Of a stretch of 64,000 bases of DNA, positions 1 to 64,000 are shown in pieces. The notes under the pieces are model-generated. The model was not told the DNA's origin and ran no database searches. It saw only the letters and a list, made by a program, of their open reading frames with translations. A program made the position numbers and the translations under genes. The stretch is from Schistocephalus solidus (Eukaryota; Platyhelminthes; Cestoda; Diphyllobothriidea; Diphyllobothriidae). The first letter of the stretch is position 1. Every line of letters starts with the position of its first letter. Location: assembly GCA_017591395.1 (NCBI GenBank), contig WEDG01001326.1, positions 1 to 64,000 on the forward strand. Reading direction: 5' to 3'.

Positions 1-2362
1 GGGCTGGTTGTGTTTGTCGGTTGTGATCGGGAATATGATGATAGTGTGGGGCTCACTGATCTGCTTAAGGAACATGTATGTTCCGTTGTGCTCTGAGCTC
101 AGACTAGAGCTCCCAGTATACCGGTCGCATAGCGACGTAGCATAGTGATGAAAATGGAACCGACAAAGACAAGGGAACTCGAATGGCTATTTCTGGCTTT
201 ATTAGCCGTCATCAGCCAGTCATACCCAATCCCAAGTGTAGGCTACACCTGGGATTCGGAAACCCGCGACCTTTGGTATTTGAGTCCGACGCTCTACCAT
301 TGAGCCACGGGCTCGTTGTTTGTCGGTTGTGATCGGGAATATGATGATAGTTTAGGCTCACCGATCTGCTTAAGGAACATGTGATGTTCCGTTGTGCCCT
401 GAGCTCAGGACTAGAGCCCTCGCAGGCGGTCGCATAGCGACGTGTATGTACAGAAATGAACTGACAAAGACAAGGGAGACCGGAATGGCCATTTCTGGCT
501 TTATAAGCCGTCATCAGCCAATTATACCCAATCTCCAAGTGCACTACCTGGGATTCGAACCCCGCGACCTTTTGGTATTTGAGTCGAACGGTCTACCATT
601 GAGCCACGGGCTCGCTGTTTTGGTCGGTTGTGATCGGAATATGATGATAGTGTGGGGCTCACCGATCTGCTTAAGGAATATGTATGTTCCGTTGTGCCCT
701 GAGCCTCAGACTAGAGCTCTCTCGATGGCGGTCGCATAGCGAGGTAGCATATGATGAAATGGAACCGACAAAGACAAGGGAGACCGGAATGGCCATTTCT
801 GGCTTATTAGCCGTCATCAGCCAGTCATACCCAATCCCAGAGTGGCACACCTGGGATTCGAACCCGCGACCTTTGCATTTGAGTCGAACGCTCTACCTTT
901 GAGCCACGGGCCTCGTTTTTGTCGGTTGTGATCGGGAATATGATGATAGTGTGGGGCTCACCGATCTGCTTAAGGAACATTTATGTTCCGGTTGTGCCCC
1001 TGGAGCTCAGACTAGAGCCCTCGCAGGCGGTCGCATAGCGAGGTGTAGCATATGATGAAAATGGAACAGACAAAGACAAGGGAGACCGGAATGGCCATTT
1101 CTGGCTTATTAGCCGTCATCAGCCAGTCATACCCAATCCCAAGTGTGGCACACCTGGGTTTCTGAACACGCGACCTTTGGTATTTGAGTCGAACGCTTTC
1201 TACAATTGAGCCACGGGCTCGTTGTTTTGTCGGTTGTGATCGGGAATATGATGATAGTGTGGGGCTCACCGATCTGCTTTAAGGAACATGTATGTTCCGT
1301 TGTGCTCTGAGCTCAGACTAGAGCTCTCGCAGGCGGTCGCATAGCGACGTGCAGCATATGAGTGAAATGGAACCGACCAAGACAAGGGAGACCGGAATGG
1401 CCATTTCTGGCTTATATAGCCGTCATCAGCCAGTCATACCCAATCCCAAGTGTGGCACACCCGAGATTCGAACCCGCGACCTTTGGTATTTGAGTCAAAC
1501 TGCTCTACCATTGAGCCACGGGCTCGTTGTTTTGTCGGTTGTGATCGGGAATATGATGATAGTGTGGGGCTCACCGATCTGCTTAAGGAACATGTATGTT
1601 CCGTTGTGCCCCTGGAGCTCAGACTAGAGCCTCGCAGGCGGTCGCATAGCGACGTGTAGCATATGATGAAATGAGAACCGACAAAAGACAAGGGAGACCG
1701 GAATGGCCATTTCTGGCTTATTAGCCGTCATCAGCCAGTCATACCCAATCCCAAGTGTGGCACACCTGGGATTCGAACCCGCGACCTTTGGTATTTGAGT
1801 CGAACGCTCTACAATTGAGCCACGGGCTCGTTGTTTTGTCGGTTGTGATCGGGAATATGATGATAGTGTGGGGCTCACCGATCTGCTTAAGGAACATGTA
1901 TGTTCCGTTGTGCCCTGGAGCTCAGACTAGAGCCCTCGCAGGTGGTCGCATAGCGACGTGTAGCATATGATGAAATGGAACCGACAAAGACAAGGGAGAT
2001 CGGAATGGCCATTTCTGGCTTATAAGCCGTCATCAGCCAGTCATACCCAATCCCAAGTGTGGCACACCTGGGATTCGAACACGCGACCTTTGGTATTTGA
2101 GTCGAACGCTCTACCATTGAGCCACGGGCTCGTTGTTTTGTCGGTTGTGATCGGGAATATGATGATAGTGTGGGGCTCACCGATCTGCTTAAGGAACATG
2201 TATGTTCCGTTGTGCCCTGGAGCTCAGACTAGAGCCCTCGCAGACGGTCGCATAGTGACGTTTAGCATATGATGAAATGGAACCGACAAAGACTAAGGGA
2301 GACCGGAATGGCCATTTCTGGCTTGTAAGCCGTCATCAGCCAGTCATACCCAATCCCAAGTG

Positions 2363-2435
2363 TGGCACACCTGGGATTCGAACCCGCGACCTTTGGTATT
2401 TGAGCCTAACGCTCTACCATTGAGCCACGGGCTCG
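2363..2435 (-). other. tRNA-like Pol III promoter head (representative unit)
   Basis: Minus strand. The A box TGGCTCAATGG lies at 2417-2427 and the B box GGTTCGAATCC at 2374-2384; both match the internal Pol III consensus. Counting tRNA positions gives CAA in the anticodon place (Leu-like), preceded by T33. The anticodon stem has two mismatches and the 5' GAGCCCG cannot pair with the 3' GTGTGCC, so this is a tRNA-derived promoter and not a working tRNA. The same segment occurs in every array unit, with scattered substitutions (for example a changed A box near 1811-1822). Confidence 0.8.
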
Positions 2436-2604
2436 TTGTTGTTTGTCGGTTGTGATCGGGAATATGATGATAGTGTGGGGCTCACCGATCTGCTTAAGGA
2501 ACATGTATGTTCCGTTGTGCCCTGGAGCTCAGACTAGAGCCCTCGCAGGCGGTCGCATAGCGACGTGTAGCATATGATGAAATGGAACCGACAAAGACAA
2601 GGGA

Positions 2605-2649
2605 GACCGGAATGGCCATTTCTGGCTTATTAGCCGTCATCAGCCAGTC
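2605..2649 (-). ncRNA. Hammerhead-ribozyme-like fold (representative unit)
   Basis: Read on the minus strand, the order is GACUGG (stem I), CUGAUGA (core), a 14-nt stem-loop with GGCU/AGCC pairing (stem II), GAAA (core), palindromic AUGGCCAU (stem III, counting the last A of GAAA), U at position 17, then CCGGUC (stem I partner, one G-U pair). Order and spacing match the schistosome hammerhead, including a 14-nt stem II segment and a loop-less palindromic stem III. Departures: the pair next to the core (10.1/11.1) is C with A instead of G-C, and the cleavage triplet is AUU instead of GUC. Activity may therefore be weak or lost. Equivalent copies lie at 782-826, 1084-1128, 2301-2345 and about every 302 bp. 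Stem III of 4 bp without a loop suggests dimer cleavage, as in other short-stem-III hammerheads. Confidence 0.62.
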
Positions 2650-5600
2650 ATACCCAATCCCAAGTGTGGCACACCTGGGATTCGAACCCACGACCTTTGG
2701 TATTTGAGTCGAACGTCTACCATTGAGCCACGGGCTCGTTGTTTTGTCGGTTATGATCGAAATATGATGATAGTGTGGGGCTCACCGATCTGCTTAAGGA
2801 ACATGTATGTTCCGTTGTGCCCTGAAGCTCAGACTAGAGCCCTCGCAGGCGGTCGCATAGCGAGGTGTAGCATAGGATGAAAATGGAACCGTCAAAGACA
2901 AGGGAGACCGGAATGGCCATTTCTGGCTTATTAGCCGTCATCAGCCAGTCATACCCAATCTCATGTGTGGAACACATGGGATTCGAACCCGCGACCTTTG
3001 GTATTTGAGTCGAACGCTCTACCATTGAGCCACGGGCTCGTTGTTTTGTCGGTTGTGATTGGGAATATGATGATAGTGTGGGGCTCACCGATCTGCTTAA
3101 GGAACATGTATGTTCCGTTGTGCCCTGGAGCTCAGACTAGAGCCCTCGCATACGGCCCCATCGTGAAGTGAAGCATATGATGAAATGGAACCGACAAAGA
3201 TTAGGGGGACCGGAATGGCCATTTCTGGCTTTTTAGCCGTCATCAGCCAGTCATACCCAATCCCAAGTGTGGCACACCTGGGATTTGAACCGTTTAACCT
3301 GCGGTATTTGAGTCGAACGCTCTACCATTGAGCCACGGGCTCGTTGTTTTGTCGGTTTTGATCGGGAATATGATGATAGTGTGGTTCTCACCGATCTGCT
3401 TAAGGAACATGTATGTTACGTTGTGCCCTGGAGCTTAGACTAGAGCCCTCGCAAGCGGTCGCATTGTGACTCGTAGCATATGATGAAATAGAAACGACAA
3501 TGACAAGGGAAATCGGAATGGCCATTATTGGCTTATTAATCGTCATCAGCCAGTCATACCCAATCCCAAGTGCGGCACACCTGGGATTCGAACCCGCAAC
3601 ATTTAGTATTTGAGTCCAACACTCTACCATTGGGCCACGGGCCCGTTAATTAGTCGGTTGTGATCGGGAATATGATGATAGTGTGAAGCTCACCGATCTG
3701 CTTAAGGAAAATGTATGTTCCGTTGTGCCCTGGAGCTTAGACTTGAGCCCTCACAAGTGCTCGCTTAGTAACGTGTAGCATATGATTAAATGGAACCGCA
3801 AAGACAACGGAAATCGGAATGGCAATTTCTGGCTTATTAATCGTCATCAGCCAGTCATACCCAATCCCAAGTGTGGCACACCTGGGATTCGAACCCGCAA
3901 CATTTAGTATTTGAGTCCAACACTCTACCATTGAGCCACGGGCCCGTTAATTAGTCGGTTGTGATCGGGAATATGATGATAGTGTGGGGCTCACCGATCT
4001 GCTTAAGGAACATGTATGTTCCGTTGTGCCCTGGAGCTCAGACTATAGCCCGCGCAGACGGTCTCATAGCGAGGTGCAGCATATGATGAAATGGAACCGA
4101 CAAAGACAAGGGAGACCGGAATGGCCATTTCTGGCTTATAAGCCGTCATCACCGTCATACCCAATCCCAAGTGTGGCACACCTGGGATTCTGAACCCGCG
4201 ACCTTTGGTATTTGAGTCGAACGCTCTACTAATGAGCCACGGGCTCGTTGTTTTGTCGGTTGTGATCGGGAATATGATGATAGTGTGGGGCTCTCCAATA
4301 TGCTTAAGGAACATGTATGTTCCATTGTGCCCTGGAGCTCAGACTTTAGCCCGCGCAGACGGTCTCATAGCGAGGTGCAGCATACGATGAAATGGAACCG
4401 ACAATGACAAGGGAAATCGGAATGGCCATTTCTGGCTTAAGAGCCGTCATCAACCTGTCATACCCAATCCGAAGTTTGGCACACCTGGGATTCGACCCCC
4501 GCGACCTTTGGTATTTGAGTCAACGCTCTACCATTGAGCCACGGGCTTGTGGTTTTGTCGGTTGTTATCGGGAATATGATGATAGTGTGGGGCTCAATGA
4601 TCTGCTTAAGGAACATGTAAGTTCCGTTGTGCCTGGAGCTCAGATTTGAGCTCTCGCAGGCTGTCGCCTAGCGACGTGTAGCATATGATGAAATGGAACC
4701 GACAAAGACAAGGGAGACCGGAATGGCCATTTCTGGCTTATAAGCCGTCATCAGCCAGTCATACCCAATCCCAAGTGTGGCGAACCTGGGATTCGAACAC
4801 GCGACGTTTGGTATTTGAGTCGAACGCTCTACAATTAAGCCACGGGCTCGTTGTTGTGTCGGTTGTGATCGGGAATATGATGATAGTGTGGGGCTCACCG
4901 ATCTGCTTAAGGAACATGTATGTTCCGTTGTGCCCTGGAGCTCAGACTAGAGCCCGCGCATACGGCCCCATCGTGAAAAGAAGCATATGATGAAATGGAA
5001 CCGACAAAGATTCGGGGGGCCGGAATGACCATTTCTGGATTTTTAGCCGTCATCAGCCAGTCATACCCAATCCCAAGTGTGGCACACCTGGGATTCGAAC
5101 CCGCGACCTTTGGTATTTGAGTCGAAACGTTCTACCATTGAGCCACGGGCTCGTTGTTTTGTCGGTTGTGATCGGGAATATGATGATAGTGTGGGGCTCA
5201 CCGATCTGCTTAAGGAACATGTATGTTCCGTTGTGCCCTGAGCTCAGACTAGAGCCCTCGCAGGCGGTCGCATAGCGACGTGTAGCATATGATGAAATGG
5301 AACCGACAATGACAAGGGAGACTGGAATGGCCATTTCTGGCTTATTAGCCATCATCAGCCAGTAATACCCATTCCCAAGTGTGGCACACCTGGGATTCGA
5401 AACCCGCGACCTTTGGTATTTGAGTCAGAACGCTTTCTACCATTGAGCCACGGGCTCGTTGTTTTGTCGGTTGTGATCGGGAATATGATGATAGTGTGGG
5501 GCTCACCGATCTGCTTAAGGAACATGTATGTTCCGTTGTGCCCTGGAGCTCAGACTAGAGCCCTCGCAGGCGGTCGCTTAGCGACGTGTTGCATATGATG

Positions 5601-6524
5601 AAATGGAACCGACAAAGACAAGGGAGACCGGAATGGCCATTTCTGGCTTATGAGCCGTCATCAGCCAGTCATACCCAATTCCAAGTGCACCACACCTGGG
5701 ATTCGAACCCGGGACCTTTGGTATTTGAGTCAAACGCTCTACCATTGAGACACGGGCTCGTTGCTTTGTCGGTTGTGATCGGGAATATGATGATAGTGTG
5801 AAGCTCACCGATCTGCTTAAGGAACATGTATGTTCCCTTGTGCCCTGGAGTTCAGACTTGAGCCCTCGCAGGTGGTCGCATAGTGACGTGTAGCATATGA
5901 TAAAATGGAACCGACAAAGACAGGGGAGACCGGAATGGCCATTTCTGGCTTATTAGCCGTCATCAGCCTGTCATACCCAATCCCAAGTGTGGCACACCTG
6001 GGATTGGAACCCGCGACCTTTGGTATATAAGTCGAACGCTCTACCATTGAGCCACGGGCTCGTTGTTTTTTCGGTTGTGATCGGAAATATGATGATAGTG
6101 TTGGGCTCACCGATCTGCTTAAGGAACATGTATGTTCCGTTGTGCCCTGGAGCTCAGACTAGAGCCCTCGCAGGCGGTCGCATAGCGACGGGTAGCATAT
6201 GATGAAATGGAACCGACAAAGACAAGGGAGACTGGAATGGCCATTTCTGGCATTTTAGCCGTCATCAGCCAGCCATACCCAATCCCAAGTGTGGCACACC
6301 TGGGATTGGAACCCGCGACCTTTGGTATATGAGTCGAACGCTCTACCATTGAGCCACGGGCTCGTTGTTTTGTCGGTTGTGATAGGGAATATAATGATAG
6401 TGTGGGGCTCACCGATCTGCTTAAGGAACATGTATGTTCCGTTGTGCCTTGGAGCTGAGACTAGAGCCCTCGCAGGCGGTCGCATAGCAACGTGTAGCAT
6501 ATGTTAAAATTGAATCGAATTCTA

Positions 6525-6728
6525 GATGTGCCACACTTGGGATTAGGTATGACTGGCTGATGACGGCTAATTAGCCAGAAATGGCCAGTCCGGTCTCCCT
6601 TGTCTTTGTCGGTTCCATTTAATCATATTCTACACGTCGCTATGCGACCGCCTGCGAGGGCTCTATTCTGAGCTCCAGGGCAAAACGGAACATACATGTT
6701 CCTTAAGCTGATCGGTGAGCTCCACACT

Positions 6729-6735
<7 letters not shown>
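6525..6735 (+). repeat. Inverted partial array unit at the array end
   Basis: The unit sequence appears here in the opposite orientation, from the end of the tRNA-like part through the hammerhead-like segment (GACTGG at 6551, CTGATGA at 6557-6563, GAAA at 6578-6581, CGGTC ending 6595) to the ACACTATCAT motif, where a TA tract takes over. This makes a head-to-head junction with the array near 6512-6525. In this copy the bases before the expected cleavage point read AGTC instead of ATT. Confidence 0.85.

Positions 6736-6788
<53 letters not shown>
6732..6788. repeat. (TA)n microsatellite
   Basis: About 57 bp of pure TA that begins inside the ATCATCATATT part of the inverted unit, so it probably expanded from the unit's own AT-rich step. 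It marks the right edge of the array. Confidence 0.97.
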
Positions 6789-6790
<2 letters not shown>

Positions 6791-8407
6791 GGAATTTCAT
6801 GAATTGTGGCATTACTTTCTCTGAAGTGCCAGGCCTAGGGACATTCAAATTATTTCTAGCTCTTTGTTTGTGCGTGTACTGCTTGCAGCCTATGCTTTAT
6901 GTGTGCCACTGATCCGCGAATCGGAGCATCCTGTTAGAGGTTTTTCTTGCCAGCGTTGTTCTGCCTTCCCAATGGACTTTACGCACGCAGCACACCGTTT
7001 TCGGTAGCACTTCAGTAACAATATGAGTCGAACAAACGTTCGGCAAACGTCTCCCATGAGTACCTTAGAGAAAAAACTGTAAGCTTATCGAAATACGATG
7101 AACCGGGAATTGTAGGGTCAGAAACATGCGTCAGCTATTGATCATAATGTCAGAAGTTAACGCGAAATAACATTTTATGTCAAAAGAATAGGTCTTGAAT
7201 CCACGTGAATTTGACCTGCAGGTCACTTGAAGGATTGATGGTATTCTGGGGAAAGTATACCAATTGAAAACGCAAAAGAGGTAATAAAAAGAATGCTTGA
7301 AGTTCTTCCAGCGTACACACTAGTGGATGTCCACATACCCATTTGTTTGCAGGGTCCATTGTGTATGCAGATCAAATAGAAAACAGGTGAAGTCCTTAGC
7401 CCACCTAAACAAGTGAACTAACGGCTTCGGTATACGCCATGCAGAGTATGCGTGAATCATGAAATTATAGTACACGTGTAACTGTACTTCAACAAAATTG
7501 AGAGAACGAAATCAGTATAAGTGTCTTTGGTTTACCTTAGATATTTCATACTTTGTGCTAAAATTAGGGGGTATTTTAGGACTCGTGTTGGATGATTTAC
7601 CGTACTGTCAGCACAGGCACTAGTTAAAACTCTGTTTCGCCGAAAGGCTGCAGCTGCCTGATGCAACTGCGAGGGGTTAGGCTTATCATTGGGTCCCACA
7701 GTGTAACCCATGGGATTTAGATATATTAACTACAGTTTGCACGTGGCATTTAATCCACATTAGCTAAGGAATTTAAGCTCAATTATTCATATGAACCTTC
7801 GAACTGAACGCGAAAAGTTTTTTTAACATGCGCGTATTAATTGCCTAAGAAAGTAAGAACGGTAGTTTACACAATCTCCGCGTTCACAATTCTTTGTTGC
7901 TAACTAACTTCTCATAAGTCTGGCACTACTTAGATGATCACAATTTTCTCTGTATGCCGACCGCTGGAGAGAGAAAACGGTACGTCGGTGTGGTCGAGTT
8001 TTGGGTAGGGAACATGCCCCACTGAGCAAAATTCCTACACAGTGTCTGTTTAAAGCACTAATGTAAGTGCGCAGCTCAAGTAAAATTATTTTTAAGTTTA
8101 TATATCTAAGAACGCTACGTTTCATCTTCTCGGATGTCTATAGTACCACCTTTCCTGTATTACAGGTGGCCTTATGCCATAGTTCGGGAGCAGGTATATC
8201 AGTTAGGTACCGCTTTTAGGGCAAGGTAGTTAATATCCTGAAACGCAAGCACATATTCCGCAAGATCAGTCATTCTCTGATAAAATGCATGCAATGTCTC
8301 CTAAGCGCTAAAGACTGGTTTCCTTGTACGTTTCAGTCGTTTGGTTAAGACACGTTACTTTAAGACGCTGACTGACAATGACGAGGGAGATTGAGACAGG
8401 AGCTGAT
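6789..8407. other. No gene recognised
   Basis: AT-rich unique-looking sequence. The only open frame of note is 73 codons on the minus strand (7904-8125) with no recognisable motif. A short stretch at 8360-8400 (TGACGAGGGAGATTGAGAC) loosely resembles part of the array unit. Confidence 0.6.
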
Positions 8408-8456
8408 TTGAGCCTTTTAATGTCTTTTAATGCCTTTTAATGAGCCTTTTAATGCC
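8408..8456. repeat. Short minisatellite, CCTTTTAATG-type unit
   Basis: Four close copies of a CCTTTTAATG-like 10-14 bp unit follow one another at 8411-8455. Confidence 0.8.
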
Positions 8457-9149
8457 TGTCCATCAACGCTGATGAGCAGATAAACAAGTGCGCATACATG
8501 CTGCGCGTGCGGAAAGCACTAGTTTGCCCGCAGGTGCCAATAGCATTAACGTTTCCACTATAATTTGTAACGTATTTTGTTAGCGCGCTCTGCATATCCT
8601 ATTGGCCAAAAATACTTAACTATTTTCTTCCCCTGCTCTTGTTCAGCCTCACCAGGTCTCATTGGTGGGTACGGGAGCTCTTCAAGCCCGCATGCTGTCC
8701 TGCCGTTTAGCACCCGTTTTAAAAGAGGAGGTGGATTTCTGGAAGCAGTTGGGAAGGAGATTATGGTCGCTGGAACAAAGAATGCTATTCGCCTAACCTG
8801 CTGAATAAGGCATTCGAACGTGCATCCGAAATGCCAAGCAAATATACCTACTGATCCAGAAATCGTGTTTTCATCTGCCCCCTTTAGCACTCCCTGTTAA
8901 CAACCATACCCTATCTTCCTAGCTGTTGGTCCTCCCCAAGTCCAAATCAGTACTGGCGGTGATGGCTGGTTGGGTGGACTCGTAGCAGAACTAGCCCCTT
9001 TAGTTGCGAGGGATTCTTCTCATCAGTCCCTCTCTGTGCACTCATTAAATACTCCGGAGCGAAGCTTTATAGGCTCTGTACGAAAGTTAATATGAACATT
9101 GACTATTTAACCTTAACAATATCAGTGTACCACGTAAACCTGCCTGCAT
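8457..9149. other. No gene recognised
   Basis: A 110-codon minus-strand open frame (8558-8890) overlaps a 75-codon plus-strand one. Neither shows a motif or a family I recognise, and no splice pattern links them to other exons. Confidence 0.55.
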
Positions 9150-9272
9150 TCACTTGACTGTTACTTCTTTAATTTGCTTCTTATTCTTGCTACTTTTATG
9201 TAACAAATAGGGATTTCAAAGGCGTAAGCCTATTTTTCCTCAAATACACTGAACTGAACTGAACTGAAAACT
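9150..9272 (+). mobile_element. 5'-truncated CR1-like element, 3' end only
   Basis: The stretch AACAAATAGGGATTTCAAAG, then a GCC-rich turn and a TTTCC block, parallels the 3' ends of element C at 46360 and 60415. It ends in three tandem ACTGA-type units, the short-repeat tail typical of CR1-type retrotransposons. Only the last ~120 bp remain, as expected from a 5'-truncated insertion. Its 5' limit is uncertain. Confidence 0.7.
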
Positions 9273-10388
9273 AAACAAAGGCCTCTGATATCCAGTCCAT
9301 ACAGATAAAATGGTCTTACAGTTAGATAAAACGACTTACCTTTTACTTGAACCTTCAGGCTCCTATCAAAAGTGCAAGCTTACAGCATCTTCTAAACAGA
9401 AGAAGGTTGCAGAGCTACCAACGGAAGTAGGGGGAAAGTTGGGACAATTAGGTAGTTTTGCGCAGTAAAATAAAATATCAAATTCTACAAACCAAATGAT
9501 GTGCGACAGAAAACTACCTGTAGCATAGTGGTGCCAGTGTAACTCTCCCGAACCACACTCGTTAGTAGTTTAGTCACACAAATACCACCAATCGTATAGA
9601 GAGAATGCAGTCCCTGCTGATCCACTGCAGTACGCTACGCCGAAGCCAACTGTACTGTAGACACCTCTATATGAGTCACCCACATGTGAGTGAGTCGTCT
9701 GTGATAAAAAAGATATGCTCAGGTAGCTGCTTCTTTATCTAGAGAAAGGAGCAGCGGTTTACAGAATGACTGGTCAAGAACCGTGGACAGAGAAAGAGGC
9801 GTAGTCTAAAAAGGGAATTACGCCAGACAAGAGGCTAGAAGTCTCTAACAGAACCCATGTCCAGACTCTTTGACATCATACCTTGGAGAATAGGAAGAAT
9901 ACAGTCATCTAACCGTCCGAAAAAGTGGACTTATCGTTTACTGTAACCGAAGTAATGCCAGAAAAAAACGCAGGGCTGGGGTGCAAACCATTGCTGGGGT
10001 ACAATGCTGGTGCTTGCTTCGTGCAGACGCAGGAAAATAAAACAATTTTTATGGTTTAGAACCGTAGCTCTTAGGCCAACGGACACATCAGCGAAAAGCA
10101 TTTTCCTGCCACCTTACATCGTCGCGGTTTCAGCTGAAAAATCATAATCCTTGTAACGCAGATGGGCAGAACGCTGGGCTTAGAATTTTCAGCGACTTAA
10201 TGGACTCGGTTTTAAGCTGCAGTTAGACTAAATGCCTGCAGTTGGGATATTATTGGTCGTTTCCGTGTTTCTAATTCTTGTCCTTATCACTTCGTTTTGA
10301 CTGAGTTTCCAATTCCTATTAAAGTCCATAATAAGGTCAAGGGTGTTCGGTTAGGAAATTATGCTGCTGAGGGCTCAGTTTATCAGGA
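9273..10388. other. No gene recognised
   Basis: No open frame above 60 codons, RNA gene or mobile-element hallmark was identified in this stretch. Confidence 0.55.
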
Positions 10389-10726
10389 GTGAGCGTTGTG
10401 CGGTTGATAAATTTAGACAGAGTCCTAGATCTTAGGTTTAATATTAAGGTGAGGGTTAATATTAAGGTTGGGGTTAAAATCAGTCTTAGATTTATGGTCA
10501 GGAGTGGGCTTAGGCTTGGGTTCGTGTTAACTGTAGGGTTTAGGTTTCGGGTAGGCCATGGGTCAAGATTTAAGCTACATTTAATTTTGACGTTAGGGTT
10601 AGCGTTAGGGTTAAGCCATGGGAATTTCTACCCCTCCAAAATTTATCGCAAGGCCCCCTTTTTTAAGTTGGTGGAGCATTCCTATTCCCGTGTCCTGGTA
10701 AGGCGACCATGCAAGTCATCCTTACC
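10389..10726 (+). mobile_element. MITE copy with degenerate TTAGGG-like core
   Basis: The interior is a run of GGTTTA/TTAGGG-like steps (10430-10615). The right part (10619-10726) matches the reverse complement of the MITE at 18840-19243 through a shared AAATTT..CCC..TTTTAAG..GGTGG..CCCGTGTCCTG block. The right terminal repeat ends near 10726 and begins, read inward, GGTAAGGATGACTTGCATGG. I could not find a matching left terminus, so this copy is probably truncated. The 115-codon open frame across it is an artefact of the stop-poor repeat. Confidence 0.6.
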
Positions 10727-13700
10727 AAAGATTTAGAAAACTATCTGATGAGCAGACGTTTGTTCGTCAGTCCAAGTCAATTAACAAATTTCTGACGAAC
10801 ATTTATAGTTGCGTTTGAAAGATGCGCAAATGCCAGAACGCTGGAGAAAGGGAAGGGGTGAAAAGAAAGGAAGTCGACTCTAAATTGAATTTGCAGGCAA
10901 ATATGAAACCCACCCTGGGTTTCTGGCTAGTACCTGCGCAGGGAGTATAGTTAATTTAGCTTCAGTTTAGAACCAACATCCCAAACGCCTCCCCGGTCTT
11001 ATGTAGGAAAATTTGGAATACTTCTTAAAATCGATTTTCTTCTTATTAATATTACATCTGCAAGTATGATAATATTATCTTTGCTTCTATATGAAATGTG
11101 TGCCAATAGATTTTGGCAATTTTAGGGGGGAAATTAGATGGAAAAAAATTAAGCGGAAAAAACGATACTATCACGACTTTCGCACTTTTTCATCTGGGCG
11201 ATAAGACATTTTTTACATAAAATGATTTTAAGAAACAGTGAGTGCATGGGTTTTGGAATGAACTATCAGCATGGAAAACAAAATCAGCAGCTTTCGGTCG
11301 ACCTCGATGGTACTCGCCAATCCAATACACAAGTAATGCGTTCGGGATGTCTGGACAATCCATAAAACTTGAACAGCAACTACTCGACCTTGCGCATGCT
11401 ATCTTACCTTGCGATACTTGACTCATACAATGAGCCGCACGGAAATGCGCTGGACTAAAACGGGAGTCAGATGAGGGCACGACGTGCGCCAAGTGGGACG
11501 CGCCGTTTACGGGGATTCCATAACAAGTATCACACATAGGGGCGGTTCGGGTGGCACAACCAGGCGCATGTCCACGCCGTGCGTGCCACTTTCGCCTAAT
11601 CCACGCATCAGATAGCTGACTGGCTCGGACAGGGGCCAGGTGCTTGAAAGACGGAAGCGTATTCCTCACTATAAACCATTTGGAGCGTTTTCAAGACACA
11701 CCAAGAGTCGTGGCCTGGAAGGCTGCCAAACTGACGGGCTAGCACGGATGTCCACTAAGGACGGAAAGTCCGGCTGCAATGAATCCTTCTGAGTGTAGCC
11801 TCTGTGACAAGCCAGCTCCGATGGAATCCAAACAGTCCCTTATATATTCTGTTCAAGCCTGGTCCGTCGTGCGCTGACCAGGCATGTGTAACACGCGGAT
11901 GGGCTGTTGAGCTTTTTTTAGCCATTATGCCCATCTCGCCTCTAGTCTTCTTGACTTTATCGTACAACCGGGCTCTGGAGGATGAGGAGGGCGGGAGAGA
12001 GAGAGAGAGAGATAGAACGGCAGATGCTGCGCACGTCTCCTACGAATATAAACTACTTCGCTCGCACGTGGCCGTCTGCACCCACGTTAATATGAGGCAC
12101 ACGGTGACATTTTCGTTCGCAACGGTCGAACTGGTGAGGTAAGTCTGGACAGTTGTTACTGGAGCAAATGTCTTACCTGGAATATTGAGCTATATTCGCG
12201 AGATGGATGAATTTACCGGCTAAAAATTGTCAAGCTCAAATATACGTAAGTTAGATCTTGTCACCTACATTTGGAATAAAAAATCGCTTACTGCTCCGCA
12301 CGTATGTGGTGGCCACTTCGTTACCACAAAAAATGGTCCGGTGACACTGATAAGATGCTGTCTTTTTCGCCACGAAAGCAACAGTCAAGGTAAGCCTCCC
12401 TCCGAAAGTCTTGTTCCCAGGAACTTACTCCAAGTTCACACATTAATTTTGCTGAACCACATAACATGTGAAAGCTTAACTTAATCGGAAACGCTGGGGG
12501 GGGGGGAAATAGAGCTGAACTTATCAGAGAGGCGTCTTGCAGCAGCTGTGGAAAAAGTATCTGGCCTTTTTGCTTATAATTATGGTGAATACAGATAACC
12601 CACTTGATATGGCAAAATTACACCACCGATAAATTTTTAGGCATGAAAATCACTCGGCTAGTACACGGAGGTCAGTGGCATTCAGCCCGACTATTCATAT
12701 AAATTTCGGGGATTGAATCTTGTATGTTATTTAGAGATCTTTTCTCCAAGTTTCTACAAATAATCACTAACGAAAGTAAATCCATAACATGCATGCATAG
12801 TTTTTGTAAAGTATAAATTTCTTCGGAAAAGAATACAAAAAAGCTTATTCGTAAATTCTCGTGAATTGTTCCTTGAACCTTTATCAGACATATGGCAAGC
12901 ATAAAAAAAGGTTAACATCAAACCATTCACAACAAGAATTATCGGATTCGTCAGATTTTGAGACTATTCAATGCTGTCTGTGGCAATCCAACCGGGTGGA
13001 ATTAACTCCATTCTCCCACACTTGATTCTATACATTTTTTATGCGGTATGTAGTCCAGGATGCCTCAAAATATACGTCTCCTGTAAGTGCGTTTGTTCCC
13101 AGAAACTCACGGTCTTTCTTCGAGTGGCAGCTGATAACAATGTGGAAAAATTACCAGGATAATTTTTATGCCATGTGTGCTCAGTGGCCTCTCAGCTTTT
13201 GTTTTGGATCTCTGAGGAGACCAATTTAGGAATATGACAAAGCCCGCCCGGGCTCAAGCGTATTGCGGGAAGCAAAACATAAAACCGGGCTTTGTGGTGG
13301 GTAGTTGATGGGTAAATTAATAGGTAGTTTGCAAATTCTCTGGGGTTTATAGTGCAGGAATCCAGGATAAGGGACACGGGGAGATTCACTTAGGACCCGA
13401 ACCCCTTGCACTTGTGTCATGAGGCAGCGTTAAACATCGGCCAGCATGTGTCTTAACCTGAAGTACTTATCTATATTGGAGGAAAGGTAAAAAACGTTTG
13501 TCACATATATGTTTATATTGAATAACCGAGGTAGTGTGAATTCCAAGAAGATGTAAGTCAAAGAGAAGGCACTTCGGAAAACATCGAGTTACACTCGTGA
13601 ATTTCAAAGTTGATTACATCAAACCATCGTCAGACTAAATGAAAAATGGAAGGTTGGATTATTGCCCACGGGAGGGGGCTGGCCATCATGGTACGATGGG

Positions 13701-16374
13701 TGCCCAAGGTAAGGGGAGACGTTAGAATTTCAGATGTGACTCGCCGTTTCGGGGGGTTGCAAAAGCAGCGAGAATCTATAGGTTTGAGCATGAATGTGCG
13801 TGGATTCTCATGGATTATGTGTGATACTTGATACAGAACTTCAAGGGTTTTGAGTTCGGACTATTCCGGAAGGGAATAGACCTTGTTTTTGTAAGATGTA
13901 ACGAAAGTTACATTCAGACTTAGAAGATGTAGCAAACACTAGATCCGTGTAAAGTAGATTGGTCATGCTATCACAAAATACGATCTATGGCCGAGTTAAT
14001 ATTTACTGAAGAGAAGACGATGGAGAAGTCAAGATGTTTTTTAACGAACAAGCGGGCTGCAGCTTTGAAATCAAGAGGAATTTGGGGCACCGCAGATGCA
14101 TAGACTGTGACACGCACTGATCTTAGCATAGTACACGACTTGTGCACCCCGACAACACCTGCATTCCAATTTCAGGACTCTTGTTGGTTGCTCCTCTTAT
14201 GCATTATCTAAAGGAGCCTCATTACATGGGGGGGAGTCTGCAATTTATTGAAAACAACGTTTATTCGTATAAAAACGAGTCTAATTTTTTCCTAATATAC
14301 TTATATCCTCACGTCTATCTGTTCACCACTTTAATCGGGCGGTGATGGTGTCATACATAAACTTTAGGCATTAATTGAAAATAACAGAACTTAGGTATTG
14401 GTACTAAGGCATTTCGAGATTGCTCATCCAGGGCTTCCTGTCGCTTCATAACATGGCTACAGAGACTCCGACCTTGCTACCGACGATGTTCACAGTTTGC
14501 CCCACAGCAAGGTGGTTGCAGGAACGGTGACTTACGCATGAATTAGTTTATGGTTATAATAGGCTTGCGAGGCATCTACCACACACACACTCTCTCTCTT
14601 TAAACCTCATCCCCCTGCACCCGATGTCAAACAGGTGTCAAGGAGACCAGAGGCCAAATTGAAAATGGCGCCTGACAAAGATAAACATCCCATCTACGCG
14701 TGCAACACGCATGCCTATCGTACAGCGTAATGGCCCACCTCAAACCAGTTCGAACGAACGGTCGACTAGGTGTGCAGTTAAGCAGTCCATCTGCGCGCAC
14801 CACAATGCATACTCCGAACACGGTGGACCGTGTCTTCACACAAGCAGGTAAGGTGCGGCGCGGATCTCAGCTGAAGGAGCCATAGAACCTGACTAACAAT
14901 CGGCCAGTAGCAGACGCCACACAACCACACGATGGAGCAACTATGTGGCCTGAGTTTAAATTGTCAGCCAATGACCTTCCAAGCCACAAACTTTATCCCG
15001 TCGTGATAGATTCAAGCGCGTCAGATTTATTATAAAGAGTAATGCATCGAAGTTCTGTTGGATGGATTCCGTAGCGTTTGCTTCACACTCTTCTCCCTCT
15101 GCAGTGCTCAGTTACTCGTCCGAGTCTGTCGGATAACTCGTGTAGAAATCAAGTGAATTGGCTGACTGAACTAAACAACCCACCAGCACTTGCCAAACAC
15201 TACATGGCCCTGAATACAACCGACCAGGCTTTCAAAGAACAGGAATATGACATGAATAAGGAGTTACGGATACACAGCAGATTGCATTACTTTAGAAAAT
15301 TAATACGAAAATAGCGAGGCCTTGGGGTAGAATACACAAGCTAGTCAATAAAAGGACTACTTAAAACCATGACAGACTGAAACTTCTAAAATGGATAAGC
15401 TCCAAGACAACTAACAGCCAGGTCAGTTGAACATTTACTAAAATGGCTTTTACAGGCAGAAAATAATATTCCTGTTCGCCTAGCACGAAACAACTAGATA
15501 ATATCATCTGTTGACCAAAAGAGTGCTTCGAGTGCATGCTCGTGCATGAGTTACTCAAAAACCTTAGTACGTGGAAGCAGGCTACATGTAGCAAGAAGAT
15601 ATGGATCCATGCAAACATGCAAGCCTGCCCTTGTCATTGATCAAATTTTGCGCTTAAATCATGAACTCGCATTTTTTCCTGCTAATATTCTAAATTAATT
15701 TAATCTGCTTTCTATTTGTTACTCCTTATCCATGTTGGGAAAAGATATTAAACAGTTTTTAAGCGGCCACGAAATGGCAACCTGAATACAGAAAAGCAGG
15801 TTGAAGCACGGCGGAATTGAGTGGAAACGTATGCTGGCAAACGGTATCATGAGCGCCAGTGACAACGGCCGACTGTACAATAGGGAACAGATTACTGCCT
15901 TAGCCACACCGTTTATGTTTGAATAACTGGAAAAAAGAACCTTCAAGGTAGAGGAGAAGGTGAGAAGGGGCGGGATAGAGGAATCAGTCAAACAAACTTA
16001 ATCAATTTCTCCCCAGTGTACTGAGAGATCATGAACCTGGGCCCTCCTTAGTGGATATTTTGTTGAATTTGGAGCTAAAAGGAACAATTTCAAAAAGAAT
16101 ATGAGGACTAAGCACCTGTTTGGCACCATTCTCTAACTGCAATACATATTTCCGTATAGTCAAGATACCTAGGCTTAGGGAAGAAAAGAAGTCCACTTGG
16201 TGAAAAGGAACGTCTCAACTGCCTAGTACTCTCAGCGTAACTACCAGTAACGAGGCGAGCACCAATCAGCCTTTGGGTGGGCTAAAAAAATGGAAACAAG
16301 GTAGAACGGAAAGCCAGGTGGGTTTCGCAGAAGGAACGGGGAGATCGGCGCATGTGTGCCATGAACTCAGAAGT
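10727..16374. other. Gene-poor stretch, no gene recognised
   Basis: The longest open frame is 159 codons on the minus strand (11190-11669), Cys/His-rich in parts, with no motif I recognise. Other frames are 60-112 codons. Simple repeats include GA at 11995-12013, a G run at 12496-12505 and CA/CT at 14580-14600. A stretch at 13236-13295 holds the inverted pair AAAGCCCG...CGGGCTTT. Nothing here resembles the retroelements of the second half of the window. Confidence 0.5.
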
Positions 16375-16500
16375 TTTAAAGCGTTTGGCAACTTCGGTAG
16401 AGCCAGGGGTTGCAAGACCTGGCGTTGGGTATAGCTGCCTGATGACGGTTAATAAGACAGGAGTGACCATGCAAGCGTCCATTGTCTCTCTCGTTAATAT
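16375..16500 (+). repeat. Dispersed degenerate copy of the array SINE
   Basis: The order of motifs follows the array unit: a damaged tRNA-like part, then GTTGGGTATAGCTGCCTGAT running into GACGG, TTAATAAG, and a TCC.TTGTCTCTC block. The CTGATGA core survives but the GAAA core reads GGAG, so any hammerhead here is dead. It shows that the array unit also exists as single dispersed elements. Confidence 0.6.
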
Positions 16501-17204
16501 ATCGTTCTATTTATGAGAGTGGACGGGCGAATACCTCTGATGTCATAAATGTCCAATTCACGAGTTATTCATAAGAGGTCTCTACCTGCGTACTGATGCA
16601 CACGAGTGCTCAGACGTACGCGGTTCCAACTTCGACAAACGACTATTTCGATGGGTGTGCTTAGGCTGACAATTGTAACAGCTAGAAACGGCATAGAGGT
16701 TTTCATTCGGTTGAAACAACGATATTCGAAATTGAAGTTGGGCAACAGATACATTATGCAGCGCAAGCTCTGTACTAATGTACACTAATCCAATAACAGT
16801 CTTAGCCATCGTAAGGTATCGTGGAAAGTGTGCACTGCCCACACCGGAGGAATCTAGTGGGATGCAACCTAAACCTACACTGTTTGATTCGTACAGCGTT
16901 GTGTGTTTGGTGGAACCTGTATACGTCAGCAAACGCACGAGTCTCTCAACCGAATGCTATGCGGCGCATTGAAAGGGCTTTCAGGAAGGTGCGCAAGATC
17001 GCACGTAGGGTAGGAGACGGTGGTTTAAGGAAGAAGCAGCGTGGAAACGATGCATAGTATACTCTGAATACATTATTTGAAACGATAACCACCAGAAAAA
17101 GAACCAAGTTATATTACCGATTTCGACCAAGAATGCTAGATTCCTAAAAACAACGATAAAGCATTAATCCCCAGAGAAGTGTTCAAGCGTCCGAAAAAAC
17201 AGAG
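16501..17204. other. No gene recognised
   Basis: Overlapping short open frames on both strands (16582-16938, 16821-17057) show no family signature. The part just before 17205 may be the lost 5' part of the Penelope-like element, but I see no RT motif in it. Confidence 0.45.
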
Positions 17205-18215
17205 AACCACCTTGAACACGCCAAGAACCTGGATTTCTGTCTCAGGACATACTTCGTATTTGAAGGTAAAACTTTACGAGCAGGTGAAGGGAACACCAAT
17301 AGGTTCACCGATTTCGGGACTCTTACCCGAGGCGACCCTAAAACGGTTGGAGTCGCTGATCTTCCAACACCCCGGACAGAAATTCTGGGCTTGGTATGTG
17401 AATCATACCTTTATCGCCATTGAAAGGGGTTAGGCGCTCACGTTCCAAGAGCGTCTCAACAGCGTATTCCCAGATATAAAATTTACGGTGGAGGAGGAAG
17501 AAAGCAACCAGCTAGCCTTCCTTGATGTCCTCGTCTGCCGCAAAGATAGCAATTACCTAAAGGCCAAATTTTTCAGGTGAGCAACAAATACGATGCAAGT
17601 GCTGAACTTCAACAGCAACCACCCAATAATCCACAACCGCAGTTGTGCAAGGGCACCATATCGGTGTGCTGAGATGCACTGCATTGAACCGGAGGACAAT
17701 GTTGCCGAATTATAATATATTTGACGGGTGTCCCGAGAAAACGGCTACCGGCGCAACTCTGTCAACCGGTGCATGCGCAAACGAGATGATCGACAAAATC
17801 GCACCGACCCAAAATTTTGGCTTGCAATTGCATACGCCAGAAAATTCTCGGAGGCCGTCAGCCCCCTTCTCCCACCACAAGGAGTTGGAGTGGCACACAG
17901 ACCAGAGTTAACTATTGGGCTTCGGGTCATGAGACCAAACGACCTCCTGCCAACGCAAGAAACATCTGGAGTCGTGTATCGGATCTGCCGAAGCTGCGGA
18001 CAAAGCAACCACGTCGGAGAAACAAGAAGACTGCTCCGGACGCGAACTGCCGAACACGCGGCAGCAGTGCGGATAAATGACGCCGATTCTCAAGTCGCAG
18101 CTCATTCAGAGAAACCCGACCACAGCAAAGTTTTATGAGGTCGCAATTCTTGCGAGAGGTGACAATTGCATGATCCACGAGCTGTCTGAATCATGGTTTA
18201 CGGGTCCTTAGTTCA
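17205..18215 (+). pseudogene. Penelope-like retroelement, RT plus GIY-YIG nuclease, broken
   Basis: The family copies itself by target-primed reverse transcription using an RT and a C-terminal GIY-YIG endonuclease. Here the RT palm starts near 17215 with the family block VKGTPIGSPISGL (~17285), followed by FWAWYVNHTF (~17385), where the active-site YVDD is changed to YVNH. It continues through QLAFLDVLVCRKD (~17510), ATNTMQVLNFNSNHP (~17585) and MRKRDD..NRTDPKFW (~17770-17815). The nuclease follows: SGVVYRICRSCGQSNHVGET (~17968-18030), with Y changed to H in the usual YVGET, then RTRTAEHAAAV. In-frame stops and frame changes occur near 17430, 17578, 17650 and 18136. The 5' half is missing. 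By memory the text is very like Penelope copies of diphyllobothriid tapeworms. Confidence 0.9.
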
Positions 18216-18839
18216 GTACCAAGTGTAAAAACCTGCTCCACCCATGTTCGGTGCTGAGACTCAGTTTGACTAAAACAATCAGCCACTAGGGGAGCGCGCT
18301 GGCAAATATATTTCTTAACGCCAATGTCAGTGAGCCAGGTGGCAAAGCCATCATCACGTCAACCTCCAACGCTGGTGATAAAATTCCAGCAGATACCGAC
18401 CGCATGCCGGCCATAAAGTCATTAGCGCAGCAGAAGACAATCATCCTTGATGAATGGGGAGCTGTTAATTGTTGTAGGTATGCAGACGCATTGCAACTGC
18501 ATCTTATTAATACAGTGAATCCTTGTGTATGAATTATCCGCATCTGATACTGTCTCTGAAGATGGGTTCGAGCAGGACACCGAAACGTCAGGCAAATAAA
18601 CTTCTTGTTCTAGCGATCGCGTATGCTTTCTGTACATAGAAAATCGGTTTATTTTATAAGAGGAACCAACAAAACGCTGAGAAATTCTCAGTCAGAAGGA
18701 CACCCAGGCAGCAATAGCTGGAAATCGCATTTGAAATCGTTTTGCTCGAGGCACACCGCTGGAACTGGAGGGAAATGCGGAGAGGGTGCAGATCGCATCC
18801 TCACAAAATTCCATACTATATGCAAGTAGGACTATCATG
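18216..18839 (+). other. Probable 3' non-coding tail of the Penelope element and flank
   Basis: After the nuclease, weak similarity to the family's C-terminal tail continues (ESWFTGP near 18190, SVLRLSL near 18253). Beyond ~18270 I see no coding signal. The block at 18550-18600 (TCTGAAGATGGGTTCGAGCA) is of a type often found at the end of such elements, so the element may extend to about 18620. Confidence 0.4.
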
Positions 18840-19243
18840 GGTGTGGCTGCCTTTTATGGCCGTCTAAACAGGACACGGGGATAGGACCCCCCACCCGCTT
18901 AAAATAGGTGGCCTTAGAGTAAATTTCCGGAAGGATAAGTATGCCTGTGTCTCCACGCTAACACTACCATAAAAATAAACAGTCATCTTAATCGTAAACC
19001 TACTCCCCACCCGTAATATAAAACCTACAGGTAACGCGATAATAGCCTTAGTCAGTAGGCTTATCATGACCATAACCCCAACTCTGAGCTTAACCTCAAA
19101 CGTAAACCTAACTGTAAACTTTAACTTAACCCTCATCTTAAACGTGAACATAATTTTCTTGGAATTTAGCGCAAAGCCACGTGTATTGTGGACAGTTTTT
19201 TTCCCTTTGTACTGTTGAGGTGGCCATACAAGACATCCTTGCC
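18840..19243 (-). mobile_element. Merlin/hAT-like MITE, 404 bp, with 8-bp target duplication
   Basis: The element is flanked by the exact direct repeat CTATCATG at 18832-18839 and 19244-19251. Its ends form a ~26-bp imperfect inverted repeat: the left starts GGTGTGGCTGCCTTTTATGG, the right, read inward, GGCAAGGATGTCTTGTATGG (about 18 of 26 agree). The interior is AT-rich with many TTAGG-like steps on the minus strand, like the copy at 10389. A GG start and an 8-bp duplication fit Merlin, known from flatworms; hAT also makes 8-bp duplications. It has no coding capacity: the 128-codon minus-strand frame is a by-product. Confidence 0.8.
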
Positions 19244-19251
19244 CTATCATG

Positions 19252-21124
19252 ACCCCTTTGAAGTTTCAGCTTGACATGTGGCCAGCTGACATGATAAGAG
19301 ATCACCTAAAGAAGACCAGACTCTAGTGGCCTCTGTTTAGTGTTTGTAGGTGACATGTCATTTCGCTTGTGCTTTCAATTAGCTTATTTGACAATGCGAG
19401 TAGGATAAGATGTAAATTCAGTTTTCGGTCCTTGTAGACACTGCTGTACAAACTCTTCTTTACTATAGGCGAATGGCCTAGAAGGCTGACTACATGACGG
19501 ACGACAGATTGCGTCCTGAATGACGGACTTTGACAATAATGATAGATACGAAAGAATTCCGGTTAATTGATTTAACAGATGATGCGGTTCACAACGATTG
19601 TTTTCAGAAAGCTGTCTCGCGATAAAAAAAATAACATAATGGTTCAGACGGTGAACACACTAGAGATTGCGCTCAAAAGGACTTAAACCTCATCTATCCA
19701 CATAGAATACTCGGTTACGTAGACCAACGATGTTGATAGTATTAATTAAAGCCAAAAAGCGACACAACAGAAAGATTCGGTAATCTTCTATTTGCAGACA
19801 ACGATCCTCTGACACGCAGGACAGATGTGCATCAGCAAGACTGAAATGGGTATTTCTGTGTTATTTTTCGGCTCAGGATCCGCAGTGCACTCAGTCGGTT
19901 TTGAGAGGGTTAGCAATGAATAATTGAGTAGCAGACTTACCTGGACGACATTGCAGCAGCCATTTCTGACTTATTTGCCCTCACAACCTATAGATAATTA
20001 AAACCCAGGACACGCCTAAAAAACCTCAACCTGAATCCGTGGGCTATTCAGCAAAGTGGTCTACAAACTGTTTTCCTGTCGTATGAAAGGAGGAATATCT
20101 AGCTACATGGAAATGGCCTGCGTAGATCTATTCTGTGTGTAGAAAATATTTTTCATGGGGCCTGAGAGCTTGAGCTGTGCAGATAATACAGGCTGAGTAA
20201 TGAGTAAGTGCTGTTGGTAAGGAGAAGGAAGCTAGGGTGTCAGTTCCTGATTTATTTACTGTCATCAGCCAATTCTGCTTAAAACCGGGATGTACGCACG
20301 AAATTTCAAATCAAGCCAGTTTATAATCGAGTAGTTGGCACACACAACTCGATTTTGAACTCCTTCTATATACTCAACAATAAATTTTACCTGAGAGGCT
20401 AAACGACCATGTGGCCTACCACTGGTAGATTTTTCCTTCTGTGGATTAACCAAACTTGCGCATTTCTTACAAATATGCCACTTTACTGGTACATGTTTTC
20501 GATAACACATCCGCACATCCGCTGTCTTCTGCCTCAAGTACACGCTTGTATAAGCTGCAGCAAGAAGAATGAGCTGTAAACTCCACCACAATCGATGCAC
20601 GTCGTCCGACCTCTGGGTGCATGCGCACAACCATTCATTTAATCGTTTGCTCCACGATCAATACTTCCATTTCGCTCTGTGTGATGGTTACCTGTAATCG
20701 ATCTCCATTCTTATCCGTTCCCCGGTTTTGATTTTGCCCGGGTGATTTATGGGTGTCTAAGTTCATGAAGAATGCTCTCAGATGCGCTGACAGTACACCA
20801 TGACCGATCACAGCACGAATAAATGTTCGCAAAGGCAAGCACAATCGTTCTTGCTTCATATAATATGGCATCTCATAGCCTCATTACCCTTAGAAAAGCT
20901 CAGTTCGCTAAATCAAAAACGAGAATTACTGATAACGAAAACGCTTTATGTTGTTCCATAGACGACCTTTCGGACTGAAAAATTCTACATAGTTGTCAAA
21001 TGAGTATTCTTTTGAAAACATTTTTTACCAATTTACACGAATTCTAATTAAAATTGAATCCTTCTATAATTTCATGTATCTTCTGCGGATTTATAGCATG
21101 CACTGAACCAGGAACCCATAAGCG
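19252..21124. repeat. Non-coding, with two degenerate array-SINE fragments
   Basis: Two stretches follow the array unit's plus-strand text: 19950-20015 (GCCATTTCTGACTTATTTGC, then CCCAGGA) and 20240-20290 (CTGTCATCAGCCAATTCTGC). In the second the minus strand still reads CTGATGA, but GAAA has become GGAA. A 121-codon minus-strand frame (20265-20630) and a 78-codon one (20635-20871) lie here with no recognisable motif. Confidence 0.5.
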
Positions 21125-21270
21125 TGTACGTTCCCACGTATTTTGTCCTCATGTAACACTAGAATTTTAGGCCTTTGTCCCACCGTTGACGCTCCTGGAC
21201 TCAACAATGTATCCCTTCAACTGACATTTTATATATCTATTGACACTATTTACCGCTTAATTTACATTTT
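21125..21270 (+). repeat. 5' LTR (matched part) of the BEL/Pao element
   Basis: Begins TGTACGTTCCCACGTATTTT and matches 26251-26396 along ~146 bp by eye with scattered differences. The true LTR probably runs further right, to somewhere before 21640, but the partner is truncated so the end cannot be fixed. No clear primer-binding site was found. Confidence 0.8.
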
Positions 21271-21641
21271 TTGTTTGTCTCGGAAAACTAGCTCCTTCTA
21301 TTGCCCTCCAATCCTCTGGTCATTTGTTCGCATCTCCCATCTTCTTCCCGCTTAATCTGAGACTACCTTTATTACTGTACGCCTCGAGATATTTGGTTGT
21401 AAGTGTCTTATTTGAACATTGCTAATCATCCCACATTATTGAACCATGTTTCAGTCTAAATTGGTTTATTTATACCACTCCTACTTACCGACGGGCATGA
21501 AGAAAGCCAACTCAGGTGATTTAATCTGGACAGGCTATAAAGCGGCTAGGTTAAAACAGAACTCTAGTAGAAATACCCGAACGAGCTGCAGTTTGCTGCC
21601 GGATATATCCTACAAAATTAACAAAATATGAAGCACTAAAT

Positions 21642-22780
21642 ATGGGAGAGTCGCAGAAGTCCTTATCAGCCCCGAACTTAGATAGATACTCTCCCACCGT
21701 GGGGGACAATGACAAAATCCTCGAATCCTACAGAGAAAGGGAACGGCTTTTGAAGGAACATTTGAAGCAGAAAATAAAATTATCCAGCCCAGACGCAGCA
21801 GTGAATACACTCCTATCGGAGTCAAAACACGCCGCTTTCGGCGAGTCTTCCGTTGTTGAATGTTCGCGGTCGCTGCCCCACTATGATCCGGAGGTGAAGC
21901 ACTCATGCATTAGTGAGCATAGCTGTTCACAGTACTCCGAAGCTAAGAAATCAGACTGCCAAGAAATCAGACTGCCAGTGCCCTACGGCTCCACAGTTCT
22001 CACTTCCCCAACAGGAAATGCTTTATTTTGGGGGAAGCCCGCTCGAATATCAGTTGTTCCTAAGAAGCTTTGAGAGCGGAATTGCAAAAAGGGTTACTGA
22101 CAACTAAAATTTGACTCTCCTACATGATCCACTACTATTGGGGGGAGGCCAGAGAAGCTGTTGAGTGCTACGCCATTTTGGACCACGAGGTTCTCAAGAC
22201 CATTTGACGACGGCTCGGGCAAACCCACTCCATTACCAGGGCACACATCGATAATTTAATTGATGGTAGAGTCATAAAAGCTATGGGTCCTACCCCCATG
22301 AGGAAGCTGGCTTGGGAAATGAGGAATTGCAAGAATACTTTAAAGAAGTTCGAGTACGTAGCAGATTTAAATGAATCTAGAACGCTGGCCAACGTTCTCT
22401 GATCTAACAGAATTTGCGAACGAGAGAGCCGATGTATTGATGATACATCAATCCTACTCCTTAGGTCCAGTTTTTGAGGCCAATCGTTCCACTTGAGATC
22501 GAAGACCGATGCACAAGGCATATACGCATCACACACCGACTTTAGTAACAGCCCCAGTACCTAACTCATCGATACTGTACCGGCGGTGTTTGCGATGCGA
22601 AGAAGCTCATTTAACTGACCAATGTGGCATGTTTGTCACCCTCAACTTGCCACAAAGACTAGCTTTCGTGAAACTTAATCGATTATGCCATTGTTGTCTA
22701 AAACCAAATCATGATGCCATTAACTGTAGGCCGCGAATTAATTTCGGCCTCGCGCGGTGCTCTATGTACCATCACCCGCT
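21642..22780 (+). pseudogene. BEL/Pao gag-like region, broken
   Basis: The reading starts MGESQKSLSAPNLDRYS and continues in shifting frames: LEYQLFLRSFESGIAKR (~22040) is the usual BEL gag core, followed by REAVECYAIL and KLAWEMRNC..LKKFEYVADL. It ends in the BEL nucleocapsid-type cysteine region: CLRCEEAHLTDQC (~22588) and CHCCLKPNHDAINC (~22690, a proper CX2CX4HX4C knuckle), then CSMYHHPLLH. Frameshifts near 22030, 22108 and 22400 and several stops rule out a working gag. Gag would package the element's RNA into virus-like particles. Confidence 0.85.
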
Positions 22781-22979
22781 GCTGCACCGACAAAAAGACA
22801 GGGCTGGTGCGTTTCCGCGAAAGAGCACACAGGGCCGAGTGGGTTTTAAGAAAGGTGCGATAGAAGGGCAAGAGGGACTGGCAGTAAAGAAGGCCTGGTC
22901 CATCTGCCACCTCCCAGGTTAAAATGTTTTGCCTTAACCAGAAACCAGGCAGCATTTTGGGAACATAAATATGACATTG

Positions 22980-24475
22980 AACTCCCCTTTGTCAACTGAG
23001 CGAAATTATCGATACTAATCGGGATAAATGTGCCTGCCGCTCACTGGGCACTCGAACAACACTACGGCGGGCAGCAGGATCCCTATGCTGTTCGGACACC
23101 TCTCAATTGGGTACTTATGGAACCAGTAGCTGAACAAGATCGTCGAGGAGCTAAAGTCAATTTTTTGAGCGAGAAAGACCTAGTCACAGAAAGGCAAGAA
23201 CAGATGTGGAACTTCGAGTTCGGTGAGCCAAGGCCTTAAGCAAGCACATTGCGTAGACGACAGAAGAGTTTTGGAGTTGTTCAAATCCCACACACAACGT
23301 TCCTTTTGCCCGTAGACGTTTATATGCCTTGAAGAACAGAATGATGAAAAACTCTGAATATAGGGAGCAATTCATTACGGCGATCTCTGAATATATCAAT
23401 AAGAGTTACGCAGAACCTGTTGCACCGACAACTCCTTTTGGTCCTGCATAATTTCGGTATCTACCCGACCACTCTAGAGTAAGTCTGATGAAACCGGAAA
23501 AGCGGAGAGCAGTGTTCGACTGCGCCGGCCGATACAGGGGTACATCGCTCAACCACCAATTACTTCAGGGGCCAGACCTGGCCAACAGTTTATGTGGAGT
23601 TTTTAATTAGATTCCGTGAATTTCCGTACGTATTGGTGGCAGACATAGAAGCTATGTTCCACCAGGTTCAAGTTCCAAATTATCGACGTTCGTTTTTAAG
23701 TTTTCTGTGGTGTTAAAATTGTAACTTAGCATACGATCCTGAGGCTTATCAAATGGCAGTACATCCGTTCGGTGCAACCTCTTCCACATGTGTCGCTATC
23801 TACGCACTAAAAATATCGATAAATCAGGTGACAGACGTACCCAAAGCTCACTGTGCCAAGTACTTGCCGAGGTGTTTCTACGTTGACGTTTGTTTAATCA
23901 GCCACGACTCTGTGCAAACTCTTAGGGACGTGGCTTCTCGTCTGCGAACAGCCCTGCGAAATCATGGCTTCAGTCTAAATAAATTGCGTAGCAACTCGGT
24001 TGAGACCCCAATAGATATCTCTGAGGAAGTGCAATTTGATGGGGAATATGCCTCGAACTTAAACCAGCCAATACTCAGGGAAAAATAGGTGTCGAATGAA
24101 ACAAAGTTACAGACACATTCATTTTCACAGTCAAGTGCCTTACGGATACGGTTTACAGACAAGCAATGCCCTCTTATATTTCAACCCTCTTTGATCCACT
24201 TGGGTTTGTTGCTCCCGTTCTGTTACCGGCCAAGTTACTACTGCAGCAGTTGTGGCGATCGATCATAGGATTCGACGATCAGATTGACGACGAGTACGTA
24301 CGGCAGTGGTTTACCTGGATGAAAGAGTTTCAGAGCCTTGGCAATGTTCAAATCCGACGCTGCTTGAACCCGGCTGCTTTAGATACAGTTGAGCAGTATC
24401 AACCACACCGTTTCTCAGACGCGTCGAAGAGCGGGAACGAGGCCGTAGTCTACCTTCATGCAACGACTTAAGATG
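22980..24475 (+). pseudogene. BEL/Pao pol: protease end and reverse transcriptase, broken
   Basis: The protease-to-RT linker reads AHWALEQHYGGQQDPYAV and LNWVLMEPVAE (23030-23130). The RT palm follows: LVADIEAMFHQVQVPNY (~23635), MAVHPFGATSS (~23752), then the catalytic box at ~23878 as FYVDVCLIS, where family members have FYVDDC; one metal-binding aspartate is lost. Next come LRDVASRLRTALRNHGF and, at 24166-24470, the connection with STLFDPLGFVAPVLLPAKLL and FSDASKSGNEAVVYL, the start of the A17/RNase H region. Stops and frame changes occur at 23238, 23714, 24087 and 24470. Confidence 0.92.
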
Positions 24476-24482
24476 GTACTAC

Positions 24483-25225
24483 ATGCACAAGGTTTTTTGG
24501 GGCCAATCTCGAGTTACGCCTCTTAAGGTCCAAACCATACCACGGTTAGCGCTCACCGCTGCAGTTCTGGCCGCCAAACTAATGACAAAGGCCGAGTCGA
24601 AACTAACACTATTAATCTCGTCCAAGACCATGTGGACAGATTTCATGGTAGTTTTACAATGGGACCGAAACACTACGTCACGTCTCGAAACATTTGTAGC
24701 TAAACACATCCCTAACATATTATACGTATCAGATGCTTCAAAATGGAGGTACGTGAATTTCGAGAGTAACCCAGCAGAAGTAGGTTCAAGGACTGTAGGT
24801 GGTGAGAGGCTGGAAAAGAGTATGTGGCTCATGGATCCCGCATTTCTGAGCAAGAAGTTTGACAAATGGCCCAAGGAACCAGATCAACGACCCGTTGCTG
24901 TTTCAACGATGTGTGACGTTACCGTAAATACCGACCTTGTTGGGGATCATTGGCTGACGAATTTTTCAGGTTGTGTAAGCTGGGCGGAAACTTCTAAAGC
25001 ATGTTGCTTGGCTGCGACGATTTGCAGTTTTCCTGAAGAACAAACTCCTGCATCGATAAGAACCTGTTTCAAAGGTACTCACCATGGCAGACCTAGAGGG
25101 TGCCGAAAGCGATGTCTTGAGGTTGGTCCAGAGACAATACTTCGAGAATGAGCTTAAGTGCCTACGGAGCAATTTGCGAAACACCGATTTCAAGAAGTTG
25201 AAACCGACCAACAGTCCGCTGTAGC
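24483..25225 (+). pseudogene. BEL/Pao pol: peptidase-A17/RNase H-type region
   Basis: A 222-codon open stretch reads KVQTIPRLALTAAVLAAKL, then a WTDFMVVLQW box equivalent to the RNase H-like WTDS..VL..I, RLETFVAKHI, and SNPAEVGSRTV (family: SNPADVASRG). The region joins directly to the RT connection upstream after a stop at ~24470. The usual aspartates and the S of WTDS are partly changed. It degrades the RNA strand during cDNA synthesis in active relatives. Confidence 0.88.
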
Positions 25226-26215
25226 ACCCTTCACCATTATTCTCTGACGGTCTGATAAGAGTAGGAGAGCGACTTCAATACGCGCCAATTTCGTACGAAA
25301 TAAAATACCCAGTCATCCTCCCTCAAAACCATTTCGTATGCAAACTAATCGTAGAACGCACAAGTGCTATCCTACGAGAAAGATACCGGATAATTCGGAG
25401 CCAAGCGCTCATCAAACGAGTAATCGATGTAATCTAAAATATGGAAATTGATTCATTTCTATATGTTTTCGGTAGGCTCGTTGCTCGAAGACGATGCCCA
25501 CAAAAGATTTAGAGCGACAGTGGACCAACTTTAAAGGACCTGAAAACGAACTGAAGAAGTTACTTAAGAAATGAAACCAAGACCGAATAACTAGCTCTCT
25601 CGTGGAGAAAGGATGAGATTGGATCTTCACGCCCCCTGATAGCCATTCATCGAGAAGGATTATGGGAGCGCCTCGTCCGGTCAAACGGACGGATATTACT
25701 TTCAATTTTGGGTTCAGATGTGGTCGCAGATGAGGTTTTCCTAGCAACAATAACCGAAACCGAAAAGATAGTGAGTGACCGACCGCTGGAGAAGAACAGT
25801 TCAGACCCGAACGAGTACGCTGTATTCACTCCACAACATTTTGGTGTTGAGCGCTCCAAACCTTTACTTGTCTGCTGAAGAGTGCGGTCCCTGTAGACTT
25901 AACCGAAGGTGACGCCAGGCACAATATTTTGCTCACATATTCTAGAAAAGATCGATAAGTGCCTACCTACCATCGTTGCAGGCCAGACAAAGGTGGCTTG
26001 GTGAGGACCCACTACTCCATATTGAACATATGGTCCTTGTATTTGACAAAGTGGCACCACGAGGACGCTGGAAGAAAGCCATCGTGGAAGAGCTACTCTA
26101 ATCAAACCACAGTAAGGTGAGAGCTGTTGTATTGAGATCGCAACAAGGTAGATTGGTGAGAGACGTGCGCACTTTTTGCCTGTTAGATAACCACGAACGA
26201 AGCGATGGATGATAT
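25226..26215 (+). pseudogene. BEL/Pao integrase and C-terminal DUF5641-type tail, broken
   Basis: The integrase N-terminal region reads GLIRVGERLQYAPISYEIKY and PVILPQNHFVCKLIVER (25240-25350), then RYRIIRSQALIKRVI. A deletion joins this to the catalytic core: SDSGPTLKDL, EGLWERLVRSNGRILLS and SDPNEYAVFTPQHF (25500-25850). The tail near 26029-26200 reads LVLVFDKVAPRGRWKKAIVE across frame changes, then VRDVRTFCLLDNHE, typical of the BEL C-terminal domain. The element is multiply frameshifted and non-autonomous. Confidence 0.85.
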
Positions 26216-26250
26216 CCGCTCCAAAATAAACAGCAAACACAAGCTGGGAG

Positions 26251-26396
26251 TGTACGTTTCCATGTATGTTTTCCTCCTGTAACACTAGAAGTTTAGGCCT
26301 TTATCCAACCGTTACCACTCCTGGAATTAACAGTTTATCCCTTAAACTGACATTTTATATCTCTAGCGACACTATATACCGTTTAATTTACATTTT
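26251..26396 (+). repeat. 3' LTR of the BEL/Pao element, truncated
   Basis: Begins TGTACGTTTCCATGTATGTT, matching 21125 onward, and is preceded by a short purine run (GGGAG). Similarity stops at CATTTTAT (26396), exactly where element A's RT coding sequence begins, so the rest of the LTR was lost or replaced. Confidence 0.85.
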
Positions 26397-27250
26397 ATCG
26401 GGCCAGATAGAATTCCTGCATTACCACTTAGAGAACTTGCTGAAGAACTGTGTGAACCCCTGTCTATCATATTTCAAAAGCCCTTGGAAGGAAGCAAACA
26501 CCCGGAAGAACGGAAGTGTGCATTCATCGCCCCTATCTATAAAAGAGGTTCACGACTGGACTGTGAAAATTAATGCCCTGTCAGTTTAACTTGCATAGCG
26601 TGTAAAACATGGAGCGTATTATCAAAAGGCATTCAATGCGCTATCTGGAAAACAACCAAATCTTATGCGATGTCCGCCACGGCTTTCGTCCAGCACGTTC
26701 CTGTCTCACGAGTGCCCTTCAGTTGTATGCGAAATTGACAAAGGCCACGGATAAGAGGTATCCAGTAGATGTTGTATTTATTGACTTCAAGAAGGCATTT
26801 TAAAGCGTGCCACACGGGCTTCTTTTACTGAAGATTTGGAACATAGGAATTCAAGGAAAACCTTTCAATTGGATCAAGAGTTTCTTGCTTTCAGAGAACA
26901 GAGCGTTGTTGTTGGAAACTCGAACTTCAAATGGGCAAAAGTAGAAAGTGGTGTTCCGAAGGGTTCCGTTATGGTGCCCATACTCTTCCTTATCTACGTA
27001 AAAGACTGTCTCAGTGACCTAGATTGTGAAGCTGTCATGTTTGCAGTTGATATAAAATTATGGACTGCAGTCAGCTGCTCTGATGATGCAAAAGGGTAAC
27101 AATCGAATATCGACGAACAAAGTGCCTGGTTGGCCCGGTGGCTTCTTAAGTTTAATGAATCCAAGTGTGTGATCCTACACATAAGCGCCGATGAAAAAGT
27201 ATATCGGAAACACCAGTACTTTATTAATGGCACTGCATTAAACGAGGTGG
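26397..27250 (+). pseudogene. Non-LTR retrotransposon family A: reverse transcriptase fragment
   Basis: CR1/Jockey-type RT read in shifting frames: LRELAEELCEPLSIIFQKPL (~26422), FIAPIYKRGS, MERIIKRHSMRYLENNQI (26609), HGFRPARSCLTSALQL, VDVVFIDFKKAF (then a stop, 26801-26803), VPKGSVMVPILFLIYVKDC (~26955), and FAVDIKLW (~27040), where the active-site FADD has become FAVD. It ends with the thumb (RWLLKFNESKCVI, YFINGTALNEVETLL). The endonuclease and ORF1 are missing. The left edge coincides with the cut 3' LTR and the right edge fuses to family B ORF1. Confidence 0.9.
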
Positions 27251-28262
27251 AAACACTATTGCTTTCAGTTGAGGTGGACTCAATCTTTGCTCAATTAGGT
27301 TGCACTTCTCGCTATTTGGAAATGATAAAATGTTTCCTTTGTCGAGATCCTTTACCAATGGAGCGAAGAAATGGGTCTTTCCTATCAACAATTTCTCAAC
27401 CTAATATTCATAACTCTGTTCGTATTTCCACTAACATCAATTTACCGGTTAATTCATCTCCTCAGATATCCAGTTCAGTCAGCCCCTTCACTCAACCTTC
27501 TACTTCGTTTCCCCCGCGGCCGAATACTGCAATTTCCGGTGCTTTCAGCCTACCTGTAATGTCTGCAACCCCGCCTAAAGCACTTAGACTGACAGCTTGC
27601 CCTTTTAAACGCAGTTCTCCAGGCCTCTCCGGGAAATTTACAGAGTCACATCACATAAATAACGTTCTTCAAATACAAAATCCGCAATCATCTAAATTAA
27701 AAGGCAACTTATTTTACCCTCCACAAGCTAGCTCGTCCCATAACCCCACGGGTCATCTTAAAACCTCAATTATATCACCTAAGGCAGGTTGTCCAAAGTA
27801 CGTAAATCTAACTGGGACCGAAAAGCAAGATAGCGCAGTTCTCACTAATAACATACTGCCTTCTCCAAAACTAACCAAGCCTCTCCAGCCTCTCAGCCCT
27901 TTGTTAATGACGTTCGTTATACCAATCATTCTGGCGCAGTTGGCAGTTACCCTCCAAACCACAATGACTTCCAACTTAATTACCCACCTCCAAATTTATT
28001 TTTATAAATAATGATAACCCTAGTTTGGATAATCGAACTTCCATAGATGTCATAGTACTTAATGTTAGATCTGTTTTAAATAAGATGGCCCAACTGAGAG
28101 CCATTGCTTTTGAGATAATTCCTGATGTTTTATGTGTAACTGAATCTCAGACCCATCCATAAATTTCCGACTCTTTGCTTGTCATAGACCAGTATGATCT
28201 CTACCATCAAGACCACACTAGAAAGCGTGGTGGGGGTTGTCTTCTCTATATTAAGCTCTTAT
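27250..28262 (+). pseudogene. Family B (B2): ORF1 C-terminal part and start of endonuclease
   Basis: The open frame runs in phase from element A into family B ORF1: VEVDSIFAQLGCTSRYLEM, FLCRDPLPMERRNGSFLS, then a Ser/Pro/Thr-rich stretch to ~28010. The same text occurs at 63600 (B4) and, more diverged, at 32490 (B1). From ~28015 the endonuclease start is readable: VLNVRSVLNKMAQLRAIAFE, PDVLCVTESQTHP, RKRGGGCLLYIK. It stops at ~28262 before the catalytic GDFN part. The A-B join is discussed under findings. Confidence 0.8.
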
Positions 28263-28472
28263 TATTGCTACATATTATTTGTGGCGGCCATATAATCACT
28301 TGGACTAATTAGTTACACTTTGCATAAGTGTGGTTAAAATTGTGCTCAGTTTGTCGTTTTCTATTAACTGTTTGAAATCAGCTGCCATTTTAGCCTAATT
28401 AAGTATACTCTTGTAAATTATTAACCCACTATTTTCTTTAAGTAAACCCAAAATTCCGTCTACTAGCTTACG
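28263..28472 (+). other. Non-coding, possible family B 5' leader
   Basis: AT-rich sequence between the truncated B2 endonuclease and the B3 ORF1 start. Because B3 begins with a clean ATG at 28473, this may be its 5' untranslated region. No boundary signal was seen. Confidence 0.4.
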
Positions 28473-29222
28473 ATGTCCCGCAAGCGACTCGCAAAAAGAC
28501 GAAAGGTTGCAGCATCCCCTCCATCCTTGAGTAATAGAGTAATAGAAGGGGACCTATCTAGCGTATGCGAGACTTCGCAGCCCTCTGTAGATATTGTCAA
28601 CTCTAAAATCCCTTTCGTAAATCTGGAACCTCTTGATCCTCTGATTGCTCAAGCCTACACCTCGTCCTGCGTTAATCGATCGTCGTCCGACGAACTGGTA
28701 GATTTTTTGCTTAAAGGAACTATAACCAATGCCTCTGACACAGTTATCCAACAGGCTTTTAAATTCATTGGGATAATTAGCTCCGAAACCGAAGAACGGA
28801 TAAAACGCAAGCATAATTTCATACTGCGTAATATTCCCAGTTACATATCTGCTTTTGACGGCGCGCGTTTGTTTCTGGAAAGCAGTGGCTTGGGATTCCG
28901 AGTCGCGTATGCTAAACGACTCCACTCGCTCAGTCGTAATGCCCCCATACTAGTCACGCTCTTTTTCCTTGATAGAAGTCGACTTCATACTCTCTAGGAA
29001 GGAGATTAGTAGAGAATTTTTGTCGAAAATGGCATTCCTCGGTTTCCCCTGACCTCACCCCAATGCAGAGAAAACTGAAAAAAATTTTTAAATTGTCGAC
29101 AAGCAACAGAGAAATGACTAACGCTGTTGCCATGTTGAACAAATTGCCTCCAATCTCATCTACGGCTTCGCCATCTGAAGCTCCAGCTAACTCTGCACGG
29201 AAACCAACCTTGATTAATCTTT
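28473..29222 (+). pseudogene. Family B (B3): ORF1 N-terminal half
   Basis: The ATG at 28473 opens MSRKRLAKRRKVAASPP, a basic start, followed by an acidic/polar region. An RRM-like segment follows: KRKHNFILRNIPSYISAFDG (~28803) and AYAKRLHSLSRNAPILVTLF (~28905), alignable with B1 at 32300-32470. The first frame ends at 28995; a second frame (29063-29220) continues with MQRKLKKIFKLSTSNREMTN. ORF1 proteins of this type bind element RNA as a chaperone. The 3' end is cut by C4 at ~29224. Confidence 0.75.
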
Positions 29223-29223
29223 T

Positions 29224-31460
29224 TGGGATCTCAAGAAAACAGTAGGAGCAAATTCCAGACGTTGAAGTCAGGTTGGACAGATTTCACTGTCCGCATGAAC
29301 CAAAACGGATGTATGGCTGGGGAATTGCAAACTTTATACAAGATGGCATTGGCTAAATTTTGGATGGTCCCTCACCAAATAGGAACAGGTTTTGCGAAAT
29401 ACTTAGTTGTAAATTAAGGGTCCCAAATCAAACGGACATCCATATTGACGTGGTATATCGAACCCCAGGGGTAAAGCAAATCTGTCGTAGTAAACACTTA
29501 TTAGTATTTTGAGATTTCAAAGCTCCGGATATCGATTGGGTATCGATGTACTGCTCGTGATCGGAAAAGTCATTCGAACAGAAATTACTTCCGTTGGTAA
29601 CTGACGAGTTCCTTAGCCAAAACATCACAATGGACACGCAGTTCCGAAATGGGCAGCCGTTAAGCTGTTTGGATCTCATCCTTAGTAGGAATAGCAATTG
29701 CATCTTTGGTTTAAGTGCTCACATGCCCCTTGGTTGATGTGATCATTGTGTTCTTGCTCTGGCCTACAGTCAATTATCTTTACCCGAACTTCGAGCAGTT
29801 AGCGAAAGAAATGTATGAAAAAGGGATTATATTAAAATTAAGGAACTATTTAATATGATAGCCTGTAGCCCTGTACACATGCGTTACCCAAACACTGCCT
29901 GGGTTCCTTTAGTAATTTGATTCAGCAATTGGTAGAGAGCTTCTGTCCATTTAAAAGGAGATCTTGCGTCCACCGACCGGAGTGGGTGACATTGGACAAA
30001 TAAACGAATAAATAATATATTTAAGGCCTAGATAGCCCCATCATTAAATAAAAAGGAATCTCAAGAAGAAAGGAGACTGTTAAGAACATACGCTTGATAT
30101 CAACTACTCGAACATTTTTATACTTCTAAGTGGCAGTGTAATCGGTGTCAAAATCTTCTGAGGAAAGAAAGATCAACCATCGAGTCAGCAATAGTCAAAG
30201 GCATACCAAGAAATTCGGAAAGGTTCTTTCTTAACGTGAATAAGGCAAAACGAAATCGGGACTCTATTCCTAGTGTTAAAGACTATCGGGGAAAAAAGTT
30301 AACCGATAACTCTGAAAAGACCAACCTCTTATCCGATTTCTTTATGTCTAAGTATGAAGAGGGGTCACCCTTTGACGAGGAAACACACCAAAGTGTTGCC
30401 ACACCCACAGATACAATAGGCCTGGTGGCATTCCCAACAGACAGAGTAAGAAAAACTCTGAAACAACTACAGCCCAATAAATCGCCTGGCCTTGGTTGCA
30501 TATCCACTAAAGTTCTGAATGAACTCAGCGACCAGCTGACCTCTCCGCTCTCCAAGGTCTTTAAAAGTTCGATGGAGGTAGGGGCTCTGTCTACCGAGTG
30601 GAAACTAGCCAAAATAACCCCCATCTATAAGGGGGGGGGAGAGAATATAATCAAATAGCTTCAGATTAGTCCGTCTCACAAATATTTGTTGCGCAATAAT
30701 AGAGAAGGTAATCAAAATAGAACTAATCCACCGTATTGAAGTGAACAACTTGCTAATTTCCTATCGAAATGAATTTAGAAGTGGTAGATCCCGCCTCACA
30801 AACCTGCTCAGGTCCATGGAAACCTGAGAGAAATCATAGAAAATGGGTTTGTTGGTCAATACCGCCTACATTGACTTCAGCAAAGCTTTTGATAGGGTCT
30901 CATGCAGAAGACTGATATCGAATCTGCGTCAAATGGGTATGACTGGCATCCCGCTCAAATGGTTGGGTGACTTTCTCACAGAAAAGCACCAACGTGTTTT
31001 TACTGATGATGCCAAGTCGCATTGGGAAACCGTTTACAGTGGGGTCCCATACGGGAGCGTTCTGGGTCCCATTCTCTTTATGATAGACGCGAACAGCTGA
31101 CTTGATCGTCTGAAATGTTAGGAGGTCATGTTCACTGATGATCTGAAGTCATGGACGTCGACGGAAAAGCAGGAGGATGCGCGGAACTTGCAAAATAACT
31201 TGAATCCCCTGCAAATATGGTAAAACAAGCGCCTGTGCAACCTTCATTTTAAAAGTCACAAGGCACCCGACAGCAGCCTAGTTACAGAAGTGTGATGAGG
31301 TTTGAATATCAGTAATTCATCAGCAGTCACCAGCTCGAGTGAGTAAAGAATATAAAGGACTTGGCTGCTTCGATAACGATAAAGCTCAAAATATCGTCGC
31401 ACTGTGCCAAGATAGCAAAGAAGGCTATGTGAATCCTGGGTGCGATCATGAGATCCTCCT
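29224..31460 (+). pseudogene. Family C (C4): 5'- and 3'-truncated ORF2
   Basis: Starts inside the endonuclease (text like element C at 43610) and stays alignable with C1/C2 to ~31460. Readable blocks: LRVPNQTDIHIDVVYRTPG (~29418), PDIDWVSMYCS (~29530), DEFLSQNITMDTQFRNGQP, then RT: KTLKQLQPNKSPGLGCISTK (~30450), WKLAKITPIYKGG, VNTAYIDFSKAFDRVSCRRL (~30855), VPYGSVLGPILFMIDANS. The catalytic box is degraded (31130: FTDDLKSW). It is much more diverged from C1 than C2 is. It is truncated just after the LGAI-type segment at 31435-31460. Confidence 0.88.
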
Positions 31461-32051
31461 TTAATTTTGGCGAAGGTCAAGGTCAAGGTCAAAGGCGGTT
31501 GGTTAAAATTCGAAGACAAGTAAATTCTCAATTTTAAAACCGATTTCTTCGTTTCCTGTCGAAACTATCAGCTTAATTATTGACAATTTATTTGTATTTC
31601 TACCTATTTATTAACTGAAAACACCAAAAGTTATTACAATTGACAAAAGGGAGAAATATATGGTTTTAAACTGTTTCATCCTACGTAGCCTCATTAAAGA
31701 TCTAGCAGATTTACGTAAAAAGGACGGAATATAAAGATTAAATCAAGAAATGAAGTGGAAATTTTGAAAATATACCTTATTTCAAGCGAAAAATAATTTG
31801 CAGGAGTTTCTATACCAGTTGGTATAATTTTTCATCCTGCATAGCCCCTTCACTAATTCTATTTTCAGTTTAAACTCGATAGCTAGCAGATTTTTGCTTG
31901 CAGGGAGCTCAAAGGCTTTGCCATATTTCCCTTAATAAAACTGAACTGAACTGATATATTTCAAATAGTACATTTTTATTTCGCAAAACGCCATAGGGAT
32001 AATGTTCCTTTCGTATTATCGATTTGAAAAATACTGATATTTTAAAATCAA
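31461..32051 (+). mobile_element. Non-coding, with an orphan CR1-like 3' end at ~31890-31965
   Basis: At 31895-31960 the sequence GCAGGGAGCTCAAAGGCTTT, then a TTTCCC block and AATAAA, ends in three ACTGA-type units: a CR1-like 3' terminus resembling family D's (CTCAAGGG...). Only the end of the element is left. Nothing else is recognised; a GGTCAA triplicate lies at 31473-31490. Confidence 0.6.
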
Positions 32052-33283
32052 TATGAAACCCCAGTCAGCGCATAGACGCAAATATCCCCTGAGCGTAAAA
32101 CGTCCCCTAGAGCAACCCACCGTAAAGATGAAGAAATTATACCTTGACACCCTGAAAAATTTTAATACTTTTATGTCTTAATATGGTTCTCTCTTCACTA
32201 TGCTTGGTACTATTTTGACGGAAAGTTGTCTTCACTCACTTCTCAACAATGCGAGAAACTTGAGCCTTTTATAAACATGGTGAGTACTGAGTCATATGAC
32301 CGACATAAGAGAAGTTTAAACTTTCTTTTAAAAAACGTCCCTAAGAGTAAAATCCACCTGGTTGTTGCATTTAATTTCCTTTACTCATGTGGCTTTAACT
32401 TTAAAGTCACTGAAGCAAAAAGGTTGTCTTCCCGTAGCAAAAAAACGTTAATTCTGGTCAAACGTTTTTTGGCGATTGAAGTTGACCTTATTTTCTCTAA
32501 GCATGAGCACACAGCTCAATATTTGACAAAAACAAGTTGTTTATTTGTAGGGATAAAAGCACAATGGAGCGTCGGGTTTCACCCTCGTTAGCAAACGAGA
32601 AGCCTAGGTCTACACTTACAATGCCAAAAGTTATCTCAGAGGTTTGCCCTTTAGCTAATGCAAGTCCATGGCCCTCCGGATCAACAGGAATTTCGATTCC
32701 AGCTGAATCTTCACCCGTTCACCTTGTTCCTGGTTCGAGTGAAATCGCGTCAAGGCCAACTTCTTTCGACTCCCAAGCAAACCACGCCAGCTATAGCTGC
32801 CAAATCTAGTAAACCTAAGAAAACCCCAGTAAATCTGAGTCATTGGCTAAGCTAGGCATTAAAATCAGTAATGTCATTACTGATGGAAAACCTGCAGACA
32901 CCTCAGCAGTTACGACGGATGCGAACGCTTACGTTAGCATCTTTCCCAACCCAAATGTGTCCGAAATCCCCAAAAATTAAGCCATCTAATTATGTTATCA
33001 GTTTTTCAAAATCATTTATTCCTTATCCAAATGCACGTTTTCCGCCAATTTATGCTTACTTCCCTCAAAATCTCATTTATATGCCACCCCCTATCTTTCA
33101 AACGCCACAATATAGCCTTCCCTTCCATGGTTTTCATCCAAATATGCCGTTGTACAATAATCTCAGTACTTTTAACAGTAAAATTTCGAAAAATTGTAGA
33201 CCAGAGAAAATTTTATTCCCACCTTTTGTTTTCTCTCTCCAGTTTTCCTTCCCGCCACCAAAACTTCCTTTTTTATAAATACT
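32052..33283 (+). pseudogene. Family B (B1): ORF1, broken
   Basis: The probable start is the ATG at 32052 (MKPQSAHRRKYPLSVKRPL), after which frames shift. At 32226-32590 an RRM-like region reads KRSLNFLLKNVPKSKIHLV, VTEAKRLSSRSKKTLILVKR and IEVDLIFSKHEHTAQYL. The C-terminal half (32537-33283) is Ser/Pro-rich with MERRVSPSLANE, equivalent to MERRNGSFLS in B2. At least three frame changes occur. It lies directly upstream of the B1 endonuclease, as expected for a two-ORF non-LTR element. Confidence 0.75.
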
Positions 33284-33289
33284 GATGAG

Positions 33290-34890
33290 CGTTACCTGCA
33301 GCTTAGGAATACGCCCAGCTTAGTTTCACTTAATTCGAGATCAGTTTTAAATAAAATGGCTGAGCTTAGAACAGTAGCATTTGAGCTTGATCCAGATGTG
33401 CTGTGCATCACTGAATCCTGAGCTCACTCTCCTTTTTGTGACTCTACACTTGCTATAGATAATTTCGATTTGTACCAACAAAATCGCGCTGAAAAACGTG
33501 GCGGTGGTTGCCTTCTTTATATTAAGTCATAATTTGTACATTTCCCTTTTCAGCTGAACATTTCGTCCTTTTCTGGAAATGTATGCTTTGCTTCCGTTAT
33601 CCTCCCGAACAATAAAAAAGCGGTTATTGGCTGTTTCTATAATTCTCCGTGTTATCTTGGCACTGAAATTGAGCCCTGTGAACTATTTGAAAAAGTTGCA
33701 GTGACTCAATTTGATTTTAAAATAATCGTAGGCGATTTTAATCTTCCAGACATTGACTGGCTGGCAAATTCCTCTTCGCCAAAACTTCAGAAATTGGTCA
33801 ATACTATTACCTTTTCAACCATGTCCCAACTCGTCAGTTCAGTGACTAGAAATGACAACATTTTAGATTAAAGTTTTACAAATGATGTCCACCATCTCTT
33901 TATGAATTTCCATCATGATCTATTTGCAAGTGATCACGCCCTAATTCACTGTTATTTTCCAGTCACCCTTTTACAAAGCCTGAGGTTAAATGCAATACCC
34001 TCGACTTTGCTAACACAATCCATGAATTAATAAATAATTTCGTTAGCTCTCTAGATTGGCATAGCATATTTTCAATCCACGATCCAAAGTTTTTTCATGA
34101 GCTATTGCAGATGCTCACAGAAAAAATCCAGGCTTTTATACCATTTAAGATTGTAAATTCAAATACAACTTCTTCTACTGTCCTACATTTTCTCGAAAAC
34201 AGACTTAAAAAATTACGAAAGCAACTTAAAGATCCATCTAAAAGCTGTTTGTCCGTTCACTTAAGGATTGCACAAATATTTGAATTAGCATCGAAAATTA
34301 GGCTCGCGCGAGATAATCATAGGGAATCTCGGGCAATAAGTGATGCCAATTAATCCAAATCTGTTGCTCAAATCGTCGATGTTCAGTCATTGACTAAGCA
34401 TTTGAATATAACTCCGCCTTCACTCGACTGTAACAAAAATTCGTTACATAGGATTCGGACAAAGCAGAATTGTTAAATTCGTTTTTTGACCAACCACTTT
34501 ACCACTGAAACTAGCCTCATTCTCTCAATTCCTCTGCTGTTAAATTCAAATTCACTTCTAAAAACCATTACTTTCTGTCCTTCATGTATTCACAAAGAAA
34601 TAGCTCACCTTAAAAATTAACAGTCGGTTGTAACTGATAACATTACGAACTCACTTTTTAAACGGTTAAGAGATTTTCCACCTTCACTAAGCAAATTATT
34701 CTCAGTATTTCTCGAAAACCATTTCTTCCCCGATTATTGGAAAACTTCTATTATAACACCAGTTTTTAAATCTGGTTGCTGATCTGACATTCATAGCTAT
34801 TGCGGTATTCATAAAACGCCCTCTCTTGCTTAACTCTTCGAAAAAATAATTGCAAAACAAATCAGTGGTTTTTGCATAAGTAATCAAATT
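33290..34890 (+). pseudogene. Family B (B1): ORF2 endonuclease and start of RT, broken
   Basis: The APE-type endonuclease reads VSLNSRSVLNKMAELRTVAF (~33322), PDVLCITES, RGGGCLLYIK, IIVGDFNLPDIDW (~33720, catalytic GDFN kept), NILD (~33860) and FASDHALIHC (~33925, catalytic SDH kept). The linker is at 34105-34350. RT begins near 34690: LSKLFSVFLENHFFPDYWK, TSIITPVFKSG, LFEKIIAKQISGF. At ~34890 the RT palm is replaced by an inverted RT piece. Stops at 33419, 33529, 33868, 34351 and 34781 show decay. It would nick target DNA and prime reverse transcription. Confidence 0.88.
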
Positions 34891-35050
34891 ATCATTACAT
34901 TCCAGATTTCAATGTCGTCGGCAAACATTGCTGTTTCACAATTCAGATTCCTGACACAATCGTCCACGTTTATTAAAAACTGTATTGGCCCTAGTATTGA
35001 ACCCTGAGGAACCCCACCCTCGACTGCAGCAGAACTTGACCTCTATTGGC
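34890..35050 (-). pseudogene. Inverted RT catalytic-core fragment inside B1
   Basis: The minus strand reads AAVEGGVPQGSILGPIQFLI, NVDDCVRNLNCETAMFADD and IEIWN, the RT motif block of a CR1/Jockey-type element with FADD intact. It is nearest in text to family A (VPKGS...CLSDLDCEAVMFA). It sits opposite to B1 and replaces B1's own palm. The stretch 35051-35204 to its right is unassigned. Confidence 0.85.
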
Positions 35051-35204
35051 CGATGCATACAACCTGGTGCCGACCCACGCGTGTATTCCTTCTCTAACTC
35101 TACGACCAAACGATGCCTAGAAGAAATTTATTCGGACTTAGAGCCTCTTTCGGCGTGAAGCTCCACATGGCTAATGGAGTGCTCACCTCCTATGTGTCGC
35201 TACG

Positions 35205-35396
35205 TGAGTTTTGGGCCTCTTAGGCTGCCACAACCTGTTATTTAAAGGTTGCCCTATGACTGAATGTTCCTCCATCAAGGACTTGAGATTAAGCTTCGCC
35301 AATGAATTAGACCTTTTGCCTCATACCAATAGAATTACGGCCATAGCTGCTCAGATTTGCGGCTTTATTTCTTATAAAGTCCCTTTTAGTCACTTT
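35205..35396 (+). pseudogene. Family B (B1): RT thumb fragment up to the D1 insertion
   Basis: Reads CPMTECSSIKDLRLSFANEL, LLPHTNRITAIAAQICGFIS, the segment that follows the RT palm in CR1-type elements (compare LKDLGIWITPTLKPSSHCAN in family C). It stops at 35396 where the D1 3' terminus begins and resumes at ~50451. Confidence 0.8.
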
Positions 35397-38380
35397 ATTT
35401 AGGGAAGTAGGCTTTCACCCTTGAGCTCCCTATTCACATGCAAAAATTTCCATAAAATAACCATTTACAGTAATAAATCTGACAAATGGAAATTTATAGT
35501 CATCGATATGTGTGGGCCAGGTGCAAGCAACCACTGCTTACACAATCTTCATTATATGTACAATATTTTCTCAGCAAATGAGTATCTAGTTTGCATTTAA
35601 ATGTGTCAACAGTTTTAAAAAGGTACTTCCTCTTCAAGGAGTCCGTTCCATGATCCAACGACCCTTTTCGAAAAGGCGTTCTGACGGACGTCCGTGTAGA
35701 CCAACTTTCTCTGCAGTTTAAAGGGATGACACCGCAGATTTTCCATCCCAGCCAATTCGAAGAAGTCAGCAAATTATAAGGCACCCTCGCGGCCTCGGAC
35801 AATCCGGTAGGATTGGATGAGGTCACCGCGAAGTTGCCTGTAATTGAGAGGAAACAAATCAAGTTCCGCCAATCTGTCTTCGTAAGGCAGATAATTAAGA
35901 TTCTTGACCATCTTCGTAGCCCTCGCCTGCACTCCTTCCACCTGTAGATAATCCTTCTTAAACCACGGACGCCAGGCCTGGATGGCATATTCCAAGTGAG
36001 ATCGAACAAATGCCCCGTAGATTTTTTGGAAGAGTTTTTTATCAATCTGCACAAATCCACGTCTGAGCGCAAATAAGACCTTTGTCGTGCGTTTAGCTGC
36101 CTTTAAACACTGTTAAGATTGTTTAAGTGAGAAGTTTATTAGAACATCGAGGTCCTTCTGTTCCTCAAAATTCAAAGGGGCTGCTCATAGAAAATGTATT
36201 GGTAGGAATGATCCTCCTCACTGGTCCTTCTGGTACGCAGCCTTACAACCACACACTTCCGAACGTTAAAATTTAAGAGCCAACGAGCTGACCAGTTGCT
36301 AAGACGGTTGAGATCCTCTTGAAGTGCATGCCTTTCAGAATCATATCTGACGACCCTCCATAATTAAACATCGTCCGAAAACATGACGGCGCTGCAACCT
36401 AGGTCATCGACGCAGTCGTTTATGTACACTAAGAAGAGTAACGGCCCTAAGACGGAGCCTTGAGGGACACCACTTAGAACCGGAGTAGGTGCTGACTTCA
36501 AGGCATCGACGCACACAGTTTGCAATCGATCTGTAAGAAAGTCTGCGATCCATGTCAGCAGCATTCCTCTTATGTCAATTGTAGACAATTTGTATATGAT
36601 AAGTTAGTGTGGGACACTACCAAACGCCTTCTTGATATCAGGGTTTATGACATCTTCCCTCCAATTAACGTCAAATGCACTAGTCTACTGCTCTGTGGAG
36701 AGCAATAAACTGGAAACACAGGAGCGATTATGTCTGAAGCCATGCTAAAGCTCTGCGAATAATCAGTTTTCCTCAAGGAACTTCATGGTCGCCTTCTTTA
36801 TTATCAATTCCATTATTTTACAGAAAATGGAGGTTAAACTGACAGGACAAAAATTGTTGACATTAGCTCGAGCCCACTCTTGTAAATGGGGTATATATTT
36901 GCTGCCTTCCATTCGGATGGCAGTTTTCCTGATTCAAATGATGAGTTGAATATATGCGCTATTGGTTTAGATAGTTTGCCGGCCAGTTCTTTAAAGAACT
37001 TTGCCGGTAAATCGTCCGAACCAGACAATTACGCTTCTTTCAGATTTCGCAGTTCACGTTCCACGAGAGGTTCCGGGAAGAGTATATATTCAAGCACTGG
37101 ACCGGCTTCTACAGCAGCACTGTTGACGTGTTCTAGCTGAAGTTCCGGTTCTCTATTTAATACCGAGGCAAAGAACCGACCCAAGTTCTCGGCTTTGTAG
37201 CAATTTTGACTACTTCAACACCATTGACATCCATAAGTACTGCGACTGGGTGCTTATTTTCTAATCGACTATTGGAATAATGCAATAACAATTTAGGCTT
37301 ATTTTCCACCTGCTGGATAATTCTTGATTCATAGTCTTCGATTCCTGACGGATCATTATTTTGACAGCATTTCGTTGTTGACGAAATTCCTCGAGATGTT
37401 CTGCTGAACCTGTTTCCCGGAATATCTTCCATATTTTATTTTTATTCTTTAACTGCCTGTTAAGATCTCTTGTTAGCCAGGCAGGGCGACTAGTCTTCTT
37501 TTGAACCTTATCTGGACAAAATCGTTCAATCCGACCGAGAGAAATCGTCTTAAACGATCGCCAATCGTCCTCCAGATTCCCTTTGAGCAAATAATCCCAT
37601 TTCAAGGACATCAGTTCTTTCTTCATCGCGTTAAAATTAGCCTCCCCTATATTTCGCTTGCTTTGTGTTCCCTTCTGGCGCTGAGAATAAAGAAAGTAAT
37701 CCCACCCACTCTTACTGAGTGGTGCCATAGAATACACTTCATCAATTTTAGAGAAGTCCTTCGTAAATATTAGGTCCAAGCAATTGGCTCTCCCGTGCTT
37801 TCTAAATCTCGTTGGTATTTTAACCTTCTGTTCCAGAAGTTGGTCGAGATTGAGATCCATTAACTTGTTACCGAAGGCAGTTGGCGTACCTTTAACTTTC
37901 AGATGTACCCAGTCTGTTGTAGGTGCGTTGAACTCTGCAGCGTTATGCACCTCCTGGTGTTTTGCTACTTCCTTGACCAAATAAATGAGTGACTAATCAG
38001 TTTCACTTGGAATGTTTGGTGGTCTGTAGATCGTCAAGAATTGTAGGTTTTGTGAACTTATTTTTTCAATCTTTATCCAGAGAAAAATTTATATTCACGG
38101 AAGATGGCTTGCGCTCGTTCGACTGCCAAGATTTATGTCTTAACGTATACGGCCACATCACCTCTTTGTCTATTTCTTGGGTTCTTCAAAAGAGCTGGTA
38201 TCCACCTATCGAAACCTCGCTATCTGCGATTTCGGCTTTGAGCCACGTTGCCGTAATGGCAACGACATCGGGGGTTTGGTCAGAGACTAGTGCCTTGATT
38301 TCGTCTATTTTCGAAAGGAGACTCTGCGCATTGGTATACAAACATCTCAATATAGACTAGATAACTCCTCCATTAAGACT
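35397..38380 (-). pseudogene. Family D (D1): ORF2, endonuclease and RT, broken
   Basis: Minus-strand CR1-like ORF2. The endonuclease spans ~38350-37600; the block equivalent to GDFNAP reads AEFNAP and the SDH block is deleted (SKSG then WDYFLYS), so it is inactive. Linker at 37600-37260. RT: SGSDDLPAKFFKELAGK (37028), WKAANIYPIYKSG, ADFLTDRLQTVCVDALK, SGVPQGSVLGPLLFLVYIND (~36475), then FSDD and a stop (36364). The thumb/C-terminal part is at 36052-35500 (EYAIQAWRPWFKKDYLQVEG). The 3' end near 35397-35470 holds CTCAAGGG and an AATAAAGTGA-like tail. D1 and D2 (52355-56552) are clearly the same family but D1 is more decayed. Confidence 0.9.
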
Positions 38381-40045
38381 TCTGCTCATCTCGTGCGATT
38401 GAATTCTCGAGTCTGTCAGCGCTTTCCGTGACAAACTGATGTCCATTCTGCCCACACTGAGTTCTAATGTGTGGTCGTCCACCGAGTTCTGGAGCACTTT
38501 CTTGTTGTTATACGAGCTCTGTACAGTTCGGTACGGCGTATTCAGTGTCCAGCATCACGGCGAGGGCCCGCCTTGATGATATACAGGGTCTGCCAAAAGA
38601 AAGACCTGTTCATCACTTTTATTTTCCCGTCCTTTATTTGGAGCCATTTCCCCCCTGTTCGGTTCTCCTCTTCAGTTCGGCTCTCAGCATCCTCATTTTT
38701 TGCCTTTCCGTGGGTTCGTAATCCGGCTTTAAAAAACATCCTTGTATGAACTACGAAGAGTCATTCTCCCTTTTAGGAGGCGTGAAGCCTGAGAATCATT
38801 TTCAAGAATTATTTAAAGAGGCCTCGGTGCTGAAAGTTCATGTGAATTATCCGCTTTCCCGAAACAGAATGCTTTGTGCACAGTAACGCATTCGCCATCT
38901 TGAAGAATCGAATATGAGTATTCTTGGAAAAGACTGAGGTCATGTTCCACCCTTTCCTTTGCAATCAGAGCGTTGGACTCGGGAGCCCCTTTAATAATGA
39001 GATTGAGTTTTCGGTCGAAGTGTCTGTTTGGTGACTTTGAGTCCTGATTTGTTGATATAGTATCAGTATCAGAAAGAATGCTACTCTGATCGACGATGAT
39101 ATTTGCGTCAGTACGAGAAACGATTCCTTAAGTTAATGGCAAACTCTTTTTGGGAAGTTTTCCAATTTTTCCTGCGCTTGATCCTATATCACCAACCGAG
39201 GATTCTGCTTTAGAATCTATCGGTAAGAAAGACCTTATTTCGGAGTTGGAACCCATTTTGTGAAAGCATCTTGGCCCTTTTCGCCTTCGAATTCTTTGTC
39301 TTCGGTCATTCAAATTCGACGAGCTTTCCAAATTCGCCCTTTTTGATATCATCCAGCAATGATGCCGTATATGTTTGTGTATCCGGAACGTTACTGCTTC
39401 TGTCTGAGCTGGATGACAGTAGTAAGGTGCAGGACCTGTTTTGATCTCACTTTCGAAGGAGGAAAATGTCTATTTATTTACTCAGCTCTGAAGACGCAAT
39501 GTCCTTAAGCTCTACATTAGGTATTCTGGAGGAAGCTATATTTGCATACGTAATTTATTTGGTTTGAATTCTCGTTGTTACGGATGTTTTATTCTGGGTG
39601 AACAATGAACCTTCTCTTTGAGATCGGCCATTTCTTGTTTAAATTTACTTATCTCTTTCTCCATCAATAGATATTTCTGTAAGAGATTTAAACACCCCAT
39701 GCACTTTTCGTCCTTGTAGGTGACAAGCAATAGTGTTATCAGGCTTTTTGCCCACTTGGCAGGAGAATGTGTACTAACATAATATCTATGCCATATTTTT
39801 CTGTTTGTATACAAATTTTCTTGCTAAATACCCTTGAGAATGTGGCGCAGTGGTTAGGTGCGTCGCCACATGTGTCTGTGTCGAGGGTTCGACTCCAGCT
39901 CGCGCAGACAATTTTTTTCTCCTCGCAGATGAATCCTGATCGTCTGTGTTTTGCATACCTCTTAGGATTGGATGCGAATGCATTTAATTTCTAAATCTTC
40001 TTAAATAGATGGGCTAGGGTACAATTGTATTCAGCAGTCAGACTT
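38381..40045 (-). pseudogene. Family D (D1): ORF1 and 5' region, broken
   Basis: ORF1 runs right to left. The N-terminal part (39814-39578) has PAKWAKSLITLLL, a CxxC (KCMGC), then the heptad-rich LLMEKEISKFKQEMADLKEK, a likely coiled coil. Further on come FLPIDSKAESSVGDIGSSAG (39230) and, around 39000-38870, the RRM-like part. The 5' region (39830-40045) carries an antisense tRNA-like segment. The element's first ~60 bases are displaced to 50387-50450 by the insertion of unit T. Confidence 0.78.
39836..39908 (+). other. tRNA-like Pol III segment, antisense in the D1 5' region
   Basis: A box TGGCGCAGTGG at 39843-39853 and B box GGTTCGACTCC at 39886-39896. CAC sits where an anticodon would be (Val-like). 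The stems do not pair well enough for a real tRNA. D2 has the same feature at 60674-60742, so it belongs to the family D 5' region. Confidence 0.7.
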
Positions 40046-40336
40046 CCCTAATAGCATGCCGATATAGCACTGATTTACGTAAATCTCGACATTCCGAAAT
40101 AGGACATAGCCTCTGCTCATTGGTTAATCTATAATAAGATTCCATGTTGTGATTGGTTGGCATGATAGTGTGTCTAGAGTGGGCACGGGAAGCGGCCATC
40201 ACACTTTTATTTCTCGTGGCTTGCGTACGCACGTGGTTGACCGTAACTCATCCTGCCATTCTGTCGAACCCTTTTTCTAATTTACATTGCTTAACTGTTT
40301 ACTATATCAATTTATTTTGTTTATTAACCATCTACA
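40046..40336 (+). mobile_element. Left terminal region of DNA-transposon-like unit T
   Basis: Unit T begins CCCTAATAGCATGCCGATAT at 40046, directly after D1 sequence. Its right end at 50386, read inward, begins CCCTAATAGCAATCC. Left and right D1 flanks share TT (40044-40045 and 50387-50388), and the uninterrupted D2 copy reads AGACTTCTAATAAG at that site. A subterminal motif AAATCTCGACATTCCGAAAT lies at ~40080-40100, with a close direct copy in the right end. The superfamily is unknown. Confidence 0.65.
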
Positions 40337-40871
40337 ATGTATAGGCAGCCCTGTAAAAGGACCATTAATATGCATGTTGACCGCTATGTCGCGGAAATAT
40401 ACCTCGAAGTTAATGAGGAACTTAATAGATATAGATTAAAGCGCAGACGAGTTATACATGACGAGGAATGCACGTCAGCATCGCCTAGTGCTCAAACTTT
40501 GATTGACATGTCCGTTCATGTAGATAAATCCACTGATGAGTCCACAGATGACAGCGAGGTGTATCCCTCATCATCCGATGAGGAGGAAAGCAGCGCAGGG
40601 ATTGGTATCCCCTCGCATACGTCGATTCAGGATAGGGTAAGGGAATGGGCTATTGAATCAAACATTGCCCATAGCCACCTACGTAAGGTTCTAGAAAATT
40701 TTTAATCGCTTGTCCCAGACATTCCCACAGACCCTTGAACACTGCTAAGGGCATCTTACAGCTCTCGAGTTAGTAAAATGGGTACTGGGGAATATATTCA
40801 CCTAGGCTGCTGGATCCACATTTCCGCAGGGAACATGTTAGTACCCGTCAATTATTTAAATTTTCAATTAG
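40337..40871 (+). pseudogene. DUF4806-family gene, left copy: N-terminal part fused to a C-terminal scrap
   Basis: The ATG at 40337 opens MYRQPCKRTINMHVDRY, followed by an acidic Ser/Asp/Glu stretch (VYPSSSDEEESS) and RVREWAIESNIAHSHLRKVL, then LVPDIPTDP and TLLRASYSS..GEYIHLG. This order matches the N-termini of metazoan DUF4806 proteins as I remember them. Stops are at 40703-40705 (TAA) and 40736-40738 (TGA, probably from CGA). After GEYIHLG (~40800) the text jumps to the DUF4806 part (LLDPHFRRE) and a 35-nt intron (40837-40871, GTTAGT...TTAG), then ends in E's tail. The middle of the gene is deleted. The molecular function is unknown; the setting suggests a transposon-borne gene. Confidence 0.68.
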
Positions 40872-40881
40872 AAGCCATATT

Positions 40882-40921
40882 TTATTTTATTTTATTTATT
40901 AATTGCCAGTTTACAGGCAAG
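40882..40921. repeat. Left copy of a 40-bp duplication flanking C1
   Basis: The sequence from TTATTTTATTTTATTTATT to ...GCCAGTTTACAGGCAAG matches 46403-46442 with one substitution. On the minus strand it is the terminal part of element E (TTGCC...AATAAATAAAATAAAATAA). The simplest reading is a target-site duplication made when C1 inserted into E's tail. Confidence 0.75.
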
Positions 40922-41828
40922 TTCAAGTTCAAGTCCGACTTGGACAGTTTGAAAATCGTTAACACTTCGCTTGTTCTGATTCTGGCATTAAAACTGCCAC
41001 TGCACGAACGTAATTGCTCTTTGGAATTTTCTAGAAATTTTCTTGTGCCGAATTACCTCACAAAAACGACATCAAATTGGAATTTGTTTATCACCTTCGT
41101 CCGACTTGATAAAACAGCCTCTACACCAATAAATTGACAAACGCTCAGTGAACCAAAAGTGCAAACCCCTTGAAGATCTGAAGTTATCCAGGACCTTTGA
41201 CCTCTACAAAACGGCTGAGTCGTTCCTGAATATTCTTCCTATCATTTATTGTTTTTTTAAAAGTGGTTTTGAACGAATAGGCGCATTTATTGCTCATATT
41301 GTTTCAATAGCGGCGTCGTTGGACCTCCGTTTGAAATTCGCTCGTCTCCAAGCTTTTGATTTTTGGCCAATAATCTGTTCCCAAAGTCAGGACTAAACGA
41401 AATAAGTTGTCATTGGATCATATATTGTCTGTTTATCAGGATCAGCCTATAATTGTTTATAGACATTGTGATATTCAGGCACACGAAAAATTGATATCGG
41501 AATCTTGAATAATAAGCTAACTCAGCTTCATTTGGATCCTGCCTCATACGGGCTTCAGAAAACAGTCTCTCGCCAGGAAAGGTGTCTACATCAGAAAGGA
41601 ACGGAGAACCACTGGCAAACTCACTTCGAAGGCTGCATCATTCTTTGCTTCGTATTAACATTCGATAGTGAATTCGGTTCGGAAAAGCACTTCTTTTTGT
41701 GCTCAGTAAACTATTCGCTTGATAATTTAAGCTGCTCGTTAAAACTTAATGCATCCTCGTAGAGATCTTGCTGGCATGGGAAACGCAAATGTTCACGACC
41801 CGACCACGCGAGAAAAATTATTCACCGC

Positions 41829-41898
41829 TTCGGCCAGGACTCGAAACACCAACCTCTCGATTAGCTACCGATGCTCTTGACCGCTCGGCCACGCCCGG
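41829..41898 (-). other. tRNA-Ser-like Pol III segment, antisense in the C1 5' region
   Basis: On the minus strand the A box TGGCCGAGCGG is at 41881-41891 and a B box (GTTTCGAGTCC) at 41837-41847. GCT lies at the anticodon place, as in tRNA-Ser, but base 33 is A and the acceptor stem is not closed. C2 has it at 57278-57347. Confidence 0.7.
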
Positions 41899-41938
41899 GA
41901 AGCCAGCAGAAAAAACAAATAATATACACAAAAAAATA

Positions 41939-43350
41939 ATGATCTCTCCTATCTTTGTAAACCGTTTTCGATTTCATTTGACAAAAACTTACCAGAAATA
42001 CTCAAGTCACTCTCAGCAGACCGAGAAAAACCACAAAGCAGCAATAATGAAGAAAGCAGTGCACTACTGAACATTACCAAAACTAAGCTAAACAGCGAAG
42101 GGCTGGCACACTGTGATGGATGCCGAGGACTCAAAACCAGAGTTTTGAGATTAGAAGGAGACCTCGATCTCCTATCGGAAATAATATCAGTCCTCATAAA
42201 ACATAACAAAATTAACTCGCCGAAACACGATGCAAATGAGCCGAAAAACATCAGCAAGCTAGAACATAATCATCGAAAGGAAACGGTAGAAGTCAATAGG
42301 CACAACATTAAGCGAAACAAAAAGAGAAAAAGAACGAAGTCATTAGAACAAACCTCTGAGTCAGTTGAAATACAGATGACCAGAAAGAAAATAAGCGAGG
42401 AGGAAATTATGTCTTGCGTTTCCCCAGGTTCGGGAAATCTGGTGCACATAGAATCCGACTGCACAAAAGTAAATCAGCGATCGACGGTCTCTGAAAAGTC
42501 GAAAACAGTAATCGTAAGGTTTCTTTACTGCCACGGACGAGCGACAGCAGCATGCTCTTTACATGTCCATCGAACAACAATGAAGCAGGGCATGGTAGCC
42601 AGCAAAGTAATGGCGGAAAAGTGGCCTACGACTTATCGACAGACCTGGATGCCATAAACCAAAAATTCAGGTTTTCCGGGTGCTATTCGTGCAAACGCAT
42701 TGTCAGGAGAACTCACGCTGTTTGAAAGGTCCATAGAGATGTCTGCAAATGAACCAACAGGCTCACCGATGAAGACAAATTTGAACACAGTATTAAAGAC
42801 TGTATCAAAGGGTATGATTCAACCTTCAATCACTAAAAGAAAGCAGGATGCAGAAACGAGTTTTTTCCCTGACAGGTCATTTTGTCTGGTAGTTCAGGGA
42901 GTCTCAGAGGCTACTGGGGAAACGCCAAAAAGAAAGGGTAAAACAGGATCTGCTGACATTCCAAAAATTTATTGAATGATACGCAAGAAACTGGTGTGAC
43001 AGTCGACATCAAAAAGATCTTTCGATTGGGGCCTCTCGTTACAAAATGAAACGCATGAGGTTCGACCAAGACCATTAAAAAGTCGTTTTGGGGAGTAAAC
43101 AGCAGGTAGATCTATTGCTCTCTCGAAAGTCCCAACTACGAAAGAATCATCGTGGAGTTTTTTTCAGCCGGATTACTCTCCCACCGATCGGATGAAAATG
43201 AGGACACTGGTAGCAGAATTGAAAAAGACGTCAATACGAGGGGGAACAAAACTTGAAAATTGTAGACAACAAAATAGTCAAAACGGTGCGCTCGTTTTTA
43301 TGGGAACATCCGGTGAAATTGACGGCAACCACGCCGGTCAAAAGCCCTAC
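41939..43350 (+). pseudogene. Family C (C1): ORF1
   Basis: The start ATG (41939) opens MISPIF. In order: a CxxC (AHCDGCRGL, ~42105), a leucine-heptad stretch LRLEGDLDLLSEIISVLIKH (coiled coil, ~42145), a basic Lys/Arg-rich part, a polar spacer, and an RRM-like region with LVVQGVSEATGETP (~42890), IKKIFRLGPLV (~43010) and RPRPLK. The C-terminal part MRTLVAELK is in a different phase from the preceding text in both C1 and C2, so that shift is inherited. C1-specific shifts near 41957, 42505, 42950, 43045 and 43080 are mostly homopolymer changes. ORF1 is expected to bind element RNA and multimerise. Confidence 0.82.
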
Positions 43351-43399
43351 CAAATGCCTATAGATTTGAACCCAGACAGGAGACTGGATATATCTTGTG

Positions 43400-46300
43400 A
43401 AATATCCAGCAAAAAATCTCCATGTGGAAGAAAGAACTAAAAATCTTCAGAAATCGAGGCAAGGAAACAAGATTAAAATGATGTACACAAATGTGCAGAG
43501 TCTATTGAACAAAATGGATGAAATTAAACTGGTCGTGGACCATTTACAACCTGACTTCATAGCTCTAACTGAAACATGGTTAAATGAACAAATCGCAGAC
43601 ACAGAAGTCCGAATAGACGGTTTTCAGCTTATCCGCATGGATAGAAACGGACGTAGGGGTGGTGGAATCGCAATGTTTATACGAGAAGGCATTGACTTCA
43701 TTCCGGATGGGCCCTCGCCAAATAGGATCTCGTCTTGCGAAATACTTTTGTTGTAAACTGAAAGTCCCAAACCAACCAGACCTCCATATTGCCGTGGTAT
43801 ATCGACCCCCAGGACAGCGAACGGACACGGACGAAGCACTCATCACAGAGGTAAAGCAAATCTGCCGTAGCAAACATTTATTAATACTTGGAGATTTCAA
43901 CGCTCCCGATATCGATTGGGTGTCAATGTACTGCTCGCGATCGGAAAATTCATTCGAACAGAAATTACTTCAGTTGGTAAATGACGAGTTTCTTACCCAA
44001 CATGTCACAATGAAGACGCGGTTCCGAAATGGGCAGCAGTCAAGCTGTTTGGATCTAATCATTAGTAGAGACGACAATTGCATCCTTGCATTAAGTTCTT
44101 ACGTGCCGCTTGGACGAAGTGATCATTGTGTTCTTGCTTGGGAGTACAGTCATTTTTCTGTACCCAAACGTCGTGCAGTTAGGCAGAGAAATGTATGGAA
44201 AGGGGATTATCCCAAAAATGAAAGAATTACTGAATGGGATAGACTGGAGCCCTGCACATGTACCTGACCCTAATGCTGCCTGGTTCTTCATTAGTAAATT
44301 GATTCACCAATTGGTAGAGAAATTCTGCCCACTTAAAAGGCGATCATGCGTCTCCCCGACCCGAGTGGGTGACATCGGAAATAAAAAGGAATCTCAAGAA
44401 TAAAAAGAAGACTGTGGAGAACATATGCCAGATATCAACAACCCGAACATTTTTCCGCTTTTAAGAAACAGCGAAATCGGTGTCGGAATCTTCTGAGAAA
44501 AGAAAGATCAGCCTTTGAGTCAGAAATAGTTAAAGACATACCAAGAAATTCGAAAAGGTTTTATGCTTACGTTAATAAGGCAAAACGAAATCGCGACTGC
44601 ATTCCTTGTCTTAAAGACAATCAGGGAAACAGGTTAACTGATAACTCTGATAAGACCTGCCTCTTATCCAATTTCTTTATGTCCGTGTATACCGAGGAAC
44701 CATTTTTGACGAGGATGAATACTACAGTACTGCCACATCTACAAACAAAATAAGCACGGTGTCGTTCCCAATGGACACAGTAAGAAAAACTCTGAAACAG
44801 CTACAGCCCACTAAATCACCTGGCCCAGATGGTATATCCGCAAAAGTTCTCAATGAACTCACAGAACAGCTGGCCTCTCCGCTCTCCAAGATATTTGAAA
44901 GTTCGATGGAGGCGGGGCTCTGCCTACCGAGTGGAAGATAGCCAACATAACCCCCATCTATAAAGGAGGAGAGAGGACATCACCAAACAGTTTCCGACCA
45001 GTCAGCCTCACAAGTATCTGTTGCAAAATGATGGAGAAGATAATCAAAACGGAACTTATGAGGCATCTTGAAGAGAATAACTTGCTTAGTTCATATCAAC
45101 ATGGATTTCGAAGTGGTCGATCCTGCCTCACAAACTTGCTCACATCCATGGAAAGTTGGACAAAATCATTAGAAATGGGTTTGTCAGTCGATGCGGTCTA
45201 CATTGACTTTAGCAAAGCCTTTGACAGGGTTCCACACAAACGTCTGATCTTTAAGCTCCGTCAAATGGTGTGACTGGCAACCTACTCAAATGGTTGGCCG
45301 ACTTTCTCACAGACAGGCACCAGCGTGTTTGTATCGGAGACACCAAGTCTCACTGGGAAACCGTTCACAGTGGAGTTCCGCAGGGCAGCGTTCTGGGTCC
45401 TCTTTGTTTCTGATATACGTAAACGACTGCCTGGATTGTCTGACATGCGAGAAGGTAATGTTCGCTGACGATTTGAAGTTATGGAACTCGATTGAAAAAC
45501 CGGAGGATGCGCGAAAATTACAACAAAACTTAGATCGCTTGCAAAACATGGTGTGATGAGTGGCTGCTGAACCTTAATCTTAACAAATGCCAAATAATCC
45601 GACTGCGGTCTAGTTCCAGAAGGCTGATTAGATTTGAATACCAGTACTCCATCAGTGGTCACCAACTCCAGGAGGTAAACATTCTAAAGGACTTGGGTAT
45701 ATGGATAACACCAACTCTCAAACCATCGTCGCACTGTGCGAATATCGCAAAGAAAGCTATGTGTATCTTAGGCGCAATCAGGAGGTCCTTCGTTAATTTT
45801 GACGGAGAGCTTTTTGGGCGCGTGTTTGGAACATTTATCCGGCCGGTGTTGGAATATTGCGTTCAGGCGTGGCGCCCTTGGACGAAACATGACTACGCTC
45901 TGCTGGAGAAAGTTCAACGGAGGGCAACGAAACTAGTCAGCGGATTGGAATGCCTACCCTATGAGGGCCGCCTAGAAAGACTTAAAATTTTTCCTCTCTT
46001 ATAGGCAATACAGAGGGGATATGATCTTAGTCTTCAAACTGGTCAGAGGAGTTGATTGTGCTCTTCAGATGGCCAACTTTTTGAATTGGCAAACATGACA
46101 AGTCTCCGAGGTCACCAATACAAACTGAAAAAGAAATCACGCCAAACTTGAAGTGCGGGCCAACTTCTTTTCCCAACGGGTGATTGACGAATGGAACAAA
46201 CTGCCAGCCTCAGTTGTTCAGGCTGAAAGCGTTGAAATGTTTAAAAGAAGACTTGATGCATTTTTACTTGATGAACATATAATTAGTCGACAGCAATGAT
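43400..46300 (+). pseudogene. Family C (C1): ORF2, endonuclease and RT, frameshifted
   Basis: The endonuclease reads MMYTNVQSLLNKMDEIKLVV (43478), ALTETWLNEQIADTEV, RRGGGIAMFIREG, VVYRPPGQ (~43795), LILGDFNAPDIDWVSM (~43880), SCLDLIISR and GRSDHCVLAWEYS (~44115): the catalytic GDFN and SDH blocks are intact. RT: KTLKQLQPTKSPGPDGISAK (~44785), MMEKIIKTELMRHLEENNLL (45028), VYIDFSKAFDRVPHKRL, the PQGSVLG box near 45380, FADDLKLW (~45460). The C-terminal part is WRPWTKHDYALLEKVQRRAT (~45870) and NFFSQRVIDEWNKLPASV. Frame changes near 43750, 44400, 44695, 44935, 45269, 45405, 45545 and 46005 leave no continuous ORF2, although every domain is present. Confidence 0.9.
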
Positions 46301-46402
46301 TGATATACTAAAACGACTATCGCCATGTAACATTTGCTTTTTTTGCTAGCGTCTATCTGTAAATAGGGTTTTCAAAGGCTCTGCCTATTTCCCTTATATA
46401 TC

Positions 46403-46830
46403 TTATTTTATTTTATTTATTTATTGCCAGTTTACAGGCAAGGTCAAAAAAATATATACAGTAGAGGGTCAAGCTGACAGTGAAAAGAACTCCTGATCGT
46501 TGTTTCAGGTGTTTTCAGGAGAAAAAACTGCAGCTTATTGATTAATTAAAGTTCTGGACAGGGACGCGTTAACACAGGTGCCCGGTGAAGAACCTCTCCA
46601 TTCAGTGTTACGGATCCGGTATTCTGCACCAGCAGGTATGTCGGCGAGCGGCTGTTCGCTGTCGACTGAGAAATAAGCCGATTGAGGTCTGCAGAGCCAG
46701 TAATATTGCCCTCAGCATGAAGACCGGCACAGGATTCAGAGTCCGTGAACGCCATCAGAACCGAAGAGAGCTTCAACAGAGTCAGCACCCAAAAGTTTTG
46801 GAAGGTGTCCTGAATGTAGAAAAACTAGTG
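46403..46830 (-). mobile_element. Family E: 3' untranslated end
   Basis: Minus strand. The terminus reads GACCTTGCCTGTAAACTGGC followed by AATAAATAAAATAAAATAAG, a low-complexity tail. The last 40 bp are duplicated on the far side of C1 (40882-40921). Between 46546 and 46790 the GC-richer minus strand has an 80-codon open frame without a recognisable motif. Confidence 0.7.
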
Positions 46831-49195
46831 ACAGTTCGCGTAAACAAGGGATAGCTTTTGCTGAATTTTGATACTTCTAGGTAGCTTATTCCAGATTGCT
46901 ATAGCGTTTACCGAAAAAAACTGTCGGTATCTAACTGTGCGTGCCAAAGGAAGAAATAAAAATACATCTCGATGACTGGTGCGCCGAGAGTGGTCGAGGT
47001 GCCTCAGAGATTTAAGGGGGTTAAATGTACGACTGTTTAGTAGTTTAAACAGTAAAATAGTCCCTTCTGTAATCTGCGAAGCCACAGCGGGTCAAGGCTT
47101 GTAAGCTCACAGCGTTGGTGATAGGACAGGTTTCGGTGATCTGAATAGAAAACTTTTTGTAAAGAAGTGCTGGACTGATTCTATCTTCTTTCGTTCACTA
47201 GCGTGCAGGAGACTAAATAGAAACGAGCAGTATTCCAGACTAGGCCTGACATACATTTTATAGAGGCTGATTCTAATTTTGACGGTTTTAAAAATTTCTG
47301 AGAATAAACCCAGTAGTTTTGGCGTGCTTTCGAGACAATCAGGGCGCAGTGCTCTGACAGATTAAGACTACTAGAATATGATATGCCCAGATCCTTTATA
47401 ACTCCGGGCACGTTTAGATCGTGACCGTCTATGCTTAGGTGGGGCTGATGGTTGTCGCCAATAACCATCACGGAGCACTTTTGCCAAGAAAGTGAGAGGC
47501 GCCATGTGCGACACCACTGAGCGAAGACCTGAAGATCCGTTTTTAAGAGCTCAAGCACGATGTTGCGATCAACCGGTTTATATCGATAGGCAACTTTTAA
47601 ATCGTCAGCGTACATTAAGGGCCTACCATACTGAAAACAATCAGGAACATCGTTGACAAAGAGGCAAAATAGAATCGGGCCGAGCACGCTGCCCTGAATA
47701 ACTCTGCTCCCCACATGCGTGGGGTTGGACATAACATCAGAAATTTTAACCCGTTGTGCGCGAGCATTCAAATAGGAAAATATTAAGTTCAGAAGCTTGT
47801 TACCTATGCCGAAGGAGGCAAGTTTCAGCAGTAGGAGATCATGGTCAACACGATCAAAAGCCTTAGTGAAATCGAAGTATACGGTGTAAATTGCAAAACC
47901 GCTGTCTCTAGATTGTAGCACATGATCAAAGAAAGAGAGCTGGCAAGTGTCACAAGACCTTTTTTCGAGAAAACCATGCTGAGCCGCATTGAGTAGGTTA
48001 TTCTCTGTTAGGTGAAATATCATCTTGTCGTTGATCAAGGACTCGAAGGTCTTCGAGACTGCTGGTAGTGTATTTATTGGTCTAAAGTCGTCAAATGACG
48101 TAGGTGGGCCGTGTTTCGGAATAGGCAGTATGTGCGATTCCTTCCATAAAATAGGGGAAAGTTTCACGTTCAAGAGCAAGATTAAATATCTTATACAGAA
48201 GGGACGGAAAAATATCGTTTGCATCCGCCTTTAGAACGCTGACCGGGACGCCATCTGGTCCTGGACTGTAAGATTGACGAAAACGCTAATGGCTACGGTC
48301 ACGTCCCAGAGGGTAAAAGTTATGGTTTCGAGGACATTACCGGTTCAAACCCGGATGTCAGGAAAGGGTATTTTCACTTAACGTTCTAAACAAAAAAGCA
48401 TTGAAGCTATCAGCAGTCAACTTAGCGTCAGCTATTGGGTTTCCTAAGGCATCTCGAAGTACGGGGTGCTGCGTTTTTCTCTGCGTTTTTACTGTGCGCG
48501 AAAAGAGCTTCGCAACATTTAAAGAAGGGTTTTCGGCAACGTCAACCTCATCGGCTTGTCGTTTTTCGTCAGACAGCCTCTTAGCCTCTTTAAAGATTTG
48601 TTGGATCAAGGGCAGGACGGAGGTGTCGTTTTGTAGATGAAAACGACGGGAGAGTCTACGCAGTCTACGGCGGAATTATAAAGGGAGGTAGACTTTATCC
48701 TTGACATTAATTATTTTCTTACGGGGAACAAAACGAGAAATGAGGGGACCTAGAACTTTTTAAAAAGTATCAGTTCAAACATTCACATCCGAACATACAA
48801 AGAAGTTAGTCCAGTCGTGGGAATTTAGGTGTGTTAGCAATTCCCTCATATTTGCTTATCTGAAATCACGAAAAAAGCTATATTTTTTGGAAAACGTTTC
48901 AGCAGCCTCTAGTTCTAGTGTAGAAAGAACTAAAGTATGATCAGAATTCCCCGGTGGATCTAAAGGTGACACTGACAATGGCTGACATCCTCTACAAAAA
49001 ATAAGATCAAGTTTGTTTGATCCTCGGGTGGGAAAATCATCTACCTGGTCCCACATGCCTATATCTATGGCCTAAAGTAGGTCTTCGAACTTTGCAGGAC
49101 CGGAAGTTGGAAACAAGTGAACTTCAGGAAGATTGAAGTTACCTGCAATCAAGCAGTACTTCAGATTTAAGTCATCTGATAAGTATTGGTTTCTA
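46825..49195 (-). pseudogene. Family E: CR1/Jockey-type ORF2, 5'-truncated
   Basis: The longest open frame in the window (347 codons, 48224-47181, minus) is an RT: WKESHILPIPKHGPPTSFDD, FRPINTLPAVSKTFESLIND, LLNAAQHGFLEKRSCDTCQL, YFDFTKAFDRVDHDLLLLKL, VIQGSVLGPILFCLFVNDV, MYADDLKVAYRY (active-site YADD kept), then the thumb VIKDLGISYSSSLNLSEHCA. The C-terminal part continues at 47085-46825 (RYRQFFSVNAIAIWNKLPRS). Upstream are a linker (48609-48358) and the end of the endonuclease (IAGNFNLPEVHLF, ~49150; GNSDHTLVLSTLELE, ~48950). The element stops at ~49195 inside the endonuclease, as in 5'-truncated insertions. About 90 bp at 48270-48358 interrupt the start of the RT. Confidence 0.9.
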
Positions 49196-49712
49196 GACGC
49201 ATCTGTATCCAATTCCCAATCAGAATTTCAGGCGGACGTGTTTCGAAGTCTTAACATACTTGCGAAATGGCTGATGCAACTGCAGGCAACACAACGTCAT
49301 ATTTATCAAAAATGCGAACGGCTGAGCTTACTCAACTGACAAGCAGTACAGCTCCAATTCAAATGGGTATTGCCATCCCCGTATATCCAGTCTCACAGCC
49401 GATAGCCAGCCGTGCTGGTTTCAGAGACTTACACGAACGGCTGCTGAATCCCAATTTCCGCAGGGAACTGGTTAGTACCCGTCAATTATGTACATTTTCA
49501 ATTAGGAGTCATATTTATTCTGCCTCGGGGGCCGAAATACGGACGACTTCGTTAACCGCATATTTTATGCGATTTTCGATGAAGCTATCGCCTTGGAACT
49601 GAATTTCCAAGGACGAAAAGGAAAAGATGCTTTATCAGGGTCAAAATTCTATGAACTTATTACAGGTGGGTTATAACATGTCTTTTAAATTTCAAACAAT
49701 TTAGAGCTGTAG
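49196..49712 (+). pseudogene. DUF4806-family gene, right copy: C-terminal domain with mini-introns
   Basis: Reads SQSEFQADVFRSLNILAKWL and MQLQATQRHIYQKCE in one frame and, after a one-base shift near 49310, HERLLNPNFRREL. A 35-nt intron (49471-49505, GTTAGT...AATTAG) then joins to ESYLFCLGGRNTDDFVNRIF and YAIFDEAIALELNFQGRKGK..FYELIT. The GG..DFVNRI, A..LNFQGRKGK and C-terminal LI parts are the DUF4806 pattern (GG.....RRIL..L, ..W.G..GK..F). A second possible 39-nt intron (49666-49704, GTGGGT...TTTAG) would give the end ELITEL and a TAG at 49710-49712; without it the reading ends at 49676. The domain's function is unknown. Confidence 0.75.
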
Positions 49713-50386
49713 GTTAGGTGGAATGGCGGCGGCCGTCTAAACCTTTAAGAGTTGGAGGCCACATTTGTAAGGCGCCTGAAAAGGTCCCTCGACGCTGCCG
49801 GCAAGAGGGTTCAAAGGCACGTCCCTGAATTACGCTTTTATGGTCAGTTGATTTGCTTTAATATTGCTTAACTGTCTATTTTTAGAATGCCACCAGGACT
49901 TTCCACCTCCATCCAAACCCTAATCTTGACAACCCGGCTAACCCCTGATTGAACGTATTCCACAACCCCGTATTGTTTATATTAAGTAGACTAATTTCCA
50001 TTATTGTGCATATATTATTATGGACGTTTTATAATACACATTTTTATATTTCCATAAAGTGTTTGTTTTCATTTTTTACAACACGTTGAGATAAGGGAAA
50101 CATGCGACTGCAGTGGTGTATACGCGAGCTAAATAGGATGGGAAGTAATGGTTACGTTGTTGGCGGTCACAGTAAAGGAATTATAATGGGCGTTCCGTAT
50201 GTATTCGTTTAAAATGGGGGGTAACGTAGGAAGTATCCAAAACGTTTTCGTCTATTTCGACAAATCTCGACATTTCGATATTGGGCATATAACAGCAAAG
50301 AGGACAAAGTCGATATACAGTCAACATATGCATCTCGACATGTAGATATCCGGGCGATATACGGCTGATATGGATTGCTATTAGGG
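49713..50386 (+). mobile_element. Right terminal region of unit T
   Basis: Non-coding. Two related subterminal motifs are present: AAATCTCGACATTTCGATAT (~50264) and CATCTCGACATGTAGATATC (~50331). The first is a direct copy of the left-end motif. The unit ends GCTATTAGGG at 50386, the inverse of its left terminus. Together with the left arm this leaves ~2 kb of T once E and C1 are removed. Confidence 0.62.
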
Positions 50387-50450
50387 TTCTAATAAGGAGC
50401 AATGACTCAGCCTTTGTTGTGACTTCTCCTTTCCCGATTGAAAGCAGATA
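50387..50450 (-). mobile_element. Displaced 5' end of D1
   Basis: The sequence TTCTAATAAGGAGCAATGAC, then CTCAGCC..GTGACTTCTCC and AAAGCAGATA, matches the far 5' end of D2 (60879-60941) with several differences. It is the part of D1 cut off by unit T and so defines T's right border. Confidence 0.75.
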
Positions 50451-51010
50451 ATAATTTCTACCTTCTAGAAATTAAATTAAGACTTTATCATATTTCTGTG
50501 CTTCCCATTCTTGAATTTTGCTGTCCTTTCTTTGGTTTAATGAACGAAACTAGCCGTTCAAAAATTGAAAATGTCCAAAGACATTTTACAAAAAAGCTCC
50601 TTTTCCTACCCTTTCAGCTACTTCCTACTCAACAAGATGCCAGCTAACGAAGCTAAAATTTCTTTGGGTCAGGAGACTGGAAGCAGGCTTTTGTCTCCTT
50701 TTCTGACTAAATACTAGCACAAATTTCCCCAAGCTTTCTGTCATTACCCCCGTTGGTCTTCCTTATAACCTAAGAAATCCTGACTTAATTATACCTCCAC
50801 CTGCGTCCTCCACGTGCAAACGCTCTCTCTGCTATGCTTCTAGGTAAAGCTTTCTTTGGAATAACTTGCCAATTGAAATTAGGTCGTTAACTACTCTATC
50901 TGCATTCAAGCGAAGACTGCACATTTTTCTTAGCACTTATTATAATAACCTTTTATTTTCCTCATCTTTTCCTAGTAGCTTTCCTCATGACTCGGAGAAA
51001 GGACTTTCGG
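50451..51010 (+). pseudogene. Family B (B1): RT C-terminal part, resumed after the nest
   Basis: Reads NNFYLLEIKLRLYHISVLPI, LEFCCPFFG, SKIENVQRHFTKKLLFLPF, then after frame changes LWNNLP (~50860) and SAFKRRLHIFL. This is the segment expected directly after the piece that stops at 35396 (compare IRPVLEYC..W in family C), so B1 is one element split by ~15 kb of insertions. Confidence 0.75.
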
Positions 51011-51585
51011 GAATTTAAGTGACCGTCTTGGAACTATATTTTTGCCACCTCGAGTTCACATGAAGCATGATATCTTCTTATATCACCAGTCATCCAAACG
51101 ATGAAGTCATTCGGAAGTACACATTCGGTAGTCATCAGTCTAAAATGCTGCCGTTTCTTTGGTTACTAACCATCATCCGATTTCAATTTTGCATCCTAAA
51201 ATGCTGAGGCCTCAAGTTCTTTGACGCATTTTCATGAGATTTTGTTTCACACGCCTAAGTGATCAAGAATGAACCATCTTGACGTTTCATTATATTATTC
51301 TGAAATACAAATGCAGTATAACCCTACTCTACCACTTAACCTTATTTTCCTAAGCGGTTTTTCTTCTTCTACCTTCTTTTCAAAAATGAAGGCCGATTTA
51401 ACTATGCCTCCATTTTTATGGTACGAGTTTTTTTCCCTGGCTATCTTTCTAGTTCGCTATTTATTTCAAAAAATAGCTAACTGTTGACCTAACAGAACCA
51501 TTTCTGTCTAATTTATTAAGTATTTGTACATTTTATCTGCACTTATTTTGATAATTTAATTTTGATACTAATTTTTGTTTAGACA
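51011..51585. other. No gene recognised
   Basis: AT-rich. It may contain the B1 3' end. A 72-codon plus-strand frame (51269-51487) rich in Phe/Leu/Ser shows no family signature. Confidence 0.5.
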
Positions 51586-52110
51586 GTGCCTCTCCAGTGT
51601 GTTCAGGCATGGCCCCCCGGACAAAGCAAGACTACACTCTGTTAAAGAAAATTCAACAAGGTGTGATGAAAACAAGCCAGTGGATTACATTGACTACCCT
51701 ATGAGGGTCGACTAGAAAGACTCAAAAGTTTTCCTCCCTCTTATACGCACTGCAGAGGGCGTACGATCTTGGTCTTCAAACTTGTCATGGGAGTTGACTG
51801 TGCTCTTCATTTGAACGATTTTTTTTGAATTGAAAAAACGAAAAATCTCCTATTTCACCATTAAAAACTTAATGTCAACTTCGCCAAACTTTAAATGTGA
51901 GACAGCTGCTTTTCCCACCGGGGGATAAAAGAATGAAACAAACTTCTGCCGTCGGTTTTTCTGACTGGTAGAGTTGTGATACTCAATGACGGATATAATA
52001 TAACCACATCTCCATGTTACACATGCATTTTTGGTAGCATCTGCCTGTAAATAGGGTTTACAAACGCTCTGTCTGCCTCCCTTATATAGTTCCATATATT
52101 TCAGTATATT
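51586..52110 (+). pseudogene. Family C (C3): 3' fragment
   Basis: Starts CVQAWPPGQSKTTLC (compare CVQAWRPWTKHDYAL in C1) and continues LPYEGRLERLKSFPP, then CTGTAAATAGGGTTTACAAA and the CTCCCTTATATA end. It is heavily decayed with many frame changes. It is 5'-truncated and older than C1/C2. Confidence 0.8.
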
Positions 52111-52350
52111 TAAGGGTAATAGGCATCGCCTTTGAAGGCCCTATATATAAGCTAAATTATATTGAAAGAAGGAGCTTAGCTTGGTTTTTTCTTGTGTTCT
52201 AAGTATATTGACAGCGTCCATGAGGAGCTGTACCACTTAACTTAGTATCTACTGCCCTCTCTCCAAGAAACTCCCAGGACAGTGCAGCAACTCTCCAAGG
52301 GAAGGCACCCTGATAAGATGCGATCCCTGCTGATATACAGTCACTTTAAA
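52096..52350 (-). mobile_element. Probable orphan CR1-like 3' end, tail-to-tail with C3
   Basis: On the minus strand 52145-52100 reads GGGCCTTCAAAGGCGATGCC, a TATTACCC block, and then AATATACTGAAATATA, the CR1 3'-end pattern seen elsewhere in the window. The rest up to 52350 is unassigned. Confidence 0.5.
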
Positions 52351-52354
52351 TCAC

Positions 52355-55300
52355 TTTATTGATGGAATTAGGCTTTCGCCCTTGAGCTCCCTATTCGCAG
52401 GCAAAAATTTCAATAGTGCAAATTTTTACAGTGATATATCTGACAAATGAAAATGTAGGGTCATCGATATGTGTGGGCCAGGCGCTACCTGCCACTGTTT
52501 ACACAATCTTCATTATATTGACAATATTTTCTCAGAAAATGAGTATCTAGTTTGAATTTAAATGTGTCAAAGTTTCTGAAAGGACCACCTCGTCAGGGAG
52601 TCCGTTCCATGCTGCAATGACCCTCTGCGAAAAGGCGTTTCTACGGACTTCCGTGTGGACAAACTTCCTCTGCAGTTTAAAGGGATGACCCCGCAGATGT
52701 TCCGTCCCAGCCAATTCGAAGAAGTCAGCAAATTCTAGGGCACATTCGTGGCCTCTGATAATCCGGTAGGTTTGGATGAGATCACCGCATAGCTGCCTGT
52801 TATTGTGAGGAAACATATCAAGTTCAACCAGTCTGGCTTCATAAGGCAGATGACTAAGATTCTTGACCATCTTCGTAGCCCTCACCTGCACTCGTTTCAG
52901 CTGTAGATAATACTTCATAAACCACGGATGCCAGGCCTGGATGGCATATTCCAAGTGAGATCGAACAAATACCCCGTAGGTTTTTCGGAAGAGTTCCTTA
53001 TCAATCTACGCAAATCCACGTCTGAGCGCAAATGAGACCTGTGTCGTGCGTTTAGCTGCCTTTAAACACTGTGAAGATGGTTTAAGTGAGGAGTTTATTA
53101 GAACACCGAGGTCCTTCTGTTCCTCAACAATTGAAAGGGGCTGACCATTGAGAAGGTATTGGTAGTAATCATCCTCCTCACTGGTGCTTCTGGTACACAG
53201 TCTTAGGACCACACACTTCCCAACGTTAAAATTTAAGTGCCAACGAGCAGACCAGCTGCTAAGACCGTTGAAAGTTCGTGCCTATCATTATCAGATCTGA
53301 TGACCCTCCACAATTTAACATCATCTGCAAACATGATGGTGCTGCAATCCAGGTCGTCGACACAGTCGTTGATGTACACTAAGAAGAGTAACGACCCTAA
53401 TACCGAGCCTTAGGGCACACCACTTAGAACCGGAGTAGGTGTTGACTTCGAGGTATCGACGCACACAGTTTGCAATCTACCTGTAAGAAAGTCTGCGATC
53501 CATGTCAGCAGCATTCCTCTTATGCCGATTTCAGATAATTTGAAGATGAGACGTTTGTGTGGGACACTGTCAAACGCCTTCTTGAAATCAGTGTATATGA
53601 AGTCAACCCTACCATTTTTGTCGAGTGCACGAGTTCACTGTCCTATGGAGAGTAATAAACTAGAAAGACAGGAGCGATTCTGTCTGAAGCCATGCTGGAG
53701 ATCTGAGAGTAATTGGTTTTCCTCAAGGAACTTCATGGTTGCCTTCTTGATTATTGAGTCCATTATTTTGCAGCAAATGGAGGTTAGGCTGACAGGCCGA
53801 TAATTGCTGACATTAGATCAAGCACCACTCTTGTATATGGGGTATTTATTTGCTGCCTTACATTCGGATGGCAGTTTCACTGATTCAAATGACGAATTAA
53901 ATATATACGCTAGTGGTTTGCACAGTTCGCTGGCCAGTTCTTTCAAGAACTTGGCCGGTATATCGTCCGGACCAGATGACTTCGCTTCTTTCAGATTTCG
54001 CAGTTCTCGATTCACGAGAGGTTCTTGGAAGATTATATATTCAAGCACTGGACCGGCGTCTATAACCGCACTGTTGACGTGGTCAAGCTGATGTTCCAGT
54101 TCTCTAGTGAAAACCGAGGCAAAAAAACGACCTAAGTACTCGGCTTTGTCGCAATTTTCAACGACTTCAACACCATTCCCATCCATGAGTACCGCTAATG
54201 GGTCCTTGTTTTTTAGTCGGCTATTGATATAATGGAATAAAATTTTTGGTTTATATTCAACCTGTTGAATAATTCTTGATTCATCGTTCTTCCTTGCCTG
54301 ACGAATCATTATTTTTACAGTGTTTCTTTGATGACGAAATTCTTTGAGATGCTCTGCTGACCCTGTTTGCCTGAATACCTTCCATTTTTTATTCTTCTTC
54401 TTTAACTGCCTGTTAAGTTCTTTTGTCAACCAGGCGGGGCAACTATTCTTTTTTTGCACCTTCACTGGACAAAAACAAACAATCCCATCTTGTAGGCATC
54501 AGTTCTTGCCTCATCGCGTTAAAATCAGCCTTCCATTTATTTCACTTGCATTCCGTTCCATTCTGGCGCTGAGAATAAAGTGAGTAATCCCACATCAGCG
54601 TACTATGGTCACTCTTACCGAGGGGTGCAATAGAATACACTTCCTCAATGCTAGAGAAGTCCTTCGTAAATACCAGGTCCAGGCAATTTGCTCTCTGGTT
54701 CTCTATAAATCTCGTTGGTATGTTAACCTTCTGTACCAGAGCTTGGTCGAGAGTGTCATCCATTAGCTTGTGGCCGAAGGAAGTTGTTGCACCATCAACT
54801 GTCAGATTTACACAGTCTACTAAAGGTGCATTGAAATCTCCAGCAATAAGCACCTCCTGGTGACTTGCTACTTCCTTGAGCAAATGGAGGAGGGACTCAT
54901 CAGCTGCTCTTGGAATGTTCGGTGGTCTGTAGATCGTCAAGAATTGTAGGTTCTATGAACAATCCTTTTTAATCTATATCCAGAGAAACTCATATTCAAG
55001 GAAGATGGAGTGTGCTCGTTCGACTGCCGAGATTCCTGTCCTAACATCTACGGCCACTCCTCCTCCCTTTCTATTTTCTCGGTCTTTTCGAAAAAGTTGG
55101 TATCCAACTATCGAAATCTCGCTATCCGCGATTTCGGCTTTGAGCCACGTTTCCGTAATGGCAACGATATCGGGGGTTCGGTCTGACACTAATGCTTTGA
55201 GTTCATCAACTTTCGATAGGAAACTCTGAGCATTGGTATACAAACATCTCAATTTAGACTGGGCAACTCCTCCATATAGACTTCCGCGCATTTCGCACGA

Positions 55301-55560
55301 TTGAATACTTGAGTCTCTCATTGTTTTCCGAGATGAACTGGTGTCCATCCCGCCGACGCTGAGTTCTGATGAGTGGTCGTCATCCGAGTTCTGGAGCGCC
55401 TTCTTTTTATTATTCAAGCTCTGTACAGTTGGGTACATCGTATTTAGTGTCCTCCGTCTCGGCGAGAATCCACCTTGATTATGTACGGGGTCTGCCATAA
55501 GAAAGACATCTTTATCACGTTTATTTCCCCGTCCTTTATTTTGAGCCATTGTGTCCCCCT
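52355..55560 (-). pseudogene. Family D (D2): ORF2, endonuclease and RT
   Basis: Minus strand, better kept than D1. The endonuclease is at 55270-54540: LYTNAQSFLSKVDELKALV, ITETWLKAEIADSEISIVG, KGGGVAVDVRTG, IYRPPNIPRAADE, LIAGDFNAPLVD (~54840), CLDLVFTKD, KSDHSTLMWDYSLY (~54615); the catalytic GDFN and SDH blocks are present. The linker is at 54465-53830 (KSSGPDDIPAKFLKELASEL). RT spans 53810-53340 and contains AFKK-, GVP- and YIND-type blocks in shifted frames. The thumb and C-terminal part are at 53212-52547 (LSIVEEQKDLGVLINSSLKP, EYAIQAWHPWFMKYYLQLKR, FSQRVIAAWNGLPDEV). The 3' end near 52355-52450 has a repeated AAAGTGA tail. Stops and frameshifts between blocks make it non-functional. Confidence 0.9.
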
Positions 55561-55599
55561 ACTCGGTCCTCCTCTTCAGTTCTGCTCTCAGCATCCTCA

Positions 55600-56552
55600 T
55601 TTTGTACCTTTACTTGGGTTCGTAATCTGGCTAAGAAAACACATCCATGTGTGAGCTACGGAGATCCATTCTCCGTTCTAGGAGGCGTGAAGCCGGAACA
55701 TCATTTTCAAGAATGATTTAAAGAGGCCTTGGTGATGATTGTTCATGTTGAACATCCGCTTTTCCTAAACGGAATGCTTTGTGCACTGTTACGCATTCGC
55801 CATCTCGAAGAATCGAATATGAGTATTCTTGGAAAAGACTGAGGTCATGTTCTACCCTTTCCTTTGCAATCAGAGAAGTGGACTCGGGAACCCCTTTAAT
55901 AACGAGATTGCGTTTTCGGTCGAAATGTATGTTTGGTGACTTTGAGTTCAGATTTGTTGATAGAGCATCAACATCAGGAAGAATGCTACTCTGGTCGACG
56001 ATGTTATTTGCGTCAGTAGGAGCAATTATTCCTAAAGTTAATGGCAAACCCCTTTTGGAAACTTTGCCAATTTGTCCTGCACTTGTTCCTGTATTATCAA
56101 CAGAGGATTGCACTTGAGCATCTATCGGTAAGAACGAGATTTTTCCAGAGTTCAAACCACTTTTTTGAGAAAGCTTCTTGGCCCTTTTCGACTTCTAATT
56201 CTTCGTCTTCGGTGCTTCAAATTCATCGAGCTTTTCAACTTCACCCTTTTTTGTATCATTCAGCGACGATGCCGCATATGTTTGTGTATCCAGCACATTT
56301 CTGCTTCTGTCTTAGCTTGATGACAGTAGTAAGGTGCATGAGCTGGTTTGATCTCCCTTTTGAAGGAAGGAATTGCCTACTGATTTACTGAGCTCTGTAG
56401 GTGCAATGTCTTTAAGCTCTACATTAGGTATTTTTGAGGAAGCTATATTTGCATACGTTATTTCTTTGGCTGGAATTCTCGTTGCTACGGGTGTTTTTTT
56501 CCGGGTGAACTATGAACCTTCCCTTTGAGATCGGCTATTTCTTGTTTCAAGT
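55600..56552 (-). pseudogene. Family D (D2): ORF1, split by C2
   Basis: The open part 56155-55718 reads FLPIDAQVQSSVDNTGTSAG, then an RRM-like region NLVIKGVPESTSLIAKERVE (~55900), DGECVTVHKAFRLGKADV. The coiled-coil part (LKQEIADL, ~56540) is cut by C2 at 56552 and continues beyond 60476 with the CMG-containing segment, where the second Cys of the CxxC is changed to Phe. This is the RNA-binding ORF1 of a CR1-type element. Confidence 0.82.
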
Positions 56553-57277
56553 CATCGTGTGCAAAGGAACCACGTATCTTTTTGTTCTCCGACTTGGAAA
56601 GTTTGAAAATCGTTAACACTTCGCTTGTTCGGATTCTGACATTAAAACTGCCACTGCACGAACGTAATTGCTCTTTGGAATTTTCTGGAAATTTTCTTGT
56701 GCCGAATTACCTCACAAAACGACATCAAATTGGAATTTGTTTATCACCTTCGTCGACTTGATAAAAACAGCCTCTTCACCAATAAATACTGTCAACTGCT
56801 CAGTGGACCAAAAGTGCAAAACCCCTTGAAGATCTGAAGTTATCCAGGACCTTTGACCTCTACAAACGGCTGAGTCGTTCCTGAATATTCTTCCTATCAT
56901 TTATTGTTTTTTTAAAGTGGTTTTGAACGAATAGGCGCATTTATTGCGCATATTGTTTCTATTGCGGCGTCGTTGGACCTCCGTTTGAAATTCGCTCGTC
57001 TCCAAGCTTTTGACTTTTGGCCAATAATCTGTTCCCAAAGTCAGGACTAAACGAAATAAGTTGTCATTGGATCACTTCGAAGGTTGCATCATTCTTTGCT
57101 TCGTAGTAACATTCGATAGTGAATTCGGTTCGGAAAAGCACTTCTTTTTGTGCTCAGTAAACTATTCGCTTGATAATTTAAGCTGCTCGTTAAAACTTAA
57201 TGCATCCTCGTATAGATCTTGCTGGCATGGGAAACGCAAATGTTCACGACCCGACCATGCGAAAAATTATTCACCGC

Positions 57278-57347
57278 TTCAGCCAGGACTCGAAACACCA
57301 ACCTCTCGATTAGCTATTGATGCTCTTGACCGCTCGGCCACGCCCGG
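57278..57347 (-). other. tRNA-Ser-like Pol III segment, antisense in the C2 5' region
   Basis: A box TGGCCGAGCGG at 57330-57340 and B box GTTTCGAGTCC at 57286-57296 on the minus strand. Same as in C1 with a few substitutions; both boxes are unchanged. Confidence 0.7.
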
Positions 57348-57389
57348 GAAACCAGCAGAAAAAAACAAATAGTATACACTACAAAAATA

Positions 57390-58809
57390 ATGATCTCTCC
57401 TATCTTTTGTAAACCGTTTTCGATTTCATGTGACAAAAACTTACCAGAAATACTCAAGTCACTCTCAGCAGACCGAGAAGAACCACAAAGCAGCAATAAT
57501 GAAGAAAGCAGTAAACTACTGAACATTACCAAAACTAAGCTAAACAGTGAAGGGCTGGCACACTGTGATGGATGCCGAGGACTCACAAACCAGAGTTTTG
57601 AGATTAGAAGGAGACCTCGATCTCCTATCGGAAATAATATCAGTCCTCATAAAACATAATAAAATTAACTCGCCGAAACACGATGCGAATGAGCCGAAAA
57701 ACATCAGCAAGCTTGAACATAATTATCACAAGGAAACGGTAGAAGTCAATAGGCACAACATTAAGCGCAACAAAAGAGAAAAGAACAAAGTCATTAGAAC
57801 AAACCTCTGAGTCAGTTGAAATACAGATGACCAGAAAGAAAATAAGCGAGGAGGAAATTATGTCTTGCGTTTCCCCAGGTTCGGGAAATCTAATGCACAT
57901 AGAATCCGACTGCACAAAAGTAAATCAGCGATCGACGGTCTCTGAAAAGTCGAAAAACAGGAATCGTAAGGTATCTTTAATGCCACGGACGAGCGACAGC
58001 AGCATGCTTTTTACATGTCCATCGAACAACAATGAAGCAGGGCATGGTAACCAGCAAAGTAATGGCGGAAAAGTGGCCTACGACTTATCGACAGACCTGG
58101 ATGCCATAAACCAAAAATGCAGGTTTCCTGGTGCTATTCGTGCAAACGCATTGTCAGGAGAACTCACGCAGTTTGAAAGGTCCATAGAGATGTCTGCAAA
58201 TGAACCAACAGGCTCACCGATGAAGACAAATTTGAACACAGTATTAAAGACTGTATCAAAGGGTATGATTCAACCTTCAATCACTAAAAGAAAGCAGGAT
58301 GCAGAAACGAGTTTTTTTCCTGACAGGTCATGTTGTCTGGTAGTTCAGGGAGTCTCCGAGGCTACTGGGGAAACGCCAAAAGAAAAGGTAAATCAGGATC
58401 TGCTGACATTCCAAAATTTATTGAATGATACGCAAGAAACTGGTGTGACAGTCGACATCAAAAAGATCTTTCGATTGGGACCTCTCGTTACAAATGAAAC
58501 GCATGAGGTTCGACCAAGACCATTAAAAGTCGTTTTGGGGAGTAAACAGCAGGTAGATCTATTGCTCTCTCGAAAGTCCCAACTACGAAAGAATCATCGT
58601 GGAGTTTTTTTCAGCCGGATTACTCTCCCACCGATCGGATGAAAATGAGGACACTGGTAGCAGAATTGAAAAGACGTCAATACGAGGGGGAACAAAACTT
58701 GAAAATAGTAGACAACAAAATCATCAAAACGGTGCGCTCGTTTTTATGGGAACATCCGGTGAAATTGACGGCAACCACGCCGGTAAAAAGCCCTACCAAA
58801 TGCCTATAG
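57390..58809 (+). pseudogene. Family C (C2): ORF1
   Basis: The ATG at 57390 opens MISPIFCKPFSISCDKNLPE and reads to the CxxC (AHCDGCRGL, ~57555). A one-base change (ACTCACAAACC, against ACTCAAAACC in C1) shifts the frame. The coiled coil LRLEGDLDLLSEII follows, and a 271-codon open stretch (57827-58642) holds the spacer and the RRM-like region (LVVQGVSEATGETP, IKKIFRLGPLVTNETHEVRP, RPLKVVLGSKQQVDLLLSRK). The C-terminal MRTLVAELKRRQYEGE part lies in another phase and ends at the TAG 58807-58809, overlapping the ORF2 start region near 58746. Confidence 0.85.
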
Positions 58810-60311
58810 ATTTGAACCCAGATAGGAAACTGGATATATCTTGTGAAATATCCAGCAGAAATCTCCATGTGGAAGACAGAACTAAAAATCTTCAGAAATC
58901 GAGGCAAGGAAACAAGATTAAAATGATGTACACAAATGTGCAGAGTCTATTGAACAAAAATGGATGAAATTAAACTGGTCGTGGACCATTTACAACCTGA
59001 CTTCATAGCTCTAACTGAAACATGGTTAAATGAACAAATCGCAGACACCGAAGTCCGAATAGACGGTTTTCAGCTTATCCGCATGGATAGAAACGGACGT
59101 AGGGGTGGTGGAATCGCAATGTTTATACGAGAAGGCATTGACTTTATTCCGGATGGGCCCTCGCCAAATAGGATCTCGTCTTGCGAAATACTTTGTTTTA
59201 AACTGGAAAGTTGGACAAAATCATTAGAAATGGGTTTGTCAGTCGACGCGGTCTACATTGACTTTAGCAAAGCCTTTGACAGGGTTCCACACAAACGTCT
59301 GATCTTTAAGCTCCGTCAAATGGGTGTGACTGGCAACCTACTCAAATGGTTGGCCGACTTTCTCACAGACAGGCGCCAGCGTGTTTGTATCGGAGACACT
59401 AAGTCTCACTGGGAAACCGTTCACAGTGGAGTTCCGCAGGGCAGCGTTCTGGGTCCCATTTTGTTTCTGATATACGTAAACGACTGCCTGGATTGTCTGA
59501 CATGCGAGAAGGTAATGTTCGCTGACGATTTGAAGTTATGGAACTCGATTGAAAAACCGGAGGATGCGCGAAAATTACAAAAACTTAGATCGATTGCAAA
59601 CATGGTGTGATGAGTGGCTGCTGAACCTTAATCTTAACAAATGCCAAATAATCCGACTGCGGTCTAGTTCCAGAAGGCTGATTGAGTTTGAATACCAGTA
59701 CTCCATCAGTGGTCACCAACTCCAGGAGGTAAATATTCTAAAGGACTTGGGTATATGGATAACACCAACTCTCAAACCATCGTCGCACTGTGCGAATATC
59801 GCAAAGAAAGCTATGTGTATCTTAGGCGCAATCAGGAGGTCCTTCGTTAATTTTGACGGAGAGCTTTTTGGGCGCGTTTATGGAACATTTATCCGGCCGG
59901 TGTTGGAATATTGCGTTCAGGCGTGGCGCCCTTGGACGAAACATGACTACGCTCTGCTGGAGAAAGTTCAACGGAGGGCAACGAAACTAGTCAGCGGATT
60001 GGAATGCCTACCCTATGAGGGCCGCCTAGAAAGACTTAAAATTTTTCCTCTCTTATAGGCAATACAGAGGGGATATGATCTTAGTCTTCAAACTGGTCAG
60101 AGGAGTTGATTGTGCTCTTCAGATGGCCAACTTTTTTGAATTGGCAAACATGACAAGTCTCCGAGGTCACCAATACAAACTGAAAAGAAATCACGCCAAA
60201 CTTGAAGTACGGGCCAACTTCTTTTCCCAAAGGGTGATTGACGAATGGAACAAGCTGCCAGCCTCAGTTGTTCAGGCTGAAAGCGTTGAAATGTTTAAAA
60301 AGAAGACTTGA
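58746..60311 (+). pseudogene. Family C (C2): ORF2 with in-frame endonuclease-RT fusion deletion
   Basis: The endonuclease N-terminal part (MMYTNVQSLL, ALTETWLNEQIADTEVRIDG, GGGIAMFIREG) runs to ~59205 and passes in phase, at CFKLESWTKSL, into the RT. GDFN, SDH and the first RT motifs are gone. Kept RT: VYIDFSKAFDRVPHKRL (~59245), LLKWLADFLTDRRQRVCIGD, SGVPQGSVLGPILFLIYVND (~59428), FADDLKLW (~59515, active site intact). The thumb and C-terminal part continue in 59549-60058 and 60075-60311 (ILKDLGIWITPTLKPSSHCA, RPVLEYCVQAWRPWTKHDYA, NFFSQRVIDEWNKLPASV). The 216-codon fused frame (58960-59610) lacks a working nuclease. Confidence 0.9.
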
Positions 60312-60475
60312 TGCATTTTACTTGATGAACATATATTTAGTCGACAGCAATGATTGATATACTAAAACGACTATCGCCATGTAACATTTGCTTGTTTTGC
60401 TAGCGTCTATCTGTAAATAGGGTTTTCAAAGGCTCTGCCTATCTCCCTTATATATACTGAATTATACTGAATTAT

Positions 60476-60941
60476 AAGTTACTTATATCTTTCTCCATCA
60501 ATAAGAATTTCTGCAAGAGATTTTAAAAACCCCATGCACTTTTCGTCCTCGTAGGTGACATTAATTAGTGTTCCCAGGATTTTCGCCCACTTGGCAGGAG
60601 GAGAAGTGGTAACAGAATATCTGTCTTTGTCATCTTTTTTGTTTGGATACAAATGTGTTTTCCAAATTGTCGTGAGGGCGTAGCGCAGTGGTTATGTTCG
60701 TCGTCACATGAATATGCGACCTGGGTTCGATGCCCGCGCCGCGAATTATTTTCCTCCGCACAGATGAGTCTTGAGCGTCTGCGTTTTCCATACCTCTTTT
60801 GACCATATTCGCATGCATTAAATTTATAAATCCTCTTAAATAACTGGGCTAGGATGCAATAGTATTCAGCAGTCAGACTTCTAATAAGCATGCAACGACT
60901 CAGCCTACGTGGTGACTTCTCCCTCCCTGATGAGAGCAGAT
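60476..60941 (-). mobile_element. Family D (D2): ORF1 N-terminus and 5' region, right of C2
   Basis: Continues D2 after C2. It matches D1 39640-40045 and then 50387-50450, which shows the uninterrupted order of the D 5' end, including the site AGACTTCTAATAAG where T entered D1. It holds the antisense tRNA-like segment. The 5' terminus is near 60941 (GAGAGCAGA). Confidence 0.82.
60674..60742 (+). other. tRNA-like Pol III segment, antisense in the D2 5' region
   Basis: A box TAGCGCAGTGG at 60681-60691 and B box GGTTCGATGCC at 60724-60734, with CAC at the anticodon place (Val-like). Counterpart of 39836-39908 in D1. Confidence 0.7.
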
Positions 60942-61520
60942 TAGAGCAGCACACCGCTGGCGTGAATTTGTAAGCAAGTGAACGCTGAAGCTTGTATTTC
61001 TCGTAGGGATAATGTCCTGGACGTGGAATAATCCTCAGTGATGGAATATTTGGATAGCCGCAGAATCATTAAGTCCAAGAAAATATTTCCCAAATTTAGA
61101 GACTAGACAATCCACTCAAGATTTTTTCCAAATCAACGTGTATTCTACACTAAGGTAGAGACTAAAACTTCGTAAACTCAAAGGAGCTGAAATTCGAAAG
61201 CGTTCCCCAACTTATGAATCAGCTCACGGCGCTCTTCTAGAATTGGTGGCTTGCCGAACTCCACCCCTGATTTAACTGTAGAAGTTTTTTACTGCTTCTT
61301 TTCTGGTTCACCGTATATGCAAAATATTGTTGACTATTTTTTAAAAGTGGCGAATAATTCGGAATCGGATATGCCTACCATACCACTCAGTTCCGATGAT
61401 CATATGGCTGTTCAAATAGTGCAAAATTATCCACTTTGTATTTATTTAAACCGCGATACTAAGTTTGTAATGATGGGGCCCTCTGGGCCTTACATATACA
61501 AATTATTTATTTATTAGAAG
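60942..61520. other. No gene recognised
   Basis: One 88-codon plus-strand frame (61251-61517) has a hydrophobic start and no family I recognise. No repeat hallmark. Confidence 0.5.
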
Positions 61521-62080
61521 AGGTAGCGCCAAGGAGAGGTCACTCAGAAGTTCAAGGACGCCACAATCTTCCATCTCTAAAATAAAAAGGGAGACGTCAA
61601 CTCTGTGACAACCACCAAGGATTCTTGCTGCTTAATATTGCCAGGAATATCATTGCCCGCAATCACCTCAATCACCTCAACAACCAGCTGGAACAATAAT
61701 TAATTCCGGAAAGCATATGGCGTTTCTGTCATCATCGCGGCACCACTGCTATGATCTTTCCGCGCGCCAGCTGCAGGAGAAGTGTCAGGAGACGTTCATC
61801 CACCTCTACCCAACCTTTGATGATTTGAAAAACCTTTGGCACAGTGAACAGCAAAGGACTGTGAAAGATCATACAGAAATTTTGGCTGTCCCCAGCGATT
61901 CACCCATATGGTGCATCAACTCCATGATGGTGTCTTGATGGCACACGTCACGGTCAACAGAGTCGTCCAAGAGGCATCCGAATTGACCAAAAGAGTAAAG
62001 CAGGGCTACGCCCTCGCACCTTCCTTCTTCAGGTACGTGTTCGCTGCCATGTGCATGGACTTGTTACGGGGATGAGAACC
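61521..62080 (+). pseudogene. RTE-like retrotransposon: RT fragment, broken
   Basis: Shifting frames give FKDATIFHL (~61548), NIARNIIARNHL-type text (~61640), ARQLQEKCQETFIHLYPTF (~61765), FGCPQRFTHMVHQLHDG (~61885-61930), VKQGYALAPSFFRYVFAAM (~61995), the order of RTE-clade RT motifs (KGN, ARQLQEKC, DLTKAFD, QLHDGM, VKQGC.LAP.LF). The KAFD block is replaced by DDLKNLW, and the YADD region is missing. Very similar RTE copies are, from memory, abundant in tapeworms. Confidence 0.85.
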
Positions 62081-62519
62081 ACAGTCGAGTCACGGCCTAA
62101 GGCGGAAAGGACACGCCAAAACGGTCCAAGCCGGCTTAGAAAGATGCGTAGAAAACCAGACAAACAAGCATTGGGCATCGCTGCACCAAGCACATGTGAA
62201 GCCCATACGCACACGTGTGGCCCAAACTTTCGAGAAGTTTCTGCAAGGTATTTCCAGTGTGAGATGCGACCAATCAATGCGAACCATGTTACAGGCCAGA
62301 AGGGACCAGAACCCTCTCCGCTATTGTCACGCCATTGGCTGGAACGTTCGAGAACACCCATGACTCAATAAATAAACGAGAGTTTATGCGCTCGAGCTTT
62401 TTTGTCTTCTGCTGGCCCAGAATAAAGTACTTTTTTCAAGAAAACCCGTTTTGCCTTCTCCTCTACCACACCCGTCCGGATAGATTAACCTGGCGACGCA
62501 GATATCCGAACGTATGATT
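62081..62519 (+). other. Possible solo/5' LTR and leader of the Ty3/gypsy fragment
   Basis: TGTCACGCCATTGGCTGG (62325) could be an LTR start; an AATAAA occurs near 62365 and TGGCGAC (~62492), a frequent start of a primer-binding site, follows the candidate end. No second LTR is present in the window, so this is tentative. The 106-codon frame at 62051-62371 shows no domain. Confidence 0.35.
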
Positions 62520-63330
62520 ATAGCAGAACAAATGCAGCAGTTAATCGACGCGCAACGGGCCAGTTATGTGGCTGTGCTTTCAAAAATTCAAAATGTTTGA
62601 CTCCGGCTGGGAAAAACAAACGTTTAGTACTTGAAGACCGGATCACAGAATTAACTTACGATCCCGTTGGCGGCGTATATTTTCAAGTTTGGTACAACAA
62701 ATGTGCACTTCTATTTGAAGAGGAAGGCTCAAAATTGGAGATAAAAGAGAAGGTGGAAGTCTTGATTTTGAAGCTAGGCCAGCGCAAACATGAGCGGTAC
62801 GTATATTTTCTTTTGTCAAAGAAGCCGGTAGATATTTCACTTGAGGAAATGGTTAAGAATTTGGAATCGTTGTTAAGTTTCTCAAAGTCCTAATTCAATC
62901 GAAGTTACGAGGATTTTAACATAGACAGACAGCCTCATGAAGACTATTTTGACCTAGCTGTCTGATTGAATGATGCCTTTCATAAAGAAGACCTGGAACA
63001 GGACAATGGTCAGCAGATAAAGGCCCTACTTATCATTAAATCAGTAAATCTGCAGGAGGACACTGACATTCACACAAAATTGCTTGCTCAGCTAGATTAG
63101 AAAGACGAGATGACGGTGCAAAAACTAGCAGAGGATTGTGTCCGGAGCATGAATATCGAAAACAACACTAGGCTGATTGGCGACATAAACAGCCAACCTG
63201 TGCGTGTTTTGGAATCAAAAGCGAGCAGACCAAAGTAGAACACTAGTTTTGCAAGGAAACCAAAGTCAGCTTGCTGGAAATGCGGCCGATGGCATTTTGC
63301 GTTAGATTGCCCATTTCGTACGAGAAGGTG
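62520..63330 (+). pseudogene. Ty3/gypsy-type gag fragment, broken
   Basis: The reading starts EQMQQLIDAQRASYVAVLSK (62526), shifts at ~62590 to the 98-codon frame LVLEDRITELTYDPVGGVYF, QVWYNKCALLFEEEGSKLEI, LKLGQRKHERYVYFLLSKKP, continues LLAQLD (~63085), LAEDCVRSMN, and ends with a zinc-knuckle-like CWKCGRWHFALDC (~63272; CX2CX3HX4C, one residue short of the usual spacing). This is the organisation of flatworm gypsy gag as I remember it. Stops at 62892, 62964, 63099 and 63237. Pol is absent: family A sequence cuts in at ~63330. Confidence 0.72.
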
Positions 63331-63555
63331 TTAAAAGCACCGGTTGAAACGTATCTCGGAAACACCAGTACTTAATAATAGTACTCCATTAAATGAGGTA
63401 GAAACTCACAAAGATATTGGCATGTGGACAATTGCGAATTTTATGCTCTCCGAGCACTGTAAGAAAGCAGTCCAGAAGGCAACATGTACACTGCATTGGA
63501 TCAGACGTGCGTTTAAAATATTCACCCATGACCTCTTCGGAAAACACCTCTCTTC
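63331..63555 (+). pseudogene. Family A: RT thumb fragment
   Basis: Reads KRISETPVLNNSTPLNEVET, HKDIGMWTIANFMLSEHCKK, ATCTLHWIRRAFKIFTHDLF, alignable with family C LKDLGIWITPTLKPSSHCAN...IRRSFVNFDGELFG. The first part matches 27195-27250. It ends at GK(H) where family B text starts. Confidence 0.85.
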
Positions 63556-64000
63556 GTGTAGCAAGCACCCTCCCATCTTAGTAAAAGGGTTTTCTACAAT
63601 CGAGGTGGACTCAATCTTTGCTCAACAATGTCACACTTCCACCTATTTGGAAATGAAAATATTTTTCCTTTGTCGAGAACTTAAACCAATGGAGCAAAGA
63701 AATGGGTCCTTCCTATCATCAACTTCTTTACCTAATATTCACAAGTCTGGTCGTATTTCCACTAAACTCAATGCACCGGTTAATTCATCTCCTCAGATGT
63801 CCAATTAAGTCAGCCCTTCCACTCCATCTTCTACTTCTTTTTCCCTAGGGCCTAATAATGAAATAAGCGGTCCTTTTAGCTCACTGTAATGTCCGCAACC
63901 ACTTCTCAAACATTAATACTGTCTCACTCATCTAAAGCACGTAGAGTGACAGCTTCCCATTGTAAACGTAGTTCTCCAGGCCTCTCCGTGAAATTTCCCG
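63556..64000 (+). pseudogene. Family B (B4): ORF1 fragment, runs off the window
   Basis: SCSKHPPILVKGFSTIEVDS, IFAQQCHTSTYLEMK, LKPMEQRNGSFLSSTSLPNI, in one open frame with the preceding family A part (154 codons, 63344-63808). Later text (63880-64000) matches 27560-27650 of B2 in shifted frames. Confidence 0.82.

What the first reader, a model, noticed from the sequence alone, without database searches (positions are those of the whole stretch)
1..6735. Tandem tRNA-like/hammerhead array resembling schistosome Smalpha, in an array form
Seen: ~21 units of ~302 bp, each with Pol III A and B boxes and, ~20-30 bases downstream on the same strand, GACUGG-CUGAUGA-N14-GAAA-palindromic stem III-U-CCGGUC. 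Known: Smalpha of schistosomes pairs a tRNA-like promoter with a hammerhead having a 14-nt stem II and a loop-less palindromic stem III. Inference: this is the same kind of self-cleaving, Pol III-transcribed repeat kept as a tandem array, which could release monomer or circular RNA.
Basis: partly seen in the sequence, partly recalled or inferred. Interest (0 to 1): 0.88.

Follow-up and report, generated by a model that had tools for sequence, protein, structure and literature searches.

The report
tRNA-headed hammerhead ribozyme tandem repeat
A repeat of about 302 bases that joins a tRNA-like promoter to a hammerhead self-cutting RNA motif stands here in a row of 21 copies; animal repeats of this kind are known, and what is unusual is a nearly fixed mismatch inside the ribozyme and a possibly separate origin from the schistosome version.

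Summary
Window 1-6518 is a tandem array of 21 whole units (299-315 bp) plus a part-unit. On the minus strand each unit carries a tRNA-like head and, 28 nt after the B box in the consensus, a type I hammerhead layout. Rfam gives no hammerhead hit, but it also missed canonical hammerheads in my 8 control loci, so that is weak evidence. A covariance model built from 36 unrelated hammerheads finds 13 of 21 units and an inverted copy at E<0.05. A descriptor passes 13 of 21 units, against 20 hits in 4.16 billion random bases. Against activity: the pair closing stem II (10.1-11.1) is C.A in 18 of 19 distinct rows, there is no covariation beyond shuffles, stem I varies more than the unit average, and no monomer is predicted to fold as a hammerhead (0 of 17). 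In one two-unit RNA a double hammerhead between neighbours is predicted far better than two single ones (-144.7 against -134.3 kcal/mol). "Smalpha in array form" is not new: Smalpha (W36.2) is known as W-chromosome arrays of up to about 450 copies. Best reading: a retrozyme/Smalpha-like tRNA-headed SINE in satellite form, processed, if at all, through dimeric hammerheads. Organism unidentified; activity untested.

The parts
1..6518 (-). tandem array, 21 whole units of 299-315 bp (period 302) plus a part-unit at 6365-6518; transcript strand minus
2969..3039 (-). tRNA-like head of unit u10, the only one above Rfam's gathering score (35.9 bits against 29)
6230..6274 (-). hammerhead of u21, best model score (20.1 bits); C.A at 10.1-11.1
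5919..5972 (-). hammerhead region of u20 (16.3 bits; the model and the descriptor use an alternative stem I partner here)
5626..5670 (-). hammerhead of u19 (14.6 bits)
5320..5364 (-). hammerhead of u18 (18.1 bits), the one unit with a standard pair (U-A) at 10.1-11.1
4716..4760 (-). hammerhead of u16 (16.0 bits)
3208..3252 (-). hammerhead of u11 (17.2 bits)
2906..2950 (-). hammerhead of u10 (16.1 bits), consensus sequence
2605..2649 (-). hammerhead of u09 (16.1 bits), consensus sequence
2301..2345 (-). hammerhead of u08 (15.2 bits)
1696..1740 (-). hammerhead of u06 (16.1 bits)
1390..1435 (-). hammerhead of u05 (12.8 bits)
1084..1128 (-). hammerhead of u04 (16.1 bits)
782..826 (-). hammerhead of u03 (16.1 bits)
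6523..6731 (+). inverted, 5'-truncated copy (starts near the B box); its hammerhead at 6551-6590 scores 12.1 bits; left end approximate
6732..6787 (.). (AT)28 directly after the inverted copy
16406..16510 (+). diverged dispersed copy covering consensus 64-168, including the hammerhead region (degenerate)
   Evidence: E 1.7e-12; alignment
20222..20282 (-). weak, diverged dispersed match to the hammerhead region
   Evidence: E 0.0041
19888..19988 (-). weak, diverged dispersed match (consensus 95-198), marginal
   Evidence: E 0.011; alignment

Best explanation
A tRNA-headed SINE of the retrozyme/Smalpha kind that now stands as a satellite array. Inferred route: RNA polymerase III starts at the tRNA-like head, reads through several units, and neighbouring units pair through their palindromic stem III to make a double (dimeric) hammerhead that cuts the multimer into unit-length RNAs of about 302 nt, which a host ligase could close into circles. 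Shown here: the array, the promoter-like boxes, the hammerhead layout beyond chance, diverged copies elsewhere in the window, and that a double hammerhead is predicted much better than single ones. Inferred: Pol III use, cleavage, circles, retrotransposition. Cleavage is probably slow because of the C.A closing pair.
For: Array. tRNA heads, A and B boxes together in 10 of 21 units. Descriptor 13 of 21 units, one of them (u20) only in an alternative arrangement, against 1.5e-6 per 302 nt in random sequence. Model R1 from 36 unrelated hammerheads: 13 of 21 units and the inverted copy at E<0.05, 12 of these 14 above the best of 57,265 off-array bases (13.2 bits). Core plus stem III: 7 of 399 cells deviate, 21.1 expected. 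TTTT, a Pol III stop (recalled), is absent from the consensus and present in 7 of 21 units, so read-through transcripts would hold 2-4 units. One 441-nt two-unit RNA: MFE -147.8, double hammerhead -144.7, two single hammerheads -134.3 kcal/mol. Circular consensus MFE -111.7, z -5.8, 0 of 200 shuffles as low. Dispersed diverged copy, E 1.7e-12. Weak helix III with dimeric cleavage is described for animal type I hammerheads (PMC7761336 passages).
Against: C.A at 10.1-11.1 in 18 of 19 distinct rows; no covariation beyond shuffles (score 0.084 against 0.078, 92 of 500 shuffles as high). PMC3088659 (passages) calls this pair, with 15.1-16.1, the most conserved and says U-U supports more cleavage than any other mismatch there. 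No Rfam hammerhead hit. Stem I deviates more than average (21 of 252 cells, 13.4 expected) and the slid-mask control is only 24 of 302. The dimer result is not special: 34 of 36 control hammerheads also give a double hammerhead as dimer MFE, window units only 10 of 17, and the dimer energy gain (-10.5) lies inside the control range -11.9 to -3.8. The tandem MFE itself is not the double hammerhead. Paired fraction 0.66 is below the 'above 70%' given for retrozymes in PMC4918200. No RNA data.
Confidence: 0.5

Rival explanations
1. The array is a DNA-level satellite made by unequal exchange from one SINE copy whose hammerhead was already dead or nearly so; RNA processing plays no part in its upkeep.
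For: C.A nearly fixed and present in 2 of 3 diverged dispersed copies, so it is old. Most conserved stretch of the unit lies elsewhere (consensus about 220-280) and core conservation is modest. Adjacent units slightly more alike than distant ones (distance 0.099 against 0.112), some neighbours and u11/u17 share variants.
Against: Core plus stem III are more conserved than random columns (permutation P 0.004); 18 of 21 units keep the exact palindrome; one unit has a standard closing pair.
Confidence: 0.38
2. It is Smalpha itself, from a schistosome.
For: Same parts in the same order: tRNA-like head, type I hammerhead, about 300-335 bp unit, tandem and dispersed copies.
Against: No match to RF00163, whose printed consensus is aUccagCUGAcGAGUCCCAAA..GGACGAAACG..CGUCcuggAu, at E<=5 over the array or E<=10 on a 211-base slice. 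Smalpha is reported as tRNA-Gln-TTG derived (PMC2770079 passages); here the anticodon position reads CAA by my reading of the Rfam alignment. Unit 302 against 332-335 bp. Window GC 39-50%.
Confidence: 0.07
3. The hammerhead likeness is chance in a SINE body.
For: C.A mismatch, no Rfam hit, no covariation.
Against: Descriptor rate 1.5e-6 per 302 nt and independent covariance model.
Confidence: 0.05

Closest known systems
Smalpha / W-element family W36.2 of Schistosoma mansoni (Sjalpha in S. japonicum)
   Same: tRNA-like head plus type I hammerhead; SINE-like; also tandem (W36.2: 333-335 bp x 173.4 and 332 bp x up to 450.5; PMC8490949 passages)
   Different: different hammerhead stems and no RF00163 match; C.A closing pair; unit 302 bp; tRNA head apparently not Gln-TTG
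Metazoan non-LTR retrozymes (coral, mussel, axolotl)
   Same: type I hammerhead in short tandem repeats (150-450 bp) without coding capacity; strongly self-paired unit (PMC7229834 abstract and first part of Results)
   Different: a tRNA-like Pol III promoter; PMC7761336 says retrozymes do not seem to harbour promoters (passages), and PMC4918200 names schistosome repeats with tRNA-Gln as the exception (passages)
Newt satellite and amphibian retrozyme hammerheads (dimeric cleavage)
   Same: weak stem III expected to need a double hammerhead (PMC6155905 and PMC7761336 passages)
   Different: no tRNA head mentioned in the passages I saw; no sequence comparison made
Minimal hammerheads of Penelope-like elements
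   Same: type I with minimal helix III, dispersed and in tandem (PMC7761336 passages)
   Different: no Penelope element looked for specifically; the reverse transcriptase ORFs that I scanned matched generic RVT_1 only (2 of 7 ORFs)

Membership tests
Hammerhead ribozyme, type I | conserved core CUGANGA ... GAAA and H17, open end in stem I | tested here: met
   13 of 21 units by descriptor; 13 of 21 plus inverted copy by model R1
Hammerhead ribozyme, type I | base pair at 10.1-11.1 | tested here: not met
   standard pair in 1 of 19 distinct rows; this pair can be U-U in active natural cases (PMC3088659 passages), so it lowers but does not end the claim
Hammerhead ribozyme, type I | reaches Rfam gathering score | tested here: inconclusive
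   no hit, but 8 of 8 control loci with canonical motifs also gave none at gathering and one scored 23 against 34
Hammerhead ribozyme, type I | self-cleavage | not testable with these tools
   needs in vitro transcription
Smalpha | tRNA-like head followed by type I hammerhead in a short repeat | tested here: met
Smalpha | hammerhead sequence of the schistosome family (RF00163) | tested here: not met
   no RF00163 match
Smalpha | tRNA-Gln-TTG origin | tested here: inconclusive
   anticodon position reads CAA by eye; no tRNA set was compared
Metazoan retrozyme | non-coding tandem repeats of 150-450 bp with type I hammerheads | tested here: met
   no ORF of 150 aa or more overlaps the array
Metazoan retrozyme | expressed linear and circular RNAs of unit length | not testable with these tools
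   no RNA data
tRNA-derived SINE | internal Pol III boxes and dispersed copies | tested here: inconclusive
   boxes met in 10 of 21 units; one clear and two weak dispersed copies; no target-site duplications or genome-wide count

The most novel reading that the evidence does not exclude
A second, independent fusion of a tRNA promoter with a hammerhead outside the Smalpha lineage, in which a C.A pair closes stem II and cleavage works only as a double hammerhead between neighbouring units of one Pol III transcript, so that the array itself is the working form and feeds unit-length circular RNAs.
Probability: 0.2. Interest if true: 0.65.

Novelty: new member of a known kind. Interest (0 to 1): 0.36.

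Why it matters
Reviews say that animal retrozymes do not seem to carry promoters (PMC7761336 passages). A tRNA-headed hammerhead repeat unlike Smalpha in sequence would show that the promoter-plus-ribozyme design arose or persisted more than once, and its nearly fixed C.A pair offers a natural test of whether dimeric hammerheads tolerate that mismatch. If the ribozyme is dead, it is an ordinary SINE-derived satellite.

Tried and rejected
Rfam as the deciding test: rejected after the positive control failed. Patterns for relatives: 0 in viral contigs and 0 in prokaryote genome contigs; neither collection is meant to hold animal genomes, so this says little. Control contigs L021 and L061, where hammerhead hits lay 309 and 245 bp apart, showed no such tandem array. 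Dimer folding as evidence of special design: dropped, since 34 of 36 control hammerheads do the same. Covariation: none beyond shuffles (one row of the alignment was given without its stem I 5' side and a second was short, so those cells were lost). ARAGORN found no tRNA (run with its bacterial setting). Core conservation alone: only modest. Organism: not identified; reverse transcriptase and Pao-type domains only say that it is most likely an animal.

Not done: direct comparison with a Smalpha DNA sequence, tRNA origin, target-site duplications, copy number in the genome, RNA evidence. The four units u01, u12, u13, u14 were left out of the 17-unit folding. Control hammerheads were chosen by a canonical motif, so they say nothing about how common C.A is.

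Full report
What is there. Window 1-6518 is a tandem array with a period of 302 bp, 21 whole units of 299-315 bp, mean pairwise identity 0.889. It appears to run off the left edge of the window. At the right end a part-unit (6365-6518) meets an inverted copy (about 6523-6731, plus strand) that lacks the 5' part of the tRNA head and runs straight into (AT)28 at 6732-6787. No ORF of 150 aa or more overlaps the array.

Promoter-like head. Rfam's tRNA model matches 15 units at E<=5, one above the gathering score (2969-3039, 35.9 bits against 29) and 14 below. ARAGORN calls none (bacterial setting). A-box and B-box patterns (recalled) are present in 18 and 12 of 21 units, both in 10. The consensus has no TTTT on the transcript strand, and 7 of 21 units have one, so a Pol III transcript that stopped at each TTTT would span 2 to 4 units. 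This is inference.

Hammerhead layout. The consensus reads GACUGG-CUGAUGA-CGGCUAAUAAGCCA-GAAA-UGGCCA-UU-CCGGUC, 28 nt after the B box. A descriptor (core, stem I of 5 or more pairs, stem II of 4 or more, allowing a mismatch at 10.1-11.1) passes 13 of 21 units, u20 only in an alternative arrangement; it gave 20 hits (13 of them canonical) in 4.16e9 random bases, 1.5e-6 per 302 nt. Nothing else in the window passed.

Covariance models. Rfam found no hammerhead at the gathering score, at E<=5, or at E<=10 on a 211-base slice. As a control I scanned 8 viral-contig loci that hold canonical hammerheads by descriptor: none was reported at gathering, and one that I took at a loose threshold scored 23 bits for RF00163 against a gathering score of 34. 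Rfam's silence is therefore weak evidence, though that control did score 23 bits where the array slice scored nothing. A model built from 36 such hammerheads gave, with filters off, 13 of 21 units and the inverted copy at E<0.05 (20.1 to 12.1 bits). The best of the other 57,265 window bases was 13.2 bits, E 0.075, a partial match; 12 of the 14 array hits exceed it. E-values of this model are rough.

Evidence against activity. On the alignment of 21 units, the inverted copy and one dispersed copy (19 distinct rows) the pair that closes stem II is C.A in 18 rows and U-A in one, u18. PMC3088659 (passages) calls this pair the most conserved with 15.1-16.1, and says that a U-U mismatch there supports more cleavage than any other. 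Covariation does not exceed shuffles. Catalytic core plus stem III deviate in 7 of 399 cells against 21.1 expected (permutation P 0.004), but 24 of 302 slid positions of the same mask do as well; the core alone has 4 of 231 against 12.2 (P 0.031; 42 of 302 slid); stem I deviates more than expected (21 of 252 against 13.4), and the most conserved stretch of the unit lies elsewhere.

Folding. None of 17 units examined folds as a hammerhead as a monomer, while 28 of 36 control hammerheads begin as one. As a dimer, 10 of 17 units give a double hammerhead as the best structure, but so do 34 of 36 controls, and the energy gain (-10.5 kcal/mol) lies inside the control range. In one natural two-unit RNA of 441 nt the best structure has -147.8, the double hammerhead -144.7, two single hammerheads -134.3 kcal/mol. 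So if the motif cuts, the double form is the likely one; folding does not show that it cuts. The circular consensus is more stable than 200 of 200 shuffles (z -5.8), with 66% of bases paired, less than the 'above 70%' given for retrozymes (PMC4918200 passages).

Relatives. One clear diverged copy lies at 16406-16510 (E 1.7e-12) and two weak ones at 20222-20282 and 19888-19988 (E 0.0041 and 0.011). Two of the three keep C and A at the closing pair, so the mismatch is old. Their hammerhead cores are degenerate. Public collections at hand gave nothing, and the window's own genome could not be searched.

Comparison with the known. S. mansoni Smalpha is a SINE-like repeat with tRNA-Gln-TTG-like head (PMC2770079 passages) and a type I hammerhead; as W-element W36.2 it forms arrays of 333-335 bp x 173.4 and 332 bp x up to 450.5, and related W-element hammerheads cut in vitro (PMC8490949: abstract, section on hammerheads, passages). 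Type I hammerheads in 150-450 bp tandem repeats are described across animal phyla, flatworms included, with linear and circular RNAs shown in coral, mussel and axolotl (PMC7229834: abstract, first part of Results, passages). PMC4918200 (passages) names schistosome repeats as the exception that carries a tRNA. Ferbeyre et al. 1998 was not held; I know it only through citing papers. Seven literature searches, read as listings apart from the papers named, showed no tRNA-headed hammerhead repeat outside schistosomes; that is not proof that none is in print.

Verdict. The thing works like Smalpha and animal retrozymes; as a member of Smalpha proper it fails the one sequence test I could make. It is a new member of a known kind, with a nearly fixed C.A closing pair as its odd feature. 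Cleavage, Pol III transcription and circles are inferred, not shown.

Noticed in passing
window 1-1500: The leftmost units carry more single-base insertions and deletions than the rest (u01 and u02 are only 84-85% like the consensus), as if sequencing or assembly quality falls towards this end.
   Followed up: no
unit consensus about 220-280 (for example window 2460-2520): The most conserved stretch of the unit is not the hammerhead but a segment with the inverted repeat GGAACAT-AC-ATGTTCC. Its role is unexplained.
   Followed up: partly
window 4851-5153 and 3041-3343: Units u17 and u11, six units apart, share a block of variants but differ elsewhere, which suggests exchange or conversion between units.
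   Followed up: partly
window 24393-25151, 47181-48230, 58954-59610: Remains of retrotransposons: Pao-type peptidase (24393-25151) and reverse transcriptases (47181-48230, 58954-59610) among 7 ORFs scanned; the window is rich in mobile elements.
   Followed up: no
L057:1199-1253: A type-P5 twister ribozyme above Rfam's gathering score in a viral contig that also holds a hammerhead.
   Followed up: no
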